Source: Sulfuricella sp.
GTDB lineage: Bacteria; Pseudomonadota; Gammaproteobacteria; Burkholderiales; Sulfuricellaceae
Assembly (NCBI GenBank): GCA_028713975.1
Contig: JAQTNE010000004.1
Span: 62,001 to 126,000, forward strand
DNA: 64,000 nucleotides
Direction of reading: 5' to 3'
Positions 1-64,000 of the stretch are shown here, piece after piece. Every line of letters begins with the position of its first letter. The stretch's first letter is position 1. The notes under the pieces were generated by a model, which did no database searches, had not been told where the DNA came from, and worked only from the letters and a program-made list of their open reading frames with translations. Position numbers and translations under genes: made by a program.

Positions 1-141
1 ACCGTAAGCCTTGGGGTGGCAGCGATGGTTCCCGATGTTCGGGATGCCATTCCAGCCGTGTTGGTCGCCGCGGCTGACAAAGCCCTCTATCAGGCAAAAG
101 CGCAGGGGAGAAATCGCGTCTGCGCCAGCGAACCAGATTAA
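1..141 (+). CDS. Diguanylate cyclase (GGDEF domain), C-terminal fragment
   Basis: Only the last 46 codons are in the window, read in frame 1 from the first base to the TAA at 139-141. The translation begins TVSLGVA and continues to ADKALYQAKAQGRNRV, the conserved end of GGDEF domains, which make cyclic di-GMP from two GTP. The N-terminal sensory part and the GGDEF active-site motif lie upstream of the window, so input signal and catalytic competence cannot be judged. Confidence 0.85.
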   Translation, partial: TVSLGVAAMVPDVRDAIPAVLVAAADKALYQAKAQGRNRVCASEPD

Positions 142-169
142 AGGTTTTTCCCTGTGGCGATCCGGGCCG

Positions 170-535
170 TCATGTCAGGGCGGCATAGACCGCCAACATC
201 AACCCCAGCACGGCCAGCACCAAATTGGTAACGACCCCCATGTTCACCCAATAGCCCGGGGGAATTTCCTGCGGGCCCAGATTTCTCACCACCTGCCGGT
301 ACTGCACGGTGGATATCACCGCCAGCACTGCGCCCAGCAGGATTAGTGCCACGCCGATCCACAGGGAAAAGCTGCGATGGATGGGCTCGGTCTGATATCC
401 CAGCACCACCCGCAGAAACAAGCCGAAACGCTCCACGATGAAGCCGAAGCCCATCAATCCCAGTACCGTGCGGCTCCAGGCGAGCAGGGTGCGTTCGGCA
501 GCGAAGAATACGCGAGGATCCTGGTGGTCGGCCAT
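170..535 (-). CDS. DUF202 (YidH-like) inner membrane protein
   Basis: A 121-residue protein. The N-terminal stretch FFAAERTLLAWSRTVLG is the hallmark of the DUF202 family. Three hydrophobic segments follow at about residues 20-40, 55-80 and 95-118, with a short loop between the first two. The function of the family is unknown; members are small inner-membrane proteins. The gene converges on the GGDEF gene and is divergent from the universal stress gene. The ATG at 535 is preceded on the coding strand by a purine-rich site (CTCCG on the plus strand reads CGGAG). Confidence 0.85.
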   Translation of the reverse strand: MADHQDPRVFFAAERTLLAWSRTVLGLMGFGFIVERFGLFLRVVLGYQTEPIHRSFSLWIGVALILLGAVLAVISTVQYRQVVRNLGPQEIPPGYWVNMGVVTNLVLAVLGLMLAVYAALT

Positions 536-551
536 GTTTTCTGCGGAGGTT

Positions 552-580
552 TTGACAAGTTTTTATTTTAGACTAGGCTA
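552..580 (+). promoter_or_regulatory. Possible sigma70 promoter for the universal stress gene
   Basis: A perfect TTGACA lies at 552-557. The best -10 candidates 16-18 bp downstream (TAGGCT at 574-579 or neighbouring registers) match the consensus weakly. The position, between divergent genes and about 90 bp ahead of a good Shine-Dalgarno (AAAGGAG near 654-660), suits the gene at 667. Only the -35 is convincing. Confidence 0.3.
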
Positions 581-666
581 AGAATTAATGGGGATATTCG
601 TAGCGCATTGCTAAAGCCTGCCCCAGGCCGATCGAGCAAGAGACGCATAAATTAAAGGAGAAGCCC

Positions 667-1107
667 ATGTACCAGCGAATTTTGATCGCCGTCGACGGCA
701 GCAAACTTTCAGACCGCGCCTTGCGTGAAGCGATTGACCTTGCCAAAAGCCATCGCGGCGCCTTGCGCATCGTCCATGTGGCGGACGAGGTGACATTCAA
801 CTGGGATGGCGAATTCGGGGGGATACCCGAGGTTGTCGATTCATTTCGCGAAGCCGGCCAGAGAGTGCTGGAACAGGCGCAAACCCAGGCGCGCAATGCC
901 GGGCTGGAGGCCGAGGGCAAACTGCTCGAAATCCAGACGATCGGCCACCGGATCTCCGACTTGATCGTGGAAGAGGCCCGGAGCTGGCCGGCGGATCTGA
1001 TCGTGCTCGGCTCCCACGGACGGCGGGGCCTGCATAACTTGCTACTCGGCAGCGTGGCCGATGGCGTCATGCGCAGCGCCGCCGTGCCGGTACTCCTGGT
1101 TCGCTGA
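667..1107 (+). CDS. Universal stress protein, UspA family
   Basis: 146 residues, the usual length of a single-domain Usp. It begins MYQRILIAVDGS with the family's first strand and nucleotide-binding Asp. It ends with GSHGRRGLHNLLLGSVADGV followed by VPVLLVR, which contains the G-x2-G-x9-G-S ATP-binding motif, so it probably belongs to the ATP-binding class. Usp proteins are cytoplasmic and tied to survival under starvation or energy stress. AAAGGAG sits 6-7 nt before the ATG. A DedA gene follows 29 bp later and may be cotranscribed. Confidence 0.92.
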   Translation: MYQRILIAVDGSKLSDRALREAIDLAKSHRGALRIVHVADEVTFNWDGEFGGIPEVVDSFREAGQRVLEQAQTQARNAGLEAEGKLLEIQTIGHRISDLIVEEARSWPADLIVLGSHGRRGLHNLLLGSVADGVMRSAAVPVLLVR

Positions 1108-1136
1108 AAGCGGGGGGGCGCGGGACGGAAAACACC

Positions 1137-1697
1137 ATGCCGCTTGCCGATCTGGTGCGGGAGTATGGCTATTTTGCCGTGTTCCTGGGCACCTTCCTGG
1201 AAGGGGAAACCATCCTGGTGATGGCGGGTTTTGCCGCGCATCGCGGTTATCTGCAATTACCCTGGGTGGTTGTGGTCGCCGCCCTCGGCGGCACGCTGGG
1301 AGACCAGCTTTATTTTTACCTGGGCCGACGCTACGGCCACCGGATTCTTGCCCGCATGCCGCAGTTGCGGCGGCGGGTGGCGCGGGTAAAGGCCTTGCTA
1401 AGGCTCTATCATCTGCCGCTGATTCTTTCCATCCGCTTCATGTACGGCCTGCGCACCGTGGGGCCCTTCGCCTTTGGCGTGAGCCACCTTGGCCGGGTGA
1501 GATTTCTTGTGCTCAATCTGGCAGGCGCGTTGCTGTGGGCACCGCTGGTGGGTGGTGCAGGCTATCTGTTCGGCAGTGTCCTGGCGCTTTTTCTGGCAGA
1601 CCTGCGGCATTACGAAGAAGCCCTATTGGCGCTGATGGCCGGGGTAGGGGGCATTCTCTGGTTTGTCCGCCGCTGGCGTCAGCGGCGTTCTTCATGA
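1137..1697 (+). CDS. DedA family inner membrane protein
   Basis: 186 residues. The stretch FAVFLGTFLEGETILVMAGF and the following GGTLGDQLYFYLGRRYG are the conserved DedA (SNARE-associated/VTT) core, with the acidic and arginine residues linked to proton-dependent lipid flipping. Members act in the inner membrane in undecaprenyl-phosphate or phospholipid transport and envelope homeostasis. Four to five hydrophobic segments are visible, and the protein ends in a basic tail (RRWRQRRSS). It lies 29 bp after the Usp gene on the same strand. Confidence 0.9.
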   Translation: MPLADLVREYGYFAVFLGTFLEGETILVMAGFAAHRGYLQLPWVVVVAALGGTLGDQLYFYLGRRYGHRILARMPQLRRRVARVKALLRLYHLPLILSIRFMYGLRTVGPFAFGVSHLGRVRFLVLNLAGALLWAPLVGGAGYLFGSVLALFLADLRHYEEALLALMAGVGGILWFVRRWRQRRSS

Positions 1698-1725
1698 GGC
1701 GATATTCCGCAACTGGCCAGGCCGG

Positions 1726-2208
1726 TTACAGCATCTCGATCACCCACTTCGTCACCGTTCCGGTCGCATGTGCGCATTGCTTGCCGCGCGCTTCGTCGAA
1801 TGCCTGGTATTCCTCGGCGTTCCACATGTCGTAGGTGCGGCCGGTAAATTGCTGCTGTAGTTCCGCGCAGGTGATGCCGCCGAATTCCTGGCGAAAGCGC
1901 TCGACCAGTTCCTTGTTCTTCTTGAAGTTGTTGATGAAGCGACCCTTGTCGAGCTTGTCTCGGTCGCGGCCATATTTCGCGCTGAGCGCCATCAGGCCGC
2001 CGGTCAGCGCACCGCAGGCGCCTTGCGCCATTAAACCGCCACCGCCGGAAAGTCCGTGGCTGGCCTTGATCGTGGCATCGTCGATGATGCCGACGGTTTC
2101 CTGAACGGTGGCCAACACGCACTGCGGGCAGCAGCCGTAGTCCAGCTCGTATTGGAGCGCCTTTGCATAAGCCTGCTCGGCCAGCGCCTGTTTCTCTTCC
2201 TTGCTCAT
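1726..2208 (-). CDS. C_GCAxxG_C_C family redox protein
   Basis: 160 residues with the pattern that names the family: clustered cysteines in YGCCPQCVLA (about residues 25-30), GACGALTGG in the middle, then single cysteines in GITCAEL and GKQCAHATG. The family is thought to be redox-active or metal-binding, but no member's reaction is firmly established. The gene starts 1 bp after the glycogen phosphorylase stop, so the two are surely cotranscribed and may be translationally coupled. Confidence 0.85.
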   Translation of the reverse strand: MSKEEKQALAEQAYAKALQYELDYGCCPQCVLATVQETVGIIDDATIKASHGLSGGGGLMAQGACGALTGGLMALSAKYGRDRDKLDKGRFINNFKKNKELVERFRQEFGGITCAELQQQFTGRTYDMWNAEEYQAFDEARGKQCAHATGTVTKWVIEML

Positions 2209-2209
2209 T

Positions 2210-4729
2210 TTATTTCACCGGCCATGCGGCCACTTGCGGCAGATGCCAGATGTCGCGGTTGTAGTCGAGGATGGTGCGGTCGCTGGAGAACTTGCCGCTG
2301 GCGGCGGTGTTGAGGATGCTCATGCGCGTCCATTGCTCGGCGTCGCGGTAGACCTGGGCGGCCCGCCGCTGCGCATCGACGTAGCCACGGAAGTCGGCTG
2401 CGGTCAGCCACGGGTCGTGGGGGCTGGTGACGGCGTGGATGATCGGGTCGAAAATGCCCGGCTCGAACAGGTTGAAGTGGCCGCTTTCGAGCAGGTGCAT
2501 CACGCGGCGCAAGTCCTCGTCCGCCTCGATGATTGCGGCAGGGTCGTAATGGCCACGCGTGGCTTCCACTTCATCGGCGGTGAGGCCGAACAGGAAGAAA
2601 TTCTCTGCCCCCGCCTCTTCGCGGATTTCGATGTTGGCGCCGTCCAGGGTGCCGATGGTGAGCGCCCCGTTCATCATGAACTTCATGTTGCCGGTGCCGG
2701 AAGCCTCCTTGCCGGCGGTGGAAATCTGCTCCGACAAATCGGTGCCGGGGCAGATGATTTCCATCGCCGACACCCGGTAGTTGGGCAGGAAGGCCAGCCG
2801 CAGCAGGCCGCCAGTCGCCGGGTCGGCATTGATCACTTCGGCCACCGCACTCACCAGCTTGATGATGCGCTTGGCGATCATGTAGCCCGGTGCCGCCTTG
2901 CCGCCGATCAGTACGCAGCGCGGCGTCCAGTCAGCCGTGTCGCCGCGCTTGATGCGGTCGTAGAGATGGATCACGTGCAGCACGTTGAGCAACTGCCGCT
3001 TGTATTCGTGGATGCGCTTCACCTGCACGTCGAACAGCGCGTCGATGCCGAATTCGACGCCGCAGTCGCGCTGCACCATTTCCGCCAGCCGCGTCTTGTT
3101 GGCCTGCTTGATGGCGCGCCATTCGGCGCGAAACGCGGCATCCCCGGCGTAAGGCGCAAGCTTTTTCAGCTCGGGCAGGTCGGTAATCCAGCCCTCGCCG
3201 ATGGTGCGACTGATCAGGTCTTTCAGGCCGGGGTTGGCCCAGGCCAGCCAGCGCCGCGACGTGACGCCGTTGGTTTTATTGTTGAATTTTTCCGGCCAGA
3301 GCTCGTAAAAATCATGGAACAGATGCTGCTGCAACAGTTGCGAATGGAGCTCTGCCACGCCGTTCACCGACATGCCGGACACCACCGCGAGATAGGCCAT
3401 GCGAATCTGCGGCTCGTCGCCTTCCTCGATGATCGACATGCGCCGCTGCCGCTCGATGTCGCCCGGCCAGCGCCGCGCCACCATGACCAGGAAGCGGGCG
3501 TTGATTTCGCGGATGATGTCCAGCAGGCGCGGCAGCAGCCGGCCAAACATGACCAGCGGCCATTTTTCCAGCGCCTCCGGCAACAAGGTGTGGTTGGTGT
3601 AGGCGACGGTGTGCCGGGTGATATCCCAGGCGGCCTCCCAATCCAGGCCGTGCTTGTCCATCAACAGCCGCATCAGTTCCGGCACCGCGCAGGTGGGATG
3701 GGTGTCGTTGAGCTGGAAGCAGTTCTTTTCGGCGAATTTGCTGAAATCCTCGCCGTGAACCAGCACCCAGCGGCGCAACACATCTTGCAGGCTGGCCGAA
3801 GCCAGAAAATACTGCTGGCGCAGGCGCAGTTCCTTGCCGTTTTCGCTGGCGTCGTTGGGGTAAAGCACCATGGTGATGTTCTCGGCGCCATTTTTTGCGC
3901 CCACCGCTTCGGTATAGCTGCCGGCGTTGAATTCGCCCAGATCGAATTCGTCGGTAGCCGCCGCCTTCCACAGACGCAAGGTGTTGACCGTGCCATTACG
4001 ATAGCCGGGAATCGGGACATCGTAAGGCACCGCCATGACATCCTGCGTGTGCATCCAGCGCGCGTGTACGCTTCCATCGGCATTGGGATGAAACTCGGTG
4101 CGGCCGCCGAATTTGACCCGGAGCGCGAATTCCGGACGTTCGATCTCCCACGGGTTACCATTTCGCAACCAGTGGTCGGGCTCTTCCAGTTGATAGCCAT
4201 TGTCGATTTTCTGGCGGAACATGCCGTATTCATAACGGATGCCGTAGCCCATCACCGGCAATTGCAACGTGGCGCAACTGTCGAGGAAACAGGCGGCGAG
4301 GCGGCCCAGGCCGCCGTTGCCCAGACCCGCATCGTGTTCCTGTCCAGCGATTTCTTCCAGCACCAGACCCAGATTGTGCAGCGCCTCTCCGGTGGACTTG
4401 TCTACCTCCAGATTCAGCATCGCATTACCCAGGGCGCGGCCCATCAAAAATTCCAGCGACAGGTAATAAGTGCGTTTGCAGTCCTGCTCCTCGTAAGCGT
4501 ACTGAGTGTTCTTCCAGCGTTCCACCAGACGGTCGCGCAACGACATCGAGAGCGAGGTGTAAACATGGTAGGCAGCCAGGCACATCTTGTCCTGCCCCAG
4601 CGTATGGCTGAAGTAGCGGCGAAAATCTTCGATAATACTGTGGGCGTCCATCCCCAAGGCGGGCATATCATTAATGCCCGGCACGGGCTTGCTGAGGACT
4701 AGCGGTTCGGTATGAATGATTTTCTCCAA
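2210..4729 (-). CDS. glgP: Glycogen/starch/alpha-glucan phosphorylase
   Basis: About 839 residues, normal for GT35 phosphorylases. It releases glucose-1-phosphate from alpha-1,4-glucan ends using pyridoxal phosphate. The PLP-lysine motif EASGTGNMKFMMNG is intact near residue 680, and the N-terminal half has RTYYLSLEFLMGRALGN and GNGGLGRLAACFLDS. The longest frame starts at a TTG (4729); ATGs at 4666 and 4651 are alternatives, and none has a strong Shine-Dalgarno, so the first 20-27 residues are uncertain. No other glycogen gene lies in the window. A C_GCAxxG_C_C gene follows immediately. Confidence 0.95.
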   Translation of the reverse strand: MEKIIHTEPLVLSKPVPGINDMPALGMDAHSIIEDFRRYFSHTLGQDKMCLAAYHVYTSLSMSLRDRLVERWKNTQYAYEEQDCKRTYYLSLEFLMGRALGNAMLNLEVDKSTGEALHNLGLVLEEIAGQEHDAGLGNGGLGRLAACFLDSCATLQLPVMGYGIRYEYGMFRQKIDNGYQLEEPDHWLRNGNPWEIERPEFALRVKFGGRTEFHPNADGSVHARWMHTQDVMAVPYDVPIPGYRNGTVNTLRLWKAAATDEFDLGEFNAGSYTEAVGAKNGAENITMVLYPNDASENGKELRLRQQYFLASASLQDVLRRWVLVHGEDFSKFAEKNCFQLNDTHPTCAVPELMRLLMDKHGLDWEAAWDITRHTVAYTNHTLLPEALEKWPLVMFGRLLPRLLDIIREINARFLVMVARRWPGDIERQRRMSIIEEGDEPQIRMAYLAVVSGMSVNGVAELHSQLLQQHLFHDFYELWPEKFNNKTNGVTSRRWLAWANPGLKDLISRTIGEGWITDLPELKKLAPYAGDAAFRAEWRAIKQANKTRLAEMVQRDCGVEFGIDALFDVQVKRIHEYKRQLLNVLHVIHLYDRIKRGDTADWTPRCVLIGGKAAPGYMIAKRIIKLVSAVAEVINADPATGGLLRLAFLPNYRVSAMEIICPGTDLSEQISTAGKEASGTGNMKFMMNGALTIGTLDGANIEIREEAGAENFFLFGLTADEVEATRGHYDPAAIIEADEDLRRVMHLLESGHFNLFEPGIFDPIIHAVTSPHDPWLTAADFRGYVDAQRRAAQVYRDAEQWTRMSILNTAASGKFSSDRTILDYNRDIWHLPQVAAWPVK

Positions 4730-4957
4730 AGAAGTTGCCGGTGCACCCCAAGAAATTGCGAATACGGACTTGGGGCTGTCGCATGAATTCAGGCCACCAT
4801 GCGGTTGCGATATTCAGGATTTTAACAGATATCCCGCTTGCCCAGCGCCATCTCCAGATGCGGGAATCTCCGTAGCATGCTGCCAGACACTCATGGCACG
4901 TTAACAAAATTCGGGCAGATCGCGCCTGAAAAAACAGTCCGGGATATAATGCCGCAG

Positions 4958-5344
4958 ATGACCGACACCCCAACATTGCATGTCCTGCTGGTAGAAGATA
5001 ACTTCGTCAACCAGCAACTGATGATCGCCTTGCTCAAGAGGCGACAGCATCATGTGGTGGTTGCGGAAAACGGCCAGGTCGCCCTGGACATCCTCGAGCA
5101 CCAGGCATTCGACCTCATCCTGATGGATATGCAGATGCCCGTCATGGACGGGCTGGAAGCCACACGCCGGATACGGCAACAAGAGAAGCAAAGCGGCGGG
5201 CATATCCCGATCATTGCGATGACCGCCAACACCTTGCCGCAAGATCAGCAGATGTGCATTCAGGCGGGCATGGATGACTACGTCTCGAAACCCATTGAAA
5301 TCAGCAAGCTGTTTGCCGCGCTCCAGCGCATACCGGCAAAATAA
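4958..5344 (+). CDS. Single-domain response regulator (CheY-like receiver)
   Basis: A stand-alone receiver domain of about 128 residues. Phospho-acceptor Asp is in FDLILMDMQMPVMDG, with acidic residues in LLVEDNFVNQQL, the Thr in IAMTANT and the Lys in DDYVSKPI. The VEDNFVNQ start and MTANT resemble the C-terminal receivers of hybrid histidine kinases, so its partner may be a hybrid or phosphorelay protein elsewhere. No output domain is present. ATG 4949 is 9 nt upstream in frame. Neither start has a clear Shine-Dalgarno, and TATAAT at 4945-4950 abuts the start. Confidence 0.88.
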   Translation: MTDTPTLHVLLVEDNFVNQQLMIALLKRRQHHVVVAENGQVALDILEHQAFDLILMDMQMPVMDGLEATRRIRQQEKQSGGHIPIIAMTANTLPQDQQMCIQAGMDDYVSKPIEISKLFAALQRIPAK

Positions 5345-5360
5345 CCTGCTGCTGCCGAAA

Positions 5361-6902
5361 TCAGGATTCCGGCAGCAGCAGACTGAGCCACGGCAGCAAC
5401 TGGTTCAGCAGCAGCAACCCCAGCAGAACCGCAATGAGCATCATCCAGCGCCGCTCGCTGGCATGTCGCGCGCGCAGCTCTTCGCGCAAGAACTGGAGTT
5501 CGCCGCTGTCGCCGCGACTCAGGGCGCGATGCACCAGTCGCGGCAACTGCGGCAGCAGCGTTCCCCAATGCGGCGCCTCGACCTTGAAAGTCTTGACCAA
5601 GCCGCGCCAGCCGAGCTGCTCGCTCATCCATTGCTCGAGAAAAGGCTTGGCGGTTTGCCACAGGTCGAGATCGGGGTCGAGTTGCCGCCCCAAACCTTCG
5701 ATGTTGAGCAGGGTCTTTTGCAGCATCACCAGTTGCGGCTGGATCACCACACCGAAGCGGCGCGAAGTCTGGAACAGGCGCAGCAAGAAGCGGCCAAAGG
5801 AAATTTCCTTGAGCGGGCGGTCGAAAATCGGTTCGCACACTGAACGGATCGCCGCCTCAAACTCGTCCACACGGGTTTCCGGCGGCGCCCAGCCAGCCTC
5901 GATGTGCGCCTGGGCAACACGCTTGTAATCACGCTTGAAAAAGGCCAGGAAATTCTGCGCGAGATAATTTTTGTCGCTATCGGTAAGGGTGCTCATGATG
6001 CCGAAATCGAGCGCAATATAGCGTCCATCCGGGCTGACCAGGATATTGCCGGGATGCATGTCGGCATGAAAAAACCCGTCGCGAAATACCTGGGTGAAGA
6101 AGATCGTCACGCCTTCTTTGGCCAACCGGGAAATATCGACACCCTGTGCGCGCAGCTTGTCGACCTGACTGACCGGCGTGCCAGCCATGCGCTCCATCAC
6201 CATCACGCTCTTGTGGCACCAGTCCCAGTAAATTTCCGGCACCAGCAACAGCTCGGAGTCCTGAAAATTACGCCTCAACTGGCTGCCGTTGGCGGCCTCG
6301 CGCATCAGATCGAGCTCGTCTTCGAGATGCTTCTCGAACTCCGCCACCACCTCGCACGGGCGCAGGCGCTTGCCGTCTTCCCACAGCGATTCCACCAGCC
6401 CGGCACCGGCGTAAAGCAACTCCACGTCATGGGCGATGACCTTGCCGATGTCGGGACGCAGGATTTTCACCGCCGCCTCGCGGCCATCCGGCAGGCGGGC
6501 GAAATGCACCTGGGCAACCGAGGCGGAGGCCACCGGCACCGGATCGAATTCGGCGAACACTTCGCTGGCCGGCTTGCCATAGGCGTGCCGGATTGCCGCC
6601 AGGGCAATTTCCGGTGCAAACGGCGGCACCCGATCCTGCAGCCGGGCGAGCTCGTCGGCGATGTCGGTCGGGATCAGGTCGCGCCGGGTGGACAGCACCT
6701 GGCCGAACTTGACGAAGATCGGGCCGAGCGCCTCGAGCGCCTGGCGCAGCCGAACCGCGCGCGACCCTTCGAGCGGCCGCCAGAACAACGCGATCACGAC
6801 CAGCGGTCGCAACCAGCGGAAGCGCTCATGGCCGAGAACGAATTCCTCCAGGCCGAAGCGTAGGGTAACGTAAAGGATTTTGGCGAGGCGCAGGAGTTTC
6901 AT
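5361..6902 (-). CDS. ubiB: Ubiquinone biosynthesis regulatory kinase-like protein UbiB
   Basis: 513 residues from the ATG at 6902 ([12 protein letters not shown] is the usual UbiB start; a longer frame to 6911 is less likely). The KxGQ motif is in [16 protein letters not shown], the A-rich loop in [14 protein letters not shown], the catalytic segment in [11 protein letters not shown], followed by DFG. Two hydrophobic helices at the C-terminus (about 470-510) give the expected membrane anchor. UbiB is an atypical kinase/ATPase needed for coenzyme Q assembly. It is separated from ubiE by a Tim44-like gene, a terminator and a repeat, and no ubiJ is seen between them. Confidence 0.95.
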
Positions 6903-6920
6903 TTGAACCACTCCAACAAA

Positions 6921-7033
6921 CCGCCGATAAACGCCGATAAACGCCGATTCTTCATTTTCTTGTCGCTGTTTGTAAGTTTGTCATCCGTAATTATCCTGGT
7001 TTTAATCGGCGTCAATCTGCGTTCATCGGCGGC
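6921..7033. repeat. Intergenic hairpin with tandem 10-bp units in its arms
   Basis: The left arm (6921-6948) contains nearly three copies of ACGCCGATAA. The right arm (7004-7033) carries their reverse complement in degenerate form (AATCGGCGTC, ATCTGCGTTC, ATCGGCGG). About 55 bp of AT-rich sequence separates the arms. The same design, with other unit sequences, occurs at 26116, 39164, 51156, 58549 and 60774. It lies directly upstream of ubiB and should form a cruciform or RNA stem. A short open frame across it is not a credible gene. Confidence 0.75.
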
Positions 7034-7058
7034 TAATTATTTTTCCCGGCGAAGGAAT

Positions 7059-7112
7059 GATAAAAACCCGGCCAGCGTGCTTTCGGTCAGGAATGAAAGC
7101 GTGCTGGCCGGG
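7059..7112 (-). terminator. Rho-independent terminator after the Tim44-like gene
   Basis: An 18-bp stem pairs 7067-7084 with 7095-7112 (outer arms CCCGGCCAGC and GCTGGCCGGG) with two central mismatches and a 10-nt loop. On the minus strand it is followed by TTTTTATC. It lies 30 bp downstream of the Tim44-like gene stop, so it should end the ubiE transcript before ubiB. Confidence 0.8.
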
Positions 7113-7141
7113 CTGGTTGCTCGGCGTTTCAGGAGTCAACG

Positions 7142-7981
7142 TCAGTCCTGCTGAATGCCCGAGATGAACCAGGTGGCATTGGCCTGTGACGAGGATTTCT
7201 GGATGTGCCAGATTTCGTTGAAGGCTTCTGCCGGTGCGTTGATTTCTTCGCGGATCATGCCGGAGAAACGCACGCTGGCAATAACCATGTCGCCTTCGGT
7301 GACCACATCGGCGATTGCGGCATTGAGCGTGACCACTTCGGTCTTGTTCGGCTTGTCGCCGCGCTCGCGGATTTGCATGCTGAGTTCGGCATACATTTCT
7401 GGCGTGACGTATTCGTGGATGTCGTTGATGTCGCCGCGGTCATTGGCATCTTGCAAGCGAATGAACTGTTTTTTCGCTTCGCGCAGGAAAGGCTCGTCCT
7501 CGAACCAGGCGGGGCGGGTGCTGGCCGCCATCGGCGCGGCGCTGGAAGAGGCACCCGCTTCCGTACCCATCATGCGCTGTACAGTGTTCTCTCCATAACC
7601 GGCGAACTGCGCCGGCTGCGTTTCGGGCTGGGGCTTGCGCAACATACGGACAATGAAAATCACACCGGCAACCAGCGCCAGGATCATCAGGATATTGCCG
7701 ATGCCGCCCATCATGCCGCCCAGACCGCCGCCCATGAACATGGAGGCGAGCAGGCCGCCGGCGGCCAAGCCAGCCAGCGGGCCGAGCCATTTGTTGCGTG
7801 CGGGAGCGGCGCCAGCCGGTGCCGGTGCCGCGGCGGGTGCGGCCCGCTGCGGTGCAGGCGACATCTGGCGCTGTTTGCCGATGCTGCCACCGCCGCCCAT
7901 GCGTCGCGCCTCTGCATCATGAGTGACAGACATGCCGACGCCGATCAAGGCGACGAAAAACAGGGTAAATAATTTGTTCAT
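7142..7981 (-). CDS. Tim44-like domain protein, secreted or membrane-anchored
   Basis: 279 residues. An N-terminal signal segment (MNKLFTLFFVALIGVGMSV) is followed by a Pro/Ala- and Gly-rich low-complexity region (about 25-70), two Gly/Met-rich hydrophobic stretches (about 75-115), and a soluble C-terminal Tim44/MRPL45-like fold (about 150-279) beginning near FLREAKKQFIRLQ. Such proteins are common in betaproteobacteria beside ubiE, and their role is unproven; the fold may bind lipid or the membrane surface. It starts 19 bp after ubiE, so the two are probably one operon, and a terminator follows. Confidence 0.85.
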   Translation of the reverse strand: MNKLFTLFFVALIGVGMSVTHDAEARRMGGGGSIGKQRQMSPAPQRAAPAAAPAPAGAAPARNKWLGPLAGLAAGGLLASMFMGGGLGGMMGGIGNILMILALVAGVIFIVRMLRKPQPETQPAQFAGYGENTVQRMMGTEAGASSSAAPMAASTRPAWFEDEPFLREAKKQFIRLQDANDRGDINDIHEYVTPEMYAELSMQIRERGDKPNKTEVVTLNAAIADVVTEGDMVIASVRFSGMIREEINAPAEAFNEIWHIQKSSSQANATWFISGIQQD

Positions 7982-8000
7982 TGGGTTAAATCTCCGTCAA

Positions 8001-8735
8001 TTACAGCTTGAATCCCTTGTGCAGGGCGACTACGCCCGCCGTCAGATTGAAATATTCGACCCGCTCGAAGCCCGCCTGTTCCATCATCTGCTTGAGCTCC
8101 TCTTGACCCGGATGCATGCGGATGGATTCGGCGAGGTAGCGATAACTTTCTTCGTCGTCCGTCACCAGCTTGCCCATCAACGGCAGCGCCTTGAACGAGT
8201 AGGCATCATACAGGGGTTGCAGCGGTTTCCATATTTTGGAGAATTCCAGCACCAGCAGCCGCCCGCCGGGGCGCAGGACGCGGTACATTTCTTTCAGCGC
8301 CGCATCCTTGTGAGTCATGTTGCGCAGGCCGAAAGCCACGGTCACGCAATCAAAATGATTGCCGGGAAAGGGCAGCTTTTCGCCATCGCATTGCGCCGCC
8401 CACGGCACGATGCCATCGTCCAGTAACCGGTCGCGACCGACCTGAAGCATCGAGCTGTTGATGTCGGTGAGCACCACCTCGCCGGTCTTGCCGACCCGCT
8501 TGGCGAAAGCGCGCGACAGGTCGCCGCTGCCGCCGGCAATGTCGAGCACCCGGCTGCCGGCACGAACGCCGCTCTGCTCAATGGTGAAATGCTTCCACAG
8601 GCGATGCATGCCGGCCGACATCAGGTCGTTCATCAGGTCGTAGCGCTGCGCCACGGAATGAAATACCTCCGCGACCTTTTTTGCCTTTTCGGATTCGTTA
8701 ACGGTTTGATAGCCGAAATGAGTGGTTTTTTCCAT
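8001..8735 (-). CDS. ubiE: Demethylubiquinone/demethylmenaquinone C-methyltransferase UbiE
   Basis: 244 residues, typical length. SAM-binding motif I is [15 protein letters not shown]. The UbiE/COQ5 signatures [17 protein letters not shown] and [16 protein letters not shown] are both present. It transfers a methyl group from S-adenosylmethionine to the benzoquinol ring during ubiquinone synthesis. It is the first gene of a leftward group with the Tim44-like gene and, beyond a terminator, ubiB. Confidence 0.97.
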
Positions 8736-8825
8736 GCTGCCGGGTCAAATAAATAAAAGAAGGATCATAACCGACTTGGGGCGGAAACGAAATGTGGCAC
8801 GCCCTACCTTCGCCTGCCGGATTGT

Positions 8826-9653
8826 CTAATATTCTGGATTGAAGTTCCTGATGAGTATCTGGCCGGATTTTTCATCGTGCTCCACCTCCAGCAGTTTGCG
8901 TGCGGCGGCTTCTTCCAGCAACTTGCTGAACGAGCGAAAGCCGTAATAGCTTTCGTTGAAACCCGGTTTCTGCCGCATCAGCGCCTGTTTTACCATCGTT
9001 GCCCAGATTTTCTCCTCACCCCGCTCCGCGAACAGCGCCTCCACGGTTTCCATTACCAGATCCAACGCCTCCTGAGCCTTGTCACCTTCCTGCGCGGCTT
9101 TGGGCGCGGCCTCCGCAACATCCTTGGCAGCGGGCTTTTTCTTGACGATGCGTTTTTTGGTTTTTTCCGCCTTCTCCCGCGCCAGGTCGTCGTAGTAGAT
9201 GAATTCATCGCAGTTGGCGATCAGCAGGTCGGAAGTCGAATTCTTGACGCCGACGCCGATCACGGTCTTGTTGTTCTCGCGCAGCTTGCTCACCAGCGGT
9301 GAAAAATCCGAATCGCCGCTGATGATGACGAAGGTATCCACGTGCGGCTTGGTGTAGCAAAGATCGAGCGCGTCCACCACCATGCGGATGTCGGCGGAGT
9401 TCTTGCCGGACTGGCGCACATGGGGAATTTCGATCAGCTCGAACGACGCCTCGTGCATCGGCGCCTTGAACTCCTTGTAGCGGTCCCAATCGCAATAGGC
9501 TTTTTTCACCACGATGCTGCCCTTGAGCAGAAGGCGCTCCAATACCTTGCCGATATCGAATTTTTCGTACTTGGCATCGCGCACGCCCAGCGCGATGTTT
9601 TCGAAATCGCAAAACAGCGCCATGCTGCGAATGTCATGAGAGGGAGTGGCCAT
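8826..9653 (-). CDS. NYN-domain protein with C-terminal OST-HTH/LOTUS-type region
   Basis: 275 residues from the ATG at 9653 (MATPSHDIRSMALF). A longer frame to 9734 adds an unlikely leader. The NYN (PIN-like) ribonuclease fold shows its acidic residues in ALFCDFENIALG, SADIRMVVDALDL and VIISGDSDFSPLV. A Lys/Ala-rich linker (about 170-200, KKRIVKKKPAAKD) leads to a domain at about 205-275 (MVKQALMRQKPGFNESYYGF) that resembles OST-HTH RNA-binding modules. Together this suggests an RNA nuclease, but no substrate can be named. Confidence 0.88.
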   Translation of the reverse strand: MATPSHDIRSMALFCDFENIALGVRDAKYEKFDIGKVLERLLLKGSIVVKKAYCDWDRYKEFKAPMHEASFELIEIPHVRQSGKNSADIRMVVDALDLCYTKPHVDTFVIISGDSDFSPLVSKLRENNKTVIGVGVKNSTSDLLIANCDEFIYYDDLAREKAEKTKKRIVKKKPAAKDVAEAAPKAAQEGDKAQEALDLVMETVEALFAERGEEKIWATMVKQALMRQKPGFNESYYGFRSFSKLLEEAAARKLLEVEHDEKSGQILIRNFNPEY

Positions 9654-9799
9654 GATGAGCTCCTGCGGTGATGTACATTGTGATGATAGCATTGACATTA
9701 ACAAATATTTTATAAACATACCGGGCGGATTCACCTAAAATGGGAAACCTGATTCGCATGCGCGAAACAATCCGGGCATAAACCGCTGGCAGCCGACAC

Positions 9800-10771
9800 A
9801 TGAACCTCTCCAAGGATACTTTGCAAGAAAGCATCGCCCATCAGCGCGAAGTGCTGACCGACTTGCTGCAGGAGCCGTTGCGGCGGCTGGCGGCGCAGTG
9901 CATTCCAGTATGGGGCGACCGCGAAAAACTCAATGCGTTATTGCGCGAGGCGCTGAAGGATCTGCCTTACTGCCGGCATCTTTATGTGCTGGACGCCGAC
10001 GCAGTCCAGATCAGCGATAACGTCAGTCATGAGGCGCTGCTGGAAGGCTTTGGCCGGAACCGGTCGAAGCGGCCCTATATGCGCGCGATCACGGCCAGCA
10101 CCGATTTTTTCCTGTCGGATGCCTATATCAGCCTGCAAGGGCGGCGGCCATCCCTGACCGCAACCCAGATTGTGCGCGATTCCGCAGGCGTTGCCCTGGG
10201 GTTTGTCGGCGCCTATTTCGGCCTGCGCGACCTGCCGCTGACGCAGGAGCTGTATGAAGAACCGAGGTACTGGCGCCAGATCAAGGGCGACCCGTCCATC
10301 CGCGGCACGGTCTTTCACCAGACCCGTGCAGAAAGCGAGATGGATCAACAGATTGATACGGTGCTGGGCGTGATGACCGAGCTGATGCTTTATCACGGGG
10401 TGTACCATGTGATCCTGCATTTTTCCAGCAGCCGCGCGATTATCTGGGTGATGCAGGATCCTTATCGCTATCGCCTGCTGGATTTCAACGAACTGATCGA
10501 CCCCGATATCTGCCTGGCCTACCCCAGAATCCCGTATTCAACCGGCTCGCAGGTGCCCGCCGAGCAGGTGCGGGCCGTGCTGGAAGGTTTTCGCACGCTG
10601 CGCTTCATGGATGAGATGTTCTATCTGCGCTCTGGCACGCTGAATATTTTCAACGGACTGGTCGGCCTGACCTTCTCCTGCGACGGCTCCCATTACATCC
10701 CGTATGATGAATTCCTGCGCAAGGATCATGATTTCTGGATCGGCATCACATCAGACAAGGGAACCCCCTGA
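9800..10771 (+). CDS. PDC/Cache-type sensor domain protein without output domain
   Basis: 323 residues. The N-terminal half (about 1-160) reads like a PDC sensor: RHLYVLDADAVQISDNV, then RPYMRAI and DAYISLQGRRPSLTATQIV, the arrangement seen in extracellular Cache modules of chemoreceptors and cyclases. Here there is no signal peptide or membrane helix. The C-terminal half is unfamiliar and has no GGDEF, kinase or MCP domain. It may be a cytoplasmic ligand sensor working through a partner. It is divergent from the NYN gene across a 146-bp gap that contains TTGACA at 9692-9697. Confidence 0.7.
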   Translation: MNLSKDTLQESIAHQREVLTDLLQEPLRRLAAQCIPVWGDREKLNALLREALKDLPYCRHLYVLDADAVQISDNVSHEALLEGFGRNRSKRPYMRAITASTDFFLSDAYISLQGRRPSLTATQIVRDSAGVALGFVGAYFGLRDLPLTQELYEEPRYWRQIKGDPSIRGTVFHQTRAESEMDQQIDTVLGVMTELMLYHGVYHVILHFSSSRAIIWVMQDPYRYRLLDFNELIDPDICLAYPRIPYSTGSQVPAEQVRAVLEGFRTLRFMDEMFYLRSGTLNIFNGLVGLTFSCDGSHYIPYDEFLRKDHDFWIGITSDKGTP

Positions 10772-10849
10772 CCCATGCGCAAGCAACCGGCTGGGAAGTT
10801 CCACTGAACTATGGCAACATGCCCATTTTGAAAACGTAGGCAAATTCTT

Positions 10850-11218
10850 ATGGGAAATAAACTCATCCGTGCCGCAATGCTGGCGCCCGTTGGCTTGTCC
10901 TTGCTGCTGACCGGCTGCGGCGGCATGAATGTCAACGTCTGGCCGTTCGGCGGGGAAAAAGCGCGCGACCTCACCCCGGCCAACTCGACCGAATACCAGT
11001 GCAAAGGCAACAAGCGCTTCTATGTGCGCAATCTGGACAATGGCAGCGCGGTATGGCTGATCTATCCCGACCGGCAAGTTCGCCTCGACAAGATCGATTC
11101 CGCCACCGGCGCGCAATACAGCAACGGCATTGCCACGCTCACCATCAATGGCGATGAAACGATGCTGGCGGATGGCCCGGCAGTCGCTTATTCCGAGTGC
11201 AAGGCAGCAGGTAAGTAA
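10850..11218 (+). CDS. MliC-like lipoprotein, C-type lysozyme inhibitor fold
   Basis: 122 residues with a lipoprotein signal: MGNKLIRAAM, a hydrophobic core, then the lipobox LLTGC with the lipidated Cys at about 23. The mature part (YQCKGNKRFYVR, a central L/I-rich strand, then a C-terminal YSECKAAGK) matches the cysteine spacing and strand order of MliC/PliC periplasmic lysozyme inhibitors. The family is inferred from pattern, and the inhibitor loop was not verified. It lies between the sensor-domain gene and rdgC, with which it converges. Confidence 0.7.
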   Translation: MGNKLIRAAMLAPVGLSLLLTGCGGMNVNVWPFGGEKARDLTPANSTEYQCKGNKRFYVRNLDNGSAVWLIYPDRQVRLDKIDSATGAQYSNGIATLTINGDETMLADGPAVAYSECKAAGK

Positions 11219-11241
11219 CCGGAAGTCTGTCGAACTTAATC

Positions 11242-12144
11242 CTAAGCGGCTTCGCCCTCGCCGCCCAGCGCCTCGATAAGGCAAGGCAGAAACCGCGACA
11301 GCTCGCCCGCCATGATCGCGAAGTCGGCATCGAACTGTTCGTCTGCGGTCTCGGCCTGCTGCTCGGATTCTTCCTTCAAAATATCCAGAAAAGCCAGGCG
11401 TTTAGCCTGGAGATTTTCATGCAACACAAATGAAATTTTGTCGTTCCAGGTCATGGCCAGCCGGGTGGCCTGCTTGCCGGCGGCAATGTGGCCGCGAATT
11501 TCTTCCGCTTCCAGCGGGTGGCGTACGTAACGGATGGTCGCCTTCTCCTCGCCGGGGGCGCGCAATTCGCAATCCCGGTCGATGGTGAATCCGGGCGGAG
11601 CTTCGTTGGCAGCCAGCCAGCCAGTCATGGCGATAGTTGGCGACAGCCGGGTCTTGATCAAGGCGAGCGACAAATCCACGTCGGACTTGCGCAGGGTCTC
11701 CAGCAGTTCATCCGCCTTGGCCGGATTCGCCGCATCAACCACCAGCCAGCCGCCTGTCGGGTCGATCCAGGCAAAGCTGGTCCGACGCCGGGCAAAGGCG
11801 CGCGGCATCAGCTCCTCGGTAATTTGCTCCTTGATCTCGCGCAACTGCTTGCGGCCAGGACGATACCCTTGCTGCTCCTCGATTGCGGCAGCTTTGTCCT
11901 GTGCAAACTGGTTGACCACTGAAGCCGGTAGCAGCTTCTGCTCGACGCACAGCGCAATCAGCATCTGCCCCTGATATGAATGCACCAGCGCATCGCCTTT
12001 GCCGCGTGGCGCGGCCCAGCCCCGGCTCAACATGTCGGAATTTCCGCATCCCTGAAAAGCGTGGCCGGCCAAGGCTTTTTCAAGTTGGGCGGAGGTGATG
12101 TTGCCGTCGCGGAGACGGTAAATCTGGAGGTTTCTGAACCACAT
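11242..12144 (-). CDS. rdgC: Recombination-associated protein RdgC
   Basis: 300 residues from the ATG at 12144, giving the canonical start MWFRNLQIYRL (three extra upstream codons exist in the longest frame). RdgC is a ring-shaped, non-specific DNA-binding protein that restrains RecA and is linked to replication fork maintenance. The family region GWLAANEAPPGF, with the central CELRAPGEEKATIRYVRHPL, is present. The length equals the E. coli protein. It converges on the MliC-like gene and appears monocistronic. Confidence 0.95.
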   Translation of the reverse strand: MWFRNLQIYRLRDGNITSAQLEKALAGHAFQGCGNSDMLSRGWAAPRGKGDALVHSYQGQMLIALCVEQKLLPASVVNQFAQDKAAAIEEQQGYRPGRKQLREIKEQITEELMPRAFARRRTSFAWIDPTGGWLVVDAANPAKADELLETLRKSDVDLSLALIKTRLSPTIAMTGWLAANEAPPGFTIDRDCELRAPGEEKATIRYVRHPLEAEEIRGHIAAGKQATRLAMTWNDKISFVLHENLQAKRLAFLDILKEESEQQAETADEQFDADFAIMAGELSRFLPCLIEALGGEGEAA

Positions 12145-12213
12145 GACGAGCACTCAAAAAAGAAGGTAATTCTACACTAACTCGAAAGACGGCCCGACTC
12201 GCCGGACTGAAGA

Positions 12214-13212
12214 TCAATCCCGGTTACGGCCTTTTTTCTGCCTGCCGTAAACGCTTTGCATGTCCGCCAGTTCGGCAATAACCCGCTTCTTCAGCGAAGC
12301 GGGGCCAAGCACCTCGACATGGGCGCCATGTTTCAGGATGTCCATCAGCAATTCCCGGTCATCGCTGTAAGGCACTTTCAGGCAATAACATCCCTGCCGG
12401 TCGAAAGAAGATTTTTGCTCGGGATGCCAGGTTTCACGGCTTACCCAGCGCGCCCGTTCCGGCGTGAATTTCAGTTCCGCCCACTTCACGGTCTTGCCGG
12501 AAAAAATGCCGTAGCCGGTGGCCAGGGTTTCATTCAGCTCCCGTTCGCTGACATCCAGCGCGGGCTCATCAATCAGCCGCACCCGACGGATGGCATCCAG
12601 GGAAAAACTGCGGATGCCGTTGCGCAAATGGCACCAGCCATCGAGATACCAGTTATCGCGGTAGTGCGTCAGGCGCTGCGGAGAAACGACCCGCTCCCCG
12701 GTTTCATCCCGACCGCGCGTGTAGTAGCTGATTTCCAGCCGCTTACGCTGCAAGACCGCGGTGGCGACCGGGGCGAAATGCTCGGGTTCGCAGGGACGAG
12801 CGTTGACCCGCAGGATACGGATGCGCGTCTCGACCGAGTCCATCGGAATATCGGCGGATTCCAGCAGCAGATTCAGCCGGGCCAGCAGCGGATCGACATG
12901 GGGCGACAGCAGCCCCGGCCCGAGGTTTTTCAGCAGGTGCTGCATGGTCAGCAGGGCGTGGATTTCCGAGGCGCTGAACCACAGCCCCGGCAGTTCGTAC
13001 CTGGGGAAGACCGGATCGGCCTTGGCGAACCGGTAGCCGCCCGCCTCCCGGTTCCACTCGATCGGCGCGTTGAGCCGGTCCCTCAGGTATTCCAGATCGC
13101 GCTTGAAGGTGGCACGGGAAACGCCGAGGTCGGCGAGAAAGATTTTCAGCGCGACGGCCTTGTGTTCATTCAACAACTGGTCGATGCGATAGAAGCGTTC
13201 GGTGCGATCCAT
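12214..13212 (-). CDS. WYL-domain transcriptional regulator (HTH plus WYL)
   Basis: 332 residues. The N-terminal winged helix (about 1-65; RFYRIDQLLNEHKAV, GVSRATFKRDLEYLRD) is of the DeoR/HTH_11 kind. The WYL domain (about 135-215) has the signature NWYLDGWCHLRNGIRSF, and a C-terminal WCX extension runs to residue 320. WYL regulators bind nucleic acid or nucleotide ligands and often control defence or DNA-damage genes. It is divergent from two small genes, and a perfect palindrome lies 27 bp upstream of its start, a likely autoregulatory operator. Confidence 0.92.
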   Translation of the reverse strand: MDRTERFYRIDQLLNEHKAVALKIFLADLGVSRATFKRDLEYLRDRLNAPIEWNREAGGYRFAKADPVFPRYELPGLWFSASEIHALLTMQHLLKNLGPGLLSPHVDPLLARLNLLLESADIPMDSVETRIRILRVNARPCEPEHFAPVATAVLQRKRLEISYYTRGRDETGERVVSPQRLTHYRDNWYLDGWCHLRNGIRSFSLDAIRRVRLIDEPALDVSERELNETLATGYGIFSGKTVKWAELKFTPERARWVSRETWHPEQKSSFDRQGCYCLKVPYSDDRELLMDILKHGAHVEVLGPASLKKRVIAELADMQSVYGRQKKGRNRD

Positions 13213-13238
13213 ATCAAATTTCTCAGGTTTCGATTCTT

Positions 13239-13259
13239 GTGGCTCATCTGGTGAGCCAC
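13239..13259. promoter_or_regulatory. Palindromic operator candidate for the WYL regulator
   Basis: A perfect inverted repeat: GTGGCTCA (13239-13246), 5-nt spacer TCTGG, TGAGCCAC (13252-13259). It lies between the divergent WYL gene and the two small genes. A related half-site, GGTGAGCCGCA, occurs at about 13530-13540, just before the second small gene. A dimeric regulator binding here is inferred. Confidence 0.5.
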
Positions 13260-13345
13260 ACTATACCGCAGAATAGCCACAAGACAAGCGATCCGGTTTG
13301 GCTTGTCTGGGTAGCCGGATCAAACCACTTGATAAGGAGATAAAG

Positions 13346-13522
13346 ATGAAAAACCAGAACGGGTTGAAACTGATGCTGGCGATACGCCGGATATGCAGCC
13401 GCGCGGCAGCCGAGGGCAAGACCTATGTCAGGCCGGCCACGCTGCGCCAGATGGATAAACAGATAAAGCATCTGCGCAAAAGCCTCGACGCTTCAAGACA
13501 CGGCAACCTTTCTGGCATGTAG
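13346..13522 (+). CDS. Small conserved-looking basic protein, function unknown
   Basis: 58 residues, starting at MKNQNGLKLMLAIRR with an excellent Shine-Dalgarno (AAGGAG, about 7 nt upstream). It is strongly basic, with no signal peptide or membrane segment; the central part (RPATLRQMDKQIKHLRKSL) should be helical. It is the first gene after the WYL regulator's palindrome and 47 bp ahead of another small gene, so the two may form a WYL-controlled pair. I do not recognise the family. Confidence 0.55.
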   Translation: MKNQNGLKLMLAIRRICSRAAAEGKTYVRPATLRQMDKQIKHLRKSLDASRHGNLSGM

Positions 13523-13569
13523 CCCGTCCGGTGAGCCGCATTCACGATATTCAATGATTGGGGGTATTT

Positions 13570-13845
13570 ATGAAACTGGGAAAAGTCAGCAGCCACGCAA
13601 GAATCCGCATGTCGCAACGGGGGCTTTCGCTCCAGGCGCTGGAGACTTTGCTCGAATATGGCCGGGTCGAATATGACCACCACGGCGGCAAGGTCGTCTA
13701 TCTGAACAACGCAGGAAAAGCCATGCTCGCCAGGATTCTGCCGGCCGGACAGCTTGACCGTTGGACAGACATGTACGCCGTGTTGGATACGCAAAACGAG
13801 GTGATTACGGTCGGCCATCGTACCCGGCGGATTTTGCGCCACTGA
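13570..13845 (+). CDS. DUF4258-like small protein
   Basis: 91 residues from the ATG at 13570, preceded by GGGGG. A TTG at 13558 would add four codons. The N-terminal SSHARIRMSQRGLS, followed by LLEYGRVEYDH, matches the start of DUF4258-type proteins (a conserved HA-x2-R-x2-RGIS motif), a small fold sometimes found in toxin-antitoxin-like loci. The C-terminal part ends VITVGHRTRRILRH. Second of two small genes divergent from a WYL regulator. Toxin activity is only a possibility. Confidence 0.6.
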   Translation: MKLGKVSSHARIRMSQRGLSLQALETLLEYGRVEYDHHGGKVVYLNNAGKAMLARILPAGQLDRWTDMYAVLDTQNEVITVGHRTRRILRH

Positions 13846-13953
13846 TCGCCCGGTTAGCCTATCTGCGGCAGTCTTGCTAAAATGTCGGCAAGCAGGTCGT
13901 GGCGGTCTCCACCGCCCTGATTTCACAAAAACAACTATTGCCCATTTCGGCTC

Positions 13954-14961
13954 ATGAAGATTTTTACGCTCCGTTTTTTTCTTGCCCTGCTGTCCTTCGC
14001 TACGGCCTTTCCTGCGACCGCCAAGGATGCCGCCAGTTTTGCCGGGCGCCCCGAGGTGCAAGCCTTCATCGCCGAGATGCAGGAAAAACACGGCCTCGAT
14101 TCTGCCGCGCTGACGCGGGCCTTCGCCCACGCCAAACCAATCCCGGCGGTGATCCGGGCCGTTCAGCCGCCGAAAGATCCGTCGATCCGCTCCTGGCAAA
14201 GCTACCGCGCGCGCTATGTCGACCCGCGCCGGATTAACCTCGGCCTGCGCTTCTGGGACGAGCACCAGACGGCGCTGGCAGAAGCACGGGCGCGCAGCGG
14301 CGTACCGGAAGAAATCATCGTCGCCATCATCGGCGTTGAAACCATTTATGGCCACCTCACCGGCCATTACTCCACCTTCGCTGCGCTGGCGACGCTGGCT
14401 TTCGACTATCCGCCGCGCGCCCCATTGTTCCGCCGCGAACTGGAGGAATTGCTATTGCTGGCCCATGAAACCGGGCGCGACCCGCTCAGCTTCAAGGGCT
14501 CCTACGCCGGCGCCATCGGCCTGCCGCAGTTTCTGCCGAGCAGCGTGCGCCGTTATGCCATAAATGGCAGCGGCAACGACCGCATTGATCTCAGCAGCAG
14601 CCCGGCAGACGCCATCGCCAGCGTGGCGAATTTTCTCAAGGAACATGGCTGGGAGGCAGGCGGCCCGGTAGCCGTAGCGGCTCGCGTCGATGGCGAACAG
14701 TTTGCCGCGCTACTCAACGAAGGCATTAATCCACAGCACAAGGCCAGCGAATTGCAGGCTTGGGGTGTCGTCGCCGATGATGCGCCAGACCAGCCAGCGG
14801 CACTGATTGATCTCGTCACGCCGCAGCAGCCGATGGAGTACCGCCTGGGCTATCGTAATTTCTACGTGCTGACGCGCTATAACCGCAGCAGTTTCTACGC
14901 GATGGCGGTGTACGATCTGGGCCAGACCCTGCGCGCTGAACGTGAAGCATCTGGCCATTAA
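13954..14961 (+). CDS. mltB: Membrane-bound lytic murein transglycosylase B
   Basis: 335 residues. A cleavable signal peptide (MKIFTLRFFLALLSFATAFPATA) lacks a lipobox Cys, so unlike E. coli MltB this copy looks soluble in the periplasm. The catalytic Glu lies in IVAIIGVETIYG, with the SltB1 family motifs GSYAGAIGLPQFLPSSVRRYA and DAIASVANFLKEHGW downstream. It cleaves the MurNAc-GlcNAc bond to form 1,6-anhydroMurNAc during wall turnover. A hemerythrin gene follows 68 bp later. Confidence 0.93.
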   Translation: MKIFTLRFFLALLSFATAFPATAKDAASFAGRPEVQAFIAEMQEKHGLDSAALTRAFAHAKPIPAVIRAVQPPKDPSIRSWQSYRARYVDPRRINLGLRFWDEHQTALAEARARSGVPEEIIVAIIGVETIYGHLTGHYSTFAALATLAFDYPPRAPLFRRELEELLLLAHETGRDPLSFKGSYAGAIGLPQFLPSSVRRYAINGSGNDRIDLSSSPADAIASVANFLKEHGWEAGGPVAVAARVDGEQFAALLNEGINPQHKASELQAWGVVADDAPDQPAALIDLVTPQQPMEYRLGYRNFYVLTRYNRSSFYAMAVYDLGQTLRAEREASGH

Positions 14962-15029
14962 GCGAAAATTGTTTATTTACGGAAAGACAGGGCTATTATC
15001 TTGCAGTGATCTTTCATACAATATCTTCC

Positions 15030-15449
15030 ATGAGAAAACACGAACTCGTCTGGAATAAAGATCGGCATGGCGTCGGCATTGCCTTGATCGACGACCAGCA
15101 TCGGCAAATTATTGAGCGAGTCAACCAGATTGCCGGTGCGGTCGCAACGGCGGTAAAAAAAGAAACCCTGAAAGAAATGCTGGAAGACATGCTTCTTTTT
15201 GTGTGCGAGCATTTCGCGGTCGAGGAACGGCTTATGGCGGAACACGGCTACCCCGACATGGAAAGCCACATCCAGGAACACCTCAAGATGTATCAGCAGT
15301 TGAACAACCTCGTCAAGACAGTTCTGCGCACCACCGGGCGGGACAAGGCTGCGCTGGTTTCTGCTTACCTCTCCGATTGGGCAGAACGGCATATCCTTCT
15401 GGCCGACAAGGAACTCGGCGGGTTTCTGGCTGCCCAGGGTCTCAGCTAG
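15030..15449 (+). CDS. Bacteriohemerythrin
   Basis: 139 residues from MRKHELVWN (ATG 15030; the longest frame begins 24 nt earlier). All seven diiron ligands are in place: His24, His61 and Glu65 (HFAVE), His80 and His84 (HIQEH), His121 and Asp126 (HILLAD). Such stand-alone hemerythrins bind O2 reversibly and may buffer or deliver oxygen in microaerophiles. This fits an organism with HiPIP and cytochrome c electron transport, although the physiological role here is inferred. Confidence 0.93.
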   Translation: MRKHELVWNKDRHGVGIALIDDQHRQIIERVNQIAGAVATAVKKETLKEMLEDMLLFVCEHFAVEERLMAEHGYPDMESHIQEHLKMYQQLNNLVKTVLRTTGRDKAALVSAYLSDWAERHILLADKELGGFLAAQGLS

Positions 15450-15526
15450 CCGGCCTTGAATTCGTAAGGCCGCCAAACTCGGGGCCGGGTCGTTTTTCCC
15501 CGCCGGCCCCGATAACCGATGTGCGA

Positions 15527-15820
15527 TTACTTCTTTTTGGCTGAAACGCCGGCAACCGCGTCTTTCAGCTTGACCCCCACCTTGAACTTGACGACCTTTT
15601 TGGCTGGAATCTTCATTTCCTTGCCTGTGGCGGGATTGCGACCGATGCGCTCAGCGCGCTTCTCGACGGCAAAAGTGCCGAAGCCGATCATTTGGACATT
15701 GTCGCCGCTGGTCAGCGCATTCTGGACAACCGCCATGAAGGCATCAAACATTTCCCCAGTCTGGGCTTTTGAATGCTGAGTGAGTTTGGAAACAGCACTA
15801 ATCAGTTCACCTTTGTTCAT
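15527..15820 (-). CDS. HU-family DNA-binding protein
   Basis: 97 residues from the ATG at 15820 (MNKGELISAVSK), with GGGAG upstream; the longer frame adds 24 unlikely residues. It has the HU signature GFGTFAVEKRAERIGRNPAT and a Lys-rich tail (VSAKKK). HU dimers bend DNA non-specifically and shape the nucleoid. The tail and the GFGTF motif point to HU rather than IHF. It is flanked by hemerythrin (convergent) and a SemiSWEET gene. Confidence 0.93.
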   Translation of the reverse strand: MNKGELISAVSKLTQHSKAQTGEMFDAFMAVVQNALTSGDNVQMIGFGTFAVEKRAERIGRNPATGKEMKIPAKKVVKFKVGVKLKDAVAGVSAKKK

Positions 15821-15935
15821 GTTATCGTCTCCCGAGTTATCATTGGTCAAATAAAACCATGACATGGTAATGCAATAAATCCGGCAAGCCAATACCCGGC
15901 GAAACCGCGTCGAATTGATGCGGTTTTTTGCGCCC

Positions 15936-16211
15936 TCAAACGGCCCCGGAGTGAACCGCCCTCAGCTTCAGTCCCAACACCACCAAAGCCAGCAGCAAGG
16001 TAATGGCATTGCCGATAACAACCGGGATACTGCCGATCGCCAGGCCATAAATCATCCACAACGCCACCCCCAGAGTAAAAAGAGCGTACATGGGCAGCGA
16101 AATTCCGGACAGATCGCGCGTGCGCCAGGATTTCCAGGCTTGCGGCACAAAAGCGACCGTAGTCAAAAATGCGGCGAAATAACCAATCAGGTCGCTCAGT
16201 TCGGCAATCAT
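15936..16211 (-). CDS. SemiSWEET/PQ-loop transporter
   Basis: 91 residues from ATG 16211 (MIAELSD; a TTG start at 16226 is also possible). Three membrane helices contain the PQ-loop motif TVAFVPQAWKSWRTRDLSGIS. This is one triple-helix bundle, which dimerises to form a sugar pathway in SemiSWEETs. It belongs to the MtN3/saliva family. The substrate is unknown. It lies 31 bp downstream of yjdM on the same strand, so cotranscription is likely. Confidence 0.88.
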   Translation of the reverse strand: MIAELSDLIGYFAAFLTTVAFVPQAWKSWRTRDLSGISLPMYALFTLGVALWMIYGLAIGSIPVVIGNAITLLLALVVLGLKLRAVHSGAV

Positions 16212-16242
16212 CTCAAAGAGACCCAATGCTGAAAGCGGCCTC

Positions 16243-16584
16243 TCAGACCTTCCTCAGATAACAGGCCTTCAGCATGAAATTGCCGGCATCCATCCTGCAG
16301 TCCACTTCGTGATCGCCACCGACCAGACGGATGCTCTTGACCTTGGTGCCCATTTTAAGCGTGATGGACGAGCCCTTGACCTTCAGATCCTTGATCAACA
16401 CCACGGCGTCGCCATCGGCCAGCACATTGCCGCTGGCATCCTTGATCACCGCATCGGCGGCGTCATCGGCGGCTGTGGCCGCATTCACCGGCCATTCATG
16501 GCCGCAGTCGGCACAAACAATGTTGTCGCCGTCCAGGTAGGTATTCTCCATGGTGCATTGGGGGCAGGCTGGAATAGTAGACAT
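16243..16584 (-). CDS. yjdM: YjdM/PhnA family zinc-ribbon protein
   Basis: 113 residues from ATG 16584 (MSTIPACPQC). The N-terminal zinc ribbon shows CPQC and CADC pairs (about 8-11 and 27-30), and the C-terminal domain is the conserved GDAVVLIKDLKVKGSS to CYLRKV fold. It was once linked to phosphonate use (PhnA), but that role is not supported for the E. coli protein. The length matches the family. Confidence 0.9.
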   Translation of the reverse strand: MSTIPACPQCTMENTYLDGDNIVCADCGHEWPVNAATAADDAADAVIKDASGNVLADGDAVVLIKDLKVKGSSITLKMGTKVKSIRLVGGDHEVDCRMDAGNFMLKACYLRKV

Positions 16585-16753
16585 GATTTTGCTCAAATAA
16601 AAATTAGGTCAGGCATTATAAGGCATCAATAATTACCTCGGGGCAGGAGGCGCACCCGATATTTCTTTGCGCCGCAGCATTTCGTGGATAAAAGCGCGGA
16701 ATTGCCCGGTTTTGAAACGGTTCGGCTGAGCTGAATATTGGGCACGGAGCCGA

Positions 16754-17122
16754 CTACTCTTTCGCCTTTAACAAAGCCTTGAGATCGGCAAAGGGATTAT
16801 GGGTCGCCAGCGATTCGTTCGTCGATCCCGATCCGGTTCGCCCGACAGAATCCGCATATCTCGAGTGCTCATTATCGTGGCAATAGATGCACAGCAGCTC
16901 CCAGTTGCTGCCATCCGGCGGGTTGTTGTCGTGATTGTGATCCTTGTGATGTACGGTCAACTGCTGCAGGTTGGTTCGGGTGAAAGTTCGCGTGCATTTT
17001 CCGCAAATCCACGGGTAAATCTTGAGCGCCTGTTCCCGATATCCCTTTTCACGTTGCTCCGCGTTGCGCCGGGCTTCTGCGATGATCCGGTCGAGTTTGC
17101 CGGGGTCTGGTTTTTGGGCCAT
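16754..17122 (-). CDS. yajD: YajD-like HNH nuclease family protein
   Basis: 122 residues. HNH architecture: CGKC zinc pair (about 40-43), the catalytic HHKDHNHDN segment, the Asn in DGSNWELLCIYC, and CHDNEH at the end. This matches E. coli YajD in length and order. Its biological substrate is unknown. The Lys-rich N-terminus could bind DNA. It is the last leftward gene before the restriction-modification locus and is divergent from the methyltransferase. Confidence 0.88.
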   Translation of the reverse strand: MAQKPDPGKLDRIIAEARRNAEQREKGYREQALKIYPWICGKCTRTFTRTNLQQLTVHHKDHNHDNNPPDGSNWELLCIYCHDNEHSRYADSVGRTGSGSTNESLATHNPFADLKALLKAKE

Positions 17123-17303
17123 GTTACGTCCTTAATGCAGCGAGCGCCGGGGAAGCACGAAAAAAAATGGGGGATACTGAGACGACTCTAGTATAGACAA
17201 GCAATGCGGTCATGATAGCAAATAATGAGGCTTCTATCCGTCGTTTTGCCACTTCGCAGCGAGCCGAAAAACTCACTGTTCAGAGGTCGCCCAATAGAGT
17301 ACC

Positions 17304-19166
17304 ATGATGACTATGAGTAGCCATTTCGATCTGCGCACCAGCACAGCCCCCTCCCCTCGTTACCACGAGGTTGACCAGAAAAAGTCCGCTGGTGCTACCT
17401 ATACTCCGGCAAACTTTGCGGCGTTTGTCGCTGACCTGATGATGCAGGAAGCTAAGCTTCCCAAGCACGGAAAAATCCGAGTCCTCGACCCTGCCGTTGG
17501 CGATGGAGCATTGCTGGACGCTTTGATAAGAAAATTACCCACGGCGACCCAAAAACGTGTTGAGGTCGTGGGTTATGACAACGACCCTGACGCCATTCGT
17601 ATCGCTTCACAACGCCTTTACCAGGATTTTCCAGACCTGAACATCCATCTGGAGCACAAAGATTTCCTAGAACACGTTCTGAACCTACAAGGCTGCGGCG
17701 ATCTCCTTTCAGCCGGTAACGTTCAGGAACCATTCCACCTGGTGATTGCCAATCCGCCTTATGTTCGAACTCAAATTATGGGCGCGCGGCAGGCGCAGCA
17801 ACTTGCACAGAATTTTGGCCTGACCGGTCGAGTGGATTTGTATTATGCATTTCTGCTGGGTATGTCGCACGTCCTCGCCGACAGAGGCATTATGGGAATA
17901 ATCACCTCGAATCGCTTCATGACTACAAAATCGGGGCAGGCTGTGCGCCGGGCGTTATTATCGCGATTCAGCATCGTGCATGCGTGGGACTTGGGCGATA
18001 CGAAACTCTTTGACGCAGCCGTCCTTCCGTCAGTACTCATCGCACGAGGAACATCCGATCAAATGCATCCACACATGGGCAGCATCGCGTTTTCCTCGAT
18101 TTACGAAACGGGCGATGTAGCCTGCACAGAAGTGCACAATATTTTGGATGCGCTCGCCATGGGCAACGATACGGTAGTCGCCGTTCCCGATGGTCATCGC
18201 TTCCGTGTTCGCCATGGAATTCTGGACAACGGTGGTGACCCTGATGGTGTATGGCGCATTGCCACTCAAGCCACTGGCCAATGGTTGGCTGCGGTCGAAG
18301 CCAACACATGGGAAACTTTCCGGCGGATCGGAAGAATCCGGGTCGGCGTTAAGTCTACAGCGGACAAGGTATTTGTTCGAAACGACTGGGACGATCTACC
18401 CGATGGGCGACCCGAATTACTTCGCCCGTTGATTACCCGTTATTGTGCTCGACGTTTCAAAGCTGACGTACCAACGAAGCCAAAGCACGTCAAAGAAATT
18501 CTCTACCCGCACGAAGTAACCGAGAGCGGTCGCGCCCCCATAGATTTAAGTCTCTACCCCAAAGCAGCACGTTACCTCGAACAGAATCGGACCACGCTGG
18601 AAGCTCGCACCTACGTTATCGAAGCAGGGCGCAGGTGGTATGAGCTGTGGGTGCCACAAGACCCAGCAGCATGGACATCCCCTAAGCTCGTCTTCCCGGA
18701 TATTTCCGACATGCCAATTTTCTGGATTGACACTAGTGGCGGCATAGTCAATGGTGAGTGTTACTGGTTGCGATGCGAAAATGACAGAGAGCAGGATTTA
18801 CTGTGGTTGGCACTTGCCGTGGCGAACTCAACTTTTATCGAAGCGTTCTACGACCACCGCTTCAACAACAAACTGTATGCGGGGCGGCGACGTTTTATCA
18901 CTCAATATGTAGAGCAATTCCCATTGCCCGATCCGACCCGAGAAGACGTCAGAGTCATTGTGGCTCTGGTGAAAGCCATTTATGCCAAAACTCCATCGGT
19001 CGAAGCCGACAGACTGGCTGTAGAACTCGACGGGCGTGTATGGCGAGCATTCGGTTTAGAGCCCGAAAAAATTGCGGGGCAAAGGTATCTGGATTTTCCT
19101 GTTGGCCACATTGCCTTCAAAACGGCGGAAGCGGGTGAAAAAATCTGCACCAGTGACAACGAATAA
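17304..19166 (+). CDS. Type II N6-adenine DNA methyltransferase
   Basis: Up to 620 residues. Starts at 17304, 17307 and 17313 are all in frame, and the last (MSSHF) is possible. SAM motif I is VLDPAVGDGALL (about 55-65) after SAGATYTPANFAAF, and the catalytic motif IV is NPPY in LVIANPPYVRTQ. A large C-terminal target-recognition region follows (about 330-600). This is the gamma-class, Eco57I/TaqI-like layout that methylates adenine. It converges on the endonuclease gene and overlaps its end by 111 bp. A C-box lies across its start codons. The recognition sequence cannot be read from the protein alone. Confidence 0.9.
   Translation: MMTMSSHFDLRTSTAPSPRYHEVDQKKSAGATYTPANFAAFVADLMMQEAKLPKHGKIRVLDPAVGDGALLDALIRKLPTATQKRVEVVGYDNDPDAIRIASQRLYQDFPDLNIHLEHKDFLEHVLNLQGCGDLLSAGNVQEPFHLVIANPPYVRTQIMGARQAQQLAQNFGLTGRVDLYYAFLLGMSHVLADRGIMGIITSNRFMTTKSGQAVRRALLSRFSIVHAWDLGDTKLFDAAVLPSVLIARGTSDQMHPHMGSIAFSSIYETGDVACTEVHNILDALAMGNDTVVAVPDGHRFRVRHGILDNGGDPDGVWRIATQATGQWLAAVEANTWETFRRIGRIRVGVKSTADKVFVRNDWDDLPDGRPELLRPLITRYCARRFKADVPTKPKHVKEILYPHEVTESGRAPIDLSLYPKAARYLEQNRTTLEARTYVIEAGRRWYELWVPQDPAAWTSPKLVFPDISDMPIFWIDTSGGIVNGECYWLRCENDREQDLLWLALAVANSTFIEAFYDHRFNNKLYAGRRRFITQYVEQFPLPDPTREDVRVIVALVKAIYAKTPSVEADRLAVELDGRVWRAFGLEPEKIAGQRYLDFPVGHIAFKTAEAGEKICTSDNE
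17309..17319. promoter_or_regulatory. C-box at the methyltransferase start
   Basis: GACTATGAGTA, one base from the perfect palindrome GACTNNNAGTC recognised by many controller proteins. The 13-bp string GACTATGAGTAGC is identical at 20407-20419 upstream of the controller gene. The site covers codons 2-6 of the longest methyltransferase frame, a position suited to repression. Only one box is seen here, against two at the controller promoter. Confidence 0.75.
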
Positions 19167-20117
19167 GTGAGTCAGGGTGACTTTCGTACCGTCCGTTATT
19201 GCATAGAACATAACATAACGTGTATCGCAATAGCGCGGATGATGGCCGCCAATTTGCTTGATGTTGAGGTGCTCCTCGCTGCTGGGCAGAACCAGGCCAA
19301 GGTCAATAGTTGGGGATGTTTGTAGTTTTACTTCCAGCAACTGGTGGCGCACATCGGGGAACTGCCCCATATCCTCGTAATAACTGTAACCAAGGTACTC
19401 ACATATCAAGCGGTGCAGTGCCGCACCACGATTGCGCTCCTGATCCATACCAGGGTCGGAGAACGACTGCCCAATCAGTGGCGACAATCGCTGAAAAATT
19501 TCACCAATGGGGAGCAAGGTGCCGCTCTCCGGCTCGTCTATGGGGCTAGTGGTCGAGATGAAAGATGCACCGGAACATACATGCTGCAACATTGGCGCGG
19601 TATCGCATGTGGAAACCAATTCCCGCACGTCGATCCGTGTTTCGAGTCGAGCTTGGTATTTCGTAGTAGCGGTTCCAGTTGTATCAAGAAGCGCTAACTC
19701 TTGGCCATTCATGACCCTCACCCTTAACACCACGTCATCTTTTGAGATTTGAATAATCGCGTATCTCCGGGCAGGAGATAGCTCTTCATTCCATACCTGA
19801 AGATTCATTGCTTTTTGGGTATAGGTGTCGAACTGCTGTCCAACAAAGCGCGGCTGGATTTTCTTGAAAGACTTCGGCACCGGATAGCCAAGGGCTTCGC
19901 ATGCATATGCTTTTACAATCTTTGATCGCGTCCGATTCGGAAATGCCCTACCTTGGGCATCATGCAACACCTTGCCCCTTAATCCTTCGTCTAACAACGT
20001 CTCAAGGTGCTGAGTGGGAATCCAATAATCCACATCACCAATTTCAATTGGGTCGTAGATATTTTTTCCAGAAGATTGAATGGCGCGCTTGTAGTCAATG
20101 GGGAGTTTATCGGTCAT
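19056..20117 (-). CDS. Type II restriction endonuclease (PD-(D/E)XK-like)
   Basis: 353 residues, cognate to the adjacent methyltransferase and controller genes by context. A candidate nuclease centre is FPDVRHQLLEVKLQ (about residues 259-272), i.e. a PD...EVK arrangement, preceded by RGAALHRLICEYLGYSYYEDMG. The family is otherwise not recognisable to me, as usual for restriction enzymes. Its start overlaps the controller gene by 11 bp, so it is translated from the C-R transcript. Its last 111 bp overlap the methyltransferase gene on the other strand. Confidence 0.82.
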   Translation of the reverse strand: MTDKLPIDYKRAIQSSGKNIYDPIEIGDVDYWIPTQHLETLLDEGLRGKVLHDAQGRAFPNRTRSKIVKAYACEALGYPVPKSFKKIQPRFVGQQFDTYTQKAMNLQVWNEELSPARRYAIIQISKDDVVLRVRVMNGQELALLDTTGTATTKYQARLETRIDVRELVSTCDTAPMLQHVCSGASFISTTSPIDEPESGTLLPIGEIFQRLSPLIGQSFSDPGMDQERNRGAALHRLICEYLGYSYYEDMGQFPDVRHQLLEVKLQTSPTIDLGLVLPSSEEHLNIKQIGGHHPRYCDTRYVMFYAITDGTKVTLTHLFVVTGADFFTRFRRFEGNVANRKIQIPLPRNFFGL

Positions 20118-20352
20118 GTTTTGCTCTCGGTGTCAGCAGTTCCGGGATGCTGACCTTTAGAGCCTGAGCGAGAACTTCGAGAGTGCTCAGAGAAACGTTA
20201 CGTTCTTCGCGTTCCACTGACCCTATGTAGGTGCGGTGTAGTTCGCAGAGGTCGGCTAGCCCTTCCTGCGAGTACCCGTGCTTTTTTCGGAAAGTACGGA
20301 CGTTCTCCGCAAGGACGGCACGCAGTGAAGGACTTGGGGTTCTTGGCATCAT
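20107..20352 (-). CDS. Controller (C) protein of the restriction-modification system
   Basis: 81 residues, all one XRE-type helix-turn-helix domain: LRAVLAENVRTFRKKHGYSQ, then EGLADLCELHRTYIGSVERE and VSLSTLEVLAQAL. This is the size and fold of C proteins such as C.AhdI and C.Esp1396I, dimers that first activate the C-R promoter and later repress it. ATGs at 20352 and 20349 are adjacent. Two C-boxes lie 40-65 bp upstream, and the endonuclease start overlaps its 3' end. Confidence 0.88.
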   Translation of the reverse strand: MMPRTPSPSLRAVLAENVRTFRKKHGYSQEGLADLCELHRTYIGSVEREERNVSLSTLEVLAQALKVSIPELLTPRAKHDR

Positions 20353-20391
20353 CGGAACAATTTATAAGATTTGTTATTCTTTCCGATAGAT

Positions 20392-20417
20392 GACTTTAAT
20401 GCTACCGACTATGAGTA
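20392..20417. promoter_or_regulatory. Tandem C-boxes upstream of the controller gene
   Basis: In the controller gene's direction the order is TACTCATAGTC (20417-20407), a 4-bp spacer, then GCATTAAAGTC (20402-20392). The first differs from the AhdI-type GACTCATAGTC by one base and the second is degenerate. The 11-4-11 spacing is the classic OL-OR arrangement that lets a strong distal site load C protein for activation and a weak proximal site shut it off. A TATAAA at the expected -10 lies between the boxes and the start codon. Confidence 0.75.
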
Positions 20418-20632
20418 GCAATCGCGCTTATTGACTGGGGGCACGCGCGGAGGCGATCCATCTCAAACGCTCACATTCGCAGGTTGCCGCGCCCTTCGTA
20501 GATACAGAGAATGAAGAGCACTAGAAAGCCAAGGTATGTTGAAAACGTCCAAGGACGGCATGGAGTGCGGCTCACCCCGACATTCGAAGCAGCCGGCCAA
20601 GTGGCCGGAAGTGCAGGGACAAGAGGAAACAA

Positions 20633-20660
20633 AAGCGCTCCTGAGTATTCAGGGGCGCTT
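20633..20660 (-). terminator. Terminator of the tRNA-Ala gene
   Basis: Inverted repeat: AAGCGCTCCTGA (20633-20644), loop GTAT, TCAGGGGCGCTT (20649-20660), a 12-bp stem with one mismatch. On the minus strand it is followed by a T-rich run (TTTTGTTT with the stem's last Ts). It lies 9 bp beyond the tRNA 3' end. Confidence 0.75.
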
Positions 20661-20669
20661 GGTAGTAGA

Positions 20670-20745
<76 letters not shown>

Positions 20746-20811
20746 ACGTTTGATAGCTTCATTTTAACTTATAATCCCCAAAACTTAAAAACGCTGCCGA
20801 GGAGGGCGGAA

Positions 20812-22884
20812 ATGCGGATGACGATTTTTCAGCGGGTAGCCTGGTTCCTGGTCGCCATTCTCGGCGCCGCGGCAGTGGGCGGCATCGCCCTCAACCGTGG
20901 CGAAAGCATTAACGCACTGTGGTTCATCACCGCCGCCGCCTGTATTTACGCCCTTGCCTACCGCTTTTACAGCGCCTGGATTGCCACCAGGGTGCTGATA
21001 CTGGACGAGACCCGCGCCACGCCTGCCGAGCGGCTCGACAACGGGCGCGATTTTGTGCCGACCAACAAGTGGATCGTGTTCGGCCACCATTTTGCCGCCA
21101 TCGCCGGGCCGGGGCCGCTGATCGGGCCGACCCTGGCGGCGCAGTTCGGCTACCTGCCGGGCACGCTGTGGATTCTGACCGGCGCGGTGCTGGGCGGCTG
21201 CGTGCAAGACATGACCATCCTGTTTTTCTCCACCCGCCGCGACGGGCGCAGCCTGGGGCAGATGGCGCGCGACGAACTCGGCCCGGTCGGCGGCATGGCG
21301 GCGCTGGTCGGCACGCTGATGATCATGGTGATCCTGATCGCGGTGCTCGGGCTGGTGGTGGTCAATGCCATGAAGCACAGCCCGTGGGCCACTTCCACCG
21401 TGGCGGCAACCATCCCGATCGCGGTGCTGGTCGGGCTGTACATGCGCAACATCCGCCCCGGCCGGGTGCTGGAAGGGTCGCTGCTGGGGCTCGCCCTGCT
21501 GCTCCTGGCGGTGGCGGGCGGCGGCTGGATCGACCACAGCCCCGGCCTGCGCCCACTGTTCGACCACGACGGGCTGACGCTGGCGTGGTTCGTCATCGGC
21601 TACGGCTTTCTCGCCGCGATCCTGCCGGTGTGGCTGCTGCTGGCGCCGCGCGATTACCTCTCCACCTTCATGAAGCTCGGCACGATTTTCCTGCTGGCCA
21701 TCGCCATCGTGCTGCTGCGGCCCGAGATCAGGATGCCGGCGCTGACCCAGTTCATCGACGGCAGCGGGCCGATCTTCGGCGGCACGATGTTCCCCTTCGT
21801 CTTCATCACCATCGCCTGCGGCGCGGTGTCCGGCTTTCACTCGCTCATCGCCTCCGGCACCACGCCCAAGCTGCTGGCCAATGAGCGCGATATCCGCATG
21901 ATCGGCTACGGCGGCATGGTGCTGGAATCGTTCGTCGCGATCATGGCGATGATCGCCGCCACGGTGCTCGACCCCGGCGTATTTTTCGCGATCAACAGCC
22001 CGGCGGGCGTGGTCGGCAAGGAAGCCGCCGAGGCGGTGGCGAAAATCTCATCCTGGGGCTTCCCGGTCACGGTCGAACAGATGGAAACCCTGGCCCGCCA
22101 GATGGGCGAAACCACCCTGTTCGCCCGCACCGGCGGCGCGCCCTCGCTGGCGGTCGGCATGGCGAGCATTTTCGGCAGCGCCTTCGGCCAGGGCTGGCTG
22201 GCGATCTGGTACCACTTCGCCATCATGTTCGAAGCGGTATTCATCCTCACCACGCTGGACGCCGGCACCCGCGTCGGGCGCTTCATGCTGCAGGATTTCC
22301 TCGGCAACTTCTCGCCCCGGCTCGGCCGGACTTCCTGGTATCCCTCGGTGCTGCTGACGAGCGGCACGGTTGTCGCGGCCTGGGGCTACTTCCTGTATAT
22401 CGGCGTGATAGACCCGCAAGGCGGGGTCAACATCCTGTGGCCGCTGTTCGGCATTTCCAACCAGATGCTGGCGGCCATCGCCCTGTCGGTCGCAACCGGC
22501 ATCCTGGTCAAATCCGGCAAGCTGAAATTCGCCTGGGTGACCGGCGTGCCGCTGGCCTGGCTGGCGATCATCACCACCGCGGCAGCGTGGGAGAAAATCA
22601 TGAGCGCCGACGTGCGCGTCGGCTTCTTCGCCGCCGCCGACAGCATGGCCGCCAAGCTCGCCAGCGGTTCAATGCCACCGGACAAGGCGGCGGTCGCACC
22701 GCAGCTGATTTTCAACCTGCACCTCGATGCCTGGCTGACGCTGTTTTTTGTCGCGGTGCTGTGGCTGATCATTTTCGACATGCTGCGCGTTTGCGCACGC
22801 CACTTGCAGGGCAAGCGGGTGGCCGCGCTGTCGGAATCGCCGCACGAGCCGAGCCGGCTGGTGGAAGACTGGGTGAGAGACTGA
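20812..22884 (+). CDS. cstA: Carbon starvation protein CstA family transporter
   Basis: 690 residues from ATG 20812, with GGAGG at 20801-20805; the open frame runs further upstream through the tRNA but only this start is sensible. About 16-18 hydrophobic helices. Family signatures are FVPTNKWIVFGHHFAAIAG with GPGPLIGPTLAAQFG, and ACGAVSGFHSLIASGTTPK. CstA/BtsT proteins import peptides or pyruvate across the inner membrane. A YbdD-type gene begins 1 bp after its stop, the standard partner. Confidence 0.95.
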   Translation: MRMTIFQRVAWFLVAILGAAAVGGIALNRGESINALWFITAAACIYALAYRFYSAWIATRVLILDETRATPAERLDNGRDFVPTNKWIVFGHHFAAIAGPGPLIGPTLAAQFGYLPGTLWILTGAVLGGCVQDMTILFFSTRRDGRSLGQMARDELGPVGGMAALVGTLMIMVILIAVLGLVVVNAMKHSPWATSTVAATIPIAVLVGLYMRNIRPGRVLEGSLLGLALLLLAVAGGGWIDHSPGLRPLFDHDGLTLAWFVIGYGFLAAILPVWLLLAPRDYLSTFMKLGTIFLLAIAIVLLRPEIRMPALTQFIDGSGPIFGGTMFPFVFITIACGAVSGFHSLIASGTTPKLLANERDIRMIGYGGMVLESFVAIMAMIAATVLDPGVFFAINSPAGVVGKEAAEAVAKISSWGFPVTVEQMETLARQMGETTLFARTGGAPSLAVGMASIFGSAFGQGWLAIWYHFAIMFEAVFILTTLDAGTRVGRFMLQDFLGNFSPRLGRTSWYPSVLLTSGTVVAAWGYFLYIGVIDPQGGVNILWPLFGISNQMLAAIALSVATGILVKSGKLKFAWVTGVPLAWLAIITTAAAWEKIMSADVRVGFFAAADSMAAKLASGSMPPDKAAVAPQLIFNLHLDAWLTLFFVAVLWLIIFDMLRVCARHLQGKRVAALSESPHEPSRLVEDWVRD

Positions 22885-22885
22885 A

Positions 22886-23056
22886 ATGTGGCGCCGGCTT
22901 TGGTTCTTCGTGCGCCGCCTGTCCGGCGACGACGCCTACGAGCGCTACCTGAAACACCACGCCGCCGCCCATCCCGGCGAACCGCCGCTGTCGCGCAAGG
23001 CGTTCTTCAAGCTGGAGCAGGAGCGGAAATGGAACGGCGTGCGGCGCTGCTGCTAA
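22886..23056 (+). CDS. YbdD/YjiX family small protein
   Basis: 56 residues, starting MWRRLWFFVRRLSGDDAYERYL and ending WNGVRRCC. The family is a short protein encoded right after cstA/btsT in many proteobacteria. The motif pattern GDDAYERYLKHH...P-x2-S-x-KAF is conserved, and some homologues are needed for full transport. The start codon follows the cstA stop by 1 bp, implying translational coupling. Confidence 0.9.
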   Translation: MWRRLWFFVRRLSGDDAYERYLKHHAAAHPGEPPLSRKAFFKLEQERKWNGVRRCC

Positions 23057-23132
23057 GAACTCAGGCGCGGAAATGGCAGTAGGTCAGTACCGAAAACACC
23101 TCCATGAAATAGAAGTTTCTCTATTATTCACG

Positions 23133-23202
23133 GCTCAACGTTGACATAACCGACTGACGTGGCCTTATCGCGCAGCCCGCGTTAATGGGCACCCTGTTAG
23201 CT
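23133..23202 (-). repeat. attC-like recombination site after the antitoxin gene
   Basis: A 70-bp segment bounded by GCTCAAC (23133-23139, exact RYYYAAC) and GTTAGCT (23196-23202, one mismatch to GTTRRRY), in the outward arrangement of integron attC sites. The antitoxin stop codon lies inside the right-hand site, as often seen in cassettes. Inner dyads (GCCC/GGGC) are present but imperfect. The call leans on the neighbouring integrase remnant. Confidence 0.4.
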
Positions 23203-23496
23203 GTGACTTGCTTCAGCATGCAACTTCAACCCAAGTGCCCCGATGACTTTGAGGATGGTATCGAAGCCCGGACTACGCTCGCCGTAAAGTGCCTTGTAAA
23301 GGCTTTCACGGGACAATCCGACATCCCGTGCGACCTGTGTCATGCCCTTGGCGCGGGCAATATCACCAAGCGCCTTGGCAATGAATGCAGCATCCCCGTC
23401 GGCCTCTTCAAGACAGGCTTCAAGATAAGCCGCCATTTCCTCAGGAGTTCTGAGGTGTTCGGTGACGTCATAGCGAGTGGTAACAGTTTTACTCAT
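23197..23496 (-). CDS. HigA-like addiction module antidote protein
   Basis: 99 residues. The C-terminal helix-turn-helix (about 50-95: KGMTQVARDVGLSRESLYKA and FDTILKVIGALGLKL) is that of prophage-type antidote proteins paired with RelE/HigB-like toxins. The N-terminal stretch EHLRTPEEMAAYLEACLEEA is also typical. The frame is intact with a normal start 5 bp downstream of the toxin remnant. With its toxin broken, it is an orphan antitoxin that may still bind its own promoter or neutralise a toxin encoded elsewhere. Confidence 0.88.
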   Translation of the reverse strand: MSKTVTTRYDVTEHLRTPEEMAAYLEACLEEADGDAAFIAKALGDIARAKGMTQVARDVGLSRESLYKALYGERSPGFDTILKVIGALGLKLHAEASHS

Positions 23497-23501
23497 GGCA
23501 G

Positions 23502-23644
23502 CTACTCCGAAAGATTACGCGCGAGGCGCAAGGCGACTTTGATGTCTTTGGCTTGGGAGCCTTGTCCTCGCCAGCCAGCCGTTCGATTCTAGCCTGGACA
23601 CGCACCCTCGCCTAGATGGCGCGTAGGCCGTCGAGCGGTTGCAT
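23502..23644 (-). pseudogene. Remnant of a HigB/RelE-like toxin gene
   Basis: On the minus strand, the ATG at 23644 opens a frame reading MQPLDGLRAI, then an in-frame TAG, then ARVRVQARIERLA, which matches the early helices of TIGR02683-type toxins. The active-site core is missing. In another frame the sequence resumes with GSQAKDIKVALRLARNLSE and a stop at 23502-23504, the family's C-terminus. At 143 nt it has less than half the usual length. A nonsense change plus an internal deletion with frameshift are both visible, so it cannot make active toxin. Confidence 0.8.
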
Positions 23645-23653
23645 TTCTGGTGG

Positions 23654-23709
23654 AACTAACGTGTCTATTCAGCTGCCGCCGGAGGCGGTCGGCTTCTATT
23701 GGCAACAAC
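23654..23709 (-). repeat. attC-like palindrome between two small leftward genes
   Basis: On the minus strand it reads GAAGCCGACCGCC, loop TCC, GGCGGCAGCTGAA, and ends with GTTAGTT (23660-23654), close to the GTTRRRY core. The stem-loop with an unpaired base and the L'-to-R' spacing resemble class 1 cassette attC sites. The outer left core is eroded. It starts about 10 bp after the stop of the membrane-protein gene and ends 9 bp before the toxin remnant's ATG, exactly where a cassette junction would fall. Confidence 0.5.
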
Positions 23710-23718
23710 CTCATGAAG

Positions 23719-24219
23719 TCAATTGCCGAATACTTGCACAACTGGATCAAAGCCTCTTCCTACCATCAGTAGGCACACTCCAGATAGGAAACCGAACCGC
23801 TCCGCTCGGTATTTCATACCTGCAACGCGCTCCATTCCTCCGATCTTCACTTGCACCCGCCCCAATTTCTCGTCTATTTCTTCCAACGCTCTTTCTACTG
23901 GAATTTTCTTCCCTGTCGAGACGTCAAGTACGGTACTCATATTCAAGGCATTCTGTTGTATCTGAGAGCGCTGACCTCGCAGCTCGTCTTGCATATCAAA
24001 GGCCAAATACTGCCTGGATGCGCCTTCGAATCGAGACAACCCGGCAAGGCCTGAAATGAGTAAGGATAGCCACGCGGAGAGCTCAAACACTGTACTCACA
24101 ACTGAAGGGAACTTAGCCGTCTGCACAGAGAGGGCAAGAACCGTAAAAATAAGGCCTAGAAAGTAAAAGTCGAACTTCTGCTGGGTCTCGACCGCCGCCT
24201 CGTTATTACTTTTCGGCAT
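23719..24219 (-). CDS. Hypothetical two-to-three-helix membrane protein
   Basis: 166 residues, not recognised. The N-terminus is soluble (MPKSNNEAAVETQQKF). Two close hydrophobic segments occur at about 18-34 and 43-62, then a charged, probably coiled-coil domain (about 65-135, LEEIDEKLGRVQVKIGGME) and a final hydrophobic segment near 145-165. Base composition is lower in GC than neighbouring core genes. It reads away from the integrase remnant and is followed by an attC-like palindrome, so I read it as an integron cassette gene. Its function is unknown. Confidence 0.6.
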   Translation of the reverse strand: MPKSNNEAAVETQQKFDFYFLGLIFTVLALSVQTAKFPSVVSTVFELSAWLSLLISGLAGLSRFEGASRQYLAFDMQDELRGQRSQIQQNALNMSTVLDVSTGKKIPVERALEEIDEKLGRVQVKIGGMERVAGMKYRAERFGFLSGVCLLMVGRGFDPVVQVFGN

Positions 24220-24402
24220 ATGCCGGCTCCTTTCTTACATGCGTCGGGTTATGTCCGATATCGCCATCTAATGTTTCAAAGTTGAGCGTCAGAGCCGCGC
24301 AACGGCAAGTGCACGCTCTAACAACTGAATATAACCTGCACTAAATTCATAAAATGCTTTAAAAGCATTTTGTTTCTGTTTTTTAGGGCACTCTAAAAAT
24401 GA
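24220..24402. other. Possible attI region of a decayed integron
   Basis: A non-coding gap between the leftward membrane-protein gene and the rightward integrase remnant, where attI would lie. On the minus strand GTTAGAG (24322-24316) resembles an attI core. Nearer the integrase, CCCTAAAAAACAGAAACAAA is loosely like the end of attI1. An imperfect palindrome spans 24281-24322, but its core sites face the wrong way for an attC. This is weak evidence, recorded for its position. Confidence 0.3.
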
Positions 24403-24573
24403 ATGATGCTGCCGTCTTAATCTGCTTCGCCACGCTTGCCGGATCAGGTGCGCGGGAAAATTCGTCTGAAGCATTCGGCATTCGTACTGAACAAGCTTAT
24501 CTGGATTGGATTAAACGATTTATTTGTCATTCTGGCAAGCGCCCACCAAATGAGAGGGCGCGGATGAGGCGGG
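24403..24573 (+). pseudogene. N-terminal remnant of an integron-type integrase (IntI)
   Basis: The frame starting at ATG 24403 reads MMLPS, stop (TAA 24418-24420), then SASPRLPDQVRGKIRLKH. One base is missing at about 24475, after which the next frame gives GIRTEQAYLDWIKRFICHSGKRPP. This is the N-terminal SAM-like domain typical of IntI integrases. Similarity fades by about 24573 and the catalytic R-H-R-Y domain is absent, so roughly 50 of some 320-340 residues remain. It reads away from the cassette-like genes on its left, as intI genes do. Confidence 0.8.
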
Positions 24574-24691
24574 GTGTTTTTTGACGGGGCTTGCGGTTGA
24601 AGGGCGGACGGCATCTTCTCGATTCCCTGTAGCAAACAATTTGCTATACTGAATCCAGTCTATCTGGAGTGTCGAAAGTCCCACGATCAGT

Positions 24692-24946
24692 ATGTTCTAC
24701 GGCATCATCATCTCGATATTTTTCGAGATCAAGGAAAAACACCATTTGCCGCATATCCATGTCCGCTACCAAGACAATCGGGCATCGGTCGCCATTGAAG
24801 ACGGGGCATTGCTGGCCGGAGATTTGCCTCCCAGACAGCTACGAATGGTTCAGGTCTGGGCGGACTTGCACCGCGAAGAACTGTTTGCGGATTGGGAACT
24901 CACCAAAGAAGGTAGCGAGCCGTTCCGTATCGATCCACTCAAGTAA
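24692..24946 (+). CDS. DUF4160 protein, possible toxin-antitoxin partner
   Basis: 84 residues. The motif EIKEKHHLPHIHVRYQ is the DUF4160 signature (H-x2-PHxH), with VWADLHREELFADWEL further on. The gene is 11 bp ahead of a DUF2442 gene. The two families are very often adjacent and have been proposed as a toxin-antitoxin-like pair, though the activity is not established to my knowledge. The pair lies next to the integrase remnant, in line with horizontal acquisition. Confidence 0.88.
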   Translation: MFYGIIISIFFEIKEKHHLPHIHVRYQDNRASVAIEDGALLAGDLPPRQLRMVQVWADLHREELFADWELTKEGSEPFRIDPLK

Positions 24947-24957
24947 GGGGCGATGCC

Positions 24958-25209
24958 ATGTTGCTCGATGTAACCCGTGTTGCGCCAAAGCCCGATTTCA
25001 CTTTGTTTCTGGAATTCGAGAACGGGGAGCGCCGTTGTTTTAATATGGCCCCGTATATCGACCAGAAGCCATGGGTGCGGCTGAAGTTGAATAATGCATT
25101 CCTAAGCGCTTTTGTGGATTGCGGCACGGTGGTGTGGCCAGGCAATATCGACATTGACCCCGAAACACTCTACGACCTTTCGGTTCCTGTCGATTCGATT
25201 ACGACCTGA
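24958..25209 (+). CDS. DUF2442 protein
   Basis: 83 residues, starting MLLDVTRVAPKPDFTLFLEF and containing the family's closing pattern VVWPGNIDIDPETLYDLS. It is short, acidic and soluble. A GGGG stretch upstream of the ATG may serve as ribosome site. It is paired with the DUF4160 gene 11 bp upstream; in such pairs DUF2442 is the presumed antidote or DNA-contacting partner, which is inference. The gene converges on lgt. Confidence 0.88.
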   Translation: MLLDVTRVAPKPDFTLFLEFENGERRCFNMAPYIDQKPWVRLKLNNAFLSAFVDCGTVVWPGNIDIDPETLYDLSVPVDSITT

Positions 25210-25243
25210 GCGCTGGCAATGCGTCAACGCAGCGCCCATCCCT

Positions 25244-26035
25244 TCAGCTGCTAGTTTTATTCCGATAAGCCCAGCCCATCATAAAGACGCCCACCACGAC
25301 CATCGGCAGGGAAAGCCACTGGCCCATGCTGACACCTAGCGACATCAGGCCGAAAATACCGTCATCCGGGTTGCGGAAGAATTCTCCGATGAAGCGGAAC
25401 GTGCCGTAGCCCACCAGAAACAGTCCGGACACCGCGCCGCACGGCCGTTGCCGGCGCGAGAACAGCCACAGCAGGGCGAACAGGGCCAAGCCTTCGAGGC
25501 CGAATTCGTAGAGTTGCGACGGGTGGCGCGCCACGCTGTCGTGTTGCGGAAACACCATGCCCCAGGGCAGGTCGGTGGGGCGCCCCCACAGTTCGCCGTT
25601 GATGAAGTTGCCGATGCGTCCGGCGCCTAGGCCGAGCGGCACCAGCGGGGCGATGAAGTCGGTCAGGGCCAGCCATTTGATCCCGGTTTTTCTGGCGTAC
25701 AACCACATCGCCGCCAGCACGCCGAGAAAGCCGCCATGAAAGGACATGCCGCCTTTCCACACGGCGAATATTTCGAGCGGATGGGAAAAATAATAGCCCG
25801 GCTCGTAGAACAGTACCTCGCCCAGCCTGCCGCCCAGCACCACGCCCAGCACGCCGTAGAACAGCAGGTCATCCAGTTGCGCGACATTCAGCCCCGGCTG
25901 CGGCCCGTTCTTGATGCGACGCCGCCCGAGCAACAGAAACAGGGCGAATGCGGTCAGATACATCAGGCCGTACCAGCGGATGGCGAGCGGGCCGAGATGA
26001 ATGGCAACGGGGTCGAACTGGGGGTGGATCAGCAT
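25244..26035 (-). CDS. lgt: Prolipoprotein diacylglyceryl transferase
   Basis: 263 residues with about seven membrane helices. The Lgt signature is [19 protein letters not shown], and the essential His/Arg regions [11 protein letters not shown] and HPSQLYE are intact. It transfers diacylglycerol from phosphatidylglycerol to the lipobox Cys of prolipoproteins, such as the MliC-like protein and LptE encoded in this window. It appears monocistronic, and a dispersed hairpin repeat lies between it and ilvD. Confidence 0.97.
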
Positions 26036-26115
26036 TGAGGCGGCAAGGATTTCGGTTAAAATGGGGATTATACGTTAATCTTTATGTTTTCTTTTGCCCT
26101 GAAAAAGCTATTGAA

Positions 26116-26245
26116 CCGTAGAGGACGCAAAGGACGCAGAGGAATTCAAAAACTTACCCGCCATTAAATGCTCATCAAAAGGCAAGTTTCTGTGCAACAC
26201 TTTAAGTTCTTGTTTTTCCTCTGCGCCCTCCGCGTCCTCTGCGGT
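26116..26245. repeat. GAGGACGC hairpin repeat, copy 1
   Basis: Left arm CCGTAGAGGACGCAAAGGAC continues to 26143. Right arm 26217-26245 is its complement in tandem units (CTGCGCCCTC, CGCGTCCTCTGCGGT). The unit is about 9 bp. The roughly 70-bp centre is AT-rich and differs from the other copies. It fills the 248-bp gap between the divergent lgt and ilvD genes. I see no other gene in that gap. Confidence 0.85.
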
Positions 26246-26283
26246 AAATCGCTGTTTTTCAAATTATTTCGCAAGGACTGAAT

Positions 26284-28137
26284 ATGCCCGCCTACCGCTC
26301 CAAGACTTCCACCCACGGCCGCAACATGGCCGGCGCCCGCGCCCTGTGGCGCGCCACCGGCATGACCGACAATGACTTCGGCAAGCCGATCATCGCCATT
26401 GCCAACTCTTTTACCCAGTTCGTACCGGGCCACGTCCACCTTAAAGACATGGGGCAACTGGTGGCGCGCGAGATCGAAGCGGCCGGCGGCGTGGCCAAGG
26501 AATTCAACACCATCGCGGTGGATGACGGCATCGCCATGGGCCACAGCGGCATGCTGTATTCCCTGCCGTCGCGCGAGCTGATCGCCGATTCGGTGGAATA
26601 CATGGTCAACGCGCATTGCGCCGATGCGCTGGTGTGCATCTCGAATTGCGACAAGATCACTCCCGGCATGCTGATGGCCTCGCTGCGCCTGAACATCCCG
26701 ACGATCTTCGTGTCGGGCGGACCGATGGAAGCGGGCAAGGCGGTCATTCAGGGCAAGACGCTTCACCTCGACCTGGTGGATGCGATGGTGGCGGCGGTCG
26801 ATCCGCATTACACCGATGCCGAAACCCTGAGCATGGAACGCTCCGCCTGCCCGACCTGCGGCTCGTGCTCCGGCATGTTCACCGCCAACTCGATGAACTG
26901 CCTGACCGAGGCGCTGGGCCTGGCGTTGCCGGGCAACGGTTCGCTGCTGGCGACCCATGCCGACCGTCGCGAGCTGTTCCTCGAGGCCGGGCGCAAGATC
27001 GTGGAGATCGCCAAGCGCCATTACGAGCGCGACGACGCTTCGGTGCTGCCGCGCAGCATCGCCACTTTCGAGGCGTTCGAGAACGCCATTACGCTCGACA
27101 TCGCCATGGGCGGCTCGACCAACACCGTGCTCCACCTCCTCGCTGCGGCGCAGGAGGGCGGCGTAGCGTTCACCATGCAGGACATCGACCGCCTGTCGCG
27201 CCGGGTGCCGCATCTGTGCAAGGTGGCGCCGTCGATCCAGACTTACCATATGGAAGACGTGCATCGCGCCGGCGGCATCATGGGTATACTCGGCGAGATC
27301 GACCGCGCCGGGCTGCTGCACCGCGACCTGCCGACGGTGCACAGCCCGAGCATGGGCGCGGCGCTGGAGCAATGGGACGTGATGCGCAGCAAGGACGAGA
27401 AAGTGAAAACCTTTTTCCGCGCCGCGCCCGGCGGCGTGCCGAGCCAGACCGCGTTCAGCCAGGACAAGCGCTACCCCGATCTGGACATCGACCGCAGCCA
27501 CGGCTGCATCCGCGACAAGGCCCACGCCTATTCGCAGGACGGCGGACTGGCCGTGCTTTACGGCAACATCGCCGAGGACGGCTGCATCGTCAAGACCGCC
27601 GGCGTGGACGAAAGCATTCTCAAGTTCACCGGCCGGGCGCGCGTGTTCGAAAGCCAGGAAGATTCGGTGGCGGCGATCCTGGCCGACAAGATCGTGGCCG
27701 GCGACGTGGTGGTGATCAGATACGAAGGGCCGCGCGGCGGGCCGGGCATGCAGGAAATGCTCTACCCCACCAGCTACCTCAAGTCAAAGGGGCTGGGCAA
27801 GCAGTGCGCGCTACTCACCGACGGGCGTTTCTCCGGCGGCACCTCAGGCCTCTCGATCGGCCACGTCTCGCCGGAAGCGGAAGAAGGCGGCGCCATCGGC
27901 CTGGTCGAGGAAGGCGACAGCATCGAGATCGACATCCCGAACCGCACCATCAACCTAAAGATTGCCAATGATGAACTGGCGAAGCGCCGTCAGGCGATGG
28001 AAGCCAAGGGCGCCAAGGCATGGCGCCCGGCCAACCGTAACCGCGTCGTTTCGGCAGCATTGCGCGCCTACGCCGCGATGACCACTTCAGCATCCAAGGG
28101 CGCGGTGCGCGACGTCAGCCAAGTGGAACGGCGTTAA
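26284..28137 (+). CDS. ilvD: Dihydroxy-acid dehydratase
   Basis: 617 residues. The iron-sulfur cysteines are in [13 protein letters not shown] and [11 protein letters not shown], and the family C-terminal motif [13 protein letters not shown], followed by IGHVSPEA, is intact. It dehydrates dihydroxy-isovalerate and dihydroxy-methylvalerate, the third step of valine and isoleucine synthesis. No other ilv genes lie nearby. The stop codon abuts a MITE-like repeat. Confidence 0.97.
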
Positions 28138-28280
28138 CATGAAACACGCGAAGCGCACTTTGTCCCCCTCTCCCGCTTGCGGGATAACCGGCGACTTGGC
28201 TGGAGTTGTTTGCCAGCCTAGTCGAATGGCTAGTAGTTTCATCAGAGGGCTAGGGGTGAGGGAAACGGCCATGGCCGTTA
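28136..28280 (+). repeat. MITE-like palindromic element, copy A, with a 60-bp interruption
   Basis: This shares with copy B (52733-52830, opposite strand) the ordered blocks TGAAACACGCGAAGCG, TTGTCCCCCTCTCCCGCTTG, GAGGGCTAGGGGTGAGGG and AAACGGNCATGGC. In copy B the two halves join directly as a hairpin. Here 28185-28244 (60 bp, with internal hairpins GGCTGG/CCAGCC and CTAG/CTAG) separates them. It fills the gap between ilvD and the GspE-type gene. Confidence 0.8.
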
Positions 28281-28284
28281 GCAA

Positions 28285-30072
28285 ATGACGCATAAGAGCC
28301 CAGCCAGGCCGACCGACCACAAGCTCGGCTTGCGCGAGCTGCTCGACGCGCTGGTTGCCGACGGCCTGGTAACGAAGCCTGACGCGGAGAACCTGCTGTC
28401 GCCGGCACGCAACACGCGCGGCGAGGTTCATCCGCTGGCGCAGATCGCCGAGCAGAAATGGGCGTCGGCCCTGCCGCCCCACCGGATACTCAACCTCGAT
28501 GCCCTGACCGAGTGGCTGGCGGGCTGGGTCAGGCTGCCCTACTACCATATCGACCCGCTCAAGATCGACGTCACCGCGATCACCGCCATCGTGTCGGACA
28601 CCTATGCGGCGCGGTTCCGCATCCTGCCGGTGGAAGTTTCGGCGCACGAGGTGGTGGTGGCGACCGCCGAACCTTTCCTGACCGAATGGGAAAAAGAACT
28701 GGCGCCGATCCTGCGACTCAACATCCGGCGCGTGGTCGCCAGCCCGCTCGACATCCAGCGCTACCTGGCCGAATTTTACAGCCTGGCGCGCTCGGTCAAA
28801 CGGGCCGCCCAGTCGCAGAGCTCGTCCTTCTCCGGCGCCCCCTCCAATTTCGAGCAACTGGTGGACATGGGACGCGCCGGCAACATCGACGCCAATGACC
28901 AGCACGTGGTTCACATCGTCGACTGGCTGCTGCAGTACGCCTTCGACCAGCGCGCTTCCGACATTCACCTCGAGCCGCGGCGCGACCACGGCGAAGTGCG
29001 GTTCCGCATCGACGGCGTGATGCACCACGTCTACCAGATCCCGCTGGCGGTGATGGCCGCGGTGACCAGCCGCCTCAAGGGACTGGGACGGATGGACATC
29101 GTCGAGAAGCGCCGCCCGCTGGACGGGCGCATCAAGACCCGGGCGCCGGACGGCAGCGAGATCGAGCTGCGCCTGTCCACCATGCCCACCGCCTTCGGCG
29201 AAAAGATGGTGATGCGGATTTTCAATCCCGACGTGATCGTGCAGAGCTTCAAGGAAATGGGCTTCGGCGACGACGACATCGCGCGCTGGAGCCAGATGAC
29301 GAGCCAGCCCAACGGCATCATCCTGGTCACCGGCCCGACCGGCTCGGGCAAGACCACCACGCTGTATTCGACATTGCGCCAGCTGGCCGTGCCGGAAGTG
29401 AACGTCTGCTCCATCGAAGACCCGATCGAGATGATCTCGCCGCAGTTCAACCAGATGCAGGTGCAGCACAACATCGGCCTGGACTTCGCGAGCGGCGTGC
29501 GCACCCTGATGCGGCAGGACCCCGACATCATCATGGTGGGCGAGATCCGCGACCTGGAAACCGCGGAAATGGCCATCCAGGCGGCACTGACCGGCCATCT
29601 GGTGCTGTCCACCCTGCACACCAACGATGCGCCCTCGGCGATCTCCCGCCTGCTCGATCTGGGCGTGCCGCCCTACCTGATCAACGCGACCCTGCTCGGC
29701 GTGCTGGCGCAGCGCCTGGTGCGCACCCTGTGCCCGCACTGCAAGGAGCGCGAGGCGCTCGACGGCGAAACCTGGGATGCGCTGGTCAAGCCGTGGAAGG
29801 CCGCCGCCCCGGCGTCGGTGAGCGCGCCGCGCGGCTGCCTGGAATGCCGCATGACCGGTTATCTCGGCCGCGTCGGCCTGTACGAGATGCTGGTGATGTC
29901 GCCGGGCCTGCGCAAGCTGGTCAAGCCGGCATGCGATGTCGCGGCGCTGCGCGAGCAGGCCTACAAGGAAGGCATGAAACCGCTGCGCATCAGCGGCGCG
30001 CAGAAAGTCGCTAGCGGCCTGACGACCATCGAGGAAGTCCTGAAGGTCACGCCGCCGCCCAGCGGCATCTAA
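28285..30072 (+). CDS. GspE/PilB-family type II secretion ATPase
   Basis: 595 residues. It has an N-terminal T2SSE_N-like domain (about 15-180), then the ATPase core with Walker A GPTGSGKT at about 350, Asp box [18 protein letters not shown], His box [13 protein letters not shown], and a tetracysteine zinc motif (CPHC...CLEC). Such hexamers power pseudopilus or pilus assembly at the inner membrane. GspE is the best match, but no other secretion gene is in the window, so the partner system is unknown. An upstream repeat carries no clear promoter. Confidence 0.9.
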
Positions 30073-30131
30073 TAGCCGACAAATTTACTAAGGTTTTGTG
30101 CTATCCTGAATACGTCATTTCAGGAGGCGCC

Positions 30132-32177
30132 ATGCCCAACCACCTTGCGTCCGAATCCAGCCCCTATCTGCAGCAGCACGCCGACAACCCGGTGGACTGG
30201 CGGCCGTGGAACCCGCAAGCGCTTGCCCTGGCGCGTGGGCAGGACAAGCCGATCCTGCTATCCATCGGTTATTCCACCTGCCACTGGTGCCACGTCATGG
30301 CGCACGAATCGTTCGAGGACGAAGCCACCGCCCGGCTGATGAACGAGCACTTCGTTTGTATCAAGGTGGATCGGGAAGAGCGGCCCGACCTCGACCAGAT
30401 CTACCAGAACGCCCACTATCTGCTGACCGGCCGCAGCGGCGGTTGGCCGCTGACCCTGTTCCTGACCCCGGACCAGACGCCGTTTTTCGGCGGCACTTAT
30501 TTCCCGCCAAAGGCGCGCTACAACCTGCCGGCGTTCGGCGATCTGCTGCTGCGGGTGGCGCAGGCTTATCGGGATCGCCGGCAGGACATCGACCTGCAAA
30601 ACACCTCGTTGCGCCAGAGCCTGGCGGCGTCATCGCCTGCTCCGGCGGATTGCTTCGAACTTGGCCCGGCGCCGCTGGCAAACGCCTTGCTCCAGTTCGA
30701 ACAAAGCTTCGACCCGGAATACGGCGGCTTCGGCGGCGCACCCAAATTCCCTCGGCCCGGCGACATCGCCTTCTGCCTGCGCCGTTATGCCGCCGCAGGC
30801 AACCAACCGGCGCGCGACATGGCGCTCCACACCCTGACGAAAATCGCCGACGGCGGGATTTACGACCAGCTCGGCGGCGGCTTCTGCCGCTACAGCGTGG
30901 ACGAGCGCTGGCTGATCCCGCATTTCGAGAAAATGCTCTACGACAACGGCCCGCTGCTCGGGCTCTATGCCGAGGCCTGGCGCTGCAGCGGCGCGGAACG
31001 CTTGCGCACGGTGGCGGAGGAAACCGTGGCGTGGCTGCAGCGTGAAATGCGCTCGCCGCAAGGCGGTTTTTATTCCGCGCTGGACGCCGACTCCGAGCAC
31101 GAAGAGGGCAAATTCTACGTGTGGACGCCGCCGCAGGTCGCCGCGGCACTGACTGCCGACGAATACGCCGTGCTGTCGCGGCATTACGGGCTGTACCGGC
31201 CCGCCAACTTTGAAGGTCGCCACTGGCACTTTTATGTTGCCCAGCCGCTCGATAGCGTGGCACAGGAGCTAGACATCAAGCCGGACGAAGCGAAACGCTT
31301 GCTGGACAGTGCGCGCGGCAAATTACTGGAACTTCGGGCACAACGGGTACGACCGGGGCGCGACGATAAAATCCTGGCCGCCTGGAACGCCCTGGCAATC
31401 AAGGGACTGGCCCAGGCCGGCAGTGCCTGCGGACGGCAGGACTGGATCATCCTGGCGCAACAGGCGGCGGATTTCATCCGCGCCGAGATGTGGCGCAACG
31501 GGCGCTTGCTGGCCTCGTGGAAAGACGGAAAAGCCCGTCTTGACGCCTATCTCGACGATTACGCCTTTCTGCTCGATGCCCTGATTGCGCTGTTGCAGGC
31601 TGATTTTCGCGCAGCCGACCTGACTTTTGCGCGCGACCTGGCCGAAGCCCTGCTGGCGCAATTCGAGGATCGCGAACACGGCGGTTTCTTTTTCACCGCA
31701 CACGACCACGAGGCCCTGATTTACCGACCGAAATTGGGCACCGACAATGCCACCCCATCGGGCAATGCGGTGGCGGCGTTTGCGCTGCAACGGCTCGGCC
31801 ACCTGCTGGGCGAAACCCGTTATCTGCTGGCTGCCGAGCGGGCGATCAAGCTCTTTTACCCGCACTTCGCCGCCCAACCGACGGGCTTCATGGCCTTTCT
31901 CGGCGCGCTGGAGGAATATCTGAAACCGCCGCAGATCGTTGTCCTGCGTGGCCCGAAAGCGCAAGTCGCGGCCTGGCAACAGGAACTGGCCGGGGAACTC
32001 ATGCCGGCAACCATGGTGCTGGCGCTGCCGAACGAGCTGGAGCAACTGCCCGGCTGTCTCAACAAGCCGCCCTCGCCCTGTGTCAACGCCTGGGTGTGCC
32101 AGGGCGTTACTTGCTTACCCGCGATCGACGATATCGGAACGTTGCGGCAAGTTTGTTCCGCTGGCAACAAAGCCTGA
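30132..32177 (+). CDS. DUF255 thioredoxin-domain protein (YyaL/SPATA20 family)
   Basis: 681 residues from ATG 30132, with AGGAGG 4 nt upstream. The N-terminal DsbH-like thioredoxin domain has [13 protein letters not shown] (CxxC at about 50-53) after the diagnostic [15 protein letters not shown]. The rest is an alpha/alpha toroid of the six-hairpin glycosidase type (about 190-600). The family is widespread, but its reaction is unknown. There is no signal peptide, so it is cytoplasmic. It stands alone between the GspE-type gene and cytochrome c. Confidence 0.92.
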
Positions 32178-32265
32178 GAACCCAAGCGGGAGCGTAGGCA
32201 AAACCGGAAAAGTTGGATAAGATAGCGTTTTTTAAATTGATCATTAACCATTCAAGGAGTTTCAA

Positions 32266-32586
32266 ATGAAAGTCGTTTTGAATATTGCCGCTGCTGCTGC
32301 CCTGTTGATTGCCGGTCAAGCCATGGCCGCCAATGCACCCGCACCGAAAGAAGCCGCTGCCTGCCTGGCTTGCCACCAAGTTGACAAGAAGGTCGTTGGC
32401 CCGGCTTACAAGGACGTGGCCAAGAAATATGCAGGCAACAAGGATGCCGTTAACCACTTGACCGCCAAGGTCGTCTCCGGTGGCAAGGGTGTCTGGGGCG
32501 AAATCCCGATGCCTCCGAAGGGCGGCACGGCCCTCAGCGAAGCCCAAATCAAGAGCGTCGTTACCTGGATTATGGGCTTGAAGTAA
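32266..32586 (+). CDS. Small periplasmic class I cytochrome c (c551/c552-like)
   Basis: 106 residues. A Sec signal peptide (MKVVLNIAAAAALLIAGQAMA) is followed by a haem-binding CLACH at 33-37 and an axial Met candidate in IPMPPKGG (Met82). The length and layout match the c551/c552 electron carriers of beta- and gammaproteobacteria, which pass electrons to terminal oxidases or denitrification enzymes. AAGGAG precedes the start. A strong terminator follows, so it is probably a single-gene transcript. Confidence 0.93.
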   Translation: MKVVLNIAAAAALLIAGQAMAANAPAPKEAAACLACHQVDKKVVGPAYKDVAKKYAGNKDAVNHLTAKVVSGGKGVWGEIPMPPKGGTALSEAQIKSVVTWIMGLK

Positions 32587-32608
32587 CCGATTCCGCATGG
32601 CATAAAAG

Positions 32609-32633
32609 AGCCGGCTTCGTGCCGGCTTTTTTA
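32609..32633 (+). terminator. Terminator after cytochrome c
   Basis: A perfect 7-bp stem AGCCGGC/GCCGGCT (32609-32615 and 32621-32627) with loop TTCGT, followed by a T run. It lies 22 bp after the cytochrome stop. Confidence 0.9.
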
Positions 32634-32753
32634 TTTGCGCGCAATGGTTTACAAGTCTCTCGGAATTGGCCAAGATAAGCGTACCGGCCTGGAGCCTGTT
32701 GCGGTCGGATTTCGCCAACACGAAAAAGCCAAAACGATAAAGGGAGACAAGCA

Positions 32754-33041
32754 ATGAAAGACCTGTTCAAGCCAGCCCGCCGCCAATTCCTCAAAACGAG
32801 TGGAGCCGCAATCGCCATGATCCCGGTTATCGCCTTGACCGGCAACGCATTCGCCGCCACCAATGCGGGAATGCGAACTTCGATGAAATACCAGGATACG
32901 CCGCTGGGCGACAAGGACTGCTCCAACTGCTTGCAGTTCGTACCGGGCAAGACGCCGAAGGATCTGGGAGGATGCAAGCTGTTCCCCGGCGACACGGAAA
33001 TCGCCCCCAAGGCTTACTGTGCTGCATGGGTGAAGAAGTAA
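32754..33041 (+). CDS. High-potential iron-sulfur protein (HiPIP)
   Basis: 95 residues. A Tat signal (RRQFLKTSGAA) leads to a mature domain with the four cluster cysteines at 56, 59, 74 and 89 (CSNC, GGC, AYC), the spacing of HiPIPs. The protein folds around a 4Fe-4S cluster before Tat export and carries single electrons in the periplasm. It is common in phototrophic and sulfur- or iron-oxidising proteobacteria. It lies just downstream of a cytochrome c gene, but each has its own terminator. Confidence 0.95.
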   Translation: MKDLFKPARRQFLKTSGAAIAMIPVIALTGNAFAATNAGMRTSMKYQDTPLGDKDCSNCLQFVPGKTPKDLGGCKLFPGDTEIAPKAYCAAWVKK

Positions 33042-33067
33042 TCGCTTTCGCTTTCACACCAAGAAAA

Positions 33068-33092
33068 AAGCCGGCTGAGTGCCGGCTTTTTT
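33068..33092. terminator. Bidirectional terminator between HiPIP and the NSS transporter
   Basis: An 8-bp stem AAGCCGGC/GCCGGCTT with loop TGAGT, flanked by A-rich sequence on the left and a T run on the right, so it can stop both converging transcripts. It reaches into the last codon of the transporter gene. Its stem core is the same as in the cytochrome c terminator. Confidence 0.88.
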
Positions 33093-34449
33093 ATGCTACC
33101 AGCCCGAACAGGTACAGGAAAATGGCGATAATCGCCAGCGGGGAAACGAAGCGCAGGGTAAAGCGCCATATCTGGTAAGCGCGCATGGCCAGGCCAAGTT
33201 CCTCCTGAACGTGATGAGTGCGCATCACCCAACCCGCGAACAACGCCATCAGCAATCCTCCCAGGGGCAGCAGGATGTTGGTGGTCAGCTTGTCGAGGGT
33301 GTCGAAAATATTGAGGCCGAACAGCAGACGCACGTCGCTCCAGACGTTGAAAGAAAGCAGCGCCGCAATACCCAATACCCAATCAATCAAGCCGATCAGC
33401 CATGCAGCCTGGTTGCGGGTCATGCGCGTGTTTTCGATGAGCCAGGAGATCGCCGGTTCCACCAGGGAGATGGCCGAAGTCCAGGCGGCAAAGGCAACCA
33501 GCAAAAAGAAAAGGGTGCCGATGAAAGCGCCTCCCGGCATTTTGCCGAAGGCGATGGGCAGAGTCTGGAAAATCAGCCCCGGCCCGGCTGCCGGCTCAAG
33601 CCCGTTGGCGAACACCAGGGCGAAGATGGCTAACCCCACCAGCAGGCCGATGGCCGTGTCGGCAAGCGCCACAAACAGGGTCGTGCGCGCGATGGAGACA
33701 TGGCGCTGGAGATAGGAACCGTACACCATCACGGCCCCCATGCCCAGGCTCAGGGAAAAAAAGGCGTGGCCCAACGCCGAAAGCACCACCACCGGCGTTA
33801 CCTTGGAAAAATTCGGCGTAAACATGAAGCGGGCAGAACGGGCGAAATCGCCTTCGGCCATGCTGTAACCGAGCAGCACCAGCAGGATGGCGAACAGCGC
33901 CGGCATCAATATCTTGTTGGTTTTTTCCAGCCCGGAATTGACTCCGCGCGCCACCACGCCCATGGTCATCACGATAAACAGGCTGTGCCACAGGACGAGT
34001 TCAAGCGGCGCCGCCAGAAAAGCGTTGAACCGGTTTTGCGCCATCGTGGCGTCCATTCCCTTGAACTCGCCGCTGGCGGCGCGCACCACGTAATCCAGCA
34101 CCCAACCGGCGATAACGCTGTAAAAGGCAAGAATCAGCAACCCGGCAAACAAACCCATGATGCCCACCCATTTCCACAGTGCTGGAGCATGGGCTTCCGC
34201 CGCCAGCAATCGCATACCATCCACCGGATTACGCTGGGCGCGGCGCCCCAGCATGATCTCGCACATCATCAGCGGAATACCCACCATGGCGATACAGGCG
34301 AGAAACACCAGGACGAAGGCGCTGCCGCCGTTGACCCCGGTCATGTAGGGGAATTTCCAGATGTTGCCGAGCCCGATGGCCGAGCCGGCCGTGGCCAGAA
34401 TAAACGCCCAGCGGCTGGACCAGTGGCTGCGGTGAACGATGTCGGTCAT
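33091..34449 (-). CDS. Sodium-dependent transporter, NSS/SNF family
   Basis: 452 residues and about 12 helices. The N-terminal WAFILATAGSAIGLGNIWKF is the sodium- and substrate-binding helix 1 of LeuT-fold neurotransmitter:sodium symporters, followed by GGSAFVLVFL. It probably imports an amino acid with Na+; the substrate is not readable. The next gene upstream, 19 bp away, is a second sodium-coupled amino acid transporter of another family, so they form a pair. Confidence 0.93.
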   Translation of the reverse strand: MTDIVHRSHWSSRWAFILATAGSAIGLGNIWKFPYMTGVNGGSAFVLVFLACIAMVGIPLMMCEIMLGRRAQRNPVDGMRLLAAEAHAPALWKWVGIMGLFAGLLILAFYSVIAGWVLDYVVRAASGEFKGMDATMAQNRFNAFLAAPLELVLWHSLFIVMTMGVVARGVNSGLEKTNKILMPALFAILLVLLGYSMAEGDFARSARFMFTPNFSKVTPVVVLSALGHAFFSLSLGMGAVMVYGSYLQRHVSIARTTLFVALADTAIGLLVGLAIFALVFANGLEPAAGPGLIFQTLPIAFGKMPGGAFIGTLFFLLVAFAAWTSAISLVEPAISWLIENTRMTRNQAAWLIGLIDWVLGIAALLSFNVWSDVRLLFGLNIFDTLDKLTTNILLPLGGLLMALFAGWVMRTHHVQEELGLAMRAYQIWRFTLRFVSPLAIIAIFLYLFGLVA

Positions 34450-34468
34450 GGCGATGCGCTGGGCAGAC

Positions 34469-35794
34469 TCAGGGTTTGCTGAAGTAACGGTCGGTTTCGG
34501 ACTTGATGACTTTCGACAGCAGCAACAGGCCGATCAGGTTGGGGATGGCCATCATGCCGTTCATCAGGTCGGAGAAATTCCAGACGAACTCCAGATTCAT
34601 CATGGCACCGACCACCACCGTGGCGATGAACACGATGCGATAGATGCGGATCGAGCGGGAACCGAACAGATACTCGATGGCTTTTTCGCCGTAATAATTC
34701 CAGCCGATCAGGGTGGAATAAGCGAACAGGGCCGTGGCCAGGGCGACGATGATCTCGCCCGCACTACCCAACGTTTCGCCGAAGCTGGCGCTGGTCAGTT
34801 GCCCGGCACTGACGCCATGCGTCCAGGAGGTCGCGGTAAGAATCACCAGAGCGGTCATGGTGCAGACCACCAGCGTGTCGATGAAGGTCTGGGTCATGCT
34901 GACCAGAGCCTGCTTTACCGGATCGTGGGTGCGCGCTGCTGCGGCGGCGATTGGTGCCGAGCCCAGGCCGGATTCATTGGAAAATACGCCGCGCGCAATA
35001 CCGAAGCGCATGGCGGCGGCCAGGGTGGAACCGGCAAACCCGCCGGTAGCGGCGGCTGGCGAGAAGGCGTGGCTGAAAATCAGGCCGAAAGCATGAGGAA
35101 TTTCGGTGATATTAAGCGCCAGCACCACCAGCGCCGAGCCGACATAGCCGACGATCATGAACGGCACCAGGAACGAGGTGAATTTGCCGATCGAGCGAAT
35201 GCCGCCGAGAATCACCAGGGCCGTCAGCACCATCAGCACCACGCCGGTAACCCAGGGCGCAACATGAAAGGTGGTCTCGAAAATCCGGGCGGTCGCATTG
35301 GCTTGGGTCATGTTGCCGATGCCAAAGGTAGCCAGTGCGGTAAACAGCGCGAACAGCCAGCCGAGCCAAGGCAGCCCGGCACCTTTCGCCAGGTAATACA
35401 TCGGCCCGCCGCGCATGCCGTGCTCCCCTTTCTCGCGATATTTGACCGCCAGCACCGCCTCGGAATATTTGGTTGCCATCCCGACCAGACCGGTTATCCA
35501 CATCCAGAATACCGCCCCGGGCCCACCCAGCGTGATCGCCGTGGCAACACCGACAATGTTGCCGATGCCGACCGTGGCCGCCAGCGCCGTCATCAGCGCG
35601 GCAAAATGGCTGATGTCGCCGGCATGACCGTGATCCTTGTGAAAAATCATGCGCAACGCCAGCGGCAGGGCACGGAATTGCAGTCCCTTGAGCAATACGG
35701 TCAGATAGAGGCCGGTTCCCACCAGCAGGGTCAGCATCGGCGGCCCCCACACCCAGCCGGACAGCGTTGCGATCAGCGCTTCGACTGTTTGCAT
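34469..35794 (-). CDS. Sodium:alanine/glycine symporter, AGCS family
   Basis: 441 residues, about 11 helices. Family regions are [20 protein letters not shown] with [20 protein letters not shown], and [24 protein letters not shown] carriers move alanine or glycine inward with Na+ or H+. It is the first gene of a two-gene leftward unit with the NSS transporter (19 bp between them). The ATG at 35794 has a weak purine-rich upstream site (AAGGGGAAA on the coding strand). Confidence 0.93.
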
Positions 35795-35860
35795 GTATTT
35801 CCCCTTAATATTTTTGGATTATAACCAGAAAGCGCCTGAGCTTGGTTACGCTGCGACGCC

Positions 35861-36760
35861 TCATGCCAACCAGTCTTTCACTATCAGAAACTCGCGGTAC
35901 AGCCGCTCCTCTTCGCTGCCCTTTTCCGGTTGCCAATCATAGCGCCATTTCACGCTGGGCGGCAGGGACATCAGGATGGATTCGGTGCGCCCGCCCGATT
36001 GCAGGCCAAACAGGGTGCCGCGATCCCATACCAGGTTGAATTCGACGTAACGGCCACGGCGATAGGCCTGGAAGTCCCGTTCGCGCTCACCGTAAGGCGT
36101 GTCCTTGCGGCGCTGGAGCAGGGGCAAATAGGCGGCGAGGAAGTGTTCACCGACGCTTTGCATCAGGCCGAAGCTGAAAGTGAAATCGCGCTCGTCGAAA
36201 TCGTCGAAGAATATCCCGCCGATACCGCGCGGCTCATTGCGGTGCGGCAGGAAAAAATACTCGTCGCAACGCTGCTTGAAGCGCGCATGATAATCGGCGC
36301 CAAACGGCGCCAGCGCTTCGCGGCAAGTGCGATGGAAATGCACCGCATCCTCGGCGAAACCGTAATAAGGCGTCAGATCCATGCCGCCGCCGAACCACCA
36401 CACCGGCTCGCCGCTGGCCGGCTGCACGCTGAAAAAACGCACGTTCATGTGGGAGGTGGGCGCGTAGGGATTGCGCGGGTGCAGCGCCAGCGACAGCCCG
36501 ATCGCCTCGAAAGCGCAGCCGGCCAGATCGGGACGGCGGGCGGACGCAGCGGAGGGTAATTTTTGGCCGCGCGCGTGGGAGAAATTCACGCCGCCGCGTT
36601 CAAATATCTTGCTGTCTTCGATCACGCAACTCAAACCCTCTCCGCCTTCCGGACGCTGCCAGGCATCGCGCAGAAAATTGCCGCCATCGGCCTGTTCCAG
36701 CACGGCGACAATGCGTTCCTGCAAATCCAGCAACGTGCTTTTTACCTTGTCGCTGTCCAT
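35861..36760 (-). CDS. hemF: Oxygen-dependent coproporphyrinogen III oxidase
   Basis: 299 residues from ATG 36760 ([14 protein letters not shown]); the longer frame into the tsaC gene is spurious. Conserved blocks are [30 protein letters not shown] and [24 protein letters not shown]. It converts coproporphyrinogen III to protoporphyrinogen IX with O2, so the organism makes haem aerobically at least part of the time. It begins 1 bp after the tsaC stop and is the last gene of a leftward run from purD. Confidence 0.97.
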
Positions 36761-36761
36761 G

Positions 36762-37319
36762 CTATTTCCGGAAAATCCGGCCACTGACCAGATGCTGGAT
36801 GGTGGAAGGAGTTTTGCGCGAGCCGACCCGGCCCGGCACGACCAGGGTACTTTGACCAAAAGCCCTGGCGCAGGCGGCATAGGTTTTTAGCGGCACCAAA
36901 CCGGCGCGGTTGGCGCTGGTGGAAACCAGCGCCGAACCCAGCGCCCGGCACAAGGCCGCCGCATCCGGGTGAGCAGTCACTCTGACGGCAATGTCGTCGT
37001 GCCTGCCGCGCAGCCAGCGCGGCGCATGGCGGGAAGCGGGCATCAGCCAGGTGTGAGGCCCCGGCCAGGTCTGGTTAAGCAATTGGCTCTGCTCCGTTGA
37101 GGGAGGACGCACATAGCGTTGCAATCGGCTGAAGCGGTCGGCGACCAGAATCAGCCCCTTGAACTGGGGCCGGGTTTTAAGCTGGAGAATTTTTTTTACT
37201 GCGCGATAGCTGCGCGGGTCGCAGCCTAATCCATAACAGGATTCGGTGGGATAAGCGATCACTCCGCCACGCGCGAGGTGGGCGCGCACTTTTCGGATCA
37301 GTTCAGCAGAATAAGGCAT
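36762..37319 (-). CDS. tsaC: L-threonylcarbamoyladenylate synthase (TsaC/YrdC)
   Basis: 185 residues, the short TsaC form. The KxR motif is in [15 protein letters not shown], and the closing SxN motif in [10 protein letters not shown]. It makes threonylcarbamoyl-AMP from threonine, bicarbonate and ATP for the t6A modification of tRNA. Its ATG overlaps the purE stop (ATGA), and hemF follows with a 1-bp gap, so the three are translationally coupled. Confidence 0.93.
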
Positions 37320-37825
37320 CAGCCCTTGAGCGAGGCTTGCAGCTCCTGGTTTTTGATGGCGATCTGCTCGGCGGTGCGGGCGCGGTCATCCTTGAGGCGC
37401 TGAGCCAGCGCGCTATCCTGCAACGCGAGAATCTGGACAGCGAGGTAGGCGGCGTTTTTCGCCCCGGCCTTGCCGATCGCAACCGAGGCCACCGGCACGC
37501 CGCCGGGCATTTGCACCGTCGAGAGCAACGCATCGAAACCGTTCAGCGGCCCGCCTTCCATCGGCACGCCGATCACCGGGCGGATGGTGTGAGCGGCTAC
37601 TGCGCCGGCCAAATGCGCGGCCAGCCCGGCTGCCGCAATGAACACCGCGCAGCCGCGCTGATCCGCGTCGGCCACATAGGCGGCAGTGACTGCCGGAGTG
37701 CGGTGCGCAGAAGAAATTTTAACCTCGTAAGACACGCCGAAAGAAGCCAGAGTGTCGAGCGTGGATTTCATCGCGGGCAGGTCGGAATCGGAACCCATCA
37801 GGATGGCAACGAACGGTGTGGACAT
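37319..37825 (-). CDS. purE: N5-carboxyaminoimidazole ribonucleotide mutase
   Basis: 168 residues. PurE signature: AILMGSDSDLPAMKSTLDTL, SAHRTPA, and GLAAHLAGAVAAHTIRPVIG with GVPMEGGPLNG. It rearranges N5-CAIR to CAIR in purine synthesis. A purK partner is expected but not in the window. It starts 27 bp after purD and overlaps tsaC by the ATGA arrangement, giving the order purD-purE-tsaC-hemF. Confidence 0.96.
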   Translation of the reverse strand: MSTPFVAILMGSDSDLPAMKSTLDTLASFGVSYEVKISSAHRTPAVTAAYVADADQRGCAVFIAAAGLAAHLAGAVAAHTIRPVIGVPMEGGPLNGFDALLSTVQMPGGVPVASVAIGKAGAKNAAYLAVQILALQDSALAQRLKDDRARTAEQIAIKNQELQASLKG

Positions 37826-37852
37826 GGAATCTCCCTGAAAACTTGCCGACAG

Positions 37853-39148
37853 TTAGTTTTTTGGCTTGATCGCCCGATGACCGATGTCATGCCGCATCTG
37901 GCAGCCATCGAATTTGATCGCGTCGGCGATTTCGTAAGCGCGTCGCTGTGCCAGCTGCACCTTGTCGCCCAGGGCGGTGACGCACAGCACGCGCCCGCCG
38001 CTGGTGGTCACTTTGCCGTCCTTGAGCGCGGTGCCGGCGTGGAACACATGGTAGTCGCGCGGTGCGGTTTCGAGCAGATCGGTGAAGGGCGGCAAGCCGG
38101 TGATGATGTCGCCCTTGCGCGGGTCTTCCGGGTAGCCGGCGGCGGCCATCACCACACCCAAGGCGGCGCGGCGGTCCCATTCCGCTTCCACCTGGTCGAG
38201 CGTGCCGTTGACGGCATGCTCGACCAGGGTGAGCAGATCGCTCTTGAGGCGCAGCATGATCGGCTGGGTTTCCGGGTCGCCCATGCGACAGTTGAATTCC
38301 AGCACCTTGACGTTGCCCTTGGCGTCAATCATCAGGCCGGCATAGAGAAAACCGGTGAACAGTTCCCCCTCCTGCGCCATGCCCTGCATCACCGGGTCGA
38401 TCACCTCGCGCATCACCAGCGCATGCATCGCGGGGGTGACTACCGGTGCCGGTGAATAGGCGCCCATGCCGCCGGTGTTGGGGCCCTGGTCGCCATCGAG
38501 CAAGCGTTTGTGATCCTGGCTGGTGGCGAGCGGCAGAACGTGCGTGCCGTCGGCCATGACAATGAAGCTGGCTTCCTCGCCGATCAGGCACTCCTCGATC
38601 ACCACCCGTGCGCCGGCTGCGCCCAGTTTGTTGCCGTCCAGCATCATGTCGACGGCGGCGTGGGCTTCTTCGAGCGTTAGCGCGACCACCACGCCCTTGC
38701 CCGCCGCCAAGCCATCGGCTTTGATGACGATGGGCGCGCCCTGCTGGTCGATGTAGGCGTGAGCCGGTGCCGCATCGGTGAAAGTGGCGTAAGCGGCGGT
38801 GGGAATGCCGTGACGCACCATGAAGGCTTTGGCAAAATCCTTGGAGCTTTCGAGCTGTGCCGCGAATTGGGTCGGGCCGAAAATTTTCAGGCCTTCAGCG
38901 CGAAAGGCATCGACGATACCAGCCGCCAGCGGCGCCTCCGGGCCAACCACGGTAAACCCGACCCTTTCTTTTTTGGCGAATTCGAGCAACTCGGGGATGG
39001 TGTGCAGGGCCACATTGGTCAGATCCGGCTCGAGCGCCGTGCCGGCATTACCAGGCGCGACGAAAATCCGGGTCGAACGCGGACTCCGCGCCAGTTTCCA
39101 GGCCAGTGCGTGTTCCCGCCCGCCGCTACCGATAACCAGAATTTTCAT
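37853..39148 (-). CDS. purD: Phosphoribosylamine-glycine ligase
   Basis: 431 residues, standard for GARS. ATP-grasp landmarks: [19 protein letters not shown] at the start, [20 protein letters not shown] in the centre and [15 protein letters not shown] near 290. It joins glycine to phosphoribosylamine, the second step of purine synthesis. A hairpin repeat separates it from purH, 99 bp upstream, so whether the two share a transcript depends on read-through of that hairpin. Confidence 0.97.
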
Positions 39149-39163
39149 GTTTAGAATCCTTCC

Positions 39164-39241
39164 ACCGCAGAGGACGCAGAGGGCGCGGAGGAAACCCCTC
39201 GTAAACGTCTAAACCTCTGCGTCCTCCGCGTCCTCTGCGGT
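39164..39241. repeat. GAGGACGC hairpin repeat, copy 2
   Basis: The shortest copy (78 bp). Left arm ACCGCAGAGGACGCAGAGG plus GCGCGGAGGA, right arm CCTCTGCGTCCTCCGCG plus TCCTCTGCGGT, and a centre of only about 20 bp. Arms pair almost perfectly over about 29 bp. It lies between purH and purD on the same strand and could attenuate or process that transcript. Confidence 0.9.
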
Positions 39242-39247
39242 TCAAGC

Positions 39248-40816
39248 CTAGTGTCTGAAATGCCGCATCCCGGTAAACACCATCGCCATGCCGTGTTCGT
39301 CCGCGGCGGCAATCACTTCTTCGTCGCGCATCGAGCCGCCGGGCTGGATCACGGCGGCGATACCGGCTTGGCCGGCCGCGTCGATGCCGTCGCGGAACGG
39401 GAAGAAGGCATCCGACGCCATCACCGAGCCGCGCACCTGCAAGCCGGCATGTTCGGCCTTGATGGCGGCGATGCGTGCCGAGTTGATACGGCTCATCTGG
39501 CCGGCGCCGACGCCGATGGTCATTTTGCCGCTGACGTAAACAATCGCGTTGGACTTGACGAACTTGGCGATGCGCCAGGCAAACAGCAGGTCAGCCATCT
39601 CGGCTTCGGTCGGGGCGCGCTTGCTGACCACCTTGAGTTCGTTATACAGCGCCAGATCGGCCTCCTGCACCAGCAGACCGCCAGTGACACGCTTGAAATC
39701 CAGGCGCTTGCCGGGCTCCTTCGGCCATTGCCCGCATTCCAGCAGGCGCACGTTTTTCTTCGCGGCGACGATTTCGCTGGCGGCGGCGGAGACCTTGGGT
39801 GCGATGATCACTTCGACGAACTGGCGCTCGACGATGGCTTGCGCGGTGGCCGCATCCAGCTCGCCGTTGACGGCGATGATGCCGCCGAAGGCCGATTCCG
39901 GGTCGGTTTGGTAGGCTTTGTCATAAGCTTCGAGCAGATTGGCGCCGTAAGCCACGCCGCACGGGTTGGCGTGCTTGACGATGACGCAGGCCGGCGCTTC
40001 GTCGAACTGCTTGACGCACTCCAGCGCGGCATCGGCGTCGGCGATATTGTTGTAGGAAAGCTCCTTGCCCTGAAGCTGGCGGGCGGAGGAAACGCTCACT
40101 CCCTTTTCGCCGGCGGCAATATAGAACGCGGCCTGCTGGTGCGGGTTCTCGCCGTAGCGCATGCCCTGGGCCTTGGCGAACTGGAAATTGAGTCGTTCCG
40201 GGAATTGCTGCTTGCTGCCGTCCGGGCCAATGGCCGTGAGGTAGTTGCTGATTGCGCCGTCGTACTCGGCGGTGTGGGAGAACGCCTTCACCGCCAGCTT
40301 GAACCGGGTTGCGGCGCTCAAGGCGCCGCCGTTGGCCTGCATTTCGACGCCGAGCACGGCATAGTCGGCAGGATCAGTCACCACCGCGACACCGGTATGG
40401 TTCTTGGCGGCGGCGCGCACCATGGTCGGCCCGCCGATGTCGATGTTCTCGATCGCGTCTTCCAGCGAACAATCCGGCTTGGCGATGGTCTCGCGGAACG
40501 GGTAGAGGTTGACCACCACCAGGTCGATGGCGGGAATGCCGGAACCTTCCACTGCCGCCACGTGGGTGGGAAGATCGCGCCGGAACAGGATGCCGCCATG
40601 AATTTTCGGGTGCAGGGTCTTGACCCGGCCATCGAGCATTTCCGGAAAGCTGGTGTAGTCGCCCACTTCCGTTACTGCCACACCCGCATCTGCGAGCATT
40701 TTGGCGGTGCCGCCGGTGGAAAGGATTTCGATGCCGAACTGGCGGAGGATTTTGGCGAATTCGAGAACGCCGGTTTTATCGGAAACGCTGATGAGGGCAC
40801 GACTGATTTTGATCAT
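39248..40816 (-). CDS. purH: Bifunctional AICAR transformylase/IMP cyclohydrolase
   Basis: 522 residues. The N-terminal cyclohydrolase domain (about 1-195) starts with [19 protein letters not shown] and contains GGTAKML and [11 protein letters not shown]. The C-terminal transformylase has [11 protein letters not shown] and [11 protein letters not shown] near the end. It catalyses the last two steps to IMP. It lies 19 bp downstream of fis on the same strand. The dusB-fis-purH order is common in betaproteobacteria. Confidence 0.97.
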
Positions 40817-40835
40817 TTTAATTCCAGCTAGGGGG

Positions 40836-41072
40836 TTATTTGAGGCCGTGAGTTTTCATTTTCTTGCGCAAAGTGTTGCGGTTCAGGCCGAGAATCTCGG
40901 CGGCTTTGGTCTGGTTGCCTTGGGCTTGATCGAGGACCACCTGTAACAGCGGTTTTTCCACGCACCCCAACACCATGTCGTAAATGGCGCAGGGCTTTTC
41001 CCCGTCCAGGTTCTTGAAATACTGGGCCATTGCCTTGCGCACGCAGACTGCGATTTCGTTTTCGTCAATCAT
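40836..41072 (-). CDS. fis: Fis family DNA-binding regulator
   Basis: 78 residues, shorter than E. coli Fis (98) as is normal in betaproteobacteria. The C-terminal helix-turn-helix is [20 protein letters not shown]. Fis bends DNA, organises the nucleoid and activates rRNA and tRNA promoters. Its ATG overlaps the dusB stop (ATGA), the classic dusB-fis operon, in which dusB translation affects Fis output. Confidence 0.95.
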
Positions 41073-42070
41073 GCTGCCATCTCGTTTTCCATAAGGTAAG
41101 TATATCCGGTCGATTCGGCAAAAAAATACTCGACGGCGTCAATCTGCCCGCGGGTGGTTTGCAGCTGGTTCATGGCGTGGCGGAACCCGGCGGAGTCCGG
41201 TAGCCCTTTGGTGTACCAGGCGATATGCTTGCGCGCCATGCGCACGCCGGTATATTCGCCGTAAAAATCATAAATATCCTGTAGATGGCCCATCAGCATA
41301 TCGCGGGTTTCCATCACGCCGGGGCGCGTCAGCAGTTCGCCGGTTTTCAGATAGTGTGCAATGTCGCGGAAGATCCATGGCCGGCCTTGGGCCGCTCGGC
41401 CAATCATGACGGCGTCGGCTTTAGTATAGTCGAGCACGAACCCGGCTTTTTGCGGGGTGGTGATGTCGCCATTGGCAATCACCGGGATGCGGATCTCGGC
41501 CTTGACCGCGGCAATGGTGTCGTACTCGGCCTCGCCGCTGTAGCCGCAGGCGCGCGTACGGCCATGAATGGCGAGCGCCTGGATGCCGCAGGCTTCGGCG
41601 ATGCGCGCCACATTGATCGCATTACGGCTGTTCTTGTCCCAGCCGGTGCGAATCTTCAGGGTGACCGGCACGTCCACGGCCTTGACCACGGTTTCGAGAA
41701 TACGCGCCACCAAAGGCTCATTCTGCAGCAGTGCCGAACCCGCCATCACATTGCAGATTTTCTTTGCCGGACAGCCCATATTGATGTCGATGATCTGGGC
41801 GCCGCGGTCGGCATTGTATTTCGCCGCTTCCGCCAGCATCGCAGGGTCGGCGCCGACGATCTGCACCGACACCGGTTCGGTTTCTCCCGCGCTATCGGCC
41901 CGGCGTTTGGTTTTCTCGCTGCCGTAAAGCAGGGAATTGGACGCCACCATTTCCGACACCGCCAACCCTGCGCCGAAAGCCCGGCACAGCTTGCGGAAAG
42001 GCCGATCCGTCACGCCCGCCATGGGGGCGACGATCAGGTTGCTATTCAGGGAATAGGGGCCGATTTGCAT
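41069..42070 (-). CDS. dusB: tRNA-dihydrouridine synthase B
   Basis: 333 residues with an FMN TIM barrel. Start LIVAPMAGVTDRPFRKLCR; catalytic Cys in DINMGCPAKKICNV; FMN-phosphate site in VIANGDITTPQ and DAVMIGRAAQGRPWIF. It reduces uridine to dihydrouridine in the tRNA D-loop. It is the first gene of dusB-fis-purH-purD-purE-tsaC-hemF, all leftward. The 176-bp gap to cheZ holds no gene and no clear promoter. Confidence 0.96.
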   Translation of the reverse strand: MQIGPYSLNSNLIVAPMAGVTDRPFRKLCRAFGAGLAVSEMVASNSLLYGSEKTKRRADSAGETEPVSVQIVGADPAMLAEAAKYNADRGAQIIDINMGCPAKKICNVMAGSALLQNEPLVARILETVVKAVDVPVTLKIRTGWDKNSRNAINVARIAEACGIQALAIHGRTRACGYSGEAEYDTIAAVKAEIRIPVIANGDITTPQKAGFVLDYTKADAVMIGRAAQGRPWIFRDIAHYLKTGELLTRPGVMETRDMLMGHLQDIYDFYGEYTGVRMARKHIAWYTKGLPDSAGFRHAMNQLQTTRGQIDAVEYFFAESTGYTYLMENEMAA

Positions 42071-42246
42071 TGCTTAAATTTTGAGCGGAAAGGGCGGTAT
42101 TGTAATCCCAAACCCGATGCCGAGGAAGCAATCAGATCAAGTAAGATCACATAAGCTGATGCGGGTCATGAAAGCCGGTTTCATGCCCTAATTTCAGTGC
42201 ATGCGCGAGAAAAACCGCGCGCTGCCTTTGGGGGAATGGGAAAGAT

Positions 42247-42867
42247 TCAGAAACCCAGGCTGCTGAGCAGGTCGTCCACTTCTCCCTGATTGTTCACGAC
42301 ATCAGTGCGGCCTTGTCTTTTCACCACCGGCCCGTTGAGCAGGCCGTTGCCCTCCCCTCTCGCACCGGATGGCTTGCTGAGCAGCAGGATATGCACCAGT
42401 TGATGCTCCAGATTTTGCGTCAGGTGCGCGACTTTTTTGATCACCTGCCCGGTGAGATCCTGAAAATCCTGTGCCATCATGATATCGGTGAGCTGGGATG
42501 AGGTCTCTTTGGTATGGCTGGGGACACCTTCAAGAAAGGCCAGCATTTTCTCGCCTATCCGCTGAAACTCGCCATCCTCCTTGGCGCCGCGCCATTCCTC
42601 GGCCAAGGCCAGCGCATCGACCTCCATCCTTTCCTGCAATGGCAATGCAATCTCTACCGCGCCAAGAACGCGCTGGGCAGCCTGCTCGGTAAGCTGGGCG
42701 ATGTAACTGAGGCGATCCTGGGTGTCGGGCAATTCGCCCACCATGTCCTGCATGGCTTCGTCGCACCCCAGTTCGCGCAGGGTTCCGTGGAGCTGGCGCA
42801 CCAGATGCCCGAGTTCGGTATAGCCGGTTTTGGCTGCGCTCAACGTGTTTTGCGACGGTTCACCCAT
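42247..42867 (-). CDS. cheZ: CheY-phosphate phosphatase CheZ
   Basis: 206 residues, mostly helical. The active-site segment is MMAQDFQDLTGQVIKKV with the catalytic Gln, and the C-terminal CheY-binding peptide VDDLLSSLGF is intact. CheZ dephosphorylates CheY in flagellar chemotaxis. It stands apart from any other che or flagellar gene here, whereas it usually sits next to cheY. The single-receiver protein at 4958 is more like a hybrid-kinase receiver than CheY. Confidence 0.93.
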   Translation of the reverse strand: MGEPSQNTLSAAKTGYTELGHLVRQLHGTLRELGCDEAMQDMVGELPDTQDRLSYIAQLTEQAAQRVLGAVEIALPLQERMEVDALALAEEWRGAKEDGEFQRIGEKMLAFLEGVPSHTKETSSQLTDIMMAQDFQDLTGQVIKKVAHLTQNLEHQLVHILLLSKPSGARGEGNGLLNGPVVKRQGRTDVVNNQGEVDDLLSSLGF

Positions 42868-42937
42868 GATTTCACCATGACGTTTACATTGGAGGCCATC
42901 AGTTTGCCATAGCCGGGCGGGGTTTGCGATGTTTGAA

Positions 42938-45667
42938 TCAGTGCGCCTGCTCCCAGTTCGGCCCCACCCCCAAATCCACCACCAGCGGCACCGCCAGTTG
43001 CGCCACGCCGCACATCAAGCCGGGCAGTTCGCACCTGACGGTTTCCAGCTCGGCCTCGGGCACTTCCAGCACCAGTTCGTCGTGCACCTGCATGATGACC
43101 AGGCTGTGCATCCGGCTTTTCTCCAGCCAGGACTGCACCGCGATCATGGCCAGTTTGATCAGGTCGGCGGCGGTGCCCTGCATCGGCGCGTTGATCGCGG
43201 CGCGCTCGGCGGCCTGGCGGCGCATGCCGTTGGCGGCATTGATCTCGGGCAGCCACAGGCGGCGGCCAAACACGGTCTCGACATAACCCTGGGCGCGCGC
43301 GACTTCGCGGGTGCGCTCCATGTACTGGGCGACACCGGGATAACGGGCGAAATAACGCTCCATATAGGACTGGGCAGCGCTACGCTCAATGCCGAGTTGC
43401 GATGCCAGGCCGTATGAAGACATGCCGTAGATCAGGCCGAAGTTGATCACCTTGGCGTAGCGGCGCTGCTCGCTGCTGACTTCCTCCGGCGTGGTGCCGA
43501 ACACTTCCGCCGCCGTGGCGCGGTGAATGTCCTCGCCCGCGTCAAAAGCCTTGAGCAGGCTCTGGTCGCCCGACAGGTGCGCCATGATGCGCAATTCGAT
43601 CTGGGAATAGTCGGCGGCGACGATGTGGCTGCCGGGCGGGGCGACGAAGGCTTCACGGATGCGTCGTCCTTCCTGGGTGCGCACCGGGATGTTCTGCAAG
43701 TTGGGGTCGGAGCTGGCGAGCCGCCCCGTCACCGCCACCGCCTGATTGTAGCTGGTGTGGACGCGGCCGGTTTGCGGATCGACCATGCGCGGCAGTTTGT
43801 CGGTATAGGTAGACTTGAGTTTGGTCAGGCCGCGATATTCCAGCAACACCTTGGGCAGGGGGTAGTCCAGCGCCAGTTCCTGCAATACATCCTCGTCAGT
43901 GGACGGGGTGCCGCCTGGGGTTTTCTTTTTCACCGGCAGGCCAAGCTGGTTGAACAATATTTCCTGAATCTGCTTCGGGCTGTTGAGATTGAACGGCTGA
44001 CCGGCCAGTTGGTGGGCTTCGGCTTCCAGCCGCATCATGCTCTGGCCGAGCTCCTGGCTTTGCCGGGCAAGCAGTTTGGCATCCAGCAGCACGCCGTTGC
44101 GCTCCACCGTAAACAACACGTCGAGCAGCGGCATCTCGATGTTCCGGTAAATGTGATTCAGCCTGGCGTCGGGCTCGATCTGCGGATATAGGGCCTGATG
44201 CAGTTGCAGGGTAATGTCGGCATCCTCGGCGGCATAACGGGTGGCGGTGTCGATATCCACCTGGTCGAAGCCGATCTGTTTCGCGCCCTTGCCGGCGACC
44301 TCGGCATAGGTGATGGTTTTGGCACCGAGATGGCGCAGCGCCAGCGAATCCATGTCGTGCGACCGGTGGCTTTCGAGCACATAGGATTGCAGCAGGGTGT
44401 CGTGAACAATGCCGTTCAGGGCAATGCCGTGGTTGGCGAAAATGTGCTTGTCGTACTTGAGATTCTGCCCGAGCTTGGGTCGTGCCGGGTCTTCCAGAAA
44501 CGGTTTGAGCCGGGCCAGTGCCGTCGCCCGGTCGAGCTGCTGCGGCGCGCCGGCATAATGGTGGGCCAGCGGAATATAAGCAGCAGTGCCGGCCTCGGTG
44601 GCAAGAGAAATACCGACGATCTGCGCCGCCAGCGGATCGAGCCCGGTGGTTTCAGTATCCACCGAGACCAGCTCCGCACTGGCGATTTTTTCTAGCCAGC
44701 GCTCGAACGCGGCTTCGGTCAACACGGTTTCGTAATGCCGGGCGGCCTCGAAAAACAAGCTCGACTGCGCATTTTGTTCCGCCGCCGGGCGATGGCTTTC
44801 CTGCGTTGGACTCCCCACCGCCTGAATCTCCCGCAGCCAGGCCTTGAATTCGCAGTGCTCATAAAGTTCGATCAGCTTGGACATATCTTGCGGCTTGGGG
44901 CCGAGCTCATCCAAGCCGACCGGCAGCGCCACGTCGCACTTGATGGTGATCAGTTCGCGGCCCGTTGGCAGCCAGCCCAAAGTGTTGCGCAGGTTTTCGC
45001 CGACTGCTCCGCCGACTTCTCCGGCATGAGCAATCAGATTGTCGAGTGAGTCGTACTGCGTCAGCCATTTGACGGCGGTCTTGGGGCCGCATTTCGCCAC
45101 TCCCGGCACGCCGTCCGAAGCATCGCCGACCAGGGTGAGGTAATCGACGATGCGCGCCGCTGGCACGCCGAACTTGGCGGCAACGCCAGCCTCATCGAGC
45201 TTTTCGTTGCTCATGGTGTTGACCAGGGTGACGTGCGGATTAACCAGTTGCGCCATGTCCTTGTCGCCGGTCGAAATCACGCTGCGGATGCCCTGGCGCC
45301 AAGCCATTTCGGCCAGGGTGCCGATGACGTCATCGGCCTCCACCCCGTCCACCATCAGCAGCGGCCAGCCCATGGCGCGAATCGCCTGATGCAACGGCTC
45401 GATCTGCCGCACCAGGTCGTCCGGCATCGGCGGGCGGTGGGCCTTGTATTGCGGATAGAGGTCGTCGCGGAAGGTCTTGCCCTTGGCGTCAAACACACAG
45501 GCGCTATAATCGGCGCTATAATCCTTGTGCAGGCGGCGCAGCATGTTGAGCACGCCGTAAATTGCGCCGGTCGGCTCGTTGTGGCGGTTACGCAAGTCGG
45601 GCAAGGCGTGGAATGCGCGGTACAGGTAGGATGAGCCATCCACCAGAAGCAGGGTTTTTGTTTCCAT
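42938..45667 (-). CDS. polA: DNA polymerase I
   Basis: 909 residues. The 5'-3' exonuclease is at about 1-290 (LLVDGSSYLYRAFHALP, and the SDGVPGV motif). The 3'-5' exonuclease domain keeps its acidic DxE (SVDTETTGLDP), so proofreading should be active. The polymerase domain has VAADYSQIELRIMAHLSGD, KVINFGLIYGMSSYGLA and VHDELVLEVPE. It is used in gap filling and Okazaki fragment processing. The gene lies 70 bp upstream of cheZ and is divergent from the LOG-family gene, with only 15 bp between the two start codons. Confidence 0.97.
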   Translation of the reverse strand: METKTLLLVDGSSYLYRAFHALPDLRNRHNEPTGAIYGVLNMLRRLHKDYSADYSACVFDAKGKTFRDDLYPQYKAHRPPMPDDLVRQIEPLHQAIRAMGWPLLMVDGVEADDVIGTLAEMAWRQGIRSVISTGDKDMAQLVNPHVTLVNTMSNEKLDEAGVAAKFGVPAARIVDYLTLVGDASDGVPGVAKCGPKTAVKWLTQYDSLDNLIAHAGEVGGAVGENLRNTLGWLPTGRELITIKCDVALPVGLDELGPKPQDMSKLIELYEHCEFKAWLREIQAVGSPTQESHRPAAEQNAQSSLFFEAARHYETVLTEAAFERWLEKIASAELVSVDTETTGLDPLAAQIVGISLATEAGTAAYIPLAHHYAGAPQQLDRATALARLKPFLEDPARPKLGQNLKYDKHIFANHGIALNGIVHDTLLQSYVLESHRSHDMDSLALRHLGAKTITYAEVAGKGAKQIGFDQVDIDTATRYAAEDADITLQLHQALYPQIEPDARLNHIYRNIEMPLLDVLFTVERNGVLLDAKLLARQSQELGQSMMRLEAEAHQLAGQPFNLNSPKQIQEILFNQLGLPVKKKTPGGTPSTDEDVLQELALDYPLPKVLLEYRGLTKLKSTYTDKLPRMVDPQTGRVHTSYNQAVAVTGRLASSDPNLQNIPVRTQEGRRIREAFVAPPGSHIVAADYSQIELRIMAHLSGDQSLLKAFDAGEDIHRATAAEVFGTTPEEVSSEQRRYAKVINFGLIYGMSSYGLASQLGIERSAAQSYMERYFARYPGVAQYMERTREVARAQGYVETVFGRRLWLPEINAANGMRRQAAERAAINAPMQGTAADLIKLAMIAVQSWLEKSRMHSLVIMQVHDELVLEVPEAELETVRCELPGLMCGVAQLAVPLVVDLGVGPNWEQAH

Positions 45668-45682
45668 TTGCGATTGACTTAA

Positions 45683-46411
45683 ATGAACGCCTCAGAAAAA
45701 ATTCCAGAAATGCTGGGTACGGATATTGCCACGCACGCTTATACCGCCAGAGAATCCTGGCGCGTGTTCGAGATTATGGCAGAATTCGTCGAAGCAACGG
45801 AGCGCTTGGGCGGCATTCGCCCTGCAGTAAGTATTTTCGGCAGCGCCCGCACCTCTCCCGACAGCCCATATTACAAGCTGACCGAGGAAATTTCCCGGCT
45901 CTTGTCGGATGCCGGTTTCAGCGTGATTTCCGGCGGCGGCCCGGGCATCATGGAAGCCGCCAACAAGGGCGCCTTCTTCGGCAAATCCCCCAGCGTCGGC
46001 CTGAACATCCAGTTGCCGCACGAACAGCACACCAACCTCTACCAGGACATCAGCCAGACTTTCCGCCATTTTTTTGCGCGCAAGGTCATGTTCGTCAAGT
46101 TCGCCACCGCTTATGTCGTAATGCCGGGCGGCTTCGGCACGCTGGACGAGCTGATGGAGGCGCTGACCCTGGTGCAGACCGGCAAGACCCGCAAGATCCC
46201 GATCATCCTGATGTGCGAACCCTACTGGCGCGGCTTGATCGACTGGTTCCGGGATACCCTGGTCACGGAAGGAACCATCGACGCGAACGACATGGATCTG
46301 ATCCAGGTCATCGACGAACCCAAGGATGTGGTAGACGCGATCTTCAAGTATTATGAAACACGCGGCTTCGAGCCATCCGCCGCCGAGCGGGAAATGCTGC
46401 TCAGCCTGTAA
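45683..46411 (+). CDS. LOG-family (TIGR00730) protein, putative nucleotide 5'-monophosphate phosphoribohydrolase
   Basis: 242 residues. The Rossmann fold shows VSIFGSARTSPDSPYY, ISGGGPGIMEAANKGA and the family motif VMPGGFGTLDELMEALT. LOG proteins cleave adenosine monophosphate or cytokinin nucleotides at the N-glycosidic bond, and bacterial members are sometimes misnamed lysine decarboxylases. The short intergenic region with polA (15 bp) means their promoters overlap the neighbouring coding sequences. Confidence 0.9.
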   Translation: MNASEKIPEMLGTDIATHAYTARESWRVFEIMAEFVEATERLGGIRPAVSIFGSARTSPDSPYYKLTEEISRLLSDAGFSVISGGGPGIMEAANKGAFFGKSPSVGLNIQLPHEQHTNLYQDISQTFRHFFARKVMFVKFATAYVVMPGGFGTLDELMEALTLVQTGKTRKIPIILMCEPYWRGLIDWFRDTLVTEGTIDANDMDLIQVIDEPKDVVDAIFKYYETRGFEPSAAEREMLLSL

Positions 46412-46445
46412 CATTGAAAATAATTTTGTGCCCCGAGGAATAAAT

Positions 46446-46790
46446 ATGCGTGCCCTGATCGCCTTCCTGCTGATTGCCCTGACGCTCCCTGTTTATGCGG
46501 AAGACGCCAAACCGCTGCCCAAGGATTTGCAACCGATACCCGAACCGCCGCCGGCGCCCGCTGGCATGGAACTCGACCCGGCCTTCGAGCCGCAGGTCAC
46601 CATCATCAAGCGCGGCACGGACACCGTCGAGGAATACCGCATCGGCGGCAAGCTGTACATGCTGAAAGTCACGCCACCCCACGGTGTGTCCTATTATCTG
46701 GTCGATCCACGGGGGGATGGACAGTTCTCCCGCCAGGACAACCTGGACTCCGGCGTGCGCGTGCCGCAATGGGTGCTGATGCGCTTCTAG
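46446..46790 (+). CDS. DUF2782 periplasmic protein
   Basis: 114 residues from ATG 46446, with GAGGA upstream (the longer frame back into the LOG gene is spurious). A signal peptide (MRALIAFLLIALTLPVYA) is followed by a Pro-rich segment, then a compact domain with EEYRIGGKLYMLKVTPPHGVSYYLVD-like strands, diagnostic of DUF2782. The family is found near polA in betaproteobacteria, and its function is unknown. Cotranscribed with the LOG gene and the next membrane protein. Confidence 0.88.
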   Translation: MRALIAFLLIALTLPVYAEDAKPLPKDLQPIPEPPPAPAGMELDPAFEPQVTIIKRGTDTVEEYRIGGKLYMLKVTPPHGVSYYLVDPRGDGQFSRQDNLDSGVRVPQWVLMRF

Positions 46791-46808
46791 GCCACTAGGG
46801 AAACATTC

Positions 46809-47600
46809 ATGGAAATGCGCAAAGTAGATGCCGGCCAAGGCTGGCAATGGATAGTGGACGGCTTCGCCCTGTTCAGGAAAAACCCGCCGATCTGGATCAC
46901 CCTGTTCGTGATTTATTTTCTGGCGGCGATCGTGGTTTCGATTATTCCGATCGTCGGGCCGCTGCTAATGACATTGCTGGCGCCGGCGTTCACCGCCGGA
47001 TTCATGCAGGCCTGCCACGACCTGGAACAAGGCGGAGAGATCGAACTGGGCTACCTGGTTGCCGGTTTCAAACAGAACACCGGCCAGTTGATTACCGTGG
47101 GCGGCCTGTATCTGGTGGGTTCGATCACCATTCTCGGGCTGATGATGATGGGCGGCGGCGGCGCCATTCTGGGCTCGGCGGCGCTGGGCCACATGAACGG
47201 CGCGGAGCCGAACGAGATAGTAGTCGGCGCAATGGGCGGACTGCTGATCGCCCTGCTGATCGCCTCGGCGCTGATGATTCCGCTGCTGATGGCTTACTGG
47301 TTCGCGCCTGCGCTGGTAATGCTGCGCGGCTGCACCGCAACCGAGGCCATGAAACTGAGCTTCTTCGGCTGCCTGCGCAACTGGCTGCCCTTCCTGGTTT
47401 ACGGTGTAATCGCCTTCATCCTGATGATGCTCGCCATGATCCCCTTCGGCCTCGGCATGCTGATACTGGTGCCGGTGCTGAGCGCCTCGATTTATGTGGG
47501 TTACAAGGATATTTTTCCGGCTGAAGATGGCGATAAGACCGAGGCAATGCAAGGAATTGATCCATCCCATTCAAATCCCGATACCATAGAACCTCAATAA
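46809..47600 (+). CDS. BPSS1780-type multi-pass membrane protein
   Basis: 263 residues. The opening [20 protein letters not shown] followed by PIWITLF is the hallmark of the BPSS1780 family of betaproteobacterial membrane proteins. About five to six hydrophobic segments fill residues 30-235, and the C-terminal tail is hydrophilic (about 238-263). No function is established. It lies 18 bp after the DUF2782 gene in the same operon, and a chemoreceptor follows. Confidence 0.85.
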
Positions 47601-47659
47601 GACCCGTATACTTTCCCCATTTCGTGGTGGGCAAAAACCACCCGGCTCAGGAGCGACTG

Positions 47660-48757
47660 ATGTTTCGATCAAAACTTAAAAGCGATCTGACGCAACAACA
47701 AGCCGAGAACCTCCAACTGAGGGATCAGGAAGCCGAACTGCGGGCCGCGCTCGCGCTTGCCGAAGAACAGCGTGCGACGGAGCGGACGGAACTGGAGGAA
47801 CTGCGCCAGCGCCAGGTTTTCTACGAAGGCATGTTCGCCAATCTTTCCAATTTCAGCAAATCGTTGGGTGACCTGGACGATTCGTTTTCGAATCTGTCGA
47901 ATACCATGGCACGCCAGAAAGCATCGGCGATAACCGCTGCGGAGGAATCAAGCCAGAATCGCCATGGGTTTGAAAAGATTGCCGAAAACCTGCACACGAT
48001 GTTCGACAACATCAATCAGGCATCAGTTAGCGTCACCGGCCTCAACCAGCGGGCGGGCCAGATCGGCGGCATTGTCTCGCTGATCAAGGAAATCGCCGAT
48101 CAGACCAATCTTCTGGCGCTCAACGCGGCCATCGAGGCGGCGCGCGCCGGCGAGCAGGGACGCGGGTTCGCCGTGGTCGCGGATGAGGTACGCAAGCTGG
48201 CCGAACGCACCACCAAGGCGACCACCGAGATCGCCGACCTGGTCGGACAGATTCAGGTCGAGACACGGGACGCCAAGGCCGTCATGGAGCAGGGGGCGGC
48301 GGAAGCCAACCGCCATAGCGACGACAGCAAGACGGCGACCGACAGCATGGCGCACCTGTTCAGCCTGTCGAAAGAACTCGAAGCGTCGATCACCGGCACT
48401 TCCTTGCTGGCCAACATCGAACTGGCGAACTTGCAGGAATTGGCGCTGAAGCTTGAGGTGTACAAGGTCTTCATGGGCATTTCACACGCCACGGCGGAGA
48501 GCCTGCCCGACTACACCGCCTGTCGCCTCGGCCAGTGGTACTACGATGGCGACGGCAGGGAGCGCTTCTCGCGCTTGCCCGGCTACCGTGAAATGGAAGA
48601 ACCGCACAAGGCGGTGCATGACAATGCGCGCAAGGCGGTGCAGCTGTTCCGGGCCGGCGACTATCCGGGCGCGCTGGCCGCGCTGACGGTGATGGAAACT
48701 TCCAACCTGAGCGTCATCGCAGGCATGAACCGCATGCTGCAAGCAGACAGCATCTGA
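47660..48757 (+). CDS. Soluble chemoreceptor-like protein with C-terminal CZB domain
   Basis: 365 residues from ATG 47660, with CAGGAG upstream. There is no signal peptide or membrane helix. A coiled coil (about 5-50) precedes a short MCP signalling hairpin whose tip is [20 protein letters not shown], with [16 protein letters not shown]. The C-terminal CZB zinc-binding domain (about 265-360) has the expected His and Cys in [17 protein letters not shown] and HKAVH. CZB proteins sense zinc or oxidants such as hypochlorous acid and often control cyclases or chemotaxis. Its partner kinase is not in the window. Confidence 0.93.
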
Positions 48758-48897
48758 GTCCCCGGACGGGTGGCCGCAAGGAAGCGCAAGGATCAGGCCT
48801 GCACTTGATACTTCTGAACTAACTCTTCATCCCTGGATCGGGTTCTGCGACTTCAATTCTGAATTGAGAAATACGGTAAGGCATGGTCAGCCCATCC

Positions 48898-51099
48898 TCA
48901 AACCGCCGTCAGCTTGGCATATTCCAGTGCCAGCCACTTCACGCCGGAATCGCGGAATTTCACCTGTACCCGCGCTTCCGCGCCACTGCCTTCACTATTG
49001 ACGATCACGCCCGCGCCGAACTTGGCGTGGGTTACGTTCTGGCCGATATGCCAGGGCGAGTCGGCATTTTTGTAGATACTGGCGGCGGGGTTGACGGGCT
49101 CGGGTTGTGACGCCCAGTTCTTCGTTGCCCTGTCGCGGCTTTCAGACCGCTGATAACCGGAATCCCCCGAGGAAGGGTAATGGGCCTTGGGTGCCGGATT
49201 GATCCGTTTCAGCAGACCTTCGGGAATTTCATTCAGGAAGCGCGACGCCAGCCCATAGCGAAACTGGCCGTGCAACATCCGGCTTTGCGCCAGGCTGAGG
49301 TAAAGCCGGCGCCGGGCACGGGTGATGGCGACATACATCAGGCGGCGCTCTTCCTCCAAACCGTCGGCTTCATTGCGCGCATTGTCATGGGGAAACAGCC
49401 CTTCCTCCAGCCCGCTCAGAAACACCGCATGAAACTCCAGCCCCTTGGCGGCATGCACTGTCATCATCTGCAACGCGTCGCTGCCCGCCTCGGCTTGGTG
49501 TTCGCCGGCTTCGAGCGCAGCGTGAGTGAGGAAGGCGGCGAGGCTGTCGTCCTCGCTTTCCGCGACGAAGCCCACGGCGGCATTGACCAGTTCGTTGAGA
49601 TTTTCGACCCGGTCGGCGCCTTCTTTCTCGCCCTGGTAATGCGCGATCAGCCCGCTATGGGCCAGCATGTGTTCGATCTGTTCCGGTAGCGGCAGGCCGC
49701 GACAGGTTTCCTGCATTGATTCGACACGCGCGAGAAAAGCACCGATGTTGGCTCCGGCCTTGCCGCCGAGCTGTCCGCTTTGCGCTGCCTGCCACAGGCT
49801 GGTCTGGTTGCGCAGCGCGATTTCCTGCAACTGCTCCAGGCTGCGCGCGCCGATGCCGCGCGCCGGGAAATTGATCACCCGTAATAGTGCGCCATCGTCG
49901 TCGGTGTTGCCGATCAGACGCAGATAGGCCAGCGCGTGCTTGATCTCCTGGCGCTCGAAAAAACGCAAGCCGCCGTGGACGCGGTAGGGCACCCCGGCAT
50001 TGAACAAGGCATGTTCCAGCACCCGCGATTGCGCGTTGGAGCGATACAGGATGGCGATATCGGCGAAATCAATACCCTCACGCTTCAGCGCGCGCGCCTC
50101 CTCGACGATGAACTGCGCCTCCTCGCCGTCGGTGGCGGCTTCGTACAGTCGGATCGGTTCGCCGGTGCTCTCGGCAGTCCACAGGTTCTTGCCGAGACGG
50201 CCACGGTTGTGGGCGATCAGCGCATTGGCAGCGTCGAGAATGTTGCCGTGGGAGCGATAGTTCTGCTCCAGCTTGATGACTTTTGCCACGCCAAAATCGC
50301 GCTCGAAGTCGAGCATATTGCCGACGCGCGCACCGCGAAAGGCGTAGATCGACTGGTCGTCGTCGCCAACCGCGAACACGGCGGCGTCCGGGCCGGCCAG
50401 TTGCTTGAGCCAGAGATATTGCAGGCGGTTGGTGTCCTGGAATTCATCCACCAGAATATGGCGGAAGCGGCTCTGGTAATGGCTGCGCAAGGCGGCATCG
50501 CGGGCCAGCAGTTCATAGCTCCGCAGCAGCAACTCGGCGAAATCCACCACACCTTCGCGCTGGCACTGCTCGTCGTAGGCGGCGAACAGCTCCTGCTGCC
50601 GGCGCGTGTAGGGATCGTAGGCTTCCACATCCTTGGCGCGCAATCCCTGATCCTTGGAGCCGTTGATGAAATGCTGCAACTGCTTGGGTGGAAATTTCTC
50701 GTCGTCGACGTTCAGCGCTTTCAGCAGCCGCTTGATCGCGGAAAGCTGATCGGCGGAATCGAGTATCTGGAACAACGCGGGCAGATTGGCTTCGCGGTGA
50801 TGGGCGCGCAGCAGCCGGTTGCACAGGCCGTGGAAAGTGCCGATCCACATGCCGCGCGTGTTGATTGGCAGCATCGCGGACAGCCGTGTCAGCATTTCCT
50901 TGGCAGCCTTGTTGGTGAAGGTCACGGCCAGGATGCCCGCCGGGCTGGTTTGGCCGGTCTGAATCAGGTGGGCGATGCGGGTGGTCAGCACCCGCGTCTT
51001 GCCGCTGCCGGCACCGGCCAGGATTAGCGCCGACTGGTGCGGCAGCGTGGCGGCTTCGAGCTGTTCGGGGTTGAGGCCGGAAAGGAAAGGCTGGGACAT
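48898..51099 (-). CDS. uvrD: DNA helicase UvrD/Rep family (helicase II)
   Basis: 733 residues, close to E. coli UvrD (720). Walker A is ILAGAGSGKTRVLTTRIAHL with Q-motif LNPEQLEAA upstream; Walker B is FRHILVDEFQDTN; motif III is VGDDDQSIYAFRGA; motif VI is VAITRARRRLYLS. The C-terminal Tudor-like DNA- or RNAP-contact region is present (VTHAKFGAGVIV, about 685-697). It unwinds 3'-5' in nucleotide excision and mismatch repair. It converges on the chemoreceptor, and a hairpin repeat lies upstream. Confidence 0.95.
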   Translation of the reverse strand: MSQPFLSGLNPEQLEAATLPHQSALILAGAGSGKTRVLTTRIAHLIQTGQTSPAGILAVTFTNKAAKEMLTRLSAMLPINTRGMWIGTFHGLCNRLLRAHHREANLPALFQILDSADQLSAIKRLLKALNVDDEKFPPKQLQHFINGSKDQGLRAKDVEAYDPYTRRQQELFAAYDEQCQREGVVDFAELLLRSYELLARDAALRSHYQSRFRHILVDEFQDTNRLQYLWLKQLAGPDAAVFAVGDDDQSIYAFRGARVGNMLDFERDFGVAKVIKLEQNYRSHGNILDAANALIAHNRGRLGKNLWTAESTGEPIRLYEAATDGEEAQFIVEEARALKREGIDFADIAILYRSNAQSRVLEHALFNAGVPYRVHGGLRFFERQEIKHALAYLRLIGNTDDDGALLRVINFPARGIGARSLEQLQEIALRNQTSLWQAAQSGQLGGKAGANIGAFLARVESMQETCRGLPLPEQIEHMLAHSGLIAHYQGEKEGADRVENLNELVNAAVGFVAESEDDSLAAFLTHAALEAGEHQAEAGSDALQMMTVHAAKGLEFHAVFLSGLEEGLFPHDNARNEADGLEEERRLMYVAITRARRRLYLSLAQSRMLHGQFRYGLASRFLNEIPEGLLKRINPAPKAHYPSSGDSGYQRSESRDRATKNWASQPEPVNPAASIYKNADSPWHIGQNVTHAKFGAGVIVNSEGSGAEARVQVKFRDSGVKWLALEYAKLTAV

Positions 51100-51155
51100 G
51101 GCGTGGTAAGATTCAGGGCATCGGAAGCGGCTATTATCCTACAAAAAACTACTGA

Positions 51156-51256
51156 ACCGCAGAGGACGCGGAGGACGCTGAGGAAAACCGAAAGGCGGAA
51201 GGGCTTTCATCAATTAAGCCTTTGAATTCCTCCGCGTCCTCCGCGTCCTCTGCGGT
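51156..51256. repeat. GAGGACGC hairpin repeat, copy 3
   Basis: Left arm ACCGCAGAGGACGCGGAGG plus ACGCTGAGGA, right arm TCCTCCGCGTCCTCCGCG plus TCCTCTGCGGT, with a centre of about 45 bp. Same family and unit as the copies at 26116, 39164 and 60774. It lies between the divergent uvrD and MoaD-like genes. Confidence 0.9.
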
Positions 51257-51304
51257 GAATATAATTCTTAAAAATTGCCAAGGCACGACAACGGAGAAAA
51301 CGTA

Positions 51305-51556
51305 ATGACCAAACTGATGTATTTCGCGCAGCTGGCAGATGCGCTGGGCAAGACTTCGGAACAGGTGACGCTGCCTGCTTCGGCGGGCAACGTGAAGGCG
51401 CTGATCGACTGGCTCGGGCGCCGCGACGAGGCTTACGGAAAAGCCCTGGCGAATGGCAAGGAACTGACGGTGATGGTGAACCGGGCGCCGGCAACACTGG
51501 AAACGGCCATCGGCGACGGCGATGAAGTGGCTTTTATTCCAGAACGGGTGAAATAA
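51305..51556 (+). CDS. MoaD/ThiS-like ubiquitin-fold protein without terminal diglycine
   Basis: 83 residues from ATG 51305. The sequence MTKLMYFAQLADALGKTSEQ, then VKALIDWLGRRDEAY, VMVNRAP and DGDEVAFIPERVK follows the beta-grasp MoaD pattern residue for residue until the end. True MoaD must finish in Gly-Gly to carry sulfur to molybdopterin. This one ends PERVK, so it cannot be thiocarboxylated unless processed. No moaE or other cofactor gene adjoins it. A regulatory or binding role is possible. Confidence 0.75.
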   Translation: MTKLMYFAQLADALGKTSEQVTLPASAGNVKALIDWLGRRDEAYGKALANGKELTVMVNRAPATLETAIGDGDEVAFIPERVK

Positions 51557-51591
51557 AAAACCCGGAACCGGCTTGCGCCGACATCCGGGTT
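51555..51591 (-). terminator. Terminator after phosphoribulokinase
   Basis: An inverted repeat with outer arms AACCCGGA (51559-51566) and TCCGGGTT (51584-51591) and an inner CGGC/GCCG pair. On the minus strand it is followed by TTTTTTATTT. It ends the phosphoribulokinase transcript 22 bp past its stop and may also serve the MoaD-like gene. Confidence 0.82.
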
Positions 51592-51613
51592 GATTTACTG
51601 CGATTCCGGCTGG

Positions 51614-52516
51614 TTATTTTTTGGCCTTCTTTTTTGCTTCCATCATGTCGTGGATCATCGGGGCGAGAACCACTTCCATGGCGAAGCCCATCTTGCCGCC
51701 GGGCACCACCAGGGTGTTGCGGCGCGACATGAACGAATTATGGATCATGCTTTGCAGGTAGGGGAAATCGATGCCCTTGGGATCCTTGAAACGGATCACC
51801 ACGAAGCTCTCGTCCGGCGTCGGGATGTCGCGCGCGATGAAAGGGTCGGAGGTATCCACAGTCGGCACGCGCTGGAAGTTGATGTCGGTGCGCGAGAACT
51901 GCGGCGTGATGTAGTTGATGTAGTCCGGCATGCGGCGCAGGATGGTCTCAACTGTGGCTTCGGCTGAATAGCCGCGCTCCTTGCCGTCGCGGTGGATTTT
52001 CTGGATCCACTCCAGGTTGACGATAGGCACCACGCCGACACCCAGATCGACGTGTTTGGACACGTCGGTCTTGCCGTTCGCCACCAAGCCATGCAGGCCC
52101 TCATAGAACAGAATGTCGGAACCGCCGGGGATGTCTTCCCAAGGCGTGAATTCGCCGGCGCCCAGCTTGGTTTTCAATTTAAGGCGGGCGCAATGCGCTT
52201 CGGCCTCATCGGCGTTATGCAGGTAGTAGCGCTTCTTGCCGGTGCCGGTTTCGCCATAGCTCTTGAACAGCGCTTCGATTTTGTCGAAGTGGTTGGCCTC
52301 CGGGCCGAAATGGCTGAAATTGGCGTTGCCCTTGGCTTCGGCTTTTTTTACCGCCTCCTTGAACTGCACCCGATCCAGCGCATGAAAGCTGTCGCCTTCC
52401 ACCACGGTGGCATTGATTTTTTCCCGCAGAAATATATGCTCGAATGCGACCTTGACCGTGGTCGTGCCGGCGCCAGACGAACCGGTAACAGCGATAACTG
52501 GATGCTTCTTGGACAT
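51614..52516 (-). CDS. prkB: Phosphoribulokinase (Calvin cycle, proteobacterial class I)
   Basis: 300 residues. The nucleotide loop is AVTGSSGAGTTTVK, followed by VVEGDSFHALDR and HFGPEANHFDKIEALF. The catalytic and substrate region DILFYEGLHGLVANG and C-terminal VVPGGKMGFAMEVVLAPMI are conserved. It phosphorylates ribulose-5-phosphate to ribulose-1,5-bisphosphate, the RuBisCO substrate, so its presence marks CO2 fixation. RuBisCO and cbbR are not in the window. GGGAGG lies 9 nt upstream of the ATG. It is a single-gene unit with its own terminator. Confidence 0.97.
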   Translation of the reverse strand: MSKKHPVIAVTGSSGAGTTTVKVAFEHIFLREKINATVVEGDSFHALDRVQFKEAVKKAEAKGNANFSHFGPEANHFDKIEALFKSYGETGTGKKRYYLHNADEAEAHCARLKLKTKLGAGEFTPWEDIPGGSDILFYEGLHGLVANGKTDVSKHVDLGVGVVPIVNLEWIQKIHRDGKERGYSAEATVETILRRMPDYINYITPQFSRTDINFQRVPTVDTSDPFIARDIPTPDESFVVIRFKDPKGIDFPYLQSMIHNSFMSRRNTLVVPGGKMGFAMEVVLAPMIHDMMEAKKKAKK

Positions 52517-52692
52517 CTTTAAAACCTCCCGCGTACTTTAAGTCATTAAATAATTGGCTGAGTATAATCTTGCCCTGCCGCATTTGTCACTATTCGAGGC
52601 ATTCGATTCTTGAATGGAAGCATAAACTTGTTTTGTTTTTCATCGCGGCACCCCGGCAAAAGGCGCAAACCGGAATCGCCGTTCGCGGTTAT

Positions 52693-52722
52693 AATTGCCC
52701 ATCGTTAACGGGCATGGCAATT
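52693..52722. repeat. Inverted repeat ahead of leuS
   Basis: AATTGCC (52693-52699) pairs with GGCAATT (52716-52722), with a TGCCC/GGGCA pair inside. TATAAT at 52690-52695 overlaps the left arm, so this could be a promoter with an operator, but no -35 is evident. It lies in the 328-bp gap between prkB and leuS. The rest of that gap holds the MITE-like copy B and otherwise nothing I can name. Confidence 0.4.
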
Positions 52723-52732
52723 GTGCCATCCC

Positions 52733-55358
<2,626 letters not shown>

Positions 55359-55368
55359 AGGAGCAACG

Positions 55369-55893
55369 ATGCGCAAATTTCTCGCGGTAACCGCCCTTCT
55401 TCTTCTGGCAAGCTGCGGCTTCCATCTGCGCGGGGTGGCGAACCTGCCGTTTAAGGCCCTGTATGTGGATGGTGGCGGCAGCCCGGCCTTGGCAGCGGAA
55501 ATCAGCCGGGCAATCTCTACCGGCACAGAAACCCGGCTGGTTGACAAACCTGCCGATGCCGACGCGGTACTGCAGATACAAAGCGCAACGCGCGATAAAC
55601 GCATCCTGTCCCTGAGCGGCGCGGGCCGGGTGCGGGAATTCCAGTTGACCTACCGTGTCAACTATCGCCTGTTCGACAAGCAAAACCGCGATCTGATCGC
55701 CAGCCAGCCAATCGAGCTGTCGCGCGACATGACTTATGACGACACCCAGGTGCTGGCGAAGCAACAGGAAGAGGCGCTGCTTTACCAGGATATGTATAAC
55801 GACGCCCTCGCCCAGTTGATACGGCGGCTGGCGGCCGCCAAGCTGCAACCTGCCGATACCCGGCAAAAGCGGTATGGCGCGCCTCAACGCTGA
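55369..55893 (+). CDS. lptE: LPS-assembly lipoprotein LptE
   Basis: 174 residues. Lipoprotein signal MRKFLAVTALLLLASC with lipidated Cys16, then CGFHLRGVANLPFKALYVDG, the LptE/RlpB opening. LptE plugs the LptD barrel that inserts lipopolysaccharide in the outer membrane. It starts 10 bp after leuS and its last 20 bp overlap the start of holA, the conserved leuS-lptE-holA cluster. Confidence 0.94.
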   Translation: MRKFLAVTALLLLASCGFHLRGVANLPFKALYVDGGGSPALAAEISRAISTGTETRLVDKPADADAVLQIQSATRDKRILSLSGAGRVREFQLTYRVNYRLFDKQNRDLIASQPIELSRDMTYDDTQVLAKQQEEALLYQDMYNDALAQLIRRLAAAKLQPADTRQKRYGAPQR

Positions 55894-56878
55894 CCAGTTA
55901 TCCGCGCATTTACAGCGCGGGCTGGCCGCACTGTACCTGATTTTCGGCGACGAGCCGTTGCTGGCGCTGGAAGCCGCCGATGCCATCCGCGCCCACGCCC
56001 GGCACAGCGGCTACGCCGAGCGTGAGGTGTTCACGGCCGAGGCCGGCTTTAGCTGGCAGACCCTGCTGGCGAGCGGCAACAGTCTGTCGCTGTTTTCCGC
56101 CCGGCGCATTATCGAAATCCGCATCCCGACCGGCAAACCAGGCACGGAAGGCGGCCAGGCATTGCAGGATTATTGCGCCAGGTTGCCGGACGACACGATG
56201 ACCCTGATCACCTGCCCCAAGCTCGACAAACAGGCTCAGGCAACGAAATGGTTCAAGGCGCTGGAGCAGGCGGGCACCTTGATCCCGGTTTACCCGGTCG
56301 AACGGGCGAAGCTGCCGCAATGGATCGGCCAACGGCTGGCAGCACAGAATCAGCGCGCCGATTCGGCGACCACGCAGTTTCTGGCCGACCGTGTCGAAGG
56401 CAACCTGCTGGCGGCGCATCAGGAAATTCAGAAGCTCGGACTGCTGTTTCCGGCTGGCCCGCTGAATTTCGACCAGATTCGCGAGGCGGTGCTGGACGTC
56501 TCGCGTTATGATGTATTCAATCTTTCCGATGCCATGCTGGCCGGCGATGCCGGGCGCATGGCGCGAATTCTGGACGGGCTGAAGGGCGAGGGCGTGGCGC
56601 CGACGCTGGCGCTGTGGGCGCTGACCCAGGAAATCCGCACCCTGGCACGGCTCAAGCAGGGCCAGCGCAAGGGCGCTTCCCTGCCGCAGTTGTTGCGCGA
56701 GATGCGCGTGTGGGATTCGCGCCAAAGCCTGGTGCAGCGCGCCCTGAGCCGATTGAGCGAAACCCGCCTGATCGCCGGGCTAAAACAGGCCGCCGCGCTG
56801 GACCGGATGATCAAGGGGCTGGCGCAGGGCGACGTCTGGGATGAATTGCTACAATTGGGCTTGGGCGTGGCAAAATAG
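55874..56878 (+). CDS. holA: DNA polymerase III delta subunit
   Basis: 334 residues. The N-terminal LYLIFGDEPLLALEAADAIR, EVFTAEAGFSWQTLL and SLFSARRIIEIRIPTGKPG are the delta-subunit landmarks, with a helical C-terminal domain. Delta opens the beta clamp in the clamp-loader complex. It overlaps lptE by 20 bp. A perfect hairpin follows its stop, before proA. Confidence 0.94.
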   Translation: MARLNADQLSAHLQRGLAALYLIFGDEPLLALEAADAIRAHARHSGYAEREVFTAEAGFSWQTLLASGNSLSLFSARRIIEIRIPTGKPGTEGGQALQDYCARLPDDTMTLITCPKLDKQAQATKWFKALEQAGTLIPVYPVERAKLPQWIGQRLAAQNQRADSATTQFLADRVEGNLLAAHQEIQKLGLLFPAGPLNFDQIREAVLDVSRYDVFNLSDAMLAGDAGRMARILDGLKGEGVAPTLALWALTQEIRTLARLKQGQRKGASLPQLLREMRVWDSRQSLVQRALSRLSETRLIAGLKQAAALDRMIKGLAQGDVWDELLQLGLGVAK

Positions 56879-56902
56879 CTTCTTCGCAATAAACAAACTG
56901 TA

Positions 56903-56942
56903 GGGCGGTCTCCAGCCGCGAATCGCGGCCTGGAGACCGCCC
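56903..56942. repeat. Perfect 40-bp palindrome between holA and proA
   Basis: GGGCGGTCTCCAG (56903-56915) pairs with CTGGAGACCGCCC (56930-56942), and the interior CCGCG-AAT-CGCGG also pairs, giving an almost unbroken 18-bp stem. No T run follows on the plus strand, so it is not a standard terminator. It resembles mobile hairpin units of the REP type. Confidence 0.75.
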
Positions 56943-56976
56943 CGACGAGACTGGGTGCGCTGAAAAGGTAACGGAA

Positions 56977-58233
56977 ATGGACATCAAAGCTTATATGCAA
57001 AAGGTTGGCCAGGATGCGCGCGCCGCTTCGCGCCTGATGGCGAAGGCCGACACCAATGCCAAGAACAAGGCGCTGACCGCGATGGCGCAGGCGATCCTGC
57101 GCGATACCGCCAAACTGATTGCAGCCAACGCCAAGGATCTGGCCGAAGCGCGGGAAGCCGGGCTGGAAGAAGCGCTGCTCGACCGCCTCACCCTGAATGA
57201 AAAAGGCGTGGCCGGCATGGCCGAAGGCTTGCTGCAAATCGCCGCCCTGCCTGACCCGGTCGGCGAGATCAGCGGCCTCAACTACCGTCCCTCCGGCATT
57301 CAGGTCGGCAAGATGCGCGTGCCCCTGGGCGTGATCGGCATCATCTACGAAGCGCGCCCCAACGTCACCGCCGATGCGGCCGGGCTGTGCCTGAAATCGG
57401 GCAACGCGGCGATTTTGCGCGGCGGCTCCGAGGCGCTCCACTCCAACCAGGCAATTGCCGCCTGCGTGCGCGAAGGACTGGCTGCGGCCGGCCTGCCGGC
57501 GACGGCGGTGCAGGTGATCGAAACCACCGACCGCGCCGCAGTGGGCGAGCTGATCACCATGAAGGATTACGTCGACGTGATCGTGCCGCGCGGCGGCAAG
57601 GGCCTGATCGAGCGCCTGATCAAGGAGGCGCGCATCCCGGTCATCAAGCACCTGCACGGCGTGTGCCATGTTTATATCGACGACAGGGCCGACTTGGACA
57701 AGGCGATCAGGGTCGCCGACAACGCCAAGACCAGCCGCTATGGCACCTGCAACACCATGGAAACGCTGCTGGTGGCGGAAGGCGTGGCAAAAGAGGTGCT
57801 GCCGCCGTTGTGCAAGATCTATCTGGACAAAGGGGTGGAACTGCGCGGCGATGCCGCCTCCCGTGCGATTGTCCCGCAGATGAAAGAGGCCACCGAGGAA
57901 GACTGGCACACCGAATATCTGGCGCCGATCCTGAGCGTACGGGTGGTGAAGGATATTGATGCGGCGATCGAGCACATCAACACCTACAGCTCGCAGCACA
58001 CCGAGTCCATCGTCACCGAGGACTACAGCCGGGCGCGCCGTTTCCTGCGCGAGGTGGACTCCAGTTCGGTGATGGTGAATGCCTCCACCCGCTTCGCCGA
58101 CGGCTTCGAATACGGCTTGGGCGCGGAAATCGGCATTTCCACCGATAAAATCCACGCGCGCGGCCCGGTCGGGCTGGAAGGCCTGACCAGCCAGAAATTC
58201 ATCGTGCTGGGCGATGGCCACATCCGCGGTTAA
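56977..58233 (+). CDS. proA: Gamma-glutamyl phosphate reductase
   Basis: 418 residues. ALDH-superfamily fold: [20 protein letters not shown], the catalytic Cys in [14 protein letters not shown], and the family end [10 protein letters not shown]-like segment [20 protein letters not shown]. It reduces glutamyl-5-phosphate to the semialdehyde in proline synthesis. proB is not adjacent. The start has AAGGTAACGG upstream, a modest ribosome site. Confidence 0.97.
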
Positions 58234-58265
58234 ATTCAGACAACGTATTATTGTAAGGAGGGCGC

Positions 58266-58547
58266 ATGACTATCAATATTCCGGAAACCTCGCCAGAGTA
58301 TGACAAAACCCGGATCACCGAACGCCCGGACGGTTTTTTCTGGCAGGACAAGGAGACCGAGGCAGTGTTCGGCCCCTTCGCGACGCTGCTGGAAGCCGTG
58401 CAGGACATGGAATACAACGCCGATTCCGACTACGAACCCGGCGAGTCGCTGGGGGAAGCAGAGGCGGAACTGGGCATCGCCGACTGGAGCGACCCCGACA
58501 CCGGCCTGCCCGCCGAGGAATCGATGCACCATATCGAGGATCACTGA
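58266..58547 (+). CDS. Small acidic conserved hypothetical protein
   Basis: 93 residues, strongly acidic, no signal or membrane segment. GFFWQDKETEAVFGPFATLLEAVQ is the central feature; the aromatic GFFW/FGPF pattern resembles short cytoplasmic proteins found beside proA/nadD in betaproteobacteria. The Shine-Dalgarno AAGGAGGG is strong. Its stop codon is followed at once by a GGCGAGT hairpin repeat. Function unknown. Confidence 0.8.
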   Translation: MTINIPETSPEYDKTRITERPDGFFWQDKETEAVFGPFATLLEAVQDMEYNADSDYEPGESLGEAEAELGIADWSDPDTGLPAEESMHHIEDH

Positions 58548-58548
58548 T

Positions 58549-58627
58549 GGCGAGTGGCGAGTGGCGAGTGGCGAGTGGTAAGTAGTGAGGATGTTTAATC
58601 TCGCCACTCGCCACTCGCCACTCGCCA
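58549..58627. repeat. Hairpin with tandem GGCGAGT units, entering nadD
   Basis: Left arm (58549-58578) is four copies of the 7-mer GGCGAGT. Right arm (58600-58627) is about four copies of its complement ACTCGCC. The centre is about 21 bp. It starts 1 bp after a stop codon and its right arm encodes LATRHSPLA at the nadD N-terminus. It shares the tandem-arm architecture of the other hairpins but not their unit. Confidence 0.9.
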
Positions 58628-59283
58628 AAACACCCTCCCCGATCGGCATCCTCGGCGGCACTTTCGACCCGATCCATTTCGGCCATCTGCGGCTGGCGCA
58701 GGAACTGGCCGAGGGATTGGGCCTGCGCGAAGTGCGGTTCATCCCGGCGGGGCGGCCGCCCCACCGCACGCAACCGTTTGCCCTGACACAACAGCGCCTT
58801 GAAATGGCGCGCCTGGGCATCGTCGGCAACCCCCTGTTCACCCTGGATGAGCGGGAAATCTTCAAGCCGACGCCTTCCTATACGGTGGAAACCCTGCTGG
58901 ATTTGCGCCGCGAAACCGGTGCGGCGCAGCCGCTGTGCCTGTTCATGGGCACCGACGCATTTCTCGGGCTGATTTCCTGGCATCGCTGGCGCGAGCTGTT
59001 CGAACTGGCCCATATTGTCGTGGCGCAGCGGCCCGGTTTTTCCGGCCTGGGCCGCGCGGCGGCGACGATGCCCAATGATTTGCGCGATGAACTCAACCGG
59101 CGCCTGACCAACGAGCCGGAGGCTTTAAGCGCCACCTCCGCTGGCGCTGTTTTCATACAGCCGATTACCGCGCTCGACATTTCCGCGACGCAAATCCGCG
59201 AACAGCTCGCCGCCGGCCAGAGCCCGCGTTATTTGCTCCCCGACGCGGTTCTCGATTATATTCAGACCAACGGACTTTATTAA
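58591..59283 (+). CDS. nadD: Nicotinate-nucleotide adenylyltransferase
   Basis: About 230 residues. The nucleotidyltransferase motif is GILGGTFDPIHFGHLRLAQ, and the closing ISATQIREQ motif is intact. It makes deamido-NAD from NaMN and ATP. The start is uncertain: ATG 58591 or GTG 58585, both inside a hairpin repeat, and neither has a well-spaced Shine-Dalgarno. The first 10-15 residues (LATRHSPLA) are repeat-derived and precede the conserved PIGILGGT. rsfS follows in 8 bp. Confidence 0.93.
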   Translation: MFNLATRHSPLAKTPSPIGILGGTFDPIHFGHLRLAQELAEGLGLREVRFIPAGRPPHRTQPFALTQQRLEMARLGIVGNPLFTLDEREIFKPTPSYTVETLLDLRRETGAAQPLCLFMGTDAFLGLISWHRWRELFELAHIVVAQRPGFSGLGRAAATMPNDLRDELNRRLTNEPEALSATSAGAVFIQPITALDISATQIREQLAAGQSPRYLLPDAVLDYIQTNGLY

Positions 59284-59291
59284 GGAACACA

Positions 59292-59660
59292 ATGGAACTT
59301 GAAGCAATGAAAGATGCAGTGGTTGTCGCGCTGGAAGACATCAAGGCACGCGACATCGTGGTGATGAATGTGAAAAAACTCACCAGCATGACCGATTACA
59401 TGATCGTCGCCAGTGCGGACTCCAACCGCCAGACCCGAGCCTTGTCCGACAACGTGCAGAAAAAACTCAGGGAACTGGGTGCACACATACTCGGCGTGGA
59501 AGGAGAGGAATCCGGCGAGTGGGTGCTGGTAGACTTAGGCGGGGTGGTCGTCCACATCATGCAACCCAAGATCCGGGAATATTACAATCTCGAACAATTA
59601 TGGGGCGGCCCATCAATGAGTAAAAAACTCGAGCTGCCGCATCCCCCTTCCCATCCGTGA
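59292..59660 (+). CDS. rsfS: Ribosomal silencing factor RsfS
   Basis: 122 residues. Family features [40 protein letters not shown] and the YYNLEQLWG end. RsfS binds uL14 and blocks subunit joining in stationary phase. The nadD-rsfS-rlmH cluster is conserved. The rlmH start codon GTG overlaps its stop (GTGA), a coupled arrangement. A Pro/His tail (LPHPPSHP) is unusual and lies in the overlap region. Confidence 0.95.
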
Positions 59661-60127
59661 AACTGCTGATCATCGCGGTCGGCCACAAAATGCCGGCCTG
59701 GGTGAGCGAAGGCTTTGCCGAATACACCAGGCGTATGCCGCGCGAAGCGCGTATCGAGCTGATCGAAATAAAACCGGAAAAACGGGCGGGCGGCAAAACC
59801 ACGGAACAGGTTCACGAAGCCGAACGAAGCCGCATCGAAGCGGCTCTGCCAGCCAACTGCGAGCGGGTCGCGCTGGATGAACGCGGCAAGGACTGGAGCA
59901 CGCTGGAACTGGCGGATGGGGTAAAAAACTGGATGCGCGGCGGACGCGACGTGGCTTTCGTCATCGGCGGTGCGGACGGCCTGCATCCCGACCTCAAGCG
60001 CCGCGCCGACCGGCTCTGGTCCTTGTCCCGCCTGACCTTACCCCACGGCATGGTGAGGGTGGTGCTGGCGGAACAATTATACCGGGCGATGACGCTGATC
60101 CAGAACCATCCTTATCATCGGGAGTGA
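59657..60127 (+). CDS. rlmH: 23S rRNA pseudouridine-1915 N3-methyltransferase
   Basis: 156 residues with GTG start overlapping rsfS. SPOUT fold with the SAM loop [13 protein letters not shown] and C-terminal [20 protein letters not shown]. It methylates pseudouridine 1915 in helix 69 of 23S rRNA. It is translationally coupled to rsfS and followed 8 bp later by a maf gene. Confidence 0.96.
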
Positions 60128-60135
60128 ATTAGAGA

Positions 60136-60756
60136 ATGGCCATCGGCAACAAGCACATTTACCTGGCCTCGCGCTCGCCGCGCCGCCGCGAACTGCTTGC
60201 CCAGATTGGGGTGGGCTTTGAACCATTACTGCTTCGGGAGGACCCGGCACGCAGCACGGATGTCGATGAAACGCCCTTGCCCGACGAGAAGCCGCGCGAT
60301 TACGCGTTGCGTATCGGCCATGTCAAGGCTGAAACCGCCTGGCTGCGCGTGCAGCAGCGCCGACTGCCCCAACTCCCGGTATTGGCGGCGGATACGATTG
60401 TCGCACTGGGCAACCGGATCATGGGCAAACCCGCCAACCGGGAACAGGCGATGGAAATGCTGGCCGCCCTGTCGGGACAAAAGCATGAGGTGCTCACCGT
60501 CGTAGCGATGGCAAACGGGAGCAAAACCGAGCAAAAGCTGTCTGTTTCAACGGTGCAATTCGGCATCCTGACGGATCAGGCAATTCGCCGTTACGCCATG
60601 ACCGGCGAACCGTTCGACAAGGCCGGTGCCTATGCGATCCAGGGACGCGCGGCAACATTTATCGAAAAAATCGAAGGCAGCTATTCCGGCGTAATGGGGC
60701 TGCCGTTATACGAAACGGCGCAATTGCTCTCCAGCTTCGGCATTGAGGTTTTGTAA
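60136..60756 (+). CDS. Maf-family nucleoside triphosphate pyrophosphatase (dTTP/UTP type)
   Basis: 206 residues. Motifs: YLASRSPRRRELL at the start, AADTIVAL in the middle, and FIEKIEGSYSGVMGLPLYET at the end. Maf proteins hydrolyse non-canonical or excess NTPs, and the EGSYSGVMGLP form belongs to the YhdE type that acts on dTTP/UTP. It lies in the rsfS-rlmH-maf-rng cluster, with a hairpin repeat between it and rng. Confidence 0.94.
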   Translation: MAIGNKHIYLASRSPRRRELLAQIGVGFEPLLLREDPARSTDVDETPLPDEKPRDYALRIGHVKAETAWLRVQQRRLPQLPVLAADTIVALGNRIMGKPANREQAMEMLAALSGQKHEVLTVVAMANGSKTEQKLSVSTVQFGILTDQAIRRYAMTGEPFDKAGAYAIQGRAATFIEKIEGSYSGVMGLPLYETAQLLSSFGIEVL

Positions 60757-60773
60757 ATCTAAAAAAAGGACAA

Positions 60774-60896
60774 ACCGCAGAGGACGCGGAGGTCGCAGAG
60801 GAAAGGTCATAAACTTACACCGATTTTCCCTGCCGGCAAGCCTGCAATGGCATGTCAATTTTTGAATTTCTCCGCGTCCTCTGCGTCCTCCGCGGT
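60774..60896. repeat. GAGGACGC hairpin repeat, copy 4
   Basis: Left arm ACCGCAGAGGACGCGGAGG plus TCGCAGAGGA, right arm TCTCCGCGTCCTCTGCG plus TCCTCCGCGGT, with a centre of about 65 bp. It fills most of the 166-bp gap between the maf gene and rng and is the fourth copy of the family in 35 kb. Confidence 0.9.
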
Positions 60897-60922
60897 TCAA
60901 TGAGTTTTTCCAAGACAAAAAC

Positions 60923-62374
60923 ATGAGCGAAGAAATTTTAATCAACGTCACCCCGCAGGAAACCCGCGTGGCGGTCATGCAGCAAGGGGTTACGCAAGAA
61001 ATCCATATCGAGCGCATCAGCAGCCGCGGACTGGTCGGCAATATCTATCTGGGACGGGTGTGCCGGGTGCTGCCGGGAATGCAGTCGGCGTTCGTCGAAA
61101 TCGGGCTGGACCGGGCGGCCTTCCTGCATGTGGCCGACATCTGGCAGGCGCACCCGGCCAATGAAAACCGGCTGATCGAGCAGATCCTGCACGAAGGGCA
61201 GCCGCTGCTGGTGCAAGTGATCAAGGACCCGATCAACACCAAGGGCGCACGCCTTTCCACCCAGATCAGCATTGCCGGGCGCTTTCTGGTGTTTCTGCCG
61301 CAGGAAACCCATATCGGCATCTCGCAGCGCATCGAGGATGAGGCCGAGCGCGAGCTGCTGCGTGACAAATTGCAGCACCTGCTGCCGGCGGGTGCAAGCG
61401 GCGGTTTCATCATCCGCACCATGGCGGAAACCGCATCCGACAGCGAACTCCAGGCCGATATCGAATACCTGCGCAAGCAGTGGAGCGACATCAGCGAAAA
61501 AGCCAAGAGCGCCAAACCGGAATCCCGGCTGTACCACGAGCTGACCCTGGCACTGCGGGTGCTGCGCGACTTCGTCAATGAGGAAACCGTCCGTATCCGC
61601 GTGGATTCACGCGAGACTTTTCAGAAAATGCAGGGCTTCGCGCTGGAATACACCAGCAACGTCGTCGGCCTGCTCGAACATTATTCCGGCGAACGCCCAC
61701 TGTTCGACCTGCATGGCGTGGAAGCCGAGATCGAGAAAGCATTGGCTCGGCGCGTCGATCTCAAATCCGGCGGCTACCTGATCATCGACCAGACCGAAGC
61801 GCTGACCACCGTGGACGTCAACACCGGCGGCTTCGTCGGCGGACGCAACTTCGACGACACCATTTTCAAGACCAACCTCGAAGCGGCACAGGCAATCGCC
61901 CGACAATTGCGGCTGCGCAACCTCGGCGGCATCATCATCGTGGATTTTATCGACATGGACAACGAGGAGCACAAGACCGCCGTGCTCGCCGAGTTCAAGA
62001 AAACGCTGGCGAAAGACCGCACCCGCATGACGGTGAACGGTTTCTCCACCCTCGGCCTGGTAGAGATGACGCGCAAGCGCACCCGCGAAAGCCTTGCCCA
62101 CATCCTGTGCGAACCATGCTGCACCTGCCAGGGACGGGGCGTGTTGAAAACAGCGCAAACCGTGTGCTACGACATCCTGCGTGAACTGCTGCGTGAAGCG
62201 CGCCAGTTCGATGCGCGCGAGTTCCGCATCCTCGGTTCGCAAAAAGTCATCGACCTGTTCCTCGACGAGGAATCGCAAAGCCTGGCGCAACTGGGCGATT
62301 TCATCGGCAAGCCGATCTATCTCCAGGTCGAAACCCAGTACAGCCAGGAGCAGTACGATATTGTTCTGATGTAA
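60923..62374 (+). CDS. rng: Ribonuclease G
   Basis: 483 residues, the compact RNase G rather than the long RNase E. An S1 domain lies at about 35-125 (GNIYLGRVCRVLPGMQSAFVEI). The catalytic DNase I-like domain has TTVDVNTGGFVGGRNF and IIIVDFIDM, with acidic metal ligands. The Zn-link region is CEPCCTCQGRG. It processes 16S rRNA 5' ends and decays mRNA. Last gene of the rightward run from leuS. Confidence 0.96.
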   Translation: MSEEILINVTPQETRVAVMQQGVTQEIHIERISSRGLVGNIYLGRVCRVLPGMQSAFVEIGLDRAAFLHVADIWQAHPANENRLIEQILHEGQPLLVQVIKDPINTKGARLSTQISIAGRFLVFLPQETHIGISQRIEDEAERELLRDKLQHLLPAGASGGFIIRTMAETASDSELQADIEYLRKQWSDISEKAKSAKPESRLYHELTLALRVLRDFVNEETVRIRVDSRETFQKMQGFALEYTSNVVGLLEHYSGERPLFDLHGVEAEIEKALARRVDLKSGGYLIIDQTEALTTVDVNTGGFVGGRNFDDTIFKTNLEAAQAIARQLRLRNLGGIIIVDFIDMDNEEHKTAVLAEFKKTLAKDRTRMTVNGFSTLGLVEMTRKRTRESLAHILCEPCCTCQGRGVLKTAQTVCYDILRELLREARQFDAREFRILGSQKVIDLFLDEESQSLAQLGDFIGKPIYLQVETQYSQEQYDIVLM

Positions 62375-62383
62375 ACAAATGGC

Positions 62384-63391
62384 CTATAGCTGATCCAGCT
62401 CCTGCCCGTTCTCCACCAGCGCCTGAATACGCGCAATAACCGTTTCCTGCTGCTGCAACCGAGCAAGCGCGATTGCCGTTTCTTCTTCGCGCACTCCCAG
62501 GGTGACGATCTGGTCACGGATCATGCGGATGTCTTCTTCGCGCTTCTCCAGCCCTATTTTTTGCGACTGTATCTGCGCCTGCACCGGTGTGACGGACTCC
62601 TTCAACCAGCGGTCAGTCTCTGACCGCAGTTGCGTGAACAGGCCGCGTAGCGGAGTCACCACCTCCAGGCCGAATTTTTTTGCCAGGCTATTTTTGTCGG
62701 TCACCAGATGGATCGGGCGGCGGCAGAATTCGCCGGTTTTCTTGTCGAGCTGTTGCAGGGCCTGGCGGTAATCGTCGAGGTTCGGCTGCGCGGGAGGGGA
62801 AAGCGTAAAGCCGGGCAGGCCGTTGAATCGGCCATAGACCGCCTCGACCAGCACCTTGATCTGGCGGTCGAGGCGCTCGACACTCTCGAACAGGGCGGCG
62901 GCCTGCACGACCAGCGACTGCATGGCCTGGGAGAGCGCGGCGGTGGTCGGGCTGCCGAGGATTTCCTTCAGGTTGCCTGCCACCAGTCTTTCGACACGTC
63001 CGCTATCCAGGCTGTCGAGTAGCACGCCGCCCTGTCGGGCAATCAGCTTGCGCGCGATGTTGAAACTTTTCCAGGCTTCCTGGCTTTGCCACTGATCCGC
63101 CTCGAGTTCTTCCTGCAAGCGTTCGGCCACCTCGCGATTTTTCCGGATCAGCCCAGCCAGCGTGTCCTGCTCGTGACGCAACCCGGCAAGCCGCTGCTGC
63201 GCCAACTGACTGGCGGTTTTGGCGAATACGCCAATCTGGGCAAGGGCGGCTTCTGCCGGGGTGTTTTTCAGGGTATCCAGCAACTCGTGGGCATGCGCCC
63301 GTTGTTGCGGGTCGAGCCATTCCAACGCATCCGGCAGGGCCAGGCAGGCTTCCAGCGCTAACGCCAGCTCGTTGTGCGGGGGCTGTGTCAT
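62384..63391 (-). CDS. Long coiled-coil cytoplasmic protein, function unknown
   Basis: 335 residues, almost all helical, not recognised. Heptad-rich stretches lie at about 60-115 (LAGLIRKNREVAERLQEELE) and about 270-335 (EKREEDIRMIRDQIV). The Leu/Gln-rich character and lack of a signal or membrane helix suggest a cytoplasmic scaffold or the stalk of a dynamin-like protein, but no GTPase domain is present here. Its start overlaps the DUF167 gene (ATGA), so they are coupled, and it converges on rng. Confidence 0.75.
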   Translation of the reverse strand: MTQPPHNELALALEACLALPDALEWLDPQQRAHAHELLDTLKNTPAEAALAQIGVFAKTASQLAQQRLAGLRHEQDTLAGLIRKNREVAERLQEELEADQWQSQEAWKSFNIARKLIARQGGVLLDSLDSGRVERLVAGNLKEILGSPTTAALSQAMQSLVVQAAALFESVERLDRQIKVLVEAVYGRFNGLPGFTLSPPAQPNLDDYRQALQQLDKKTGEFCRRPIHLVTDKNSLAKKFGLEVVTPLRGLFTQLRSETDRWLKESVTPVQAQIQSQKIGLEKREEDIRMIRDQIVTLGVREEETAIALARLQQQETVIARIQALVENGQELDQL

Positions 63392-63687
63392 GATGAATCC
63401 GGCCCGGTCAGAAGGGCTTCCGGCGCGATCTGCGAGCCCTCGATTTCCACCACCTTACGCCGGGCATGCTCGCCCTGTTTCAGCGTGATCCGGCTAGCCG
63501 GGACTTCAAATACCCGGCGCAGAAAATCCAGCAGCCGGGTGTTGGCCTGCCCTTCCACGGCGGCGGCGGCAACCCGGATTTTCAGCGCATCGCCGTGCAG
63601 CCCCATGATTTCGGTGCGCTTGGCGCCGGGCTGGACATGCAGGGTCAGGGTCAGCCGTCCATCCTTGACCCGGTACCAGTCGGGCAT
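63388..63687 (-). CDS. DUF167 (YggU) family protein
   Basis: 99 residues. Family core LTLHVQPGAKRTEIMGLHGD, then KIRVAAAAVEGQANTRLLDFL and a C-terminal KVVEIEG strand. YggU-type proteins are small conserved proteins usually placed after yggT. The role is unknown. It overlaps the coiled-coil gene by 4 bp and follows the YggT stop by 2 bp. Confidence 0.92.
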   Translation of the reverse strand: MPDWYRVKDGRLTLTLHVQPGAKRTEIMGLHGDALKIRVAAAAVEGQANTRLLDFLRRVFEVPASRITLKQGEHARRKVVEIEGSQIAPEALLTGPDSS

Positions 63688-63689
63688 GT

Positions 63690-64000
63690 TCAGGCCAACT
63701 GCATGGCTAGAACCTCGAGCCAGGCCAGCGGCACCAACAGCACAAGTTCACAGATGATGAAGAGCACCAGCGGGGAAAGATCGACATTCGCCAGCGGCGG
63801 GATGATCCGGCGCAAGGGAGAGAGGAACGGGTTGGTCAGTCGGTTCAGCAACGGCGCCAGTGGCGTGTGCGGGTTGGTCCAGGACAAGATCGCCTGGACG
63901 AAAACCGAACCGAGCAGGATATAAATGCTGATTTTGAGCAGCTTGAGCGCGGCCAGGAAGCCGATGGCGATAAAAATGGATGGCCCGACCTTTAGCAGGA
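63690..64000 (-). CDS. YggT-family integral membrane protein, 5' end beyond the window
   Basis: The frame stays open to the window edge; its visible part covers about 103 residues. It shows FIAIGFLAALKLLKISIYIL then ILSWTNPHTPLAPLLNRLT and NPFLSPLRRIIPPL, the YggT repeat motif, with further hydrophobic segments near the end. YggT proteins are found in division or osmotic-stress contexts. It is the first of three coupled genes yggT-DUF167-coiled coil. Confidence 0.9.
   Translation of the reverse strand, partial: LLKVGPSIFIAIGFLAALKLLKISIYILLGSVFVQAILSWTNPHTPLAPLLNRLTNPFLSPLRRIIPPLANVDLSPLVLFIICELVLLVPLAWLEVLAMQLA

What the first reader, a model, noticed from the sequence alone, without database searches (positions are those of the whole stretch)
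23133..24573. Fossil integron: broken intI, two leftward cassette-like units and two attC-like sites
The sequence shows an N-terminal IntI-like fragment reading right (24403-24573) with a nonsense codon, a 1-nt deletion and a lost catalytic domain. On its left, reading the other way, are a small membrane-protein gene and a toxin-antitoxin unit. Each ends at a palindrome with attC-like core sites (23654-23709 and 23133-23202). Opposite orientation of intI and cassettes, a stop codon inside a core site, and a toxin-antitoxin cargo all fit known integrons. A sedentary integron reduced to two cassettes with a dead integrase, in the gap after cstA-ybdD, would be a good decay snapshot.
Basis: partly seen in the sequence, partly recalled or inferred. 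Interest (0 to 1): 0.75.

Follow-up and report, generated by a model that had tools for sequence, protein, structure and literature searches.

The report
Dead integron worn down to promoter
A stretch between two household genes is the real remains of an integron (a bacterial gene-capturing device): its integrase gene is dead and mostly gone, yet what is left keeps what looks like the promoter for the captured genes, and remnants in related genomes often stop at that same point.

Summary
The fossil integron is real. The integrase stub (24399-24619, longer than reported) is 81-83% DNA-identical to intI genes of related genomes, has three frame lesions and lacks the catalytic part. The antitoxin unit with its site at 23133-23202 matches a cassette of a complete integron elsewhere. 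The site at 23654-23709 fails my attC model. The toxin is broken; the antitoxin and 166-aa ORFs are open. Eight congeners with the same flanking genes show no integron there; the genome holds an intact integron and other remnants elsewhere.

Beyond the finding: a sigma70-like block inside intI (24510-24538, minus strand, TTGCCA-N17-TTTAAT) faces the cassettes. It coincides with the most synonymously conserved window of intI in two nearly separate samples. Truncated remnants that keep the block end within 24 bases beyond it in 13 of 19 flank groups. I infer that it is the cassette promoter Pc and that decay tends to stop at it. The window's own stub ends 82 bases beyond, and about 15 attI-bearing remnant groups lost the block, so the rule is not general. 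Dead intI genes and Pc inside intI are known. No promoter activity was measured.

The parts
22886..23056 (+). ybdD-like gene after cstA, left flank
   Evidence: ORF; found in 13 of 13 relative pieces, which were chosen for that match
23133..23202 (-). attC site of the antitoxin cassette, weakened
   Evidence: attC covariance model R2 20.7 bits, E 0.01 over 64 kb; homologous units in G012 and G006 end in 70.7- and 69.9-bit attC sites
23197..23496 (-). antitoxin ORF, 99 aa, HI1420 family, open
   Evidence: TIGR02684 E 2.4e-35, PF21716 E 2.5e-29
23500..23650 (-). remnant of the HI1419-type toxin gene; start lost, internal deletion
   Evidence: alignment with four relatives and a second own copy; limits approximate
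   Evidence: no R2 match with filters off, none with nhmmer; fold z -1.57; GTTAG core-like end at the expected cassette boundary
23719..24219 (-). cassette gene, 166 aa, function unknown, open
   Evidence: no Pfam or NCBIfam family; one homolog (37%) among 398 other genomes of the order, lying in a row of attC matches
   Evidence: 89% identical to complete attC sites in G009, L050 and L051, which score 32.7 and 36.0 bits; itself 8.8 bits
24326..24398 (.). attI-side leader of intI, remnant
   Evidence: 91% identical to the own C8 locus over 24326-24418; aligned with intact integrons
24399..24619 (+). intI 5' remnant, three frame lesions, truncated, without the catalytic part
24510..24538 (-). 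putative cassette promoter Pc, TTGCCA-N17-TTTAAT toward the cassettes
   Evidence: position; synonymous constraint; remnant endpoints; not called by the stricter promoter scan
24692..24946 (+). DUF4160 gene (DhiT-like), right of the stub, probably a separate insertion
   Evidence: PF13711 E 1.5e-22; NF048015 71.3 bits, under its cut-off of 100
24958..25209 (+). DUF2442 gene, neighbour of the former
   Evidence: PF10387 E 1.1e-11
25244..26035 (-). lgt, right flank
   Evidence: 20 of 22 family genomes, own included, have it at E<=1e-20

Best explanation
The locus is a chromosomal integron that arrived between ybdD and lgt in this lineage and then died. The integrase lost its frame and everything after about codon 74, the attI side and a first attC were fused by a deletion, and the cassettes froze in place. 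Shown: the remnants and their homology. Inferred: intI genes of this bacterial order carry the cassette promoter Pc inside the coding sequence (codons 38-47 of the G010 gene), reading backwards out of intI; after the integrase died, selection for expression of the captured genes protected that promoter, so that deletions often stop at its -35 box and leave a promoter stub. The window looks like an earlier stage, with the stub reaching 82 bases past Pc.
For: Homology to complete intI genes. Cassette nature of the antitoxin unit and of the 166-aa gene. attC model. Nothing similar at the place in 8 of 8 congeners with both flanks. Promoter: the place was named from the remnant ends (note) before testing; the 11-codon window labelled W40-K50 then ranks 1 of 316 in synonymous conservation over 18 complete intI genes (permutation P 0.0005 for this window, 0.044 for the maximum over windows), and again 1 of 310 in 24 genes from other families (Ile = ATT 15/15 against 107/255 elsewhere; Lys = AAA 14/15 against 154/400); one genome's gene (G055) is in both sets. 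In 15 remnants the -10 box is 87/90 identical against 647/796 in nearby coding DNA. Remnants that keep the block end 0 to +24 bases beyond it in 13 of 19 flank groups; own C8 and C10 lost DNA on the attI side of the block and still keep it.
Against: About 15 attI-bearing remnant groups (grouped by eye) lost the block; 13 of them bear other attI types, so protection is not general. The window's own stub ends at +82, not at the block. One of the 13 groups (G005 C1:470k) keeps only the -35 half; without it 12 of 18. TTTAAT lacks the A at position 2, and the consensus scan called no promoter. In remnants other hexamers are as well kept: GATCAG at -97 is identical in 9 of 9, the -10 box in 12 of 15 (eighth of 160 hexamers listed), the -35 box in 8 of 15, and the 16 bases beyond the block (154/176) differ little from the spacer (227/255). 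The block is among the best conserved DNA of the gene, so BLAST finds it preferentially; without the two block-only remnants it is 11 of 17. Family-wise significance of the first synonymous peak is only 0.044. A class 1 integron whose intI truncation deleted Pc is reported (PMC8876359, passage). No transcript data. attC evidence is weak for two of the three sites.
Confidence: 0.62

Rival explanations
1. Plain fossil: the integron died and is being deleted at random; the cluster of endpoints comes from a deletion or recombination hotspot and from easier detection of a conserved block, not from selection for a promoter.
For: Five remnants (G010 C54, C62, C67, G011 C107, G005 C1:310k) share one flank, so truncated copies can spread as a unit; about 15 attI-bearing groups lost the block; the window's own end is +82; other hexamers of the stubs are equally well kept.
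Against: 13 of 19 flank groups end there next to different DNA; own C8, own C10 and G013 C170 lost or scrambled DNA on the attI side and still keep the block; synonymous constraint in complete genes points to a function in living integrons too.
Confidence: 0.28
2. Reservoir in trans: the cassettes are not frozen; the intact IntI of contig 2 still recognises the attC site at 23133-23202, so the locus works as a cassette cluster served from elsewhere in the genome.
For: Complete IntI in C2, 482 bits, with eight attC matches on that contig; attC 23133-23202 is recognisable.
Against: Only one of three sites is recognisable by the model; one good attC is not enough to excise either cassette (general knowledge of integrons); the attI side is damaged.
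Confidence: 0.08
3. The fragment is from a phage or other tyrosine recombinase and the palindromes are terminators.
For: The terminator scan lists a stem at 23678-23693; the fragment alone scores weakly.
Against: 81-83% DNA identity over about 270-290 bases to integron integrases, several with attC arrays beside them; homologous cassette in a complete integron.
Confidence: 0.02

Closest known systems
intI pseudogenes ('pseudo-integrons'; PMC2426708, passages read)
   Same: Dead integrase by frameshift or deletion; nearly one third of intI genes there are pseudogenes and 20% of bacteria have more than one.
   Different: The passages I read do not treat where deletions stop or promoter retention.
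Decayed Xanthomonas chromosomal integrons (PMC12444791, passages read)
   Same: intI truncated or absent beside stable cassette arrays at a fixed chromosomal place.
   Different: There the platform is ancestral next to ilvD; here the place is occupied in one of nine genomes compared.
Class 1, class 3 and Pseudomonas stutzeri integrons with Pc inside intI (PMC8876359, passages, section 10)
   Same: Cassette promoter embedded in the integrase gene, driving the cassettes; class 1 Pc lies 223-252 bp from the attI crossover.
   Different: The proposed Pc lies some ten codons further into the gene than in class 1; the class 1 codon position is recalled, not from a call.
Integron remnants of Treponema phagedenis (PMC3607928, passages read)
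   Same: attC sites and cassettes left after loss of intI.
   Different: No integrase stub or promoter is described in the passages I read.

Membership tests
Functional integron | intI with IntI domain and catalytic residues | tested here: not met
   Only the 5' part remains, frame broken
Functional integron | attI next to intI | tested here: not met
   Leader homology stops at about 24326-24335; the attI core seen in intact relatives and in own C8 is absent
Integron remnant | intI-derived sequence rather than another recombinase | tested here: met
   TIGR02249 best; 80.9-83.5% DNA identity to integron integrases
Integron remnant | attC sites recognised by a model | tested here: inconclusive
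   One of three; the third by 89% identity to complete attC sites
Integron remnant | cassettes divergent from intI, ending at attC | tested here: met
   Orientation; homologous cassettes
Integron remnant | cassette promoter Pc | tested here: inconclusive
   Sequence and evolutionary evidence only; scan negative
Cassette cluster lacking intI (CALIN; definition of two or more attC recalled) | at least two attC sites by model without integrase | tested here: not met
   One attC by model in the window
HI1419-HI1420 toxin-antitoxin system | antitoxin of TIGR02684 | tested here: met
   E 2.4e-35
HI1419-HI1420 toxin-antitoxin system | intact toxin gene | tested here: not met
   Start lost and internal deletion

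The most novel reading that the evidence does not exclude
Across this bacterial order intI hides the cassette promoter inside its coding sequence (window W40-K50 of my alignment) under synonymous selection, and dead integrons are whittled down to 'promoter stubs': deletion eats the integrase up to the -35 box and often no further, turning captured cassettes into ordinary host genes with a promoter carved out of the integrase.
Probability: 0.5. Interest if true: 0.68.

Novelty: new member of a known kind. Interest (0 to 1): 0.5.

Why it matters
The locus is a clear decay snapshot. The wider pattern offers a testable answer to how captured cassettes may stay expressed after the integrase dies, a signature (intI 5' stubs) for finding domesticated cassettes, and a predicted Pc position for environmental integrons; the review I read says that Pc has been characterised in only some chromosomal integrons (PMC8876359).

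Tried and rejected
Phage-integrase reading: rejected. Rfam has no match in the region at gathering scores. attC model R1 with the RNAalifold structure left the core boxes unpaired, so R2 with hand-drawn core pairs was used. One training site was in the wrong orientation in A1 and was turned in A2; between A1 (36 rows) and A2 (33 rows) I also dropped L051:7018-7086, L053:7325-7382 and L055:12254-12310. Inverted-repeat search at 23050-25300 gave nothing. DNA folds: z -0.89 for 23133-23202, -1.57 for 23654-23709, -2.60 for 24268-24330, so only the last stands out from shuffles. The genome-contig scan with the 166-aa protein gave one planctomycete relative at 36%; no attC was reported in its locus at E<=0.1. 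The order-wide search with intI 5' DNA gave matches in 76 of 399 genomes, many of them at complete genes; I did not use it for endpoint counts.

Rows dropped: L103 (one stop) and L115 (C7, truncated) from 21 candidate intI genes, then the duplicate L024, leaving 18; L053 among these comes from another family (G055), whose gene recurs as L158 in the second set. The second set is 24 of the 30 loci given, six being of the own family; 83 of 200 genomes had a match there. In one search L180 is misaligned by one codon. For endpoints 15 groups were scripted; four longer remnants (G008 C17:113k +318, G016 C12 +159, G020 C281 +85, G008 C15 +163) were left out of that script and added back for 13 of 19. 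G012 C13 was dropped because it is a complete divergent intI. The block of G013 C478 and of G016 C6 was found by pattern, not by BLAST. Not counted: a 28-base piece in G007 C266, the C-terminal remnants G019 C29, G010 C61, G021 C139 and G011 C141, and short C-terminal hits that may be XerC/XerD.

Full report
Where it is. The region lies between ybdD (22886-23056) and lgt (25244-26035).

Integrase. The ORF at 24399-24584 matches TIGR02249 integron integrase weakly (18.4 bits, E 0.0011) and PF13495 (E 0.00045). DNA is the stronger evidence: 24329-24603 is 83.4% identical to G007, 24335-24603 83.5% to G018, and 24329-24619 80.9% to G010. G018 and G010 have complete genes, G007 a late frameshift. 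Homology ends at about 24619 next to unrelated DNA. The frame is broken by one insertion and two deletions of one base, and everything after about codon 74 of the G010 gene is gone.

Cassettes. The 99-aa ORF at 23197-23496 is an HI1420-type antitoxin (TIGR02684, E 2.4e-35). The toxin in front of it has lost its start and an internal stretch. The unit with its palindrome (23137-23579) is 82% identical to a stretch in G012, where the toxin frame is open and the unit ends in a 70.7-bit attC, one of six attC matches in a piece that also holds a full-length IntI match. In G006 the same pair also ends in a 69.9-bit attC. The 166-aa ORF at 23719-24219 has no known family. It is not found in the 21 other genomes of the family and has one relative in 398 other genomes of the order, at 37%; that one (L215 1495-1992) lies in a row of attC matches in its own orientation (50.8, 29.5, 18.0 and 29.8 bits; the weakest, just after it, has E 0.07). 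Both genes are therefore probably true cassettes.

attC sites. I built a covariance model from 33 sites of the family and order. In the 64-kb window its best match is 23133-23202 (-), 20.7 bits, E 0.01; the only other match listed at E<=10 is 12.4 bits. In the whole genome that site ranks 16 of the 17 listed at E<=1 (150 of 2081 first-look candidates were scored). 23654-23709 is not found with filters off. 24268-24322 scores only 8.8 bits but is 89% identical to complete attC sites in G009. It abuts the leader of intI, so a deletion has probably fused the attI side to the attC of a lost first cassette.

Other integron loci in the genome. Contig 2 has a complete intI (482 bits) and eight attC matches. 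Contig 7 has an intI lacking its start and one attC match. Contig 8 has a remnant with two attC matches and a gene with weak acetyltransferase matches. Contig 10 has a small remnant. Contig 3 has an attI-side remnant and three attC matches, contig 15 one, and contig 1 a last one of 19.4 bits that may be chance.

History. In 8 of 8 same-genus genomes where ybdD and lgt lie on one fetched piece, the interval (451-1681 bp) has no similarity to the window's interval above chance (best E 0.78); five further pieces held ybdD alone. I did not annotate what those intervals hold. The nearest by lgt (G003, 93%) has 787 bp there. The integron was therefore gained in this lineage, or lost in all the others; gain is simpler.

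The promoter idea. Comparing remnants, I saw that many stop at the same place in intI (note). A search with a full gene and leader in the 22 family genomes, repeated with two other reference genes, gave remnants that I placed on a common scale whose zero is the end of a TTGYCA-like -35 box read toward the cassettes. The block is 24510-24538 in the window. Of 19 flank groups that keep the block and are truncated after it, 13 end at 0 to +24. The other six end at +82 (window), +85, +133, +159, +163 and +318. Under even endpoints over 875 bases the chance is 2e-16; this assumes independence and no detection bias. Without the two remnants that consist of the block alone it is 11 of 17; without G005 C1:470k, which keeps only the -35 half, 12 of 18. 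Among eight groups found by their leader side with the window's own integron type, 6 end there (1.4e-8). Against this, about 15 attI-bearing groups lost the block (by eye); 13 match other attI types best, two the window's type (G008 C17:122k, G015 C144).

Constraint. If the block is a promoter, complete genes should show it. Over 18 complete genes the window labelled W40-K50 is first of 316 in same-codon conservation after correction for amino acid (P 0.0005 for this window, 0.044 for the maximum). Over 24 genes of other families it is again first of 310. There Ile is ATT in 15 of 15 and Lys AAA in 14 of 15 at the -10 codons, against 107 of 255 and 154 of 400 elsewhere. The two sets share one genome's gene. 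In 15 remnants the -10 box is better kept than nearby coding DNA (87/90 against 647/796, Fisher 4.7e-5), but remnants sharing flanks are not independent, some other hexamers are kept as well (GATCAG at -97 in 9 of 9), and the -35 box is identical in only 8 of 15, though its TTG is kept in 15 of 15. The consensus scan called no promoter in the region.

Known background. Pc inside intI is known in class 1, class 3 and P. stutzeri integrons, and a class 1 case is reported in which truncation of intI removed Pc (PMC8876359, passages and section 10). intI pseudogenes are frequent (PMC2426708, passages), also in Xanthomonas (PMC12444791, passages), and remnants after intI loss are known in Treponema (PMC3607928, passages). 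Six paper searches listed nothing, by title and start of abstract, on integrase decay stopping at Pc; the lists were capped (for example 12 of 85 papers) and the library is open-access only, so this is not proof of novelty.

Verdict. The promoter-stub reading is my inference, about 0.5 as a general rule. The window itself keeps the block intact, so its two open cassette genes may still be transcribed from it.

Noticed in passing
L010 4667-5036 (G000:C4:42666-43035): A second HI1419-HI1420 copy in the same genome also has an internally deleted toxin and an open antitoxin; both copies kept the antitoxin only.
   Followed up: partly
L041 9705-9776 and L007 9344-9456: A palindromic GGGGTCAGACTCGAT element lies at the broken start of intI on contig 7 and beside the cassettes on contig 8; it may be a small mobile repeat that disrupted intI.
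   Followed up: no
L042, L043, L049, L123, L124: Truncated intI with the same downstream flank occurs at five places in three genomes, as if the stub plus flank were itself a dispersed unit.
   Followed up: partly
L089, L138-L147, L155: attI-side remnants of another attI type, most without detectable intI, sit at many different places in relatives, which suggests repeated arrival and loss of whole integrons.
   Followed up: partly
window 24692-25209: A DUF4160-DUF2442 gene pair, toxin-antitoxin-like, fills the gap between the stub and lgt.
   Followed up: no
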